From NCBI GenBank assembly GCA_030272155.1, contig CP126193.1, positions 4,464,001-4,528,000 on the forward strand: a stretch of 64,000 nucleotides of DNA, read 5' to 3'. A program made the translations under genes and the position numbers. Source of the stretch: Tetradesmus obliquus (taxonomy: Eukaryota > Chlorophyta > Chlorophyceae > Sphaeropleales > Scenedesmaceae). Under the pieces are notes generated by a model. The model had not been told where the DNA came from. It did not search any database and saw nothing but the letters and a program-made list of their open reading frames with translations. Numbering within the stretch: the first letter of the stretch is position 1; each line of letters starts with the position of its first letter. This document shows positions 1-64,000 of the stretch, piece after piece.

Positions 1-2969
1 CGAGGCAAGAAGACCAAGCTCCCAAACGACGCACCTGCAGCATAAACAGATGCCTGAGTAGAGCAGTCTGTGTACGACTGATGGAGTGAGACCGCAGCAG
101 CCATGTTGCAGTCAAAGAGCTTCAGCCCTGCTGCTTTGGTGGTGAGCAGGAAAGGCCCCTCAAGGAGAGCTGTGTATTGACTGCTGCAGATGCCAGTAAG
201 CAGTGGCTAGCTAGTAGCAGCACTGCCACCTCAGCCCTGCCAGGTCGTCAAGCCCTGAGCACGCACAGGCCTTCCATTGAGGCCAGCCTATGGCCTGAGC
301 AATAGTACTACCGTAGCGCTACTGGCAATGCCAATAGGATTGACAGACAGATTAGGGTTGTGACTTCTCACCACGGTATCCCATCAGCAGCGCAGTCTGG
401 TTCAGCAGCTTGACAACTTCATCAGTTGGCAAGACACCCAGGTCCACCTGCGGACCGTTTTGGAAACAGCATGTCGACACAGGCTTGAGGCATAATGCCG
501 ATGTGATACGCAGCATGCATACTGCTGCTTGCTCAAATGCTCTGCCGCGCACACTCTTCGTGCAGCCGCCAATCACAAGTGGTCGATTAAAAGGCAGACA
601 TCCATCCGCCATCGTGTGCAGATGAGCATATGTGCTGTACAGCCGTCAGATCAATCTTCAGGCAGCTGTGCCTAGCATGGTGGCCCAGCACCGCTTGTGC
701 ACAGCTCACACCTGCTTCACGGTAACATCTGGCAGTGCTGTCAGTGCCTTGAGCAGCTCGTCTTCATTTGTAAGGGTGCGGGGCGTGGCGATGCCAGCCC
801 TGCATGCAAAGCAAGCTCGGACTTTCGGGCGCTGTGCTGCCGACAGCACTACACTATGGCAGCACACGTCGAAGAAGGCATACATATCCATTATGAGGTC
901 TGCCCCCCCCCCCCCCCCCACACACACTCTAGAAGAAGATCTTGTGTGAAAATTCGCCCACAGCAGTGTTGTTGCAGCATGTGTGTTGCCAGCATAGACC
1001 CCACTTACTGCCGGCTGCGCTGCATTAGTGCGGCAGCCCATTTTAAAAAAAATACAGCAGGACAGCTGGAGCCTGCTCGATGTTGAAGGTGCGCGCACTC
1101 ACTGTTTCCTCGCAGCTGCATCTGCAAATGCCAGCACAATGGTCCTGTTGGTCGCGCTTGCAAATGGTAGCGAGGGGCTGAGGCCCATGGCTGCTCTGAT
1201 CTCGCCCACCATGCGCAAGTGGAATGGATCAGCATCAAATAGCTGCTGAGGCGCGGACCACATGTTGACTGGCCTACCAGACTGGGTGATCCTGCGACAC
1301 AAAACGCGGCGGTGTGAGGCCAGCAAGCGAAGCATCTGCTGATACATTGGAACTCGTTAGGGTAAAGCATTGCCTTGCGCATTGCAGAAGCGCAGCTGCT
1401 CTACATTGGCATTGGTACGTCACAGAACACATGCTACTGGGACACATGCAATTGTTGCTTGCGGTGTAGCCAGGCAGCTGTGGGCTGCTCGCACCGTCTG
1501 TTGGCACAGTACTGCATATGCATTAGCTTGGCACTTGGCATACACCCAGGCAGCTGTGGTAAAATCCTGTCATACCACAGGCTACTGCAGCACATGCTGC
1601 TGCCATTCTAACATGCCCTGAGTGTGGATGTGGCCATGTGTGCTGGCACACATTGTTTCTCACCATTTGGGGTAGAAGGTTGTGGGCATCAGAATCACCC
1701 TGTTGAAGCACATCGTGGTGTCAGGCGAGTCTGCAGTTGACAAGCACAGTTGGAAAGGCGGCGATGTGTCATTGGTGCTGTCACTTTGCAAAGGCAGCTG
1801 TGTGTAGCTGCATCTGAGAACAGTGCAGATGAGGTGCCAGCTGCTGGCAGAGTGGTGCGAGTGCAGATAGCTGCAGACAGCCCCAACGATCAAGACAATG
1901 CTGAGTACGTATACGGCTGCAGATGTTGTAGCACCCTCTTTGGTAGGCTTCCAGAAGTTAGCAGTCCTCCAGCATGCAATATTACTTGTCAAAAGCACCT
2001 GCACATCTATTACGCTGCTAGCACTGTCTATTGCTTCTTGCCTTGTGCTGTGTATGAAGAGTAGCCCAGGGACTCCAGGATTGGCTTGTAGTTGGCTGGG
2101 CCGTGCGCAGGCTGCCCAAGGCCGTCCAGAAAATAAACACCAATCTGGCTGACCTTCACACCATGCTCTTGCAGGAAAGTCTTCAAAGCAAACATAGCAG
2201 CGTGCTCGGCCATCATTCTGGTGTCCAAATTGGCCAGTGGTGCTGGGCGTGCTATGCCCACTGACAGCCCTGGCACGACTGCGCTGCAGCTGCTGCGTGC
2301 TGCTTGCAGGAGGACAGTGCTGTTTGCAGGAACCAGCTTTACGCGGTTGCCACGGTGTGGTGCAGGCCAGCCATGTGAAGTCCGTTGCCGTGCACCGCCT
2401 CTGCACCGCAGGTGCATCACCTGCAGGACAGGCAGGAAGCAGCAGGCAGCTACCTGTTTGCACGCAACGCTGCTGTGCAGAGACCGCCATCAGGCACACT
2501 GCTGGTGCTGCTGCTTGCAGCTTACATGCTGTTTTACCACATGTTGGGCTGTGAGAGAGGAGACAGCACTGCGGCAGAGCATGCGGCTGTGCAACAAGGT
2601 ACAAAAGAGGCCTGCTATGCTCTTTGTGCTGTGCAGCATGCTAGGGGTCCTGCGGGACAAGGAGGTGAACATCATGCGCATGTGCCAATATGGTGCATCT
2701 CACCGTGTTGTTCTGAACATTGATGACAGCATCCGTCAGCATCAGTGGTCTTATTTCACCTGAAGTTGTCCAAAGCATTTAAACATGAGCAATTGGCACA
2801 GCCTGTTACCAACTACCCCTACAGCTGTAACCAGCGCAAGTGCAGCTACAGCACCTGTCAGGGACTGCACGGACTGCTGCACAGGCAGGACATCGTCGTA
2901 GCAGGACTTGAAGGGCAGCATCAGCTGTTGCTCTTGCATAGCGTAGCTCAGCTGGTAAGGCCTTGCCAT
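1..2969 (-). CDS. GT61-family (DUF563) glycosyltransferase, 3' end missing
   Basis: Likely Golgi or ER type II membrane glycosyltransferase of family GT61, which adds xylose, arabinose or GlcNAc to glycans; the substrate cannot be told. Exons joining in phase: 2969-2760, 2420-2042, 1730-1664, 1291-1103, 799-712, 447-372 and 34-1, where the gene runs off the window (347 codons seen). The first exon has a hydrophobic signal-anchor (GAVAALALVTAVGVVGNRL). The catalytic half shows family-typical blocks: YFLDGLGQPAHGP, MCFNRVIL, RTLTNEDELLKAL, and MGYRG joined across an intron to ASFGSLVFLP, the counterpart of the GT61 'G-H-G-A...FLP' motif with R in place of H. The intron after 2042 would have a GC donor. 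The start is the first ATG of the open first exon. The family is inferred from these motifs only. Confidence 0.78.
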
Positions 2970-5376
2970 TGCTGCTTGAAGCAGGCAACAAGTAATAAGT
3001 TGCAGCAGCAGCCATGTCTGCCTGATCCCACGGCATGGTTTGGCAAACATCGGCAAGTGATGATGTTATATAAGCGTGTACAACGCGATGTGCTGAGGTG
3101 ATCAGCACTGGATCGCAGGTGGCGGAGGCATAAACGTTGGAGCTAGCCCAGCTGCTGACGACGTGCAAACAAACTTTACGCATGTCCTTTGAATGTTTTT
3201 CACAAGCATCGCCCCGAAGCGTCACATCAATATGCTTTCTGCAGGCGTCCATGGTTTAAGGTTGTTTGAATCACTGACAGCCTGACCAGCCTGACGTCCT
3301 GCTCCACCCATCCAGCCACTAGTCCAAGCCCACGTCGAGCCCTTGATCGACTGGTCGTCAGATGATCACGATATGTTTGCGCCTGCACAAACCGCAAGTG
3401 TGCTTTGGCCACGCTTAAGGCGGAAGGATGGTATTAGAGTTTCTGAGTCACCAGAAGCCTGCTGGCTGTTTATTTCGCTTTTATTAGAATATATGTTAAT
3501 TAAATTATATCATATCGAAACTAGGCCGAAACCTGAAGGTGGCACCCACAGCCTGGACATACTGGAGTCGGTGCCTTGCTGCTGTTGCCAGCAGTGCCAC
3601 TGTCGAATGTCGACAGCTGCTGCGGTAGTTTGAGACGCCTTAGAGCTTCAGGAAAAGGTAATAACGGTCATAATATCACATCAATATGGAATCAAGGCTT
3701 TCAAGCCTTTCATGTGCTGCCTGCGATGCTCACCGAGAGGCGTTCCGACATCACAGGCCTCCCGTGGCGCCAAAATTTTATCGAATTGAGAGAGGACTCA
3801 CTAAAAGTATGATATGGTTCCAAATATTACTTTGGGAGAGAGCTGCTCGATTCCGTACAGCCGGAATGTTGCAGCAGTGTTCCAGCTTGTTCGTGGCCAC
3901 TGACCTGAGTGCACAAGTCTGGCTGTACGGATTGCCTTCTAGCTTCGAGGTTAAGCTTTTATGATAACCAAAAATGTGTTCCTGAGGTTAAAGCGCAATC
4001 GATTATCTATTGAGCTCGCAACCGGTACCTGACATGTCAGGCACAGCAGGTTTCAGCAGGCCCTGCTGGTGCCGGGGGCTCAGCACCATTAGCCTTCGAC
4101 GGGTGAAATGGACATTTGTAAGTATAACCTACAAGTTACTGTGTGCAGTTGCGTTGATGAGTGCCTAGGATTTTGTTTTCAGCACCCCCTATTGACACCA
4201 TCCTTCCCCCTTAAGGGAGCAGTTGCAGGTTGCAGCACACTCGCTGTCTGCTGATCCTTGCTGAGCTCCCGTACGGACACTCCGCGCATATAGTAAATAT
4301 GCGCATGCTATCGCTACCAAATCAGAGCTCTTTGAAATGAGATGCAAGCTTATGTTATGATGTAGAAACACCAGTGAGTGCCCGGCCAATGAGAAGCGCA
4401 GCATGCATGCTGCTGCCACAAGGGGCGCTGGTAGCAGCTGTGCCAAGCAACATCCTCAGCAATCGTCCTGCGCATGTGACATGCATGTGTTATTGCCGCA
4501 TCAACAATCTGCACCACCTGTGCACCGACAGCACGCAGCACCATAATCTGGTGAGCAACAACAGCGACGGCCACAGCTACACAGCTCGGCTGGTGCAGCC
4601 ATGGCTATGTGACGCAGACGCAGTGGATGCATGACTCCGTGCGCCACCACGATGTATCACATGATCACTGCTGCCGACGAACCTGCGCTCAATAGAAAGG
4701 TAAGCTCCACAGCGCCAAGGCCGCCAGCAGTGCCAGCAGTGCAGGGGCAGCGCTTGCAGGCCTGAACAAGGCAACCCATCACACCCTTGCCCATGAGGTA
4801 ATATCAAGGATGAGCCTGCAGCAGATCAGATTGCTCAACCGCAAGCAAATGCCTCCAACCAAACAATACCTCGGCCTGGTTTACACTGACGCCTCTCAAC
4901 GGCTTCAGCAAGACACCCATCTCGCCAATAACTGAAGCACTGCCCGGAACTTGCCCTCCCAATATCCCAGTTTGATGACAACCACTCTCATATGACCCCA
5001 GGTTCAATCTCTGACAGCATGGTTAGTCGCTGTGAGTTGTAGCATGGTCTCTATGCAGCAGTACAAACCAGGGGACTCTCTCATGTGTCGGACGCTGGCA
5101 AACCATCCCCAAGTGATCCTGCAAGGTCCAGGGGTTGCAGCTGTCCCAAATTTCCAACCCGCTCTCGCTGTCAAACACAATGACCACGTGATGCCATGCC
5201 CTGCAGACCAGTCACGCGCACTGCTTGTTCAGCATGTGCAACATTCAAAAATGCAAGGGGGGTACTGCTTTCACAACCCGCATGCTTGCAAGTAGGTGGG
5301 GCTGCACCCCATAGCAAGCATGCGTGCATCATTGCAAGCAGAACTGGTAGCAAAACGTGCAGCGCAAGTTGCAGGA
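2970..5376. other. Gene-free stretch between two minus-strand genes
   Basis: This holds the promoter side of the GT61 gene and the 3' flank of the dehydrogenase gene. I see no exon chain that keeps phase. Bases about 3420-4020 are visibly richer in A/T and poorer in CAG/CTG than their surroundings. A TTACA at 4878-4882, TGTAA on the minus strand, could serve the dehydrogenase gene about 500 bp upstream. Confidence 0.5.
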
Positions 5377-7529
5377 TCATACTGCTGCTGGTGCTTTTGC
5401 AAACACCTGAGTCAGCTCTTCGCTGACGCTCCACAGCTTGGCTGCTGTTGCGGTGTCATAGGAGGCTGGTGTGCTGGCCACAGGCTTGCAGCTGTCATAG
5501 TACTTGCCGCTGATGCCCTCCACATCTGGCGAGCTGCAGCAGTAGATGTTGGTCAGGGCACCCTGCAGCCAAGTGTTGCAGTTGCAGCAGAGCCGATACA
5601 ACAAAAGGGTGTCAGCGGCTCAACCAAGGAATGACATCACACTCCAGCAGGCACCAATCACCTGCAAGCTGCCTCGCTGCCAAGGTACTACATGCTGAGC
5701 TGCTGCCGCATCTCCACGGCCGCTACCCTGCACTCGCAATCTGTCACCCCACAATGAGGGCAGCATGCTGCAACACCCACAGGGGCATCTCCTGCAGACT
5801 GCGCCACATGGCAACCAGCCAATCAAAATGCGCAGGCAACACCTGTGAGTACCCTGCAAACATCCTGAAAGCTGCTGAAACAATTCCATGCAGTCAGCGT
5901 CCCCAGCGCCTCACCTGCTCCGGGCTGAGCGTGAAGGGCGTGAAGAGTGCAGTGAGCAGCTTGCTGGTGAGGGCGTCTGGGTCTGTCATGAGGTAGCGGC
6001 TCAGCTCAGTGCGCACCACGCCAGGGTGCAGGCAGTTGGCGGTGATGCTGCTGCTGGGCTGCAGCTTGCGCGCCAGCTCATACGTGAACAGGATGTTGGC
6101 CAGCTTCGACTGCCCTGCAGGATGCAAAGACACGAGCAACATTACAGCAACGCCAGCTGTGCTGTGAAGTCAATGAATGTCAATGCAGCAGGGTGGGCAC
6201 AAGACAGCAACGGACTACAACAAGTTCTATGCAGAGCTGTCAAGTAGGCGAAGCATCTGCTTGAATACTCAACGACGCAATGCTGCTGCTGCTGTAAACT
6301 GTGCTGTGTGTGTGCGCGGTCTGCCTTTGGGCTCACCGTATGCCCTCCACCTGTCATAGTTGTTGCGGCTCTGCAGGTCGTCAAAGTCCATCTTGCCAAA
6401 CATGTGGGCTGTTGACGCGACGTTCACGATGCGCACAGGGCTGCAGTACAGCGGCAAGCAGGTAACAGGCATAGCTATTCAGTCGTGGTTTTGCTGTGGC
6501 AACTCAGCACAGTAATAGCAATACATACATGCGTGTGCAGCCTACCACGACTGCATAGTACTGCCGCCAGCATGGCCAGGCTGCTTCTGAGGTTTGATCA
6601 TATGCTGCTAAGGCACCATGGCTGCCGGGTCTGATCAGCAAGCAACCGAAAGGTATGCCTACTTGGGGTTCTGCTTAAGCAGCGGCAGCAGCGTGTTGGT
6701 CCACAGGAAGTGCCCCAGGTGGTTCACGCCAAGCTGGTACTCATAGCCCTGTGCAGTCTCCATGCGTGGGCACGCCATCACACCTGCAGAAGGTGCAAGC
6801 GCAGACATACCATGCCTGAAGTCAGGCTGCATGGTCTCGGCTGTTACGTGGACTGCTGTAGTCGACTGCTTGGTTGGTTCTACTGCTCCATTGCAGATGC
6901 TGTGACACTGCATTGCCAAAAAGTTGCTGAGATGCAGTGCTGGCCTTGCCATAGTGTTGCTGGCTTACATCCAACTGCATGGTTAAGAGCGAGAGAATGT
7001 CTGCTCAGCCCTGTTTCATGACCATACCTGCATTGTTAAGCAGCACATCAATCTGCTTGCCGCTGTCCATCCACTTGTTGGCAGCATCCCTGACGCTCGC
7101 CAGGTCAGCCAGGTCAAGCAGCAGGTAGTCAACCGGTGCACCTGGCTGCTGCTGCTGCAGCCGCTGGACTGCGTTAGATGCCCTGCTGGCATCTCTGCAG
7201 GCAAGTGTCACGCTGTAGCCCTTGGCCAGCAGCACCTTTGCTGTCTCGTATCCAATGCCTGCATACGCCAGCGACGCACAATAACCAAAGTATAGCTGCT
7301 TTAGTTGCTGACTGCACGCCAATTAAGATTTATTTTACTTGCTGCACGGTCAGCGACTACTGCCTAGCTACAGCTGTGCTCGCCAGCAGCGTGTGGTGCA
7401 GGTAATGTGTGGTGGCAGGCCTGCCCTCAAATGCTGGCAGCAGCAGCAGCAAGTACTACAACACCAGCATGCGTCACTCTCACCTGTATTGCCTCCAGTA
7501 ATCATTACTGTTTTGCCTGACGCTGCCAT
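5377..7529 (-). CDS. Short-chain dehydrogenase/reductase (retinol dehydrogenase/WWOX-like)
   Basis: NAD(P)H-dependent oxidoreductase of the classical/extended SDR superfamily, closest in style to retinol dehydrogenase 11-14 and WWOX-like enzymes; the substrate is unknown. Six exons join in phase: 7529-7484, 7258-7028, 6783-6663, 6440-6337, 6114-5915 and 5562-5377, giving 295 residues, normal for the family. Key residues are all visible: the nucleotide-binding TGGNTGIG at 11-18, an Arg at 37 after the second strand suggesting NADP(H), NNAG at 90-93, the structural Asn at 113, catalytic Ser 142 in VNVAST, and Tyr167-x3-Lys171 (YGQSK). There is no membrane segment or obvious targeting leader. 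It is divergent to the ankyrin gene, with 319 bp between the two ATGs. The general reaction is clear; the specific substrate cannot be inferred. Confidence 0.92.
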
Positions 7530-7848
7530 GACAGTTGCAGTGCGCCTGCTGGGAAGCCTGGCGCGACCAGCAGCAGGCAGAGAGGTGGGTTGCAGCATGG
7601 CTCAGATTTGTCAGGCAGCTCTTGATGACCAAATAAACAACCTTATTAACGTCAGTCGAAGGCTTCTCGTTCCACGCAGATAAGGCAGCATGGTGCAATG
7701 ACACTGTTCTTTTTTTCAAGCAACCGTGCGTCTGTCAAGGACTTTCCGCCTGCTACGAGCTGTTCACTCTCTGTTTCCATCGAATTTGAACTGAGTTGTT
7801 TTGCGTATACAAAGCTGCAGCAAGCTCGATCAGCCTTGTGGGCGCGCA
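7530..7848. promoter_or_regulatory. Shared divergent promoter region
   Basis: This 319-bp gap lies between the start codons of the dehydrogenase gene (minus) and the ankyrin gene (plus), so both promoters and 5' leaders must fit here. No TATA element or clear repeat stands out. Confidence 0.5.
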
Positions 7849-10358
7849 ATGGAGCAAATAGACTCACCCGCGATGCATATGGAAGCAGGCCTGCACAAAC
7901 CTGCGGATACGTTCCCACGACCTCAAAGCCCAGATGTGGGCGGCAAGGTGGCAGTCGATCAATCCTTCAGTCAGCACTTGGAGGCAGAGCAGCAAGAACC
8001 ATGTGATAAAGAAGAAGCACAGCAGGAGGCTGAAAGGCTGGAGCAAGCACATCAACAAGCATGCACGCCAGCAACAGCCATGCAAGAAGCTGCACAAGAA
8101 TGCAGCACAGGTGCAGCGATGGAGCCTGCAGCAGAAGCAGCTGCACTGCTGCCGCAGCCACCCAAGGAGGCCTGCCTGGCTTGGATAGAAGCAGCAAAGG
8201 AGGGCGATGTACGTGAGCTGCACCAGCTGCTGCAGCAGTTCCCAGGCTTGCTGAACTACCAGCCGCCCAGCGGCCTGCGCTGCAGCGCCCTGCACTGGGC
8301 AGCGGCGCGTGGACACACAGATGCTCTGCAGGGGCTCTTGCTGTGGGGTGAGTGCATGTGGTGCGCGGCATTGACCAGCAGGGTGGGCTGCATGTGATAC
8401 GCCGGCCACTCAGAGTGTTGCTTTTTTATGAGCCCTGGTGAACTGCCACATCAGTTGTAGCGCACAGGTGTGCTGCCTACGTTTCAAAGCATCATCGGGA
8501 CTATTTCACAGTTGTTGAGCAGAGAAACAGAAACGATGTCAGTATACACATCCCTTGCTGACATGCATCCAAAGCCAACAGCGTTCATCGCATAGCAGCC
8601 AGGACCAGCAATGCAACAGCTATGCTGCGGTTCACATGTGCCTACCCGTATGCTGCTGTTTCCTCACACTTCATGGTTGCAGGTGCGGACCCTTGCGTCC
8701 TCACATGCACCGGCAGCTCACCCTTGCACTCAGCAGCAGCCAGCAACCGCCTTGATTGTGTGGAGCTGCTGCTGCTGGTGCCAGCAGTGCTGCAGCAGCT
8801 GGACTGGGTGAATGAAGACGGCCTCACCCCAGCAGCCCTGGCACTGAGGCATGGCCACAAGCTGGTGCAGGGCAGGCTGCTGCAGGCTGCAGAAGCAGCA
8901 GCCGCAGGAGGGCCTGCCAGCAGTCTCGCAGCATTGGCTGGTAGTCAGCTGGCTGGCGCATCAGGCATACCATCAGCAGCAGCAGCAGCAGCAGCAGCAG
9001 GTGCTGGCGCCCCAAGCAGGAGCATGCAGGCAGCGCTGGCCCAGCAGCAGCAGCAGCAGCGGCGGCCTGTCCTGCAGGGGCTGCGTCCTGGGTTCCTGCT
9101 GGCTAGTGCAGCTCGGCACCAGCAGGCCCTGAGCAGCTCAGAGGAAGAGGACGATGACGCCCCAGGCAGCAGCAGGAGCAGCAGCAGCAGCCCTAACAGC
9201 AGGGAGAGCGAGGATGCCGCACTGCCTGCAGCTGTTGAAGATGGCAGCAGCCTGCTTGGAGACCAGCTGGCAGCTGCGGAGACAGGACAGGCTTCACAGC
9301 AGCAGCAGCAGCAGCAGCAGCAGGGTGCTGCTGCTGTGATTGACAGGCAGCTGGGCCGGTCCTGGCTGGATGCAGCAAGGGCTGGGGACCTCAGGCTCCT
9401 GCAAGCACTGGCAGCAGCACACCCGCAGCTGCTGCCATACTGTGGGCTGGGGACCAGCTATGCGCTCATCGGCAACAGCGTGAGTATACGCTACTTACTG
9501 TTTCTGTGTGCGTTTTTGGTTGACATTCCATTCAATGTGATGTGAGGATATCGGGCAGTTGCTGTGTGAGGTAGTGGCTGAAAGGTTGAAGTAGGCTGGA
9601 AGCAACAGCTGCACAGTGTTGTTGTCGCTCCCAGTCACGCACAGAGCGCTCATAGTTTTGTGTTGTTGCCCTTGCAGGCGCTGCACTGGTGTGCAGCCAA
9701 GGGCCATGTGCAGTGCATGGAGTGGCTGCTGCAGACAGGGGCCCTGCAGGTCTCTGCACTGCTGAACCAGGCTGACGCGACAGCGCTGCACACAGCAGCA
9801 GAGCACGGGCAGGCTGTAGCCGCACAGCTGCTGGTGGTGCGTGCTGCTGCTGATGTGCAGCAGCTGGATGGGCTGGGCCAGTCTGCTGTGCAGGCTGCTG
9901 CAGGGGCAGGGCACCAGGCCCTGGCACAGCAGCTGTTGCTGTGGGAGCTGGCGGCGCAGATGGCTGGCACTGACAGGTGAGAACAAGCGGGGCTGAAAGG
10001 CAGCGCTGGTAGCACTGCTGCATGTGCACAGCCACGGTGAACGAGCTGGCAGCACCGCATTTCAGCTGTGTTTTGTGACGCCTGCCGGAGCACCACTCAT
10101 CGGCTTGCTGGCTTCAACTTGCATCCAACTCCACATTACGTGTGCACGCCATGTTCCTTTTCGTTTGCAGTAACGCTACACGCATGCCCCCCTGCACTTT
10201 GTTGCCGTGCGCGCAGATCCAGCTGGCCTGTGAGCTCCATGCAGAAGGTGTTGCGGCTGGCAGGCAGGGCAAGTGATGCTGCAGCGTGTGTGGAACGGCA
10301 TGAGCTGGTGGCTGCAGCAGCGGACGTGGTGCACAAGACGATGCAGAGCAGAGCGTAG
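7849..10358 (+). CDS. Ankyrin-repeat protein with low-complexity linker
   Basis: Protein-interaction scaffold; the partner is unknown. Four exons join in phase: 7849-8347, 8683-9479, 9678-9976 and 10217-10358, giving 578 residues. After an acidic, Gln/Glu/Ala-rich N-terminus come ankyrin repeats with typical cores: ALHWAAARGHTDALQGLLLW, then PLHSAAASNRLDCVELLLLV, then TPAALALRHGHKLVQ. A roughly 150-residue Ala/Gln/Ser-rich linker with a SSSEEEDDD acidic patch follows. A second ankyrin block contains ALHWCAAKGHVQCMEWLLQ, ALHTAAEHGQAVAAQLLV and SAVQAAAGAGHQALAQQLL. The start is the first ATG in frame; upstream codons are open but begin with TTG. The linker holds pure CAG runs, which tend to vary in length. 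No enzyme domain is seen. Confidence 0.87.
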
Positions 10359-10422
10359 CTGACGCACTGCATGTCAGGCCTTGACTGGGGTTCAGGTCAA
10401 GGCATGTCAAACTTGGCATCGG

Positions 10423-10427
10423 TGTAA
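10423..10427 (+). terminator. TGTAA polyadenylation signal
   Basis: TGTAA lies 65 bases after the ankyrin-gene stop codon. This pentamer is the usual green-algal poly(A) signal, and the spacing is right for a short 3' UTR. Confidence 0.6.
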
Positions 10428-10880
10428 CCAAGTCCCTTGTGATTCGCTTGTTGTTGATCGTTCAAGCTTACGTAAAGTGAACGCACGACTTAATAACGAC
10501 ACGTGAAGCAGGCGGCCTCGGTGCCGGTGTAATTGAACCGTTGTGTGAGCTGGTGTCCGCTCTAGCTGCGTCAGAGTATTCTTTGCTGGTTATTACAGCT
10601 TTTGAAGTGGCATGGTAGCGTCCATGAGGTCAGCGTAGAACTTCACCGCAGTGCTGCTCTTTCGCAGCAGACACAGCAGCTGCCGCTTGGTTGTAGCTCA
10701 GAAGTTCAAGCACCTGGCGCTCTAGCACACTTATTTGGGGACAAATACTTTGTGACTGGCTAAGCGGTGCAGCAGTAACAGCAGCAGCTACAGCGGGTGT
10801 GCTGCCGCCACTGCAAGAGCAGCAGCAGCAGCAGTGCCTAGTCGCGGCAGGGGCAGCTGCAGCCGCAGCAGCTAGCAGTC

Positions 10881-13790
10881 ATGAAGGTGAAAGTACTCAA
10901 CCGCAACGAGGAGGAGTTCACCCGTGAACGCGCACAGGACCTGAAGAAAGTGCACCGCAACTACGAACCCGCGCTCCACCAGTTTCAGCGCGCGCACGAG
11001 TACACGCGTGCACTCAACGCAGCCAAGCTGCAGAAGGTCTTTGCTAAGCCCTTCATAGCAGCGCTCACACACAGCGACGGCATCACCTGCCTGGCCAGGA
11101 ACCCTCGCATACTCAACAGCTTGTTGGCGGGCTCAGCAGATGGAGACATACGCATCTGGGATATCCCTGTGCAGCGCACCCTCAGGCGGCTAAAAGGCCA
11201 TACAGGCGCAGTCAAGGGCATCTCCTTTGCGCCGGACGGCGAGACATGCGTCTCGTGCAGCACAGACTGCTCGGTGAGTGGCACCTGGCAGCAGCAGCTG
11301 CTGCGCTGCAAGACGGCGCTGGTGTTTCCATAGGAGAGGGGGAACACCTGCAGTTGCGCTGCTTGCACTTGCGTCCGACACCCTGTTTATCTCGACCTTG
11401 CATTGCTTCTGCTCTTCTGCCAGCTTCCTTGCCATGATTCTCTGGCATCAGTAACATATAAAGCTCTGCTCTGCTCTGCCGCAGGTGCGGCTATGGAAGG
11501 TGCCCTTTGCCCCGCTTGAGCCTGGGCCAGTGGAAGCTGAGGAGGCGGCCGTGTTTGAGTTCCAGGGCCGCAACGCCTTCCGGGCCATCGACCACCACTG
11601 GCGGGAACACCTGTTTGCGACAGCAGGCGCTGCAGTGGAGGTGTGGAGCCACGAGCGCTCAGAGCCGGTCAACACCTTCACCTGGGGAGCTGACTCGGTG
11701 CTGTCAGTCAAGTTCAACCCGGTGAGCAGCAGGCTATGCTGGCAACAGTAAGTAACTGGCGCTCAGCAGCATGGCAAGCAGCAGGTCATTGTCAGCTGTG
11801 TCAGGCGTTGTTTTAGATGGCGCACTGCAGGCATCACGGGGTTGCAGGCCTGCTGCAGGAATGTGATGTGGCTTGCCCAGCAGTCTGACGGTTGCGTGGC
11901 ATGCATGACAGCAGTAATGGTGTCTGTGTGCGCGGGTGGCATTGCAGACGCACATGTCCCTTCGCACATGTCCCTGCAGCGTCACACCTGCAAACGCTGC
12001 AGCACTCACCACACACTCTCAGCTGCTCCCAGTGCGGCTAGCCATACAGCAGCTCATTTCACCCCGCACAACCTGCGCTGCGTGACGCCGGACTGTGTTT
12101 GCGCTGCGCGCAGGCTGAGTCGGACGTGTTTGCCAGCACTGGCGGCGACCGCAGCATAGCGCTGTACGACCTGCGCAGCGCGCGGCCCATCCGCAAGCTG
12201 GTCATGCAGACGCGCACAAATGCAGTAGCGTGGAACCCCATGGAGGCCTTCAACTTCACAGCAGCCAGCGAGGACTGCAACCTGTACACGTACGACATGC
12301 GCAAGCTGCAGGCTGCAGCGTGCGTGCACAAGGTGGGTGCAGCATGCAGGCCGGCCTGCATGGCAACAAAGAGGTTGTTTACAAAAGCACGCAAGCAGCC
12401 AATGGACATATTCTCGTGTGCGCGCGCGTGCTCCGAAATGGAATGGTTGCGACGGTGCATTGCTGCAGCAGCGTGCCAGGTTTCTTTGCGTCCATAGCCT
12501 GCGCTGCTATGTCTCCCTGCACCCAGCTGTGGTCTGTGCCCTGGCTGATGATGTGTGTGGTGATGCATTGCTGTTCCTGCAGGACTTTGTGTCTGCAGTG
12601 ATGGATGTCGACTACTCGCCCACTGGCCGCGAGTTTGTGGCTGGCGGCTACGACCGCAGCGTGCGCATCTTCAACTTCAATGCGGGGCACAGCAGAGAGG
12701 TGGGCCCGCTGACTGGACAGTGCATTGGTGACTTGTCTCATTGAAGGGGTTCCGCATGCCGGTGGTTGCTGTTGCTTTCAGCGGCTGCATGCCGCAGTGC
12801 CTGGGTTGATGCCACTCCTGTGTTTTGACGGCTGCCAGCTTCATGCTGGTGCAGACAAGAAGACCAGCGTGATACGACCTGCCTGTGCGCACGCATAGCA
12901 TTATGTGGTGCGCTACCTGCTCACAGCCTGCCGACGGGCTTGGCCTGCCTGATGCCTGCCGCGCCTGCTTATTGGTGCTGGCGCAGGTGTACCACACCAA
13001 GCGCATGCAGCGCGTGTTCTGTGTGCGCTTCAGCGGCGACGGCAGCTACGTGTTCAGCGGCAGCGACGACATGAACGTGCGCGTGTGGAAGGCGGACGCG
13101 AGCGAGCAGCTGGGCGTGACGCTGCCGCGCGAGAAGCACAAGGCAGCATACAACAAGGCGCTCATCAACAGGTGAGAGGCAATGCAGAAAGTTGAGCATG
13201 CAATGGCTTGGTGGCTTGCTGGTGCTGTCCTGCAAGTGATGCAATCAGCACAGGCGGTGCTGTGCAGGTACTCACAATGCAACCAAATGGTGCACAGAGA
13301 TATGCGTGCAAGTGCGCCGTTGCCGTGGCTGCTGACGCTGTTGCATGCCGCTTGTACTGGCCTGCAGGTACAAGCACATGCCCGAGGTCAAGCGCATTGT
13401 GCGGCACAGGCACGTGCCGGTCGCCATCCACAAGGTACGCATTTGCTGTGCAGGCGCCGCTTTGTTTGGTTGTAGGAAGAATGGAAAGTCCCTAGGTTGT
13501 GCCGCTGCAATGTTGCAGCAGTTGAGCAGCTGCCTCTAGAGCTCTAGAAAGGCAGCAGCGTTGTGCCGTCCTGCCGCTACTCTGCTGCGCATCAGTGCAG
13601 CGGCTCACCCTGCTGTGTGCTTCCTGCTGCCGTTGTGCTCCTTGCTGTGTGCCTGCAGGCCTCCAAGATGCGGCGCATTGTGCAGGACTCGGACAAGCGC
13701 AAGCTGCAGCGCCGCATCCAGCACAGCGCGCCGGGCGCCATCACGGTCAAGCCGGAGCGCAAGAAGAAGATCGTGGCGGAGCTGGAGTGA
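10881..13790 (+). CDS. DCAF13: DCAF13/Sof1 WD40 protein of the small-subunit processome
   Basis: Nucleolar WD40 protein needed for 18S rRNA processing with the U3 snoRNP; in animals and plants it also acts as a CUL4-DDB1 substrate receptor. Seven exons join in phase: 10881-11273, 11485-11721, 12114-12332, 12583-12699, 12987-13171, 13368-13434 and 13659-13790. They give 449 residues, essentially the length of the human and yeast proteins. The N-terminus MKVKVLNRNEEEFTRER and the block ALNAAKLQKVFAKPFI are near-identical to the family signature. WD motifs include GSADGDIRIWDI, STGGDRSIALYDL, GGYDRSVRIFNF and GSDDMNVRVWKA. The basic Sof1 C-terminal domain is present (YKHMPEVKRIVRHRHVP, then QHSAPGAITVKPERKKK). 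Introns are short with standard sites. Nothing looks broken. Confidence 0.97.
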
Positions 13791-14814
13791 TGATTGGAAT
13801 ATGCATCTGCAGTGTGGTCACCAGTGCTTGCCGAGCGAAGTCTGCATCGGCTCGCTGCGCAACGAGATGCAGGAGACGCGCGTTGCTGCACGTGTACATG
13901 CGTGTGTCGTGCGCATGCAGCGTACAAGCACAGGCATATCCCCAGGCGCGCTGTTGCGCGTGGTGCTCTGGCTGGTTCAGCTGGCTTATGTGTGTACAGC
14001 TTGCCGGCATGGCAGCTTGCAACTTCCCTGAAGGAGTGCCAGAAGGTTTGGGCACTTGCTGCCTGTTTCAAAAACGCGTTGAAGACGCGCAGGTTGCTTT
14101 TGTTACGTTCATTATGTTACATACTCCACTCAACGAAGGAGTGACAACATCAACCAAGAGCCAACGGGAGGCTCCTTGGTGTCCAGGATCAACACTTTGG
14201 TGGTTTAAACCGCAAGCAGTCAAACGTGAAAGCGATGAGGCCTGTCCAAATTTCGTGCACACAACATGCCAACAGCACGGCCTGCCCTGATAAAGCCGTA
14301 CCAAACTCCAGCAACCACCCGCATCAAACGGCGCTGTGCCGCCCAGACCAAAATATGATACACAGATACAGTAACACAGACACCATACTGTACAAAATAC
14401 ACCAGCCAACACACAACCAAGTGTCAAACATATGGCCATGGCAAACCCTTATAAACAGTATGGCGATGCCTTCTGATGATGACATACTATCACCATTGCC
14501 GACACAGCCGCAGCAGCGCAACACGAAGACAGCGACCTCACAGGTGGCTGCAAACAGTCATACACCATTTGCGACAGCTTGCTGCGCCAGCGCTGCAGCA
14601 CGCACCACCATCGCCGCAGCAGCGCACCACCACCCTTCTCCTCTCCTCACAGTGCACCGCGCATCCAGCCGCAATGCCCGCATGCAGCCCCTTCACCATC
14701 TCTGGCCGTAGCTACGATGAAAGTGGTTGTGCACGCCGACACCGCTGAGCAGGCTGATAAACTGCACTGTGTTGCTTGAAAAAACGCCTGGCTGATGGCG
14801 TAATAAATCACAAA
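13791..14814. other. Convergent intergenic region (DCAF13 / recA)
   Basis: This lies between the stop codons of two convergent genes. It contains a structured dispersed repeat with a TGTAA signal on the minus strand (listed separately). No other gene is supported. Confidence 0.5.
14115..14180 (-). repeat. Dispersed two-hairpin element, copy A
   Basis: About 65 bp align with 53672-53740. Read on the minus strand, the element has a hairpin with GAGCC/GGCTC arms, a second with ACTCC/GGAGT arms, and ends in TGTAAC, the green-algal poly(A) signal. It lies about 640 bp beyond the recA stop. It could be a SINE-like 3' end or a conserved 3'-processing module. Confidence 0.55.
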
Positions 14815-17800
14815 TCAGCCGTCGAGGTCCCGCTCCAGGTCCTGCAGCTCCTGCGCCATTGCGTCATCATCCCGCAGCTCATCAGCAAAGCCCTCCACGT
14901 CATCATCCTCCACGCTGCCGCTGCCGCCGCTGCTGGCCTGCTGCGCCGCGCCCTCAGCAAGCTTGGCCTGCACCGCTGTGGTGAGGCGAGCCGCAGTGTC
15001 CGGGTTGTCCCGCAGGTGGGCCAGCACGTTGTCCCTGCCCTGTGCCAGCTTCACACCTTCAAAGTAGATGTGGGATCCCTGGGAGCGTGACGGTATAGGG
15101 ATTGCAGCGAGAAGAGAGAAGAGACGCGTGAGCAGTGTGCGTATATGCAGGAGGTGACAACACGCAAAGGTGGGGTGCTCCTGCTGGCTGTGCCAGCTCG
15201 TGCAGTCGCAGCATGGGGTGCTGACACAGGAACTTTACAAGCAACCAGCAGTGCTGCGACAATCTGCACGTGCAGCTGCTCCGGATGATCAATAAGAAAC
15301 GCAACACAGACAAGCTCCATCACATCCCGCATCATCTGATACTGAGCCGTGCTCACCCGTGCCTCAATCACTCCCATCTCCTTGGCCACATCATACACGC
15401 AGCCCACTGAGTTGATGCCCTCGCCATACATAATGTCAAACTCAGCCACCTCGTACGGAGACGACACCTGCAGCAGCAGGAGCAGTGCACACGCAGGGTC
15501 AGTCAAGCCACACTGCACTGAGCAGCAAGTCAACACTACGCCACCTCATACGGCAATGACACCCGCAGCAGCGCGCACACACAGGGTCAGTCAAGCCATG
15601 CTACATGGCAGCGAGCAGTTGGCAGCAACGAGCAGTTGAAAGCAAGTGCCACAGCCCTGTGCAAGCCACTGTGCGAACAGCAGCCATCATGCAGCCGCCG
15701 CACCTTGTTCTTGACCACCTTGACCTTCACGCGGTTGCCCACGGACTCCAGTCAATCTGCCAAAACACTTGAGATTGTAACATAATAATAACACAGATGT
15801 AACGACAACTGCCGCCAGCAGCCGCACCTTGTTCTTGACCGCCTTGACCTTCACGCGGTTGCCCACGGGCTCCATTCAGTCTGTCACAACACAAAAAGTT
15901 GTAACTTAATGATGACACAGACGTAACGACAACCGCCGCCAGCCGCCGCACCTTGTTCTTGACCACCTTGACCTTCACGCGGTTGCCCACAGGCTCCACC
16001 CTGCCTGTCTCCGTGATCTTGTCGCGCGCGCGGATGTCCAGGCGCATGCTGGAGTAGAACTTGAGCGCGTTGCCACCGCTGGTGGTCTCAGGGTTACCAA
16101 ACAGCACGCCCACCTGTTGTGCACAGCATGGTACAACATAGCAGTCAGCCCAATCGCATCATAACAGGAATGACCAACTGCTACATAGATGTGTTGCGGC
16201 TGCTATTGGCCTCAGAATTGCCAAACAGCACGCCCACCTGGCAGCAGCAGCAGCAGCACGGCAGCACAGCACAACATAATAGTGATGCACAGCTGTCTTG
16301 AAAGAGGTGGCTTGCCGCCGCTAGTGGTCTCAGGGTTGCCAAACAGCACGCCCAGCTGGCAGCACAATGCAGCACGCACAATACAGCAGTGCATATGCAC
16401 AGTTACAACAAGGAACGAGAAGCAGGATGAGGATGACGGTGAAAAAGCTGATGTCCCTGAGCATTGCATCAACAAAACGCACCACAGACACCGATGCGCA
16501 GGCCAGCTGTTGTACTTGTGTGGCTGGCCAGACAAACATATGAAGAGAGAACTGGCGTGTGATGTAGCCCCGGGCAAGCCTTCTGGCAACTGCAACCATT
16601 GTTTGCTGCACGCTGCTGTTACAGCTTCACACGCACCTTGAAGCGCAGCTGGTTGATGAACAAAATGGTGCAGCCGCTCTTGGCGGCATTGGCTGTCACC
16701 TTGCGCAGCGCCAGGCTCATCAGGCGCGCCTGCAAGCCGATCTGAGCACAGCAAACACACAAAGCAGCCACACATACACAGAATGCACAGGCGGGCAGCA
16801 GAGGGACCGGTCAGTGAAGCAACACATCCAGGGACCTGACTAAGAGACTGATTGTCAACAACGAGTCAACCAAAAACTCGCATGGCCACATCAGCAATGC
16901 CGCAATCTGATACAGCTGTAGCTGCAGCCCCATCGCCGCACTCCTGTGCCTAATCTGAGTGCGTGCTGGTGCGCAAGCGGCTGCTCCACCACCCTCAACC
17001 CCCTATGTCTGCCTGACTGCCGCCTGTGGCAGCCGCACCTGTGGTGTGCCGACTTCACCCTCCACCTCAACCCCCTGCTGGCGCTGCACACCACCCAGCT
17101 TGTGCCCAACCAGTTGCCCTCGCCTCATCTCGAGCCCCCTGCTGCCTGCTCAATCAATCACAACTGCCGCCTGTGTCAGCCGCACCTGTGGTGTGCCGAC
17201 TTCACCCTCCACCTCAACCCCCTGCTGGCGCTGCACACCACCCAGCTTGTGCCCAACCAGTTGCCCTCGCCTCATCTCGAGCCCCCTGCTGCCTGCTCAA
17301 TCAATTACAACTGCCGCCTGTGTCAGCCGCACCTGTGGTGTGCCGATGTCTCCCTCCACCTCGGCGCGCGGCACCAGGGCAGACACGCTGTCCACGACAA
17401 TGATGTTCACCACGCCGCTGCGCACCAGCTCGTCCATTACGTTGAACGCCATCTCGCCTGCAAGGCACCAGACACAGAAAGACACGTTGAGCGCAAGGAC
17501 ATGCGGCGGCAAAGCGTTGAATGGCTGATAGCCGCCGCAAGTTCAAAGCAGGGACAGAAGCTGTCAGCACTCTGCCGCACCCTCAAGCATACAAGGAAGC
17601 GGGTAGCGACATGCCTGGGCAATGCAGCTGCTGTGCTTTGTACCGGCCACTTGTGAGCAGCGAAGACATGCCGACGTACTGCTGCCATCCTGGCTGCTGC
17701 TGCTGCTGCTGCTGCTGCTAATATGGCCAGCGCTGCGGCTGCAGCTGTTTTGCTGGCTCTGCTGTTGCAGCTGCTGGGATTGCTTGCTGCCGGCGCTACC

Positions 17801-19639
17801 CACCATGGTCTGGTTGGCACACCATCAGGTCGTTGATGTTGATGCCCAGCCGCTGCAGCACATCAGCGCAGCGAAGCAACAGCACAGCAGCACCGCAGTG
17901 TCAGCAGAGCCACCTGGCACAGCAAGCAACGCATCTACTCCACCATGCACACAAATGCCTGGGCTGCATCAATATAGTGCCCTGCAAACCAGTTTAGTTG
18001 CGACGCTTGGCCCACTGCACTAACGGCTCGTGTTGCATGTCACTGCCGGCCGCTGCTGCTGCAGGCTTGATACAGCACCACCTACCGTAGCATACACTGC
18101 ATCAAACGCGTGCTCGGCATCAATGAAGCAGGCAATGCCACCCTGCTTCTGCACTTCTGCGATTGCATGCATGGCCAGCGTGGTCTTGCCGCTGCTCTCT
18201 GGGCCAAAGATCTGCGCAGCAGCAGCAGCAGGAGCGACACAATGGCAGGGCCGAGCACATGCAGGGAAGAGCTGATACAGGGAAGAGCTAATACAGGGAA
18301 GAGAAGCTGGGCAAACACAAGCCGGACAGGGACCAGACCAAGCGCACAACCAGCAGCTGCAGCAGCACTCCCAGCATGACCAGGCTTGTCTGTGCAGGGC
18401 GGTAAGCAGCACAGCAGACGCCCCGCGCAGGAGCCACACTGCAACTGACCGGTTGATTCATGCACACGCCGAGCTGCTGATACAGTCACGAATGCTGCAG
18501 GCGTTGCTGCTGCTGCTGCTGCATGCCCACCTCAACAATGCGGCCTTTGGGGTAGCCCCCGCCCGTGGCCTTGTCCAGTGTGAGGCAGCCTGTTGGGGTG
18601 CGCGGGCTGCACACACCACAACAGCACAACAGCACAACAGAGATGGCGTTGATGCTATGGCTTGATGGGTAACATGATGATAGCAGCACAACAGAGGCAG
18701 CAAGTAGGTATAGTTGCAAACCAGCCCAGTGTCAGTGCATCGTTACTTCACGCTGCATGCTGACAGCCGCGTGTGTTGCTCGAGCGCTCACAGACTCGCT
18801 GCTTCCTGCGTTGGCTGTGACTGCAAGACAGGCATTGCTGGGGTAAAAGCGTGCCGCCATGTGTGCCCGCACACTGCGCAAGGCACCACAGCATAGGTGC
18901 AGCGCTGACAGCTGCCTGCGTCTGCATCTACAGCACACATCTGCTGCGCTACATGCGTGCTGCAAGTGTTGAATGGCCTGCCTGCAAGGGTGCTCACACA
19001 TTAATGGCTGATCCAGACATCTGCATGACTGTGTTTGCTCCATGCTTCTTGTTGATGTTGGCGATGGTGTCTTTCAGCAGACGCTGCTTGACCTGCACAA
19101 GGCGCATACACAGAGCCATGCATGGTGGAATCCCATGCACAGGCACACTGCTGCAGTGCTAGCCTTGCTCTGGCAGAACCGGTCAGTTGCCAAGCATGTG
19201 CCTACAGCTGGTGTTCCATACAAATATGAAACGACACAGCGCTGCCCAGGTGCCAAAGCTGCAAGCAGATGAAGGTGCATGCTTGCCTGTGCTGCAACAG
19301 CAGGCAGCTGCCAGCAGCATATAATCTGTCTCCACCGTGCATGCAGGATATAGCTGTGCACGCAACACCTCTGCAGTTCCTATTGCAGAAAAACCTGTGC
19401 TAGCTGTGTACTACGGCGATCTGCCGTCTGTTGTTGCCGCAAGCTGAACAGCAGCAGATCACCTTCTGATCCGGGGAGAGCCCCGACGGAGTGCTGACTC
19501 CTTCCTCGTCATCGACTACTTCAGTCTGAGCCCTCCGTGTCCGCCTGCTGACAGCTGCTGCGATAGGCCCCAGGCGTGCCGCGCGCACGGTTGGCCTTGA
19601 AGTGGCACCCACACTAGGTGCTGCCCGTTGCAGCAGCAT
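14815..19639 (-). CDS. recA: Bacterial-type RecA, organelle targeted
   Basis: Homologous-recombination ATPase that forms filaments on single-stranded DNA; eukaryotic copies of this bacterial type maintain plastid or mitochondrial DNA. Ten exons join in phase: 19639-19463, 19092-18998, 18606-18531, 18211-18086, 17852-17804, 17457-17333, 16741-16637, 16113-15952, 15467-15357 and 15078-14815, giving 429 residues. The Arg/Ala-rich leader ([20 protein letters not shown]) is plastid-like. Walker A GPESSGKT is at 119-126 and Walker B IIVVDS is near 193-198. Loop and core blocks include [31 protein letters not shown] and [10 protein letters not shown]. The C-terminus is acidic, as in bacterial RecA. 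Introns of this gene carry several tandem copies of its own exon edges, described separately. The plastid rather than mitochondrial target is inferred. Confidence 0.97.
15445..15598 (-). repeat. Duplicated 5' edge of recA exon 9
   Basis: The acceptor and first codons of exon 9 (encoding VSSPYEV) recur 95 bp upstream in the intron, together with about 35 bp of intron. In the copy the acceptor has changed from CTGCAG to CTGCGG, so its AG is lost; it would read VSLPYEV. Confidence 0.75.
15694..15992 (-). repeat. Three tandem copies of the 3' edge of recA exon 8
   Basis: The end of exon 8 (encoding [12 protein letters not shown]) with its donor and following intron is present three times at a period of about 125 bp. 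The real exon edge ends at 15952; the downstream copies share the CGCACCTT anchor at 15823 and 15699. The donors AAG|GTGCGG stay intact in all three. Included intact, the extra copies would introduce a TGA in the phase set by the exon 8 donor. Confidence 0.85.
16080..16362 (-). repeat. Three spaced copies of the 5' edge of recA exon 8
   Basis: The exon 8 acceptor and first codons (encoding GVLFGN) recur in the upstream intron with edges at 16237 and 16355, spaced about 120 bp, against the real edge at 16113. The copies keep AG acceptors. One reads [11 protein letters not shown] and the other [14 protein letters not shown] before they diverge. Confidence 0.82.
17017..17370 (-). repeat. 147-bp tandem array from the 3' edge of recA exon 6
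   Basis: Two full 147-bp units (17017-17163 and 17164-17310) plus the real exon edge starting at 17311. Both units repeat the coding end of exon 6, its donor CAG|GTGCGGC and intron sequence, and are almost identical to each other. Each contains a TGCAG acceptor followed by 45 nt encoding [15 protein letters not shown] and then the donor, so each could splice as a phase-0 mini-exon. Confidence 0.88.
18261..18308. repeat. 16-bp tandem repeat, three units, in a recA intron
   Basis: The unit (a/g)cagggaagagctgat appears three times in a row in the intron between recA exons 3 and 4; the third unit diverges at its end. It lies outside coding sequence. Confidence 0.7.
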
Positions 19640-22577
19640 GTTGTCGCATCAATCAGACAGAAATAAGGTCAAGTGTGCTGATGAAGCGCTGCATGGCAGC
19701 AGAACAGCCCTATCAACGATGTGGCCAGGCTGCAGGATGTGTTTAGGGCTTTTTGTTACCAACTCGAATTCTGAATTACTAAAGTGCCACGTGCAACAAG
19801 CACAAGCCAGACTAAGTTCTACAAGACATCCGCAACCACACATATACCAGACAGTTTGCCATGCATACAGGCCTGTATGCATGTGGTCTACCTGCCCAGG
19901 CATGCCACGTCGCCTGCTAATGCCACAACTCGAGATCAGACCAGATCAGAATGAAATGTACTGTGTACAGACATGCAATGACCAAACCTCAAGAAGGGCT
20001 GTGTACATGCAGTTCCTAGAAAAGGCCCACAGAGGCCAGGCACGCCCAATCCCATGAAGCTGCGATTTAGGCGCGAGCTCCCCACCAACTTTCCTGAACA
20101 CCACCGTCAACAGGCACTGCCACACATGTCAAGTACAAGTCCAAAAATCCATGGTCTGTAGTATTTGTTCCTCACACAATCTTCCTGTCAGCCAACAAGC
20201 TAACACAAGGATAGAGCCATAAGCACATGCATACAAAAAGCGCACATGTGCGTGCCGAGCATGACCAAGTACACAGCATATCTGTATACACATGCACTCA
20301 GCTGTAAGTGAGAAGATGGTACACGACCCGCAAGTTGGCCCTACGTGGCAGTAAGGATACAACCCTGTACGGCGGGTCCGCACTGACACTGGTCACCAAA
20401 AACACACGGCATGTCATCAAGACACACACTGGTGCATGCTTTGCATTATTGCGGTTTAATCACACACACATGACGGCACTGACAAGCTAGTGGCAAGTCT
20501 AGGACACACCTGTTTGAAATTTTGCAGGCCACGTCCAAACAACCAACCTATGCACAGGACAGTTGCGACAAGGCATGCATCTGGTCCAGCCAAAACCATC
20601 ACCTCACGCTCACTACCGAGTTTCTTCTGGAGGAATGGTTTGTTTGGCGGTAAGTACCCTTTCTCTTCGGCTGGAGACTGCATCATATGGTGAGACTCCT
20701 TCACCCGGCTGCGGGAAAAACACATACAATGCTGGCACAACAACATGTTATCAAGTCGACTCTGTTGCTGTGCACTACTTTGCAGTAGGCACCGCAAACC
20801 TGCCCCTGCGTGCACCCTTCCCGCGACCACAGCCGCCAGATAAGTGCACACGCGTGGTGTGTTCTATCAGTGGAGCAATCCAATGCCAGGTAAAAGCATG
20901 CTGCTGTGTGATGGTGAAAGAGACAACCTGCAGTCCATCCACATGCAATGTACAAAAGGATCAGGATGCACGACAGACAGTGCAAAACCACACAGAGACA
21001 GAGCCGTCATGCGTGTGACATACTCGGCCTCCCAGCTGCTATGTACTCACAGCAGTGAGAACCCCTGCTTGTCAGCTCAGTGGACAGGGCAGCGCTGACA
21101 TAGACAGCCAGCATGCACAGCAACCATAGTATACACAGCCACGCAACATGCGGCCAGCACAAGGGCCACTCAGGTGCACCCAGGTCCTGGCAGGCAGTGC
21201 ATGGTGCGCTCGCAGCCAATGCCGTAGGCCATAAGGTCCCCATCGTCTGACACCTTGCGTCTCTCTGACTGCTGCATTCCATCCTGCCTTTGTGCATCTC
21301 ACGAACTGCAACACTACTACCACAGAAGAGCAGCAGCGAGCAGCCGCTAGTGTAATGAGCAAGGCAGGGAGAATGCCGGCAAAAACAGCTCACTTGCACC
21401 TGCGCCTGCCCCTCGTGGACTAAGGACAGTGTAGCCAGGGCATGCTGAGGGCGCAGAATGCACCCCATGACAGACAACATGACAAGAAATAGCTGTGCCA
21501 TGGCACAGACGACTAGCCAGAGACAGCATGCACTCACCACACACCTAGCAAAACTGCTGCGAAGCACACACTAGTAAGCAACAATACAATCATAATGTTT
21601 AAATTGAACAGGACGGGTTGGCTGACAGAGCGCAGCAGCCTGTCCCCGCAATCCTCACTGCTTCCTCACTGCTTTCTTCCACAAGGCAGACAGCACTCAA
21701 ACAAGGCAGACATGATACCCAGGTATGCAAGATACATTTTGGACAGCCCGTCACCCAGGGTACAGGTTGCGTGTGTAGGCTCTGCCATATGATGACCACC
21801 TGCCGTGGGCCCGTGCAGAATGCTGACGAAGCCAAAACATCCAAGAGCAACCAGCCCGCTAAAAACCCCTGTGCCTGTGGCAACACGCCTTCTTCTAGCC
21901 CAGCGCGGCCAGAAGCCTGCGCTGTGGCTGATATTGTACACAAATCCCATGCCAGCATGCACGAACACCACATATGCCACACACACACACGCCAACCACG
22001 GCTGTGGTGCTGATACTACACATGTCTACCTTGCTCTCACGGTGCATCGCTGCACCTGCCACAAACAACAACCCAGCCAGTACTCAACTCTTTTCAGCCA
22101 GTCTCCTACCCTACCCCCAGAGCGTAAAACGCGGCCTCGCATGCCGGTGCCCAATCTGCTGTACACATCATGACACTCCTAGCCCTGCCACAGAGAAAAT
22201 GGAGCAGCAATATGCGTACTGCAATGGGGCAGGTGGAGGCTGATGCACACCAGAATGCACACATACACACACGAGCACGACCTGTGCCAGGGTTTGAGCA
22301 ATGCAAGTGTGTTCACACGTAACAAGGGGTCACACGCAGTCAGACATGATGATGACTGTGGCATACACCCACTATCCGCACAGGGCAGCCAGCGAGCTTA
22401 GCCACAGCGTTTCCATACATGATAACGGTTCGGTGATGCATGAAAACACGCACGTACACACACCTGGCACGAAGGCTGCTGTAACCAGATGCGAAAGCCA
22501 TCAGGTAGGATCAAGGGCATGCTGCATGAACAAAAGACACAAGGAAGCGCTGCCAAATGCGTGGCAGCCAGTTGCAC
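19640..22577. other. Long gene-free stretch upstream of recA
   Basis: Nearly 3 kb between the recA start and the OPR-gene stop, both on the minus strand, holding the recA promoter and the OPR 3' flank. There are scattered CA-rich runs, for example around 21980 and 22265. I found no exon chain that keeps phase, and no RNA gene was recognised. Confidence 0.45.
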
Positions 22578-25500
22578 TCACAGCCGGCGCATTGGCCTCA
22601 GTGGCGGCCTGGAAGCCGCTGCTGCCTCCATCATCCAAGGAGCAAGCGTTGAGGCATCAACGCCGCCAGCAGGCTTGCAAAGCTCCTCAAGGCCCAGCAG
22701 CCCCGTGCCCGCCTGTGCAGCAGCTGCAGCAGCCAAGAAGTTCTGCTGCTGCTGCTGCTGCAGCAGCTGAGTGGCAAGCATGTTCTGCAGCTGCTGATTT
22801 TGCGCGGCTTGCTGCTGCTGCTGTTGCTGCTGAGCCACCCACCGTACAGCAGCCTCCTGCTGTGCCTGCTGCTGCGCCTGCTGCTGTGCCTGCTGCTGCC
22901 TCAACAGCGCATCCAATCCAGCAGCAGTGGTGCGGTTGGCAGTCAGGCAAGCATCGAAGTGGGCAGCAGCATCCTGCTGCCTGAGCAAGGCGCCGCACAA
23001 TGGGCAGTTGACAGCCTCTGCCGCAGCCGCAGCCGCAGCCTGTTGCTGTTGCTGCTGCTGAAGCAATAACTGCATCAGCGCTGGGTTGGGTAACATGCCA
23101 GCCTGCTGCCGCTGAGGCGTGGCTGGCAACTGCCCAAACGTGGAGATCAGAGGGTCACCACTCCCACCCAACGCAGCGCCCATCACGCCAGATGTCTGGC
23201 TGTTGCGCGGGCTGTTGCCAGTGATGTGCACGCCTCCTGCACCTGCCAGCGTTCCCATTAAGCCACCATACGAGCCCGAAGGAGGGCCACTGCCTGGCAT
23301 CCTGCCCTGGCCACCAAACAGGTTGCCGCTCGGAGGGCCGCTGCTGCAGCCCATTCCGCCAAGATTGCTGCCAGTCATGCTCGCCCGCCCGTTGGCCTGC
23401 AGCCCCGCCACATTGACGCTGTTGGCAAGGCTGTTGGCCAGGCCCATTGCGGCTGACACAGCCACACCGCCTTGCTGCTGGCCGCTGGCGCTGAGCTCTG
23501 CCTGGTGCACCAGGAACAGCTGGCATGCACGGTGCAGCTCCAGGCGCTCCGCTGCTGTCCAGGAGTCCGCCATCTGCGGGTGGTTGCCCAGCAGCTGCAG
23601 AAGGCTGCCCAAAAATGCCCAGGGAGGTGCAATGTTTGCGTGGCAGGCCTGCGGCAAGCAAAAAAAGCAGGTGCAACTGGTCAGGAGGAGTGCCAGGTCA
23701 GTAGCAGTGCAGACCATGCATAAGCAAGCATGCTCAAAGCAGGGCTGGCAAAGTCGCAGTAATTTTGCAGGCAGTCTGCAATACAGCAGGAGCGGCCAAC
23801 TATGCAACCGTCATCAAACAGCACATGCCATGCAGCTGCTCTTCGTCACCTTCAGCAATGTGCACAGCTCTTGCGGCTTGAACGTCGCAAGGTCGTGGTG
23901 GTGAGAGGCACCACCACGCTGCAGCCGCAGGGCAGACACCTCAAAAACAGCTGACAGCAGCTCGCTGCTGAGCAGACCGCTCTTGTCGAATGCGTACACT
24001 GCGTTTGACAGTGCCTGCTCGTTGAAGCCGCCACCCCCGATGTATGGCAGCGACTGACCGCTGCTGAGAGCCAGCGCTGTGCAGCGCAGGCGCGTCAGCG
24101 ACTCGTTGTGGATGAGCAGGAACAGCTGGTGGATGGCTGGCTGCTGGCAGCAGGCCCCGCCCAGCAGCGTGGCAAAGGACCAGGCGATGTTCACCAGTGC
24201 CTGCAGGATGCAGCACAGCATCAAGTTAAGCCCACGCCAAACTGCAGCAAGACACCAAGACCACAGCAGCAGAAGATACAACGATGCAAATCAATAAGCA
24301 TCTAAGCTGAGAGAGCAGCGACAAACAACCTTACCAACCCGAACATGAAGCTGGCGTACACACCTGGCAGCTGAACTCCCTCTCAACCAGCGCCAGGTAG
24401 CGCTGCGCCTCCGCGAGCCGCGGCTCCCCGTTGGTGCCGGGCGGCTGCAGCGTGGCATGCGGCCGTGACAAGGCACGCGCCGCGGCTGCTGCAAGCTCGT
24501 TCATGAAGCGCATGATCTGGGGGTTGCGCTGCGCGTCCACGTCCATGCCACGGGACTTGAGGTGCGCCAGCGCCCATATGCTGTTTGACAGCGCCTGCAG
24601 CACCAAGGAAGCGCAGCCACATCAGAGGCGTTGGGCATGAATGCTGTGCTAAAAAATGACAGAATGCTGTGACGGCTGAACTCACAGACAGTTGATAAAC
24701 TCACGGATAACAAACCATGCCAGGTCACCGTCGTGGCTTGTGAGCAGTGCCACAAGATCACAATGCCGTGGCCAGCAGCGGCGGGCACTTCCGCAAACTC
24801 ACCTGCGCATCAAACGCGGGCGAGCCATCAGGGCGCTGGCTGTGCTGCACCAGCTGGTCTGTGATCTTGGACACCAGCGCCATCACCACAGCAGGAGGCG
24901 CGACAGGCAGCTTGGCGTAGCTCCACAGCATGTTGGCCAAGCCCTGCGAGATTGGTGCATTGATGCCGCCACAGGTCAGCATGTGCTCCACACCTGCTGT
25001 GCTCCTCACCTGCTGTCCTGCAAATATGCTGCTTCATGCTTTGCTTGCTCTTGCTTTACCTTCAAGATAATTTGCTTGCTCTTTACCTTCAAGATGAACG
25101 AATCAGTGCTGAAACATGTGACTGACGCTGCGTTCCCCTACATGGCGATAAGCAGACTGCTGCTGCGCGTCCAGAACAGCTGCATGCAGACTAGCTGCAT
25201 GCTGACCAACTGCATGCTGACTAGCTGCATGCTGAATGTGCCCAGATGGGGTGTGCCATACCTGAGGGCTGCTGCTGTCCAGGCTGCGGATGACGAACGG
25301 CGCCACCGTCAGCGCCAGCTCTGTGGTCAGCGCACTGTCGTCACTGCTGAGATCCAGCTTGGCAAGCGCCCACGTCAGGTTTGCCAGGCAGCGCCCATCC
25401 ACGCCCTTCAGGCCTTCGTTCCCTGTGTGAAGGTAGTTGAGGTGCGCCTGCAGGAACTTGCTGCTGATGGAGCCTGCAGGCCAAGCAGCAACACACATGC

Positions 25501-26815
25501 ATGCGTCACACTTGATGCATGGATTGCAATGCACAAGCAACCTAACCTGTACGCAAACCAGTCGTTACATACACAGCGCGAGCGCCGGTAGCCACGAGCC
25601 AACCAGTAGCTGCAAGGAAACTATGTTGGCCTGCTGTGCAAGCCATCACATGCGTGCTACAGCTGCGCCATAAAGCACTTCACCACAGAGTCAGTTGACC
25701 AAACTCACGGAGCAGCAACTGGAATGTGGGATGCCGCTGCAGTTCAGCCAGGTAGCCGCCCCTGCCCCTGGAAGCCTCCTTGGACATCTTCGCCAACCGG
25801 TACAGGCATGTCACCAAGTTGATGAGGTCCAGCAGGCAGTGGTAGTGAGCCACAAACTCCAGCAGCTCCTGCAAAACAGCAACAGGTTGTCGGTCAAGTT
25901 GTGTAGGGCGGATGCATGGGTATGCATGGGACATCAGGGTGACGTGTGCAGGTGGGAGGAACGGCACGCTGCAGCAACGCAGCACAGGCCAGCTCAGCAC
26001 TCACCTCCTTGCTCTGAAATGCGCTGATTCTCTTGAGCAGGCTGTGCTGCATCGGAATCGCCACATCAGGCACCTTCAGGACTCGAGCAGCTGCCAGTGG
26101 CGAGTCCACTGCGAGATGGCACAGCAAGGCAGCTTAAGGACAACGCAACACGTACAAGTGGGTTCACGTGCATTCATATGATTGGCAACACCGGCGTGTA
26201 AGACGTCTCCTGCATTGTTGATCAGTCATGCGTAAGCCAGCTACTGAGCCAGCTTCGTCTCGACGCACCTTCTGCGTCGCTGCACGACCCCGTGCCAGGG
26301 GATGCAGACCCATCCTGTGGCCAAGCTTTGATAAAAGGGCTGCCAGCCTGGCTAGGCGGGGTGCTCGCTGCACTTGAGGGGCCTATGATGCCCACGCTTG
26401 ACCGCTTTCGCCTGTACAATAGCCCCTACATGATGGAAAACAGACATTGTAAGCACATCACGCACTTCCCGAGACTGAAGGAGTGCATGCTAGGGGATGC
26501 TTCTGTGTCACACACCTCATTCCCTGCTCCTTCGCTAGAGCGCCTGCCCCGTATATTATGCATGTATTTTGTGTTTGAGGCACGCTCATTAGGAAAAGTC
26601 AGACCATTCACCAGCTTCGACTGTGAGAGGGAAAGCCGAGGAATACGTTCTAGCCCCGCGTCTGTATGCGTGGCAATCAAAGAATATGTCATAACTATCT
26701 TGTCAACTTCAAGGCAATGTCGAGGTGCCCAAAGCGACGGCACCAAGTAGTAGTAGCGCTGTGTCACATGACACAGGGTCTTGTGGTTGGGGTGGTTCGG
26801 TGCAATGCACTGCAT
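22578..26815 (-). CDS. OPR-repeat protein with C-terminal UBZ4-like zinc finger
   Basis: Probable organelle RNA-binding protein: octotricopeptide (OPR) proteins stabilise or process single plastid or mitochondrial transcripts in green algae. Exons joining in phase: 26815-26466, 26411-26269, 26108-26005, 25868-25709, 25473-25262, 25009-24803, 24594-24364, 24200-23850 and 23648-22578, about 942 residues. OPR-like helices repeat as CLANLTWALAKL, GLANMLWSYAKL, ALSNSIWALAHL, LVNIAWSFATLL and ALSNAVYAFDKSG. The last exon is Gly/Gln-rich with long polyQ. At about residues 801-820 it has a C-x2-C-x11-H-x3-C finger starting CPLCG and ending HFDAC, the spacing of UBZ4 ubiquitin-binding fingers. The first exon is AT-richer and its ATG is uncertain; the intron after it would be only 54 nt. 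Confidence 0.78.
25176..25240. repeat. Short imperfect tandem repeat in an OPR-gene intron
   Basis: The words 'agctgcatgctgact' and 'aactgcatgctgact' recur four times at about 18-bp steps inside the intron between the exons at 25473-25262 and 25009-24803. Confidence 0.55.
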
Positions 26816-27104
26816 GATGTGGCATTTTTCTGTCTATCACAAGCTTGTTGCCTCAAGCTTGCTGCTGCGCTGTCATGTGCTGATGTGGCATACTGCACCG
26901 CCCAGGCGCGGCACCCGCCAGCAGTGTTGCTGCTGCGATGGCAGCGGCTAGGAGGCAAGTCTTGCTGTGCAGGCCCATGCAGCAGGGATCTAACTCCTTA
27001 CCTGCTGCTTTCTCTGCAATAAAAGACCAGTGCTGTAGATAGGGATCAGTGCTACCTGTGCCGCACCCACTGCAGCAAAGTCATCCAACGCATACTGGCA
27101 GCTG

Positions 27105-29788
27105 ATGGCTACCATCTCGTGTATTGCGGTTCTGGTGCTGGGCAACCTGCTAGGCGCCATAGTCAGGGTATGTTATCAAGCCATAGCTGAGACAAGTTGC
27201 GTTTCTAGTGCACGCTGATTAGCAGCATTGCGATATGATGCTAATCTGGACTGGTGCCTGCATGCTGCCTTGTTTGCTTGCTCGCTTGCTGCTTGCTTGC
27301 TTGTTTGCTTGCTAGCTCACTGCTCGGCCTCTGTGTTTGCTGGGGTGTTGCAGGGCATCACTGGTTTTGGCTCTGCCATTTTAAACCTTTGTGTGTGGGT
27401 AGTGTTCACATGCCTGGGCTTCGATGCAGGTGGGTAAGGCTCGAGCGAGTACGGCTTAGGCGGTGCTGGGATGCTTTTGGTCTTTGTATCAGCGTGGTTC
27501 TGGCTGCTCCGCCACCCTTGGAGTCATTGGGACAGTGCTGTCAGACAGTGTCATTTGCTTGTGCCTGATGGCTACTGACTGCAGCTGCAGCAGCTGCACG
27601 CATACAGAAGCTGCAGGAGCGTTCCTGCAGGCTGGCATGTCATGGTATGCTAAAAGACGGTTTCATCCGGCTCCTTGCTGTTGGGTGTCCTCGCTGATGA
27701 CTTAACTTGGTGGCTGCAGGCACACTGCAGCAAGCAGTCGTGGCGGAGTGTGTCTGCAGCGAGATCTGTGCACTGCCTTTGCTCAGGTGAGCCTGTGCTG
27801 CCAGGGTGGTGCAGCTGCACGCAAGCTTCCTGCGTGAATGACGTGCCTTGTATGCGCGCTTTCAGCCGCCTGCATGACAATGTTCTGCCATTGTCTGCAC
27901 CAGCTCCACAGTTGCACAGCCAGCTGCTGACATGTGTCTGCCCTGCTGTACAGGCTCACAAAAGCAGCCAGCACTTGCGACTGGCGGTTGACGTCCTCGC
28001 TGTTCATCTTTGCGGTGAGCACAAGTGTCCAGCTTCAGAAACAATGCTCTGCTTGATGCTGCATGCTCCTGAGCCGCGCCGCCAGCAGTGCAGGACTCCC
28101 ACACACAAAACGTTGTGTACAGACCCCTCATGACATTGACCTGTGCCTGTTCTGTGTACTTTGCTTGTGGCTGTCTCGTGCAGTCCTTGGGTGCACCTGT
28201 TGGGGCAGCGCTGCTGACGACGCTGCCAGTCCGAGGCGTTGAGTTTGTGATGGCATGTGTGCTGGTACTGGTGATCGGTGCACACTGCCACGTTCTGCAG
28301 CACATGCAGCGCTGGTTGCACAGAACGCGTCGGACCGTGTCACATGACAAGCAGTAAGTGTGGCACAACATATCCCTTGCTTCTCCTGCAACGTTGCAGC
28401 TGGACTGTTTCCACATATTTAAATCTGTTGGGTTGCCAGCTTGCCTGAAGCATAACTGCAGCCTACAAGGTCTCTATCAGCACCTATCTTGCGGCTGCGC
28501 ACTTCTGCAGGTGCTCTGATGTTAGCATGGCATACCAGGCGGTCAGCTCGGACAGCAGCTGCACACTACAGCAGCAGGCGGCCTTTGGCCAGGTGCTGCA
28601 TGGGCAGCAACAGCCAGCCACCACTGCTGCAGCTGGCCCTGCTGCTGATACTGCAGTTGGCAGCAAACCAGCTGGTCAGGAGCTCCAGCTGCTGGCAACT
28701 CAGCCAAGTCTCGAAGAAGCCAGCGCTGCTGCACCGGCAGTTGAAGCTGCGCAACCGGCTCATGCTGTGACAGCAGACGCAGAGCTGTACATACCCCATC
28801 AGCACAGACCAGGGCTGGGCGAGAGCCAACCATGCAGCAGCAGCAGCAGCCTGGCTGATGACACCAGGCATGATCACAAGAGCAGCGACTGCAACCACAG
28901 CAGCGACAGCAGCGATGAAGAAACAGCGCTGCTAACCACCTGCCAAGCAGCAAGCTGCAGCAACGGCGGCAGTAGTGGTAGCAGCGGAAGCAGCAGCATC
29001 GGGCAATCATCTGCAAGCAGAGGTGCCGCCTGCAGCCGCTGGCAGGGCTGCCGGCAGGCAGTCAAGCAGTGGTGGGCGCATGCTAATGAGCCAGAGCAGC
29101 GGCGAGCAACGCTGCGGTTGCTGATGTATGGCTCGCTGGCAGGCTCTGTTTCAGGTGCAATGGCGGGGATGACAGGTGGGCGGCATGCTACAGCAGCAGC
29201 AGCAGCAGTAGCTCAGCACATGCCTTGCAACGTATGGCTCCGCATGTAGCTGCAGTGCTGCTGACATGTTGCTCTTGCGTCCAAGGCAAAGTCTGGCAGT
29301 TTTTATGCTGGGAGCTTGCGTCACCACTGTGTATGCAAACCAGGCAACTGCGCTGGTGCGCTCGCCAACTGCATCTCACCTGCTGGCACCATTGTGATGT
29401 CATGTCTTGTTAAACATTGTGCGTGCTTGCTGAGCTGCTGCTGCTTCTGCTACTGCCGTTGTCTACAACTCTTTCAGGCATGGGCGGCCCGCCTCTGATG
29501 ATGCTGTACGAGAAGCTGCAGGTGAAGAAGGACACTGTGCGTGGCTGCAATGCGGTGCTCAGCGTGCTTCAGTTCAGGGTGATCGCATACGCCCTGACCG
29601 GCAGCTTCACTCGGGACGACCTGGCGCTGTATGTTGCTGTGTCAGTGGCTGGCTTGGTCGGGCTGTGCTTGGGCAGCCACCTGGCTTCACGCATGGATCA
29701 GGCCACATTCAGCAAGGTGATGGTGGCGCTGATGCTGCTCTGCTGCGTGCTGCTGTTCGCCTCGTCAGCAGGCCTCACAGGTAGCTGA
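27105..29788 (+). CDS. TauE/SafE-family (DUF81) membrane permease
   Basis: Integral membrane transporter of the TauE/SafE family, whose members move sulfite, sulfoacetate or related anions; the substrate is not inferable here. Seven exons join in phase: 27105-27167, 27354-27429, 27720-27786, 27954-28014, 28184-28353, 28511-29175 and 29478-29788, giving 470 residues. Both halves of the family fold are marked: GAIVRGITGFGSAI near residues 16-30 in the first and GMGGPPLMMLYEKLQ in the second. Hydrophobic helices flank each. Between the halves is an unusually long hydrophilic loop of about 190 residues, rich in Gln, Ala and Ser with an SSDSSDEE patch, probably cytosolic. The start is the only ATG compatible with exon 2; N-terminal extension by an unseen upstream exon is possible. 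Confidence 0.85.
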
Positions 29789-31443
29789 AGATGGCGGTGA
29801 AGAGTTGCTGCTGCTGGGTACTCTGCTATGTACTCTGTATTTTGATCCAGAATTTGTGCATGCCTGCTGATCTGCATGCTTGTAGCGCTGTAGCTGTCCT
29901 GCACTACAGTGGAAAAATCTTCTTTCTCCATGCGTCATTTGAGCTCCGTGTCCACATAACCTTTTGTGTTGTGTCGGGGTTATCACTGTGCCGCACAGCA
30001 TGTGATCAAGTACAGTAATGGCAATTAGTATGCTCTTGATGCATGGGCGAGCAGTCTGAGGGTTCTAAGCAGAACTGGATGTGTTCAGTGCTGAGTACGG
30101 CTGTGCTGCCATGCTTGGTGACAGCAAGTCAGGTGTGTGGGTGTCAAATCGAGTCGCCCCTGCGCGCCAGTTGCAGCTGTGGGCATCTTTCCGCTTGCAC
30201 TTTCCGCACTGCAGCTGGACTTATTCGACATTTCTTTCTATTTCTGTGAGTAGCCACAGAGTTTAGTCACTAGTACTGTGTCGGAATTGCCTTGTGGTAT
30301 TGCCGCTTTGGCGCTCGTGACTGGTCATGCCATCCGCGGGATGCATGCTGCCATCTGGCCGCTGCATGTCTGCATGATAGACTTAGTGCTGCCACCTTGA
30401 TTTTCGGACTCATTGGCTGCTGTTTTTGCACATCATCGTATGCGGCGCAGCAACGTTTCTGTCAGCGCACCTTGAACCGTGGAGGGCCTGCTGGAGCCTA
30501 TGCTCCTTTGGTGGATCCAGTGCTGTGTACCTGTGCAGCGCGCATCCAGCTATGGCGTGCTACAGAGCCGTGCCACGATTGTGTCGTTTCCAATGTGGTG
30601 ACCGCAGCTGTGTTGCATGAGGATGTGCGCCATGGTGCCTGAGCCGTACCTTGCCGTTGTGTTACTGTCTCATTGGGTACAAAATCTAGTAGCACACGTT
30701 GCACCCCCTTTCCCTGGTAACAAACGCGCAAAACAACAGTGCTGAAGCTCTGCTACAAATGCTGATGGGGGTGTGCATTCAGCATCTGCGCTCTGGCGGC
30801 CACCATCAAGATGTGCACCAACACCCAGCGGGTGCCAGTTTCAACTGTGGTTCAAGAACAGATCAAAGCTTGGCAACCAGATGCTTCGCACAGCGCCTTG
30901 GCTAATACACAGCTGTACACAAGTTGATGACCAGCATTGCAGGTGCTGTACAGCACACATGTGCACATGTGTTGCCGCAGACTCAGTGTGCCTTGTCATT
31001 ATCCAGCTGCCAGCTGCCTAGTTGACGTCTTGGTCAATGCGAGCCCCACGAACCAGAAACGTGCAACCCGCCAGCTCAAAGTGTTGCTGATTGCAGCATC
31101 ACTGGCAAGAGCTGCAGGATGCTGGCGCCCTGCAAGCCACATGAAGGCTGGCTGGAAATCAAAGCCCACACTGATAATCCTGAACCCTTTGCACATCACA
31201 AGCACCGGCACCCCAAGTTGTTGAGGGTTGCTACTAGTACAGGGTGCCGTCAGCAATGGGCAGCACAAGTCATGCAAGCTGGCAGGGCGATAGCCGGCCG
31301 CCTGTGCATTTCGGTATGCATTGTGAGCATGCATGAATCAGACGTGAGTGATGGATCAGCACCAACATATGGACTGGCTGCCAACCTGATGTACAAAATG
31401 TGATGAACACCACTTGCTTGAGTCGTACCAGGGGCCCAACGTG
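29789..31443. other. Convergent intergenic region (permease / MoaE)
   Basis: This is 3' flank of two convergent genes. Several open frames occur but none has exon-like phase or a recognisable domain. No repeat of note was seen. Confidence 0.45.
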
Positions 31444-31611
31444 TCACTGCTGCTGCTGCTGCTGCCGCTGGCCGTCTTGCTGCTGCTGCAGCAGCCGCCT
31501 GCTTTCCTCGTTCTCCTTCCACATGGATCCATCCTGGAAGAACTCCTTCTTCCATATCGGCACTGTTGCTTTCAGCTCATCAATGGCCCAGTGGGTGGCC
31601 TGGCAGCAGCA

Positions 31612-31642
<31 letters not shown>

Positions 31643-32460
31643 TGAGTCGGCGTAGTCACACGTTGTGCCAGTCTACACCATCAGCTGATGCTTGCAACAC
31701 AGCAATGCAGAGTGTAGTGCCTGAACTGAGCGTGCCCTAGCTGCAGGTACCACTGCTTATTGTCATGTGCCTTCCAGCCAGGTAAATAGAGAGTCAGGAA
31801 GCTACTGCAGCACGTCACTGTTTCACCACAAGCCAGGAGCAGCTGCAAGCCTGCACAGTCTCAGGCAGCAAGCCAGCAGCTCACCTCGAGTGAGGCTTTG
31901 CGGTGCGCCGATGACACCGCAATGATCACACTAGCTTCACAGACTTCTACTACGCCCGTCCTGTGGGCCATGGCTACATGTGTGACGTCCCATTTGCTGT
32001 GCAGCTGCTGGCAGAGTTCCTGCAAGCAAAAGTTGATGCAGCGACAGCATGCAAGGTAGGAACCATCTGCTAACGGCTCACGAATGGAAGTTGCACTGAA
32101 CTGTGAGCAGCAACCTGTGCACAGTGCACATTGGTGAGAACAGACGGCGTGAACTACGGCAAGGTTAGCCCAGGAAACCTGCAGCGTAAATGCAGCAAAC
32201 TGGATGTCACGCAGTTCACCCCTGCAGCTAGAAGCCAGCAGTGTCCCTTTCACCTTAAGTTTTGCTACTGCCATAGGCACATACGCCTCATACTCCAACC
32301 TCAGCACTGATTTGCCCTGGAAGTTGTTGCGGGTGGTGCCAATGAAGCTGCTGATAGCACCAGCAGCAGGGTCGGTTACCAGCTGAGTGTACTTGGCAAT
32401 GTCCAGCGCCTGATCAGTAACCTCCACAAACCAGCCCTGACCAGACGCCTGCTGCGTCAT
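31444..32460 (-). CDS. CNX7: Molybdopterin synthase catalytic subunit MoaE (CNX7/MOCS2B)
   Basis: Large subunit of molybdopterin synthase, which transfers two sulfurs from MoaD thiocarboxylate to cyclic pyranopterin monophosphate in molybdenum cofactor synthesis; cytosolic in plants. Three exons join in phase: 32460-32254, 32019-31885 and 31599-31444, giving 165 residues, normal for the family. Family motifs are all present: AGAISSFIGTTRNN with its conserved Arg, LEYEAYVPMA, VAMAHRTG with the conserved His, SSAHR, and VPIWKKEF with the catalytic lysines. A Gln-rich tail is extra. The start is the ATG of MTQQASG; upstream frame codons begin with GTG. It is divergent to the Trm112-like gene. 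The MoaD partner is not in this window. Confidence 0.95.
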
Positions 32461-32897
32461 GCTCACGGTAATTGAGCAGTGTACGGCGCTTGTACGCTCA
32501 AGACAAGGACAGAGTCTGTACTTTGAGAATTTATTAGACCCAGCCTGATGCTACTGCCTGTACTGACACTGCTGCTGCTGCTGCTGCTGCTGCCGCTCTT
32601 CCTCAATGCTTCAAGGTGGTATGCGTGAAATAGTTCGTGATTTAGATGATGCAACATGGTCGGGTGCGCTCATCAGCGCTGGATGAAGGGGTCCTGTCAT
32701 TTGGGCTTTTGTGTGAAGGGGACCATCACATCGCGATCGCGATCACGGCAGTGAATACCTCTTGCGAGAAAGTTCAGTCTTCTAGTTCGCTTGCAGAAGT
32801 TGCTTTCCACAAGCAGCGGCATTGAAGCACGTGCTCTGTACTTCACTGTGCTGTTCTGCCTGATCACTATCAGTGGTACCTGCTGCTGTAATCCAGC
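32461..32897. promoter_or_regulatory. Bidirectional promoter with a 14-bp palindrome
   Basis: The 437-bp gap separates the MoaE start (minus) from the Trm112-like start (plus). A perfect palindrome atcgcgatcgcgat lies at 32730-32743, roughly mid-way, and is a plausible dimeric factor site. A CTG run occurs at about 32570-32592 on the MoaE side. Confidence 0.45.
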
Positions 32898-33711
32898 ATG
32901 ATCCGAGCTGCAAGCTTCAGGCTAGTGCGATGTTTAATTTATGGATGCTCACAGCGCACGAGCACGTCACCACATGTTGCGGGCATGTGCCAGGCAGCAG
33001 CTGGAAGCACCCTTCAGCAGCAGCAGTCTGCTGCAGGTATGCACGCTACAGGGCTCAAAAGCAGGGCAGGCATTGGATGCATCGCCAAGCCTGCCACTCG
33101 GTCAGCTAAGTGCTGCTATCTGCCCGCCACCTGCCTGGCAACGCTGTCTGCCAGCTCCTGCACAGTGCTGCCTCCACTGAAGCTTGACGCTGCTGACCAA
33201 GGACCTGCATTGCCGTTGCAGGATCAACTGCCGCTGTGCTGGACGAGGCCCTGCTTGCTAAGCTGGTCTGCCCGCTTGCAAAGACACCTCTTAGGTTGGT
33301 TCAATGCATGGGCTGGGTCTGCAGCACCAGATAACAGGGATGCTAAGCAGTAGCATGCGTGACCATTCACGACCGCTCATGTGCGGTGCATGTTCACAGA
33401 GATATTGCTTTCAGAAGCATGCAAGCAGGATAGTGAGATACAGTGGCCGATGTGCTGCCAGTACTGCATTGCTGCAGCTGTGCACATGCATCTAACGCAA
33501 ACCACTGCTGTGAAGGACAGCACAACACTGGGGTGCTGCTTTGTCTGCTGCCCGCTGCAGGTATGATGTGGAGCAGCAGCTGCTGATGAATGATGAGCTG
33601 GGTGTGGGATACCCTGTGGTGAATGGCGTGCCTTACCTGATGCCCACGCGGGGCAGGATGCTGCATCAGGAGGGCCAGGAGGAGGAGGGGCAGCAAGCAG
33701 GACACAGCTGA
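32898..33711 (+). CDS. Trm112/UPF0434-family protein (PREY/YcaR-like), organelle leader
   Basis: Small protein of the Trm112p-like/UPF0434 family. In mitochondria the homologue PREY (PYURF) chaperones SAM-dependent methyltransferases for coenzyme Q and complex I; bacterial YcaR is related. Three exons join in phase: 32898-33036, 33222-33294 and 33561-33711, giving 120 residues. The N-terminal 45 residues (MIRAASFRLVRCLIYG...) are Arg/Ser-rich and acid-free, like a mitochondrial presequence. The core reads LDEALLAKLVCPLAKTPLRYD, split by the second intron, then ELGVGYPVVNGVPYLMP, matching the family throughout. The two-Cys zinc site of Trm112 is reduced to one Cys, as in PREY/YcaR. The C-terminus is a short Glu/Gln tail. 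The mitochondrial location is inferred from the leader. Confidence 0.9.
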
Positions 33712-35059
33712 AGCTAGCCGATTCAGGAGAGCTACCATCAGCCTCTTCCCCAAAACATCACCATGATACAGCCCATCTTTTGGACGATGTTCTTGTGTGG
33801 GCCAGTGCGTCAGAGTCGCACCGTGAAACACTGTGACCATGCCTTCACACTCCTGCAGCAGCAGCAAAGTTGCAGCGGCGGCGCCGCCGCCGCAGGGCTG
33901 CCAGCAAGGGCTGGGCCAGGATGCTCTGCCGCGGCCTTTGGTGTGCTGTGCTGCTTGTCTTGGCCAGGATGCTGGGATCAGCAGCGCCACAGCCCTGGCT
34001 GTGAGCAACTTGCTGCATTGAATGCACCGAGCTCAGCACATGTCTGCTGGCAACCATGCACTGAGTGCAGGCTGTGTCGGCAGCCATGGCTGGCGTTGGG
34101 GGCCAGCAGCCAGCGCTCAGCGCATGCCGAGCTCAGCAATCCAAACACTTCATTAAGTGTTGTACCTTTAGCGCGATGCATGGCCAGGGCAGCAACGTGC
34201 ATTGATTTAGCGTGCGTACATTCCCTGCTGGCTGTTTTGACAATCATGCATGCACCCGGGCAGCACCTTCAAGCCTGCTGGATGAACTGCATGTAGCATG
34301 TGTCTCGCCCAGTCCAGCCTGCACACAATTCTTGCTGTGTACACTGCGCAAGTGACACAGGCCTAAGACTTAGGTCACAGTGCTTGGACTGTGCTTCAGC
34401 TGTTGGCAGTAGTTGCGGGTCATTGCAGCAGGTCTTGGCCCATTTGTTCACCAGCTGGCACCAGCTAGCCATGGCTATACTGTTGTGCATACCGTCTTGC
34501 ACCTGAGTGGCACGGCGCATTCCCCATGGGAGGCTCACAAGGCACTCAGTGACTGGGAGTTGGCCACACAAAGTGTGATATGTTTTCAGACGACATGTAT
34601 CTGCTTCTCATAGCATGTTCAGGTGTGACTGCGACAAATATTAAGTGCGTGGTTCATTAAGCGGCATGTTCAAAAGCTGCAAGTGCTGAGTTGTGAGGAT
34701 CGCTGATCCACTCTGAAAGGGGATGGTGCACTGAGGTGTGGCAAAGCCCTGGTCAGGAGACGCAGTGTTACAGCAGCAGGCGTGAATCCTCCTCCTATGA
34801 AACGTCATAGAAGTTGGTGAAGTCAAAATCTACTTGCTATTGATACCAAAGCTCCTCATAAGCGAAAATCAGAGCACAAAGGCATTACAGGCACAGGCTT
34901 TTGAACACTTCTCCTAGTGTGAGTGTAAGGCGACCGAGTGTACAGCAGCAGGCAAGTAATACTTTCGACGAGCTTACTAGTGTGTCGAGCACCTTTTGAA
35001 GCTGGCATTGGTGCCTGTCGCGATGATCTCGCTCTACAGCTACTGCTGTCTTGTGCAGG
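33712..35059. other. Gene-free stretch
   Basis: This is the 3' flank of the Trm112-like gene and the upstream region of the next plus-strand gene. A TCGCGA hexamer at 35018-35023 lies 37 bases before the next ATG. No exon chain or RNA gene was recognised. Confidence 0.4.
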
Positions 35060-36389
35060 ATGGTGCTGGCCAACGCGTCCATGACAAGGCCCATGGTGAG
35101 CACTGAGAAGAAGAAGCGCTGCATCGTGAGGCCCGGCGAAGTGGGAGTGAGGCCGGTGAGAAGATGGATGCATTGGTGTCGAAGTTCGACCATGAAGCCG
35201 TGGCATGGCTTACCGTACAGGCTTCTCAATGCTTTTCTTGTAGTTAGACAGCACGCCGACACCGTAACCACGGTGCAAGTCGTTGCTGAAACAGCAGACA
35301 AGATGCTGCTTCATGGGTCCGCTTGGTCTTCTTCACGGTACTTGACATCCATCGGTGTGTTGCACCGTTTAAACTGCGTTGGCGTCGTTCCCTGAGGTTT
35401 GCAGGTGCAATGCAGGGCATGTAGGCAGGCCTGGCCATGACATGTAGTGCCATCCCAGTCAGCATGCTGCCCTACCTCAGCACTGAAGGCTGTGAAGGCA
35501 CCAAACATGAGTCTGCGCCAGCAGCAGGATGACATGCCATCAGCTCGACACCACCATCACATTCAATCCACCTGTTACATGCTGACACCAAAGTGCTGCT
35601 GCCTCATCTGCTTGGCTCGCCCTGCCTGCAGGCATCCTGCTGGGTTGCTGGAGCATCGCTGCCGCGCACGGTGCGCAACAGGTCCCCGAGGAAGGTGGCC
35701 AGGCCTGTGCGCAGCCCCGGCTCGCCGCACCAAGAGGAGGCCACCAACCCTGTGACGGGCAAGACGGCACTGGGGCCCTGGTGAGCGCGTGCTGCTGCTG
35801 ACATGCAACTATAGCAGAATTTTGGGCTGCCGTCTTGCAGGAGCCAACCCTGGCTTCACGGTGCCATGCTGCATACTCCAGCCTTGACGTCTACATGCGC
35901 ATGGGCTTCACACAAACCTTTGTCTTGCCTGCACCAGCAGCGCGCTTTCTGCAAGCTTTCTGAACCAGTGCTCATCCTGTTCCCCGTGCTGCTTTCCTGC
36001 AGGCTGGGCCCCTTCGGCAGCGCCCCGGACACCTCCGGCCGCCCCGCAGGCGCCAGCGCCACCGAGGGCCTGCTGCCCGCCACCTCGACGTGGACACGCG
36101 CGGCGCCATGCATCTGGGCCTGGACTCGCAGGAGCACGCCAAGCTAGTGCGCGCGCTGCAGCAGGCGCAGGAGGAGGCAGGCATGCTGCACTCCAGCACT
36201 GCGGCGCTGGAGGCTGCCGCTGCCGCGGCTACCGCCCAGATGGCCGCGGAGCTGCTGGCGGTGCGGCGCATGCAGGCGCGGGCCATGCAGGCGCGCATGC
36301 TGGAGGACGCGCCGGCGGCGCAGCGCGCGCCCTCGGCGTGCTCCGTGCGGCGCATGCACCACATCAACCAGCCGCGCCGCATGAACTAG
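35060..36389 (+). CDS. Unrecognised basic protein with C-terminal coiled coil
   Basis: I do not recognise the family. Three segments look coding from very high GC3 and good splice sites. The first is 35060-35155 (MVLANASMTRPMVSTEKKKR...). The second is about 35631-35782, encoding a basic Pro/Arg stretch with RSPRKVARPVRSPGSP and NPVTGKTALGP. The third is 36003-36389. A middle exon near 35470-35570 is possible but weak. The last exon ends in an Ala/Gln/Glu-rich helix (HAKLVRALQQAQEEAGML) of coiled-coil character and a basic tail. Within it the GC3-rich frame changes: GPFGSAPDTSGRPAG is in one frame and LDVDTRGAMHLGLD in another, near 36080-36090. That suggests a one-base indel in the assembly, a real frameshift or a missed intron. 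The basic-then-coiled layout would suit a cytoskeletal or flagellar protein, but that is speculation. Confidence 0.42.
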
Positions 36390-37515
36390 GGCGTGCATGC
36401 AAAGGGCGGCATGATGGGTTAATTTCTTGGCGTGTGTTTGGTGTAGGTGGCTAGAGTCGGCAGCCAGGCAGTGCTGATTGCAGCTCTTGGTTCGTCTGCA
36501 TGCAGCGCTGGTATGGGGGACCAAGGGGTTGCTGGGCACTCAGCGGGTTGCACACTGGGCTTGAGCGCGGTGGGCAGGGTCGCCATGCAGGCTGTGTCGC
36601 CTGCATGTATGGCGGCATGGCTTTGCAGCAAGGGCCAGAGCTGCTCGATGTGTGTTCTGCGTGGGGGTGTTTTGAGTTTTGTCGGCTTCTGTGAGTCCCG
36701 CAAAAGGCTGCTGCACACTGGAAAGGTTGCAAAAGTCAATGTACAAGGTTTTTGTACAACAAAAAAACATACAGTAGGTTGCTGCTACTCGTGCAACTGC
36801 TCCTTGATGCACCCATTTTCTACCAGGGGCATCATTGTAGTTTGTGCTTTCCATGTTGCGTGCTACTGCTTTCCAGGCTTTGCATATTCTTGTCAGCAGC
36901 GCCGGAAGTGCCAAGCATATGGCCCAGAGCATTGCAATATGAGTTTTACTGTGCTGCAAACCACCTGGGCCCTCTGCCAGGGTAGTTGTGCTTGTGCTGA
37001 TTGTACCCTACACCACCTGATGTTGCTGGCCTGTTCAGCTAGTAGTGTCTGTAACAGCTGTTCACCAGCTGCTATGCTGCGAATACGAGTATCGGCAACT
37101 CATGGCATATCATGCGACCAGTGGTTGCAAAGTATTTGCAGCTGTCCTTTTGGTTGGCTGTTGAAGTTGTTCTGCAGCGGAGATGTTCACTTTCATGTAC
37201 CCAAGCTGAGGTGCGGCCAATTGCAGATTCATCTGTGTTGCCGTCACCACCAGCTGTGTAAAGACTTGCAGGTGACACACTCGGCAGCAGAGATGTCTGA
37301 GCTGTTGAGACTGCAGTGCAACATATGAAAGAGCTTACACACAGCTTCAAGCTGATTGTAAAAGGCAACGCCAACAGCATCTGCTTCAACCAGCGTGACC
37401 TCGCAACACACAACATCAATGAAACAAATGGTTGCGCATGTGCTGCCTGCAACGCTTTACACTGCAGGTTTGACATACGTGCCCCAGGTGTCAAACAATT
37501 GCCGACACTGTAGGA
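36390..37515. other. Gene-free stretch
   Basis: Convergent 3' flanks. A 293-codon open frame beginning with GTG at 36447 has no ATG-led start, Cys/Leu-biased composition and no recognisable motif, so it is not called as a gene. Confidence 0.4.
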
Positions 37516-38663
37516 CTACATAGCTGCTTGACATAGCCCGTTCAAACCATTACACAGCCGGCTGTCACCAGCATATGCTGCAAGCCTGCCATGCGTCGTT
37601 GCCTGATGTTGGTATATGCTGCACGCATGAGCGATGAAAAACGACGCCGCACAGCCAATCTGCTGCGGCACCATCATGTGCGCATGCACGAGCATGCCAG
37701 CAACGCCATAGCACAATGCGATGGCGGCAATCATAGACATGATGCCCGCTCCAAATCCTGGCAAGCTGCACCTGCAAGCTGCACCTGCAACGACCAGCAG
37801 CTATCTTGGTGTCCTGCATGAAAGCAAGCAAATGACTACGCCAACAGCTTGCCAGTTGACTGCTCTCAGCATCGCGCAGGCACCCTGCAGTTGCAAGCCT
37901 GCTTCCTCCATCAGCTTCCTCTTCTTGGCTGGCTGCCTCCTCTTGGCTGGCAGCCTTCATGCGTAGCCTCCACCTGTGCGCCACCTGTTCACTCCTTTGA
38001 CGGCAACGCCCATAAGCATGAGGTGTTTGCTTATCAGATCATCGGCTGCCTGATAGTGCCTGCAGGGTTCAGCAGATCTGCTTGGCTGGCTTGCTGCACG
38101 CTGTCACGCTCAACAGCGGCGCGCCCTGCAAGAAGCCCTGTGAAAGCCCTGCAGCGGCGAAGCGACCTGGTAGTTCTGCGAGGTGGTTAGTGCTGCAGCC
38201 CTGCGCTCTGACAGCTCCTGCAAGAACACAGCGGCATGGCAAGAAAACCCTGCATATGGCGAAAGGTGCATGGTGCTGATGCGCAGCAACAGCCAGCTGG
38301 GGCGACCTGTGACCTGCAAGATGCAAACGACCGCGGCGACAGAGCCGGCTGCGTGCCTGCGTGCCCTGTAACCTGTGTGCAACATGCATGCCTGGCACCT
38401 GCAAGGAAGCCCTGCAAAGAAACACTGACGGCGTTGAAGCGCCTGCAACATCCCGCTGCGCCACATCCCTGCAACCCTGCTGCTGCCCTGCAACCCTGCT
38501 GCTGCACAAGACACACCACCAGCACACAAGCGGCCGCGGTCAGTGCTTGCTCAAAACCAACGCGCTTGTAGAGCCAACACCGCCACTGCAACCTGGCATA
38601 GTACACATTGCTAAACACAACAGGCTTGCCACCTGAAGCAGGGGTCATGCTGCACATGCGCAT
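37516..38663 (-). CDS. Poorly resolved multi-exon membrane protein
   Basis: I do not recognise this gene, and the exon joins are not fully solved. Likely coding pieces on the minus strand, in order, are as follows. From the ATG at 38663, GGKPVVFSNVYYARLQWRCW. Near 38320-38260, VTGRPSWLLLRISTMHLSPY. Near 38220-38170, ELSERRAAALTTSQNYQ. Near 38062-37990, HYQAADDLISKHLMLMGVAV. Then a Glu/Ala-rich stretch near 37970-37900. The last exon encodes a membrane helix (GIMSMIAAIALCYGVAGMLV) and ends at 37516. The phases between the second, third and fourth pieces do not fit simple splice sites, so an exon is missing or mis-edged. The start lies about 75 bp from the U2AF35 stop. An organelle or ER membrane protein is a guess. 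Confidence 0.32.
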
Positions 38664-38736
38664 GCTGCACGCCGCCCGCACTGCTGTACTCACCAGTGAC
38701 GCCAAGCAGCGTGCAGCACCCGCCACGTCTCAAATA

Positions 38737-40464
38737 CTACTGTGGGGGAGGGTAGGGGTACGAGGGAGGTGGCGCATAGCCACCATACCCCTGTCCACCC
38801 TGGTTGTATGCTGCAGGAGGAGGGTAGCCACCGCCACCACCACCACCATAATCGCCGCCGCTGCCACCACCGCGGTCTTTGTTCCAAGATGCGATGCGTG
38901 CGCGCCGCTCTGCAGAGGCGTCCCTGCCGCCGCCGCCGCCATAGCTGCCGCCGCCGCGCCTGTCAGGACTCCTGCCGCGCCTGTCACCGCCGCCGCCGCC
39001 GTAGCCCCTGCGGTCGCCACCGCCGCCATAGCCGCCGCGCCTGTCAAAGTCCCTGCCGCCGCCGCGGCGCTCCGGGCTGCGCCTGCGCGCCTCCCTGGGG
39101 CTGGGGCTGCGGCGCTTGTAGCGGCCAAACAGCACCTTGCGCAGCTCCCTGCGGCAGAGCGGCAGAGCAGAATAGACCATGCGCAGGGCAAAGGCAGGGG
39201 CGGCAGCGCGTAAGCAGTGGTGAAAGCACAAGCAACCCGAGCAAGCGCATGTTACTGCGGCGGCGACCACCAGTTATGCCCATGCTCGCTGATGCTGTAG
39301 CTGCAAGGTATACTGTACAACTGCTTGTGAGCATATCTTAGTTCAGCAGTGCTTCCGCAGCCCCAACAATTAGTGGTTTCAGACTCACGCCCAGCAAGCA
39401 GATACTCTGCACACCCACACGCCCAGTGGTCCAAGCAGCGTGCACACACCTGCTGATGGGCTTGATGTGCATGAAGTTGCAGTAGCCGCCCCTGTTGCAG
39501 GTGTTCTCCTCGTACTGCCTGCAGGTGGACTCCCGAAAGTCTGTCACAGGCGAGAACTCGGCATTCACCGGCCGGCCTGCATAGTAGCGGCCCTGCAGCG
39601 CCTGCAGCGCGCGCGCTGCGCCCTCTTCCTCCCTGAACTTCACATACACGTTTCCCACCATGTGGTCTGCCAAGTTGTCGCACACGTTGAGGTTCTCGAT
39701 CTCTCCGTACTGCGTGAGCTCCTCAAACACGTCCTCATAGAAGTCCTGCAAGCCAGCGCATGAATCACAGCAGCGAATGAGCATGCGTGTGTGTCTGACG
39801 GTGAGAACACACTGCTGCCGAGCATGGTACAAACACATGCTTCAATGATCTGCATGCATATGACCTCAAGCAGGACACGATTTGCTTGATGAGAAGTTGC
39901 CGTGATGTGGGAGCATGGCAAGACAGCAGCATGCATGGAGCATGCAGTGGTATACATGAGTGGCCCGCTGAGTCGACAACTGACGTTGCAGCATGCAGGC
40001 GTGGCACATGCGCAAGCAGCATAAACTGCTGCGTCCCTCATGCTGCATGCTATGGATGTCCATGTGGGCTGCTCATGGGTGCCACTCCATCATGCTGCTC
40101 TGCTGCTTGCTGCTGCACACCTCGTAGTGCTCCATCACTTCCTCTGGTGCCACCTGCACAGGCAGGCCATCCGGTCCTAGGGGTGCATTCAGCACTGGGT
40201 TGAGGTACATGTTGGGCATCAGAATGGTCTGACTGATGGTGGGCTTGTTGTGCAAGCGAGAGCAGCGGTCGCCATGGCGGCAAGTCCTGCAGGAGCAGCA
40301 AGGAGCAGCAGCATGCCCAAACGAACGTGAGGGCCCGCTGCGGGAGTATCGCAGCTGCTGCGCATGCGCGACATGACCATGATCGTTTACCCGATCTTGA
40401 AGTAAAACGGGCAATTGACGCGGTCCTTCTCTGTACCGAAGATGGAGGCCAAGTGCTCCGCCAT
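38737..40464 (-). CDS. U2AF35: U2AF35, small subunit of the U2 snRNP auxiliary factor
   Basis: Splicing factor that recognises the 3' splice-site AG as a heterodimer with U2AF65. Four exons join in phase: 40464-40391, 40286-40121, 39745-39450 and 39148-38737, giving 315 residues. Domain order is standard. The first CCCH finger ([20 protein letters not shown]) is split by intron 1. The UHM/RRM runs from [20 protein letters not shown] to [10 protein letters not shown]. The second CCCH finger contains [19 protein letters not shown]. The C-terminus has a brief RS segment ([17 protein letters not shown]), then about 90 residues of Gly/Arg/Tyr-rich repeats ending in a Pro/Tyr-rich tail, so it is RGG-like rather than a long RS domain. 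It is divergent to DGAT2. The window's uniform GCAG acceptors are what this protein would read. Confidence 0.97.
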
Positions 40465-40962
40465 GGCTATGAACGCCCGCGGGCGACTGAAGCCTTGTGA
40501 AACTTGTGATCAATGGGTCTAAATGCTGGATCAGCAGAAGTCAAAGCCGACTAGAACACAGCGTGCAAATGAGCGCCCTTACTGCAGGCACTGATTGATG
40601 GCTCGAACGCGCTTCTCACGCCTTTTAAGTACTCCAACACAACAGCCACGACGCTTGCAGCCGTTCCTGTGGTATGTGCGAGCGTGCGCTTGGCTGATGA
40701 CATTTGCAAGCCCTGAACACTGCTTGCTCTTGCTTGCTGTGTATGTATCGCCTTCACCGACCCTCTGTTCAATAGCCAGGTCCCTTGAATGTTCTGGTTG
40801 CTTCTTTCACTCCCCTCAGAGCCATGAAGTGATCTGCTGCTGGCACTGTGAGCTCATGTCCTGCACTGTTAACCGCCACTACCTGCCCATGGCCATTCAG
40901 CACATAGCCACCAGCATCCACTGACACAGCTAATCAGCTGTCCTAGCACTGTTGACAGCCAG
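40465..40962. promoter_or_regulatory. Shared divergent promoter region
   Basis: 498 bp between the U2AF35 and DGAT2 start codons hold both promoters. No clear motif or repeat stands out. Confidence 0.45.
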
Positions 40963-43900
40963 ATGGCCAAAGACAGCAGCAAAACACCGCCAGCTGCCGG
41001 CAAGACGTCCGGCAATGGCAGTAGCACACAAGGACCCACATGCCTGCAGAAGTTGAGCGTTGCCACCTACATTTACTTCATCCCATTCTTCATCGTCTGC
41101 AATCTGCTGTGCCTCACCAACAAGTACACGGCCCTGCTGTGGTTCCTGTGAGTGCACAGCCACTGCTGACGGCGGCAGCAGGAGCGCAGGTTGTAGCGAG
41201 TGCACTACATTCACTGCACAGAGCGTGCATGCAGCCTGCCAGTGGGTTTGGCCCCGCCAAGACGCATCGTTACTTCTGCCATGTTGATGTATGTGACATG
41301 CGGCCTGTCACCAGCACTTAACAGCAGATGAGCATGTCGTGTCTCTCCAGTGTCTTTCTAGCAACAACCTTGGTAGCTGACTAGATCATGCATTGCTGCC
41401 AGGTACACCCTCTACATCAATGTGGGCCCCGGCAGATGGGCAGCAAAGAACGCGTCATGGCCAAAGCTGGGCAGGAAGTGAGCAACGTGTGCTTTGCAGC
41501 TGCTGAAGCAGACGCAGCAGCAGCAGCAGCGCAAGCACCTGCAGATGCAAAAAGCAGCAGCAGGCAGAGCAGGCTGCTTGCAAGTGCACTTCAAGACTGC
41601 GGTTGCAATACAGCAGGCAGTAGCAGAATTTGCCCAAGCGCTATAGACGAGAGATGCAGCCGCCAGCAGCTGAAGATCTTATAATGCCATTCCAGGTGTT
41701 GCGGGCAGTTGCCGCAAGTCACGATCACCTGGTCAACATGCAGCTGGCGTGCCGCTCATTGACGCCGGGACGGGCATGCCAAGCAACTGCCTGCCTGAAG
41801 TCGAGAATTCCTGCAACTTCCGATCGCTAGCTGCTAGTTGTGGCACTGACTGGTGCTCTGGTGTTGCATTGCAGGCTGGGCTGGTGGAGGCACTGTGCGG
41901 ACTACTTCCCCACGCAGCTTATAAGGACTGCCGACCTGGACCCAGACCAGCGCTACATCTTTGTGGTGGCACCACACGGTGTGGTCACCATGTTCTGCTG
42001 GTGCGTGGAGCAGCCGAACAGCTAGCTGGCTGAGATATGTGGGGGTGACGTTGCAGGCACGTTTGCTGCAGCCGCATGACTGCCAGCTGCAGATGTGTAG
42101 CGTCTGCTGCTGCTGCCGCAGCAGCAGGTGACCTGTCAAGGAACAGCTTGCAGGACAGCTGCTTGTGCTGCATGTGCTGCGTACGTGTGCTGATGCTGTG
42201 TGAACAGCTGAGCTGAGTTGTTGCCATTTGGTTGCTGTGCTGCTGCAGGCCGTGCTTTGACACTGATGCCACGGACTTCTCCAAGAAGTTCCCAGGTGAG
42301 CATGGCTGCATGCAGAGCTTATTGCTGGCCGCACCGCGGTACCAGCAAGTTACATTCTTTGCAGGAGAGGAAGTGGAAGCCACTGGTGCTGCTGCCTGCC
42401 AGAATCCTGTCTGGTATGCAGCGTCACCAAGGGGCACTGTTGGCGTGTTCGATCAATTGATCACACACAACACAACACTCGAGCTTGCCTTATCTTACCT
42501 TACCCTGTCTTCGTCTTACAGGCATCGACATCCACCCCATGACGCTGGAGATCAACTTCCGGGTGCCCTTCATGCGCGAGTTCCTGCTGCTGCACGGCGT
42601 GGTGGACGCCTCCAAGGCAGCCTGCCTCATGACGCTAGGCAAGGGCAGCGGCCAGGCCATACTGCTGGCTGTGGGGGGTGCGCAGGAGTCGCTGCTGGCG
42701 CGGCCAGGCACATACGACATCGTAAGTAACAGTGAGCAAAGAGATGCGGGGAGCTGGTTGCACCTGAGCACGAGCAGCAGCATGGTTTGATGAGGCGGCG
42801 GAAAGCGGGATCATCAGCGGTTGTGTGTGGGTCCACTGCATCCAGTTCTGTGGTTACTCTTTAAGTGCGTATGCAGGTCAACAGGCCGGCAATACTAGCT
42901 GGCAGGATTGTAATTGTGTCGACCGTGTCAGCCGTCAACGGCCCTGTCTTGTGTGTACCACGGCATCCCTATTATGCACCCACGGACCCAAACTGAGCTG
43001 CTTTGCTCGTCACACAGTTGACCACCATTGACACTGTTTCTCCATGCTCTGCAGATCCTGGCCAAGCGCAAGGGCTTTGTGAAGGTTGCGCTGCAGACAG
43101 GAGCGAAGCTGGTGCGCGGCAGCAACTATTGTGTCAGCCGCCAACACACATGCAGCACGCTGACAGTGGCCTGGGCTCAAGGGCAAAGCACAGCCAGTGG
43201 GTGAATGACCAACGCTTGCAGCTGCTGTGCATTCACTTGTGTCGTGCACTCCCACTCAAGAACGCGTGGAGCAGGCTGCCTTATTGCCTCAGGTGTGCTT
43301 CATGCACCCAAGCACACAGGCGTGTCGAGCCGTGCTCTGCTGCAGCTGACGCGGCCAGTTGCCTGCTTCTATGCTGCTCATGCTTGCCATGCAGGTGCCT
43401 GTGATTGGCTTTGGCGAGAACGAGCTGTATCACATGCGGGAGGTGAAGCCAGGCAGCATGCGTGACAAGCTGCAGCGCTTCCTCAAGGCAGCCTTTGGCT
43501 TCACACTGCCGAATGCAATTGGCCAGGGGCTGCTCTGGGGTGAGTGCGCTGGTCTGAGGAGATGAGCAGTGCTTGTATGTAGTTGTACATGTAGATGATA
43601 GATGATAGATGATGTGGGGTGGTGGCAGACAGTCGAGGGTAGAGCTTCAGCTGGCGCTGAGGCATCAGGTGTGACGTACAGCAAGCAGCATGGCTGAACA
43701 TGTGGCAGGCTGCAACCCCGAGTGTTCGGCAATCAGGCGTCGCCACCAACGCTTTACCTGCTCAAGCTTCTATGCTCTGGCTTGCAGCAATTGTCATCCA
43801 ACTGTCTGTCAGGTGCAAGCACTGCAACGGAGGTCCAGCTGCCCGAACCACAAGCTGCTGCAGCCACTGCTGCACCAACTGCCCCAACAACACCTGCCGC

Positions 43901-44146
43901 TGCCGCCGCTGCTGCTGCCTTGCAGGCTCTGGCCTGATGCCCTTCAACCGGCCCCTGCACACTGTGGTGGGTGCCCCTGTGGAGTTTGACCCCTCAGCAG
44001 CCCTCAAGGACAACCCAGAGGCAGGGCTGGACGCGCTGGTTGATGCATACCACGCGCAGTACGTGGCAGCGCTGAAGCAGCTGTGGAATGACCACAAGGA
44101 CAAGTACGACAGCGGGCGGCGCAAGAGCCTGGACATTGTGGAGTGA
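40963..44146 (+). CDS. DGAT2: Type-2 diacylglycerol acyltransferase (DGAT2/DGTT)
   Basis: ER acyltransferase making the final, committed step of triacylglycerol synthesis: diacylglycerol plus acyl-CoA. Eight exons join in phase: 40963-41147, 41403-41477, 41875-42000, 42249-42295, 42522-42721, 43055-43111, 43395-43539 and 43926-44146, giving 351 residues, typical of the family. N-terminal hydrophobic segment TYIYFIPFFIVCNLLCL; YFP at 97-99; PHG at 120-122 (APHG, where HPHG or EPHG is common); FPGIDIHPMTLEINFRVPF; and RKGFVKVALQTGAKL running into VPVIGFGENELY across an intron. Algae usually carry several DGTT paralogues; which one this is cannot be told. Exons 4 and 6 are only 47 and 57 nt. No disruption is seen. 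Confidence 0.95.
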
Positions 44147-45209
44147 GCCGGCCAGGGCTGGTTGTAGCCGAGAGTTGCAATTGATGCTGAAAACAGGCAT
44201 GCAGAGTTTGCGGCGGGAGTAGAGCAGCTCTATGTGGCGCGCGTGCAGGTTAATTATGAGAAGTAGGATTGATGCTGCGGAAGGGGTGGCAGATCTGCGA
44301 GCGCTGGATCTGTCATGTTTGCATAACAGGTTTCGCCACTGGCTGCTGCTATCTGTGGCTGGTCAGCAGTGTGCCTTGTCGAGCTGTGGGCGCGGGCCGT
44401 TATAGTCGGGTCATGCGTATGGTGGTTGGGATCTGTGGCAAGTTGAATATGTTCCATAGGCCAGCACATGCTGTCATTGGTTTGTTCTCGTCTGGTTGTG
44501 TAGCTGTGGAGGCGTGCATCAGCTGCCAGGGTAGTCAACGCAGCTGCCAGCTGTCGCGGCGACAGTGCTGGTCAGGGCATGCCTAGTCTTGGTGTTTCTG
44601 CGCAGTGACGTGTACTGCCTTATGCTGTCATGACAGCAGCCTGCAGCTGAGCACGCCGTTGGTCAACAATGTGCGTTGCCCTTTGCTGTGAAAACCGCAA
44701 CGCACGTCATTCGCAGCATGCACATGCCACCTGTTACAGCCAGGACCGCTTGCCAGTGGGTGGGAGCTCGAGCTCGGCTTGATCCCGTTCATGGCGTGGC
44801 GCCAGCAGTTGCTTCCTTGCAACAGATGCACGACACTGCAGCTGCAGCGCAGCTGTCATGAAGGCTCTGCACACGGCAGGGACGCCTTCTGACTGCATTC
44901 AAAGGAGTGCCGCAACAATTGCCATTGGTTAACACAATATTGTGTTCATGCACATACACATTGGCAGCACCACTGGCAGACGGTGACCTGTTGGCATCTG
45001 CCAGCAGATGTAGCACTGCACAAAGGTGGTTTGTGGCAGACGGTGACCTTTTGGCATCTGCCACCTTTGCAGCAGACGCAGGCAACTTCCTAGCTTCAAC
45101 TCAACTTCATAACGCAGCATCCTACGTCTGCCCCTCAGCCGCCAGCCACGTGGCTGATGATGGTGCATGATGGTGCACCATCATGCGGCATGTCACCAAG
45201 TGCGTCAGA
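44147..45209. other. Convergent intergenic region
   Basis: 3' flanks of DGAT2 and the large minus-strand gene. It contains the nested inverted-repeat element at 44974-45069, listed separately. No gene was recognised. Confidence 0.45.
44974..45069. repeat. Nested direct and inverted repeat
   Basis: A 30-bp unit with TGGCAGA/TCTGCCA arms occurs at 44974-45003 and again at 45034-45063, one mismatch apart. The second copy is enclosed by CAAAGGTGG (45021-45029) and CCACCTTTG (45061-45069), so the whole can fold into a long hairpin. It could be a small MITE-like remnant. Confidence 0.65.
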
Positions 45210-45739
45210 TCACACACCCAGCATCCCCAGCAGTACGTCCACTGCGCCAGCCACCTGCTCGACCCGTCCCCGCTTCACCCACAGCCGCAGCACGTCATGC
45301 TGTGCGCCAAACACCGCCTGCTGCTCCTCTGAGAGCTGCAGCTGTCCTGCAGACAGGCGCCTTAGCGCGGCCTGCAGCCGCTCCACCAGCTCAACAGGCG
45401 CTGCATCAACATCCAGCAGCTGCACCAGCTGCTGCAGCGCAGCTGGTACGCTGCCTCTGAAGGGAGCCAGGCTGAAGCCCTGCAACAAGTCTGGGCTGGC
45501 TGCTGCTGCTGCTGCTGGCGCTGGCGCTGGTGCTGGTGCTGGTGCTGGTGCTGGTGCTGCTGGTGTTGGTGCTGCTGGTGCTGGCGTGTCTGGCAGCAGC
45601 CCAGCATCAACTGTTGACATGAGTGTCTGGCCAGACTCTGTGTAGCGTCTTGCCAACTGTGCTGCTGCATTTGCCAGCCGTGTTGCTGCTGCTGCAGCTG
45701 CAGCTGTTGGTGCTGTGCGTGTTGACTGACGTGGGTTGT

Positions 45740-45814
<75 letters not shown>

Positions 45815-48800
45815 CAGTATGTGTGCCTGAGCGTGAGATCTGTGCTTGGCTGCCACGGCTTGCTGCTGCTCATCAAGGCGCTGCTGCAGTGGTGCTTGCT
45901 CTTGGCCCTGCTGCCTCCCGCTGCTGCAGGCAGCGTTGCAGCGCTGTTGGGTGTCACAGGCGGCTGTTGCTGCTGCTGCTCCTGCTGCTGCTGCTGCTGC
46001 TGGCGCATAGCGGCACTCACGCCACTGGCAGCAGCAGCAGCAGCTCTGGCCCTGTCACTGGAGAAGTGCGCCTGCAAGGGTCAGCAGCAAAGAGCGGCGT
46101 AAGTTGCAACATTGCGTGCCGTGCTGCGTGCAAGCAGCATGACGTGCTTCACGAACTGTGGGCCCGACATGCATCTATTGTTTAGCAGCTATTCACTGTG
46201 CAGCTGCAAGTCACCCACCGGTCCAGCCCAATCTAGACGCAAATCTGCCTCGCTCCAATGCAGCTAGGCACGTGTCTTGCTCATTCTCTGCCTTCCAAGA
46301 GGGGCGGATTGTTGCTCCGAGAAGCGGGAAGCCGCCAAACAGTCCTGCTCCACAGCGCTTGGATCATGCAAATGTGGCTGAAGCCAGGCCTAGGTAAACA
46401 AACGTACGCCACATACATATAAGTCCAGGATGAGTCCAAACACCGGAGCAGAGCTCTCACCTGGATGATGTTTGGCGCTGCTGCCTTGAGCAGCGCCAGC
46501 CTGCAGCCCTTTACCGGCGATGAGCCGGCCTCTGGGATGATGATGCGGCGCAAACCGGCATGCAGCGCTGCTGTATCGAGGCAGAGGGGCCACCTGCAGC
46601 AACAGCGGCGGCGGCACACAATGCGCAAGTTGCAGGCCAGGCAAAGGAGGACCTGCAGCATGCAGGGATTCTGACAAGGGTACAGCTGTGGGGCACCACG
46701 AGCTGCGTGCCAGAAGTAGGAGCAGGTACAGAGGGGATGCACGACACAGAGGTACATAAGTTCAACTAGGGAGCATCACGTGCCGCATCCTGTCGCAAGC
46801 GGGACCAACTGATGTTGGCTTGACAGTACCAGCCGACGGTCTCTGCCGCTCAACCCACCTGCCACGCACTCGCTGTCCCTGTACACTAACAGTTGCACCT
46901 TGAGCTGCTCTGGGCCTTGCCAGGTGTCCCCAAACGCCGCGTCCAGCAGCGGCTGTGGGGCAGCCGGCCCCTAGACATGGCATGCAGCCAGGAAGCATTG
47001 GCTGGCACCTGCAGCAGGCAGTCCCGCAGCATTGACGAACTGGAATATTGCCCAAGTACTACAAAGTATGTGACACAACATGTATAGTGTGTGCTTCGCT
47101 GGAACTTGAGGTCGGTTGCCGACTCCGTTGGACAGAATAACCAATGGCTGCTGCTGCCGTTGCAGTGCTGCAAGGTGCCACGCATTATCGTGGCGCCTTC
47201 CCGCTGCCGTTCTGCAGCTGTTGGCCGAGCAGTTCATGACAACAATGCTATGCAAGAGTAGCGTTCAGCCTACCTCCTGCTGCTCCCAGCGGATGCCGCC
47301 GCCTGCTGGGAGCACGGCAGCTGCATTAGGTGTTGGTGCTGCTGTCGCTGGTGGCGCGGGCGCGGGTTCTGGTGGTGATGATGGTGCTGCTTCTGCTGCT
47401 GCTGCTGCTGCTGCATCTCTGTTGGCTCCTGCATCAGCCAGGGAAGCTATGATCTGCTGTGGCTGCTGCTGTGCTGCAGCTAGCTGCGCTGGGAAGCTCT
47501 GTGTTACAATCTCACGCCCAGGCCCTGCCTTCGGCCCTGCACTGGTGACTTCTGCTGCAACTTTTCTAGAGCTGATGTGCTTCCGGCTGGCTGGGCCTGC
47601 TGCTGCTGCTGCTGTTGCTGCAGGTGTTGCCGGTGCTGCCGGTGCTCCTGGTGCTGCTGCTTGATGCACCACCCTGTGCGGGATGCTTGGCTTCCGCCGG
47701 TGGCGCTGCATGGCGCCCGGTGTCGTTTTGCGGCCTGCCGCAGCCATGCCTGCTGTGGCTGAATCAGACACACCCGCAGCAGTTGCTGCACCAGCTGCGG
47801 CCGCTGCGGCCGCTGCGGCAGCTGCTGGTGTGCTGCTGCCAGTGGCGGTGTTGACGTGGATCTGTAGTGGGCAAACAATCGAGCACCTGGCTTTAGCAAC
47901 ACATCTGTTTGGCGGATACTTCTTCACTCTTTACTAAACTGTTGAACGCCGATTCAGCAACCATAGGGTGGACTTGCCGACGCAATTTGCAAGACATTAT
48001 GGAGCGTTAGCAGCTAACAGATACAAAGCGAGCTGCAGCCGTCATCATCACCCATACCAACCACCAGTGCACAGCAGAACTGTGAAATGACAGTTTTCAA
48101 TCAATCAATCAATCAACTACACGTTTTGCTAGCAAGAGATGGTACCTAGAAAGGCAGCCACTCCCAAACCACCTCAGGTGATTCCTGACCAGACGGGGCA
48201 ATCCCACAAGCCAGGGCCAGATACGGCCAGAACCTTCAAACACAGCAGAATAAGCAGGTCTCTCAATCACTGATGGCCCTGAGCTGGACCACCGCGTCAG
48301 TGCACTCCCGTGTTGGATGAATCCTTCCACAAGGGCACTGCCAACCCACACCAGCAATCATGAATGGCTCATTTGATGCCGGGTACATCTGCTGTAGGCG
48401 CTGCTGTCGGAAAAGTGACTGCTGCTGCCTGTAAGAGTGGGAGGACGAGCGGGAACTCCTCATAGGAGCCCCTACAGCATCAGGGTGGGTGACCCTGTAT
48501 ACCATAGACCGCCATGCACCCCTCATGAGACAGTAACCACGAAGGTCATCCATCTGATGGGGGAGTTCTAGTTGCTGCAAGTCGCTGTGCACACAGTCCG
48601 TCCACCGAACTGGAGGCCGGCCCCTATGACAGTTTTAGGCATGGTAATTGCACGACTGTACACCTGCAAGCAATGCTGGTCCCCAATGTGCTGTGAGTGG
48701 TGTTGCTGAAGTGTACAGCTCCACAGACTCATGTAAGCAAGCCATCCGAGCCCAGTTGTGGTGACACCTGATGTAGTATCTGATGCAGGCAATGCACATG

Positions 48801-51800
48801 GGTACCTGATGCACTGAACTACACAGTCATCAAGCCAACTTGCAGACTCAGCAACCCACGTAAGCCTGACTTGAATGTTGCAGTACAGATCATCGCACAC
48901 ACCTGAGTCTACTACTTTTTGGTTTTTTGCTATGCAAAAAACACTTGTGGCTCGCCACAAGGGCGCAGCACTTTTGTTCTTTAGAACAAAAGGTACATTT
49001 TAAATAAGCAAAAAAAGTCTACTATAATGTTCATATGTAAAAATAGAAAATAGTAAAAAATATATATTTGAAAAAATCATTCCTGCTCCACTGGACAGAC
49101 AGGAAGTGATTTGCCCGCCTTCACCAACCTACATCTGAACCTGCGCTCACCTGAACGTAGTTGGGCGGCGCTGTGCGCAGCAGCAGCGTCTGGCAGCCTG
49201 CCAGGTGAGGCGCAACGTGCCTGGGCAGCCACATGACATGCGGCCCCATGGCTGTTGTGATGCGTGCCCCTGGGCCGCCTGCGTCATGCAGCCAGATGCC
49301 ACCAGCAGCAAGCAGGGCTAGGAGTTGAGTCAATAGCAATCTTGTTTGCACCTTGCAGCAACTGCTGTAACAGCTGCAGATACAGCATCATCATCAACAT
49401 GTGAATAAAGTTGTTTCACCAAGCTGTGTGCAGCGCTTGCGGCTACTGTGCTGCAACTTTCCGCGCAGCCATCTTGGCATGTGCAGGCACACCTAGGTGG
49501 CCTGATCAGGCTTGATCACGCACCTGCAACGCACACGCCGTTCTTGTGCACTGACAGCTGCACCTTGAAGCCAGGCTGCTTCCTGGTGTCACCAAAGTCT
49601 GAGCGAGGGATATAGATGTACTGTCTGGCTGTTGATGCTCCTGAGAGTTGCAAAGCCTGCAGTCCCATAATGAGTTGTGGCATGCGTTGTCAGCAAGGAC
49701 ATGCAGGAAGCTGTGGGTTGGGAGGCCTGCACCAGCAAACTCCCTCAAATCCCGCGTATACATCACAGCTCAAGCGGCTGGCAGTGTACCTTATCCATAC
49801 ATGTGCAGAGTGGGCTTCAGGCCAATAGGGCCCAGCATTGCCATGCTTGGGTAGAACTGCTGCTCGCCATCTTGGGACAAGTAAATGACCCAGCATAGTA
49901 AGCTGCTGGCTTTCACAAAGTCATGCTTGGCATTGTTGCAACAGCCACAACGGGCAGAGCAAGGCATGCGCAGCCTCACCGGCAGCTCCTTCCACAGAGT
50001 GGCATCCGCCTCCACTGCTGCTGCTGCTGCCTCTGCTGCCTGCTGCGCTGCTGCTGCTGCAGCTGGTGACTGCAAGTGCAGCGTGAGCTGCGTGCTGCCC
50101 CTGACACCTGACATGCTGATGATGGTGTGGCCAGCGTGGTTGCACAGGGTTGCGGCAGCTCCGTTCAGGCGGTAATGCACTTTGCTCCCCGACCCACGGT
50201 GGCGAATGCTGCCTGCAGGCTCAAAGATGAGAAAGTCAACACAAGAAGGCTGTGGATGTCTGGTGGAGAGCAACCGCAGCCGCATAGTCAATTGAAGCCC
50301 ATGTGCATGTGCAACGTTACCACCGCGTGATGCAAGCAGCATCAAGTGTCACCGGTACTTGCAGCTCTGCCATGGGTGAGCAATATGGCCTGTGAGTAGC
50401 AAGGTATGTCAATGCCTGCCCAGCCCCAGCAGTGCTAATGGTCTTGCAAACTCCTCACCTGCCGCCGCTGCTGCACCTGCACTCAGTGCTACACCCGCAG
50501 CTGGTGTGCTGTCAACTCCATCAACTGTGAGGCGCAGCTGCACCTGCTGCTGCTGCCCCTGCTGCAGGTCGGGGAAGACCTCCACAACACGACCCTTTGG
50601 CACATTGGTCTGCACTCGAAACGGTTTCTGCTGGGTTGTTGCCTGGATCATGAATGCCTGTTACAGCAGCACATAATGCACAGGCAGCAGCATCAATGCA
50701 GGGCCCTGCTGGATGCGGCAGCAGTTGGCCGACCATGTGCTGATCTTGTCATCTGGTTACAGTGCCATACGTAAGGTTTGTATGGCTCTTGGCAGGACAC
50801 CTGTATTTGCAGAATACGTTTGCAGCAAAACCGCAGCGGCTGGAAACTGAAGGTGCGCTGGGCCAGAGCAAATTTGCACCTACCGCAAACACAGCATGAA
50901 CCACGTCTAGCAACTGCGCATTGTGCTCCACCTTGTTGCAATGCAATCCGTTCTGCCAAAGTTCTCACCATGCCATTCACACGCACGATGCCTCCTGGCA
51001 GGTTACACACTGCAAGCCGCCGCCGGTCTGAGGCAGGCTCCCCAGCTGCGTCTGCAGCACCTGCAGTGGCAATGCGCCGCTTGCTGCTGGGGCTGCTGCT
51101 GTCCTGCTGCAGCCGCCTCTTGCGTGTCTGCTGCTGCTGGGCTGTCTCAGGCAGCTCTGTGTCAGTGTTGGTGGCACTGCTGAGCTGCTGCTGCTGCTGG
51201 TGGTGTGCATCCTGCTGCTCTGATGCCTCATCTTCACCACCAAGACTGTCAAGCGAGCTGCTATCATGACTGTACTTGCTGCTGTCACCTGGTGTGGCAT
51301 CATTGTGTGTTTCAAATCCCTTCTCATCTTCGCTTGCTGAAGCAGCTGCAGCTGCAGCTGCTTCTTCAGCTTCTATTGGCCTGGTGTGCCGCTGCCCCTT
51401 CTGCTGTTGTTGCTGCTGTGGCGCTCGCATGACGCTGACGCTGTAGCAGGGCTCTGCAACAAAGAGCAGGTGAGACATGGTGGTAATTATACAAGTTCAA
51501 CATCTGCGCTGGTTGCAGCGAAGGGATCAAAACGCAGCCGGGCACCTGGGCATGCGATCTGCAATCAACGCAGCATGCATGCCCCGCAAACTGAACCCGT
51601 TGGGCCAGAACAGCAGATCCAGCAGTAATCAGTACGTTGCTCCCAGTCCGAGGCCGATCCGACTGCAGTGACCCCAGCGACGCAAACATTGCTGCCTGCT
51701 GCTCACCTGGTCAATGTGGCTTATATACAGCCAATATGATGAACAAAGTACTGCTTAGTTTAGCTGCTGCTACCTGTGACAGCACCTCGCATGCTGGAAG

Positions 51801-53045
51801 GCAGTTTCAGCAGATGCACCAGGTCCAGCTGGGGGTTGGGGTTCGGGTCTCTGCTGGGCGCTTTAGACAGGATCCTCCGGAGGTTCGAACAGCAACTCTG
51901 AGGCAGTCTGTGCCCGCCATTGTGATTGGTGGTTGCCTTGGCCAAAACGTGCAACAGAAGTGGCTTGTAACATGTACTGTGACGCCAATTCGCGGGCGGG
52001 GCCGAGCGCATGAGCAAAATCTCAGCATGCACTGATGTGGCCTATTACAACCGACACATCCAACTGCCACCTTCAACTCAGCAACACCCTGTACACCCTG
52101 GTAACCTGCTGCTGCGTGCCTTTTGCCGGTCAATTGTTGGATGACCAAGCCTGCATAGCTGTGCCAAACACTGTGTGCATCTTGCACTGGAACCAAGTGT
52201 GCCTGCAAGCTGCTGCATCCCTTTGAGCTTCAAGCAAACAGCTACTGCTGCCGTTCAACGCAGTGCCGCTGCACAGGCTGTCACTCCTTCTGTGGTGGGT
52301 CCACGTAGGTGGTGGTGGTGCGGTCATCTGGCACTGCCTTGTCTTGCTGCACAGCAGCAGCAGCAGCAGCAGCAGTAGCAGCAGCACGGCACAGCTCAGT
52401 ACATGTACAAGTACACGTACACGGCAAACCTGTGCAGTAATGCAGGACCAGACCAGCACTTTCTGCGTGTTGCTGTGGTGCCCACAGCGCTGGACGTTGC
52501 AGTTCATTGAACGGGCAGTACTCCCATCACACCACACAACAGCGCGAACATCGGCCGCAGGTGACCAGGATTATGACACGGCACTACCCAACACTGTTGC
52601 TTGTGCAAAGCACGTTTGCAGAGGATCTGTCTTTTTAAGCAGTGGGTTGAAGACAATTATATGATTGTGTCATCAACATGCCAGAATGCATGGCAGGCTG
52701 AGGCAGTGCTTGCATGCTGCATGCCTCTGCATCTGTGCATCTGTGCTCTGGTGCAGTGATCTGGCACCCTGTTGATGTGATCATGTGCACAAGGACCACG
52801 TTCGTTTTGTCTGCTGTTGCGCATGTTGGCATATATCAGCTGATATGTACTCTTCAGCAACATACGCTGGCAGCAGGCCTGGGTCAGCAGGGTACTGTCA
52901 GACTCACCTGCACAGCAGCTGCCAGGGTGTCAGGGCCACGCATCGCCTGCACCTCGGGCGAGGTGGAGTTCTTGATGTCCGGTGCGGCTTCGCTGGTCGA
53001 TTTGGGCTGAGCCCCGGAGCCCTGCTGCTGCTGGCTCGGGTCCAT
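45210..53045 (-). CDS. Large unrecognised protein with a duplicated module and polyalanine tract
   Basis: Family not recognised. Sixteen exons fit one phase chain of about 1124 residues: 53045-52908, 52520-52430, 52202-52097, 51976-51774, 51453-51011, 50952-50884, 50657-50459, 50212-49980, 49656-49524, 49317-49151, 47861-47274, 47167-47063 (least certain), 46970-46859, 46567-46461, 46071-46021 and 45839-45210. After a Gln/Ser-rich start, exon 5 is a long acidic, polyQ-bearing linker. Beta-strand-like stretches follow (QLRLTVDGV, TQLTLHLQ). A module then occurs twice: FGDTRKQPGFKVQLSVHKNG..CVAALLAAGG..APPNYVQ, and FGDTWQGPEQLKVQLLVYRDSECVAALHAG..AAPNIIQ. The two copies share intron positions and phases and are separated by an Ala/Pro-rich exon. 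The C-terminus follows a tract of about 24 Ala. It may be more than one gene; Ig-like or beta-sandwich modules are a guess. Confidence 0.55.
45743..45811. repeat. Uninterrupted (CTG)23 microsatellite in coding sequence
   Basis: Sixty-nine bases of pure CTG. On the gene strand it is CAG; with the preferred splice (donor after 46021, acceptor before 45839) it is read as GCA, polyalanine. The other two frames, Gln and Ser, hit stops before the conserved C-terminus. Confidence 0.9.
48097..48116. repeat. TCAA tetranucleotide microsatellite
   Basis: About five TCAA units in a row inside the long intron of the large minus-strand gene. Confidence 0.7.
48895..49085. other. AT-rich intronic insert with three perfect hairpins
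   Basis: This stretch is far more AT-rich than anything nearby and sits in the 1.3-kb intron between the exons at 49317-49151 and 47861-47274. It starts with three adjacent hairpins: gttttttgc/gcaaaaaac (48922-48942), cttgtgg/ccacaag (48944-48961) and cttttgttct/agaacaaaag (48971-48992). Palindrome clusters like this are typical of chlorophyte organelle intergenic DNA, so it may be a transferred organelle fragment. Confidence 0.6.
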
Positions 53046-53898
53046 TTCACTGCTGGCGTTTGAAGGGCAAACGTGGAATAAAGGTTCACGCGACCGGCTA
53101 TAAAAATTAAAAAGGTGTCCACTGCGATTTTTACTGTCGTGCTGTAGAATGCACGCACTTGGGTCACTTCCTGGCCTCGCACATCAAACGTTGGACGCCG
53201 AAAGCCCAAACGACAGAAACTGCCGCGATCGCTGACATTCCCTTGATTTAAGGGCGCTTACTGCTGGAAAAAACAGATGCCTGTAAGCCATGCGGAGGAG
53301 CGTATTTTAAAGAGCTCTCGGCCAAACATTTGCAGGTTGTTATGCTGGGTTGTGCCTGTACAGTCATCCAAAGTCAACCACTGGCTATGGTACTGCCACA
53401 CATCACAGCTACAGCACCAGGAGCCCACTTTCTATGATCATGCAACAATGCGTCTGTACAGACAACAGCGCAACACATGCCGCCTCATGTGCGCGCGTGC
53501 AGTGGCGCGGCACTGCAGCGTGCAGTGCAACAGAACATTGGAGCTGAACACGAGGGGGCATGCAAACCTTGAACAGCTGGAAACTCGCCATCAGTGGCTG
53601 CGCACGCAAGTCATTTACAATCGGCCAGGTCCCGCAAATCTAGCAGATACCAGTTGATACAACAGCATTGAATTACATTACATTACACGCTCCAATCAAC
53701 GAGGAGTGGGAACCCCAGTCAGGAGCCAACGAGAGGCTCATAGGGGGAGCAGCCTCACCAGCCCAACAGCAGGACCCGTGTTCGCCAGCGGAGCAACACC
53801 TGGACCTGTACTCGCTGCAGCTCTCTGCACTCTCGCAGCACCTGCGGCACCCACTGCTGCGCTAGTCAGCATCCACACAACAGCCGCGCTTCGACCAG
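53046..53898. other. Gene-free stretch between two minus-strand genes
   Basis: Promoter side of the large gene and 3' flank of CSN4. A GCGATCGC octamer occurs at 53225-53232. The second copy of the two-hairpin element and a triple TGTAA lie at 53672-53740. No gene is supported. Confidence 0.45.
53672..53740 (-). repeat. Dispersed two-hairpin element, copy B, with triple TGTAA
   Basis: It matches 14115-14180 over about 65 bp with both hairpins kept (GAGCC/GGCTC arms and CTCC/GGAG arms). On the minus strand it ends in three consecutive TGTAAT pentamers (53673-53687), about 215 bp beyond the CSN4 stop, so it probably carries the CSN4 poly(A) signal. Confidence 0.6.
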
Positions 53899-54271
53899 CT
53901 ACTGCGCAGCCACTGCTGCGCCGTGCCCTGCTGCTGCCAGCTGCTCCAGGATGCTGTCCACCTTCACACACGTGGCCGTCACCTGGCGCTCCCACTGCAC
54001 CAGCTGCTCCAGGCTGGCCTCAAAGTGGATCAGCCCATCCACCTGGTCAATGCTGCCCTGCAGCCGGCCCTCCCCAATCATGTCAGCAGCCAGCTCTTCG
54101 GCCTTGGCAGGTTGCACATCCAGCAGCGTGCCCAGCTCCTGCATGCAGCAGCAGCAGCAGCAGCACGACAGCAGTGTGATCCTTTGTGGCATATAAATTG
54201 CTGAATTTGTCGGCAGCAAGCTCCTCAGCCTTCATCGGTTGCACATCCAGCAGCGTGCCCAGCTCCTGCAC

Positions 54272-54304
<33 letters not shown>

Positions 54305-56405
54305 CCACCACAGCAGTGTGATCCTTTGTGGCATACAAACCGCTGAATTTGTCAGCAGCAAGCTCCTCAGCCTTGGCCGGTTGCACATCCAGCAGCGTGC
54401 CCAGCTCCTGCAAGCAGCAGCAGCAGCAGCAGCGCGGCGGCGACAGCAGCAGTGGTGTACTGTAAGCATAATAGCGTGCATCAAATGCATTGCATACTGC
54501 AAGAAGCGAGTCAGGGCGAAAGCTCTGCGTTTGCACACATAAACTGCTGCCATGCCGAGCAGTTGCACAGGAATCGACAAACATGTAGCAACAGGCGACA
54601 AAGAGCCAGCCAAACAATCACGGAGTGGCAACAGGTTGCGAAACACATACACAGAAGACAGAGCTGCAAGGCAACAAGAGCTGCAGGCGCAGCCGCAGCT
54701 AAAGCCCGCCTCACCGCCACTGAGATGTTGTTGTACAGCTTGCTGGCACTGAGCAGGTTGTGCTGCATGACGGCCTTGGACAGCACCGTGGAGCCGTCCG
54801 GCAGCGTGGCCATCTGGTGCTGCTTCAGCGTGGCCGCAAACGCCTCCACCTCCTCCCTGCGGCAGCAGCAGCAGCAGCAGCAGCGCGCAGGCAAACATAA
54901 GTACTGGTGGAAGATTTAGCGCCATCTGTCTGGGCACTTTGAACCGGGCAGAATGACTAGGAGAGGCGACAGCATGTGGCTTACAACGGCAAACAATGCA
55001 GTGCATGCCAGGCAACATGACTGCAGGCTATCAACAAACATGATAGTGCAACGCCTAGCTATCTGCTGCGCAAGCCTCAGCCGCCACCCACCGCCGCAGG
55101 ATGCGCTCCAGGTAGACCTTCTCCAGGAAGGGGAACACCGGCAGGCTTGCGCTGCGCTCATCCTTGTAGAGCTGGCTCAGCATGCGGCTGCGCTGCGGGC
55201 CTGCGGCCGCCAGGATGGTGCACGTGATCGCGTTGTTTAGCGCGCCTGCATGCGGCAAGCAGCAAGCGGCAGGGCAGGTGCAGGCACGCGGATGATGTTG
55301 CAGCCTCATGCGATTGTTGTTGCTGGGCGCAGCACTCAATCGCCACCTGCTGCGCTGCACCGCATATGTTGAACTATGAGGTGCTGCTGCCCCACCATAC
55401 ACATACCTATGAGGTCGTCCTCCCCCACTGCCAGCCCTCCCACTGTGCGTGTGGTGATGCTGGACAGCTCGTAGTAGCGCGAGGCGGCATCAATGAACCT
55501 GCAGAAGGCATGCAGGCGCAGCAGTGCGGCAGCACAGGAGGCACAGGGCATGTGTTGTGGCATAGAACACAAGCAGAACAGTGGCGGCTACATTCTGCAC
55601 CTCAAACCATAACATGCTGCATCCCAAAGTATGACCGGCGCCAGCTGTGTAGCCATCGCAACGCACGCGGTGAACACCCACGCCGTGCACAACAAGCTAG
55701 TACAGCAACCAACATGCTGCCGCAGCAGCCATGTGCTGCTTCCCATGAAATTATGGCAGACATATCTTTGGCGTCCATGATGCGCACACAGCTGGTCTTA
55801 TACTGCAGCTCCAGCACAAAATCCATTGACTGCTACGTCAACATGCTGCTGCTGCTGCTGCTGTTGATAATGTGCCACGTGGCTGCACCATTTCGGGCCT
55901 GGGCATTTCACACATCAGCACGGTGCACAGCACGCTAGCCAACAAGCAGCTGCAGCAGCCATATGAGTCCGCATGTCCCTACCGCCGCTTGGCGTCCATT
56001 ATGCGTGCGTAGCTGGTCTTGTACTGCAGCTCCAGCACAGGGTCCTTGCTGCCTGCGATGAGGCTGGAGGCCTTCTTGATGTACGTCTCTGCACTCACGG
56101 GGTCGTCGTCCTCCAGGTACAGCATGGCCACCTTGATGTGCGTGGCCAGCTTGTATGCAGGCTCCACGGCACGCACACCTGCACAGCAGCAGCAGCAGCA
56201 GCCATAGCAGAGTTGCTTAGAAGTGTGCGAGGTGTTCTGGAAGGAAGCACGGACAGCATGTGTACGAGCGCTGTCAAGTGCTTCGCCTGCACAGACCGAT
56301 GCCTGCTTGCTGCCTGTGCCTCTGCTGCAGGGAAGCAGCTCGGCTGTCATAGCTGGATGCTTATTCATTATGCAAGCCAGCACTCTAGGCTGCCGTGGCC
56401 ACTCT

Positions 56406-56447
<42 letters not shown>

Positions 56448-57545
56448 GCGCGCACCCGAGTCCAGGTCGATGCCCGCCAGCACCTGCGCCGCCTTGCTCC
56501 ACGCCTCCTCGCGCTCCAGCTGCTCCGCCAGCCGCTCACGGATGAGCGTGGACTGGTCCAGGAACGACACGCCACGCGGGCTGATGCGATTCAGCGCACT
56601 GCGGCGCAGCAGCAGCAGCGGCGGCAGGAGGAGGGGCTTCGGGAGTGGGGTGTGGGGGTTTGACAGGAAGCAGCATGCTGCGCGTTGCTGAGTGTGTGTG
56701 AGGTGTACGAAGAGGCCAAGCAAGTGCATGCAGTAATATGCTGCAGATGTACCACTGGGTGGCACTTAGCTCTCTGCATGTGCCAGCACATGGGCTCAAA
56801 GTGCTGTGCACACACTGTGCATATCACTGGCCTGCAGCCTTCACCCTCTGCTGTCTGGCGCTGCTACGTAGCCATTATTCGTATCTGCTGCTGCAGGTGC
56901 TGCACATGTTGGTGCTGCATTGCTGTCAAACAAACACATATCTGCATATGTCACTGCAGCGTGCTGCTGCTGGCTGCCGCCACTCACTGCATGGCCACGG
57001 CCTTGTGCACTTCTGCGGGCAGCTTTGACGTCTCCTGCGCAAAGCTGGCCAGCAGCTGCCTGCTGACCACCAGCGGCACCTCGTCAGACAGCACTGCAGC
57101 AGCAGCGGCAGCAGCAGCAAGAGCAGGAGCAGCAGCAGCACACAGCAGAAGGGTTGCAAGACTAGCAGCGATGCTTCCAAAGGGTTGTGTTGTGAAGCAA
57201 CATGATGGTACGTGCATGCCCTGCCACAGCTGGCGCCAAGCGTGACGGCATGAGAATTCAGCAGTTTTATATTGGCGAGCATATCAGGCAGCTGCAACCT
57301 TATCCTGGCACTGTGTTGCTGCTGCAGACATCGCTACAGCACTGCATGTTGGACTAATCCAAGGTGCAGCAAAGTCAGACGCATCATGGTGCTGCTGCCG
57401 TACACCTACTGTGATCGACGAAGGCATTCAAGTCTGCTTCTGATGCTGCTTGGATGAGCCCTCCTAGTAGCTGCTTGTACAGCTCTGCTTTCTGCTTTGG
57501 ATCGGCAGAGCCAGCTATCTGCTCCAGCTGCTCTTGAACACCCAT
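53899..57545 (-). CDS. CSN4: COP9 signalosome subunit 4
   Basis: PCI-domain subunit of the COP9 signalosome, which removes NEDD8/RUB from cullins and so controls CRL ubiquitin ligases. Eight exons join in phase: 57545-57410, 57093-56988, 56598-56456, 56178-55983, 55498-55407, 55245-55092, 54856-54715 and 54138-53899, giving 402 residues against about 400 in plants and animals. Conserved blocks: [77 protein letters not shown], then the PCI winged helix with [39 protein letters not shown] and [11 protein letters not shown]. Two introns contain decayed copies of neighbouring exon edges. Also in this window is DCAF13, a substrate receptor of the cullin ligases this complex acts on; I infer no direct link. 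Confidence 0.96.
54085..54425 (-). repeat. Three copies of the 5' edge of the last CSN4 exon
   Basis: The acceptor and opening codons of the last exon ([10 protein letters not shown]) occur at the real edge 54138 and again at 54265 and 54407, 127 and 142 bp apart, each preceded by a CTG run and an intact CAG acceptor. The copies share a further downstream segment ([12 protein letters not shown]) absent from the real exon, where MIGEGRLQG follows instead. Confidence 0.85.
55772..55835 (-). repeat. Decayed copy of the 3' edge of CSN4 exon 4
   Basis: About 60 bp in the following intron repeat the end of exon 4: the copy reads [18 protein letters not shown] where the exon reads [18 protein letters not shown]. 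The donor GTAGGG is not preserved in the copy. Confidence 0.8.
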
Positions 57546-58115
57546 GCTGGCAAAATGGGGTTAGAGAAGCCGGTGTCAGTATCTAACGTAACAAGTACTT
57601 GTGTTTTCAATGTTCAAGGCAGGCCTGGAGCGCTTGGTGGGACCTTTGGCTGTTCTGCTGGTGTGACAGTGTGCTTTGGACAGCAAGCAGGTGATCTAGC
57701 AATGTATACTCCCAGCGAGTGTCAGGCGCGCCGAGAACCAGAGAATTAGCAAAATGGCATTATCTGCAGGCTGGCTTACAGATCTTGAGGGTACTTAGGA
57801 AGCAAAAGACGAAGCAGCAGTATGACAGGGCTCAACTTCTGTTCTGCTGTGGCTTCTCCCCACCGTCATTCGTTCTTACGTCGAAGTCCGGAACGCAACA
57901 AAGGTTTCATGTGCGATTACTAGAAGTTAGCATCCCATTGTTTTGAGACCCTGGAGTACAAACAGTACATGTACGCCTACGGTAGCCTTACAAGCAGCCA
58001 TTGATCTCAAATTTCAATTTGGTATCGCGATCAACCAAGTACTGTTGCTGAGCGTTGTGGCAGCAGCACCGTATCGCCTTTTCGAAGCACCCGCTCGCCC
58101 GGTCCAGCTGCAGAC
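57546..58115. promoter_or_regulatory. Shared divergent promoter region
   Basis: 570 bp between the CSN4 (minus) and Lys-rich (plus) start codons. An atcgcgat palindrome lies at 58023-58030, about 85 bp before the plus-strand ATG. Confidence 0.45.
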
Positions 58116-60516
58116 ATGTCTGATTCTGAGGATGACATGCCAATGATCGCTCGGCGTAGACCCGCTTCTGATGCACCGCCAGCGGCAGCACCCAAGCCTG
58201 CCGAGCCCAGCAAGCCAACAACAGTTGTCAAGGCGGAGGAAGCGACACAGCAGCCCAAGGCACCAGCAGCAGAGCCTGCGGCTGCAAAAGCTTCAAAACC
58301 AGCAGATGTGAAGCAGGAGCCGAAGCCAGAAGCCAGCAAGCCCGCTGCAGCCAAGCCCGCGCCTGTCAAGGCAGAACCAGCAGACTCTTCAGACAGCGAC
58401 GATGACAGGCCTCTTGCATCCAGGAAGCCGGCAGGTGCGTTGATGCAACAGATGTTTACGGATTGCAGCTCACGCAAGGCCGCTGACACTATGCTGTGCC
58501 CTCTGCAGGCGTGTCTGGCGCCAAAACAGTAGCAGCAACGGCAGTAGCAGTTAAGGTGGGTGGCGTGTTCTGATGGTTGTTCCAGATTGCCTGCTCAAGC
58601 ATAGACGATCGTTGTCGGTTATGTGCATGTGGGGCAGGCCAGTCTCAGCCAGCGCTGCTGCTTCTGCTGCAGCTTGTTGGCCGACCGCTGGCGGCAGTTA
58701 TTCTGTTGGCACTCCCCACACAGCTGTCCTGAACGCGCCAAATAGCCATCCTCTGTCTGCCCTGCTTCACCGTGCCATATCGTTGAACATGGAGATTCGC
58801 TACTGACGAGAAAGTTGCTGTTGTATGCTGCAGCCAGCAGCAGCCAGCAAGCCTGCAGTCAAGCAGGAGCCCAAGGCTGATGGCCATGCTGCTGCAGCGC
58901 GGCGCAGCAGCGATGGCGGCGCAGCCAGGAAGGCAGCCACGCCTGCCAACAAACAGCACAAGCAGCAGCCGGGCAGCAGTGAAAAGCAGCAGCAGGACAA
59001 GAAACCGCTGCAGAAAGCAGCAGCAGCAGCGCCAGCAGCAGCCAAGAAGCCAGCGGGCAAGGCTGCTGCAGCAGTGGCAAACGGTGCTGCAGCAGCAGCG
59101 GTCAAGAAGGAGCCGGGCGTGCGTGTGAAGAAGGAGTTTGACCTGCCGGGGCAGACCAGGGAGACTCCTGATGAGGTGCGGAGTGGCTGGTGCGATGTGA
59201 CGCGTGCCCTGATGCAGCGGCTGGCCTGATGTGACGCGTGCCTTCATACGCGTTGGCTAGCGTATCTGCCGCAGCTGCAGTTGCATGGTGTCCTGCAGCC
59301 ACACGGTGGCTTGGTGCGTGCAGCGGAGTCATGTCTCACTCATAGCTATGGCACACAGTGCAGCAGTGTTTTACATGGGTTCAACTGGGCTGGTGTGTCA
59401 TCCACAGCAGCAACGCCTTCACCAAAGCATCCACCATCTCTTCCAATCCTCAGGTGCCACCGCCGCAGCTGCAGTTGTCTCATCGTAGCTGCGTGCAAGC
59501 ACACCTGCTTGCAAATGCTGTTTGTGTGAATGCCTGCATGCAGAGCGACCCGCTGCGCAAGTTCTACATGTCACTGCTCAGCGAGCGGCCTGACAGCGCC
59601 ATGGCACGCAAGTGGTGGGTTGCCAAGCTGGCAGCAGCAGCAGCAGCAGCAGCAGCACCAGCACCAGCACCAATGATTGAGCAGTAGCCGGCTAGCAGCT
59701 GCAGTGACACTGCAGTGGCGCAGCAGTTGCAGCACCTGATCAGTGGAGCCAAGTTGTTTGCGCTTGCGCTGAGTAGCTCTGCTTATGCAGCGGGTATCCT
59801 GTCTGTGGGACCTGTTTACACGCCCGAGTGCACTGGTGATGCTTGTTGACGTATCATCTTTGACTGCTCCTGTCACGTGGTGCGCCAGGTGTGTTATGAA
59901 CGGCCTGCTGCCGCGGGAGGAGGCTGAGGAGTGGGTGCGCGCCACCAAGGGCGGCCGCGCAGCACCCTCTACGCCCAGCAAGGCGCCAGCCAAGCGGCCT
60001 GCAGCAGGTGCGGGGCAGCAGCAGCAAGCTGCAGCGCAGGCAGCGACACAATGCTTCGCTTCAACCACAGCATGTTTTAGTACACAAAACATAGCAATGG
60101 CGGCCAAGCACATGCTTAGCAAGTCCTGCGCAATGTTAGAACGCTGCAGCCAGCATGGTTCGCAGCTGCCAAGGCTGCCAACCAACTTTCCCACTCTGGC
60201 ATATCGTGCACTGCTGCTGTCCATGCTGCTGTTGGTGTGTACCAACTGCTGTGACACCCTCCATGCTGCTGTTCGTGTGTGCCAACTGCTGTGACACTCA
60301 TGTTGCCCCGCAGCTGCCGCCAAGAAGCCGCCGCCCGCCAAGAAGGCTGCTGCCGGCAGCGGCGCCAAGCCCAAGCCCAAGCCGCGGCCCGCGCCCAAGC
60401 ACACCAACAAGAAGGACCGCCTGGACTTCGAGATGAGCGAGGGCGAGGACGATGCGGGAGACAGCAGCAGCGACGACGACGTGCCGCTGGCGCAGCGCAA
60501 GGCTGTCAAGGCGTGA
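58116..60516 (+). CDS. Lys/Ala/Pro-rich nuclear-type protein, conserved core
   Basis: Function unknown; probably chromatin or nucleolar from its composition. Six exons join in phase: 58116-58434, 58509-58555, 58834-59175, 59544-59614, 59889-60007 and 60314-60516, giving 366 residues. Acidic-then-basic low-complexity tracts (SDSEDDMP, then KPAAAKPAPVK repeats, VKQEP and VKKEP motifs resembling sumoylation sites) surround one compact, plant-like core: RETPDE, SDPLRKFYMSLLSERPDSAM, ARKWCVMNGLLPREEAEEWV. That core, 'DPL-x-FY-SL..P-S-MA..W....GLL', recalls a small uncharacterised domain in plant proteins. The C-terminus is histone-tail-like (AKKPPPAKKAAAG) and ends in an acidic SSSDDDVPLAQRK, echoing the DSDDDRPLASRK of exon 1, so the two ends look duplicated. 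Confidence 0.78.
60221..60299. repeat. 40-bp tandem duplication in an intron
   Basis: Two 40-bp units (60221-60260 and 60261-60299) differing at a few bases, in the last intron of the Lys-rich gene, 14 bp before the acceptor. Confidence 0.7.
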
Positions 60517-61748
60517 GCTGAGCCAGGGAGTGTGGGAGATGCATCATATGACGCTGCTCTGGCGCAGCATGACTAATGCAGCCAGTGCAGCTGGGCCTGC
60601 TGCAGCTGCTGAGGCTCTTCTGTGGAGTGATGGCTGCTGTGGATTGTCGGTGCAGGCACGCGGACAGTTGAGACGTGCAGCTACGCATGGTGCTGCGCAT
60701 GAGCTGAGCAGCAGCAGGGGCGCACTGGGTGTTGTCTGCACACGCTGTTCACTGTTCTTGACGCTATGCTCGCATGTAGCCGACACAGACGGGCGTTTTA
60801 GCCAGCTCTGCAGGGTCCTGCTACCAGCACATGTCATGTCGTGCAGCTGCCTAGTGGGAGGTGCGGCTCGGACAACAGCCCATGCAACGGCACATTTTCC
60901 CATGTTTTCGGTTGCCAGCAGTGCAGGGTTGTTTGCTGCCAGGGCTGCTTGGCTGTTGCAATGCCCATGGTTGCAGCTGCACCTGTGCGCACTGGTGTTC
61001 ACGGACTGTCACAGGCCAACATTGCAGGGGGCTTTGCAGGCAAACTGCGCTGCCAGTGTTGTTGTAGCAGGCTGTTATGGAGCCATCATGATGATTGTCT
61101 GCATGTGCGTGGGCAGTTTTTATACTACGGACCACTGTCCCACAGCCATGCAAGCTCAGGCAGGCAATGTTTGGTGTTGAAACCTGTTGACAAGCTGCCA
61201 GGTGCAAACTGCAGGTTGTTGCATTGCGCTTTCTCCTATGAATGATCGAGTACGTAGCTGCTCAGCAATTGGCTGCCAGGGTGATTAGATGCAGTGGTTA
61301 GTTGCCAACAAAGGCGCTGCGCTGGAGTGATCCGCTCATGGCTGCAGCACAGTGCACTGTGCAGCACGTGCTGCTGGCAGCATGTGTACTTGCAGGACGC
61401 TGTGACTTGGTTATGTTGCGCGTGCTGCTCATCATCATGCTACTAACATGGTAGTACGAATTAAGCCATAGCAACGCCCGCTGGCGCTGGGTGATTTTGT
61501 GTCGTGACATGACCTATAACGGATGTACACCAGTAACTTTATATAACTGTACACGACACAGGTCCTGCTGCTGCTGCTGCTGCTGAATGACGGATTTTTG
61601 GGTGCATGCCAGCATGTAACTACCTGCAAGCTGATGGCAATGACTCCGCAGGCGTCAGGTCCCAGGTACTAGTGTTACAACAAAACCATCCCGCAGTTCT
61701 TTCTCTCCCAACGCGCACACACCCTAACAGTGAGACGGCTGTCCCAGC
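60517..61748. other. Convergent intergenic region
   Basis: 3' flanks of the Lys-rich gene and uS15. A TGTAA at about 61615 on the plus strand could end the former. No gene was recognised. Confidence 0.45.
61675..61679 (-). terminator. TGTAA polyadenylation signal
   Basis: TGTAAC on the minus strand lies 70 bases beyond the uS15 stop codon, good spacing for a green-algal 3' end. Confidence 0.6.
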
Positions 61749-63020
61749 TTATACCGCGGCCTCAGCAGCTGCCTTCTGTGCTGCCTTGTGTGAGTCGCCG
61801 GCAATCACGGAGCGGATGCCCAGCTCAACCACCACCTTGTCATATGCAGCCCTGAGGCAGCAGCAGCAGCAGCAGCGACAGGTAGTGTCAGCAAAGCAGC
61901 AGCAGCCCCACACACCAGTGCAAACATAAGCTGCTGAACTATCTAAAATGCTGAACTAAGATGCTGAACAGCCAGAGTGCGTTCTGACTGCGCTAGACTA
62001 CAGCGATAGCACAACTACACCGCAGGTCCAGACAACAACGCCACGGCTGGTACCAGCGGCCCTGCATAGCTGCATCCAGGCCTGACATCTGTGTAAACAG
62101 CTAGCAGCTGTTCTATATTGCTGTGCAAGGCAAATCAATCAGGGCTGCTCTGCGGCCTACACTGCCCACTGCGCTGCGCCACCTGAGCTGCTGAGCTGCC
62201 ATCAGCCAACCCACGCACCTGTCGTGCTTGTACAGGTACTGCATCAGGCTCTTGCGCTGCGACAGCACCGCCTGCAGGCCGCGCTTGCTGCCGAAGTCCT
62301 TGCGGTTGTTCTGCATGTGCAGCGTCAGCTGCTGCACGCGTGCGCTGAGGCGAGCAATCTGCACTGCTGCGCTGCCCACATCGCCGCCATGCTGCGCAAA
62401 GTTGGCCACCTTGCTGAGGTCAATGTTCTCCTTGTTCCTGTAGGAGGCACTGCAGCAGCAGCAGCAGCAGGCAGGGCATGCTGAAAGATATGCAGGCTTG
62501 TACTTGCAGCATTTGGCGGCAGCCACTGCGTGTGTGCGCCACCGTTACCGGCTTCTACTGTGGCTCGACCAACTGCTGGTTGCTGTACTATGGCAGCTGG
62601 TGGTCGACAGTTCGTGGCAACTTCATACCAACCCTGCCAATGAACTAAACTGAACTAAAGACTGGCGTTGCCCATTGTTGTGGGAGCAAGAGCAGCAGTG
62701 GCTGCTGCAGCTGTCGCCACACCCCTGGGGGTTCCATGAGACGGTTTCAGCGCATACTGCAACTCTACATGGCTTTGAACAACGGAAGCGACTGTCAGAC
62801 GACAGATGCCATCCAATGCGTAAGCACACGGAGGGCTGTGCCTCGTTCTACAGGACTACCCAGACTGCTGCTGCTGTCTGCTGCTGCTGCTGCTGTTGCC
62901 CTGAAGAGCCCCAGCTGCCTCCTCTGCGCGCAGCGTGCCTCACCAGATCTGCAGACGGCCGCGCTGCACGACAGGCGTCCGCTTCACTGCTGTCTGCCCG
63001 AAAGCACCTGCGTTCACCAT
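61749..63020 (-). CDS. PRPS15: Ribosomal protein uS15, plastid type
   Basis: Bacterial-type S15, a primary 16S rRNA binder of the small-subunit platform, encoded in the nucleus. Three exons join in phase: 63020-62944, 62449-62219 and 61851-61749, giving 136 residues. The S15 core is clear: [54 protein letters not shown], then a final helix [10 protein letters not shown]. It is preceded by an acid-free leader ([20 protein letters not shown]) ending in ICAS, a plastid cleavage style, and followed by an Ala-rich tail ([11 protein letters not shown]). Chlorophyte plastid genomes generally lack rps15, which fits plastid import; mitochondrial targeting cannot be excluded. The start is the ATG whose exon phase fits exon 2; an alternative upstream ATG is out of phase. 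Confidence 0.93.
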
Positions 63021-63448
63021 GGCGAAATGGTCTGAGCATCACGTCCCCGAGAACAAGCTGCTACCGACAGCGGCAATCCGAAAGCTAGAATACTAATTGC
63101 TAAGCTCTTCACACCTGCAACTGCTGGCCTGTGGCAAAGAGAAGCCATTGTGTGTGGTGGCTGTGCACTTCGTTTCACCGGCAGCAGTCAATGCAATGCT
63201 TACTGACACGGTACTGTGCAACAACCTTCCTCAGCCAAATCCAGGATGGTGTCAATGGACCTGAATGGTGAGCCACAAGTTGGCCTGGTGGGCGCGTCAG
63301 GTTTTTGGCCCCGCTGCTTGACGAGTCCATGCTGCAGGACGATAATTCGTTCGCTTTTCAATCGGCGTGCTGCAGTTCTTAGCGACTCTGTAACGTGACT
63401 GTGCTGTTTGAGTTGAGGCCAGCAGCAGCCAGCCACTGGACAGGAAAC

Positions 63449-64000
63449 ATGCTCGCTCGCCAGCAGCTTGCCGGCCGCACAACCGGCAGGCGTGCAGCTG
63501 TGAGTAACTTCATTAGTTCGTCCGTCTGCCAGTCAGCATTGCATAGTGGCCTGAGCAGTGTCTCCGCGATGGACTTCTGCCTCCCGTGTGTGGCAGACTC
63601 TGAGCCATTGGTTGCTCACAATCTATTATCTGATGCTGCAGGCTCAGTCAGCTTTCTCAGCAGGCCATGTGCCCGTGAGGCGCGTGCAGCAACGCGTGGG
63701 AAGGCAGACATGCACAACAGTGTGCGCAGGTCAGCAGCTAATGTAGCCCTACAAAGGCGTAGAAATGAGCAGCCCTTCAGGGATTGGTTGCAGTCAGAGT
63801 ACTTGTGGGAGGAGCAGCTGCAGCTCAGCGGCCCTGCTGTATAGCAACCAGCACAGTTGTGACTGCTGTTGCTGCAGCTGCTGCTCCCACTGAAGTTTTG
63901 CTGGAGAGTTTGCACATGCCCACACTCGTTGCACAACAGATTCATTGCAAATGACTGTGTCAAGTCATATTGCTGAGCTCATATTGTGCACACATTGTGT
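63449..64000 (+). CDS. 5' part of a gene with a transit-peptide-like leader
   Basis: Two exons join in phase: 63449-63499 (MLARQQLAGRTTGRRAA) and 63642-63729 (starting AQSAFSAGHVPVRRVQQRV, ending TCTTVCA). The 46 residues have no acid, many Arg and Ser/Thr, and end in VCA, like a chlorophyte plastid transit peptide. A third exon may start at 63878. The mature protein lies beyond the window, so the function is unknown. Confidence 0.4.

Follow-up and report, generated by a model that had tools for sequence, protein, structure and literature searches.

The window analysed here, a 64-kb stretch at 4464001-4528000 of contig C3 in a genome of 104.66 Mb and 17 contigs, which by its size, contig number and gene style is probably that of a green alga, carries on its minus strand a recA gene, of which eight exons were read between positions 14815 and 18606, the 5' end of the gene probably lying beyond them. 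The gene was recognized by tblastn with E. coli RecA, and its exon edges were placed by hand from the tblastn match and a home-made gene finder. Joined on their own, from 18606 down to 14815, the eight working exons form a single open frame whose sole stop is the terminal one, and part of the joined product matches the Pfam RecA family over profile positions 35-262 (357 bits). Since the joined working exons are open and match RecA, the additional copies of exon edges that accompany them are dispensable for making RecA. No new intron is required by the frame of the eight-exon join.

These copies lie at four splice junctions of recA, as had been reported in a sequence-only reading of the window, and TRF, a direct-repeat search and our own reading of the sequence confirmed their presence, coordinates and lengths. 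Working exon 6 (17333..17457, minus strand, as are all recA features) ends ACACCACAG, followed by gtgcggct, and the array at its donor (17016..17362; TRF and direct-repeat search) consists of the working exon edge and two intronic copies, with a unit of 147 bp, 2.4 copies and 97% matches by TRF. Working exon 8 (15952..16113), identified like working exon 9 (15357..15467) by sequence reading and from the joined frame, has arrays at acceptor and donor alike. At the acceptor, the direct-repeat search and a lag scan found the working edge, with its site at 16113, and two decayed copies (16069..16364), spaced 124 and 118 bp apart and 67-91% alike in pairwise comparison. The donor array, found by TRF and the lag scan, likewise consists of the working edge and two copies (15692..16009) and has a 124-bp unit in 2.5 copies at 89% (TRF, 15692-15998). 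The weakest case of the four is the exon 9 acceptor, where the direct-repeat search and sequence reading revealed a single decayed copy upstream of the working acceptor (15487..15605). The intron part of this copy is 31 bp long, 87% alike and spaced at 88 bp, and its exon part, as judged by reading, is about 23 bp long with 4 mismatches at a spacing of 95 bp. On reading, the copy carries CGG in place of CAG, as first described, and an in-frame TAG.

Elsewhere in the window, a COP9 signalosome subunit 4-like (CSN4-like) gene on the minus strand, whose product matches the Pfam families PSMD12-CSN4_N and PCI, carries an acceptor array made of the working edge and two copies (54081..54436; TRF, 142 bp, 93%). 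The lag scan also found a stretch of this gene's exon sequence repeated in a predicted intron (55768..56039, minus strand); here the matched stretch, 51 bp with its copy 221 bp downstream at 88%, contains no junction. No array was found in either of the two multi-exon gene models that flank recA (8119-13790 and 22578-26173). A separate short tandem duplication, a 40-bp unit present twice at 60220-60297, falls outside the ~120-bp class.

A second recA gene, at locus L009 on contig C10, is arrayed at the counterparts of two junctions of the window's recA, the donor of exon 6 and the acceptor of exon 8. Its exon 8 donor is arrayed as well, and the intron there stands 17 nt further on (L009 4541-4716, compared with 15952-16113 in the window), so that arrays adjoin both intron positions. 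The letters in the copies are mostly specific to the paralog and unlike those of the window recA copies; the duplications therefore look independent in the two genes, although gene conversion could mimic such separate hits. With respect to the gain of introns or the creation of exons, this near intron pair is the only hint of a connection. Near intron pairs in Drosophila, delimited at 32 nt, have been attributed to intron sliding or tandem duplication in the available part of that study (Lehmann et al. 2010, PMC2891723). The 17-nt shift between the recA paralogs resembles the pairs described there in lying below the 32-nt limit, beside arrays; it differs in that a mechanism, sliding or tandem duplication, is proposed there, whereas here the positional shift alone was read from the sequence.

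We then considered how widespread such arrays are. A DNA search with the recA stretch hit many sites in the genome, where a CTG/CAG tract by an acceptor recurred every 100-odd bases. Eight loci were picked through these DNA matches (hereafter the selected loci), and in them many arrays were found whose units combine an exon edge with its splice site. An unselected sample of 13 loci and 184 kb combined the window with twelve stretches of 10 kb each, taken at round coordinates (L017-L028). CAG/CTG tracts are common in the window and the other loci, often immediately upstream of acceptors, and one unselected stretch contains a retroelement with reverse transcriptase and RNase H domains (L025 6920-9955). 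Genes were modelled with the home-made finder, a hidden Markov model trained on most of these loci (L025-L028 were left out of training), which recovered a donor of AG/GTG and an acceptor of GCAG/G. Its weakness is that copies appear exon-like and tend to be labelled as exons, and the junction counts given below rest on its models.

Local direct repeats were scanned in all loci, and arrays were called near-intact when the lag was 80-260, the like stretch covered at least 75% of the lag and identity was at least 80%. The unselected 184 kb held 18 such arrays, with spacings of 96-147 bp and one of 253. A predicted junction was overlapped by 17 of the 18, whereas random units of the same lengths, placed in array-free sequence, contained one junction in just 25% of tolerated placements and in 49% of those within genes. 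The remaining array was labelled a gene end (L023 1669-2399), and an acceptor-like copy was seen in its units on reading. Not one of the 18 was intron-only or intergenic, against 8.3 intergenic arrays expected from random placement. Of the arrays counted as junctions, one (L019 1524-2020, four copies at 118-128-bp spacing) reads as a C-terminus with a stop codon and following sequence, and another (L022 4779-5243) is only a probable junction array. The junction excess has a binomial probability of 6e-10 overall and 5e-6 within genes; both values assume independence, which fails, and overstate the case because the 18 arrays are confined to 7 of the 13 loci and L027 alone contributes 6.

Looser criteria gave a less clear-cut picture. 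In the first 144 kb, a lag of 60-400 yielded 27 clusters, among them 22 with a junction, 1 at a gene end, 2 intron-only, 1 intergenic and 1 exon-only. When these clusters were relocated over the whole sequence, a mean of 13.3 overlapped a junction and none of 2000 trials reached 22, but relocation inside genes gave a mean of 19.3, and 283 of 2000 trials reached the observed 22, which is not significant. The stricter near-intact test was made because the relocation test scores copies as junctions and uses many-copy clusters. With the selected loci included, 69 of 81 looser clusters contained a predicted junction or an exon-to-non-exon edge; the other 12 were divided between unselected (4/27) and selected (8/54) loci, and half of them lay in L010. 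One array of this selected locus, labelled intron-only by the gene finder, is an exception to the junction pattern (L010 6875-7489), and intron-labelled repeats beyond the near-intact limits were seen at L026 1142-1234 (lag 166), at L026 9751 and in the CAG-rich stretch L027 2019-2629. The sequence-only reading had envisaged duplications that either form preferentially at junctions or are tolerated only there, and had set against this that they might be equally common elsewhere. The near-intact arrays tell against equal abundance; the in-gene relocation of looser clusters does not. A preference for exon edges is supported, on home-made gene models and clustered data, and an origin of that preference in geometry alone is only partly rejected, the three tests differing in strength.

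Arrays are also clustered by gene, and recA, which the same reading had singled out, is not exceptional. In the model of a pyruvate:ferredoxin oxidoreductase-like (PFOR-like) gene, 17 exon edges are arrayed (L015 84-9101), and in a TPR-protein gene a 106-bp exon-edge unit is repeated 15.6 times at 95% likeness (L027 7160-8815). Of the 34 gene models in the first sample that had three or more exons, 21 were array-free. Expression as the cause of the clustering received no support: third-position GC, which serves as a rough proxy for it, was no different in 19 array-rich models from that in 14 array-free ones, selected loci included. A prokaryote-like origin of the array-rich genes was also considered and dropped, as ion-channel and other genes carry arrays too.

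Across selected and unselected loci, we characterized 69 arrayed exon edges, about equally acceptors (37) and donors (32). Median units were 124 bp at acceptors and 131.5 bp at donors, made up of a median exon part of 49 and 44 nt and a median intron part of 73 and 80 nt, respectively. We removed 8 edges that are copies themselves and 7 with long units, leaving 54 edges with units of up to 165 bp and a median of 124 bp. Unit length had a standard deviation of 16, compared with 17 for the exon part and 21 for the intron part, and the two parts trade off against each other (r = -0.66). Being the least variable measure, with parts that trade off, unit length acts as the ruler. A second regularity is that the intron part was never shorter than 42 nt, against 12.9 of the 54 edges expected (0/5000 simulations). 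An acceptor needs its branch point and polypyrimidine tract preserved, and a minimum of 42 nt of intron at acceptors fits this need. Exon parts below 25 nt were likewise scarce, at 6 of 54 edges against 14.0 expected even with this sieve, in agreement with the absence of an intron-only class. An exon part of ~50 nt had been considered as a separate ruler; this was dropped, as the unit-length ruler and the 42-nt intron limit explain the upper bound.

The copies range from near-identical to decayed, as the sequence-only reading had it, with 76-100% identity to the working edge over 61 edges from recA and other loci. Between the nearest copy and the working edge at these 61 edges, codon positions 1, 2 and 3 differ by 5.6%, 5.6% and 14.6%, respectively, and the intron part by 10.3%. 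The divergence at positions 1 and 2 is thus about half that of the intron part, as expected if the working edge alone is constrained, and the copies decay nearly as neutral DNA. Consistent with this, some copy splice sites are lost and 3 stop codons occur in 954 copy codons. There are weak hints of constraint on the copies as well. Of the 253 differences between copy and edge, 143 lie at third positions, slightly more than the half or so compatible with neutrality (p = 0.022, from comparisons that are not independent), and 78 of 82 comparisons retain the splice dinucleotides, against about 89% expected for one neutral lineage. Among pairs with neither copy labelled as exon, 106 of 234 copy-to-copy differences fall at third positions; drift only would give one third, and seeding at different times from a constrained edge up to half.

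Taken together, these results lead us to favour, with a probability of roughly 0.55, a recurrent tandem duplication of ~120 bp that is biased to the exon edges of some genes, is kept when a junction stays intact and is then amplified. Small tandem duplications, typically some 120 bp long, would recur genome-wide, with a bias to the exon edges of certain genes. Where the duplicated stretch straddles one donor or one acceptor, the exon body would retain one complete junction and splicing could continue from the exon-contiguous site; we infer from the DNA that RNA is spliced at this adjoining site. The spare half-exon and its splice site would then sit in the intron, be removed along with it and drift nearly neutrally. 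The duplications may originate when staggered breaks are filled in and their ends joined, and some arrays would later expand via unequal exchange or slippage (up to 15.6 copies). Our leading guess for the exon-edge bias is that breaks are coupled to transcription or splicing, which would also explain the confinement to genes. More tentatively, a mutational process in this lineage might in effect 'read' junctions: transcription- or splicing-coupled breaks ~120 bp apart at donors and acceptors would be repaired to tandem copies, and introns would grow from exon edges, stocked with ready splice sites.

Would tolerance alone be sufficient? Duplications of ~120 bp could be random genome-wide, with selection leaving those that spare the coding sequence, and short exons and introns would make junctions frequent targets. 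The 42-nt minimum of intron at the working site fits such a selective sieve, and to this extent the idea of duplications tolerated only at junctions holds; the non-significant in-gene relocation, the L019 array, which covers a coding end and stop codon, and the junction-less 12 of 81 looser clusters point the same way. Tolerance alone, however, predicts junctions in only 49% of in-gene and 25% of all placements, and should leave common intron-only and intergenic duplications, a class to which 0 of the 18 near-intact arrays belong; nor does a sieve account for the rarity of exon parts below 25 nt. Decay is too weak to have hidden the missing classes, since the intron parts of arrays differ by just 10%. 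We therefore regard tolerance on its own as an unlikely explanation. Function is more doubtful still. If the copies were alternative splice sites or small cassette exons that vary proteins or regulate splicing, one would understand why the gene finder calls many of them in-frame exons, why splice dinucleotides are so often kept and why there is a slight third-position excess; but the divergence at positions 1 and 2, roughly half that of the introns, is what unconstrained copies would show, the copies contain stops and lost splice sites, and pieces of the recA, CSN4-like and PFOR-like products (only 281 residues in the last) match their own Pfam families with copies omitted.

Two further origins appear very improbable, to a similar degree. 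Traces of introner-like mobile elements, or of another transposon inserting at proto-splice sites, would be in keeping with an excess of exons starting with GT at arrayed acceptors: 10/29 with selected arrays dropped, against 17/139 in 13 confident array-free models (p = 0.006), and 4/14 in unselected loci (p = 0.10). As a general feature of arrayed acceptors the GT start was set aside, being much weakened after the removal of arrays found by likeness to recA's own acceptor. The copies derive from the adjacent exon, with no common element: among the 69 units, with simple repeats masked, the only matches between genes were those of the recA paralogs, all others lying within one gene's array. 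This lack of sequence common to the units of different genes argues against introners or transposons. False expansion of repeats or haplotypes in the assembly might be suspected from those copies that are 97-99% identical, yet other copies have diverged from the working edge at as many as a quarter or so of their positions, a divergence that argues against assembly duplication, and arrays recur at separate loci and in the recA paralog.

If the recurrent duplication that we favour is borne out, its scale would be considerable. Extrapolation from 18 near-intact arrays in 184 kb gives roughly 10,000 genome-wide, a very rough figure because the arrays cluster. How introns are gained, slide and grow has mostly been inferred from cases that are rare and old, and a genome with thousands of junction-straddling duplications of graded age could allow one to watch copies being born, purged or converted to introns or exons. 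Such arrays would also test how the splicing machinery chooses among near-identical sites a hundred bases apart, and the leftover, apparently dead exon-edge copies in introns may shed light on their growth and movement. Were junctions indeed read by the process, introns could move or arise from the stocked, ready-made splice sites.

Several known systems resemble these arrays in part. Introner elements are many-copy sequences associated with introns; the arrays share both properties and differ in that no element is shared among their units. For the duplication step itself, the filling-in of 3'-overhang breaks by CST-Pol alpha produces small tandem duplications in human and mouse cells (PMC8355091), a way in which short segments can become simple tandem copies, and the simple local copying and limited length seen here (median 124 bp, sd 16) match that feature; the available excerpt of that report deals with short insertions under 100 bp and mentions no junction preference. 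The Rogers/Hellsten model, as outlined in the accessible part of PMC4974935, has introns gained by duplication of an exon segment bearing AGGT. Local tandem duplication is common to the model and our arrays, and some arrayed junctions are preceded by AG or followed by GT, but the units here contain existing intron sequence, so the intron is older than the duplication. The nearest precedent is the potato RNA-dependent RNA polymerase gene, in which, according to the same portion of that paper, one boundary-crossing tandem duplication made a new spliced intron evident in RNA reads (Ma, Lan and Niu 2016, PMC4974935). There, as here, a tandem duplication ran over an intron-exon boundary and copied the splice site and exon head, and the head-to-tail copies with an exon-intron boundary in the unit that mark such an event are present in our arrays. 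Nothing at our arrays points to the use of a new intron, whereas the potato gene gained one. Among the matches listed in a literature search with subscription journals largely outside its reach, there was no report of junction-straddling arrays genome-wide. A single junction-crossing duplication is thus already published, in potato; what is new, within the literature searched, is the genome-wide recurrence, seen in DNA alone, in many genes, at donors and acceptors and in arrays of 2 to about 16 copies.
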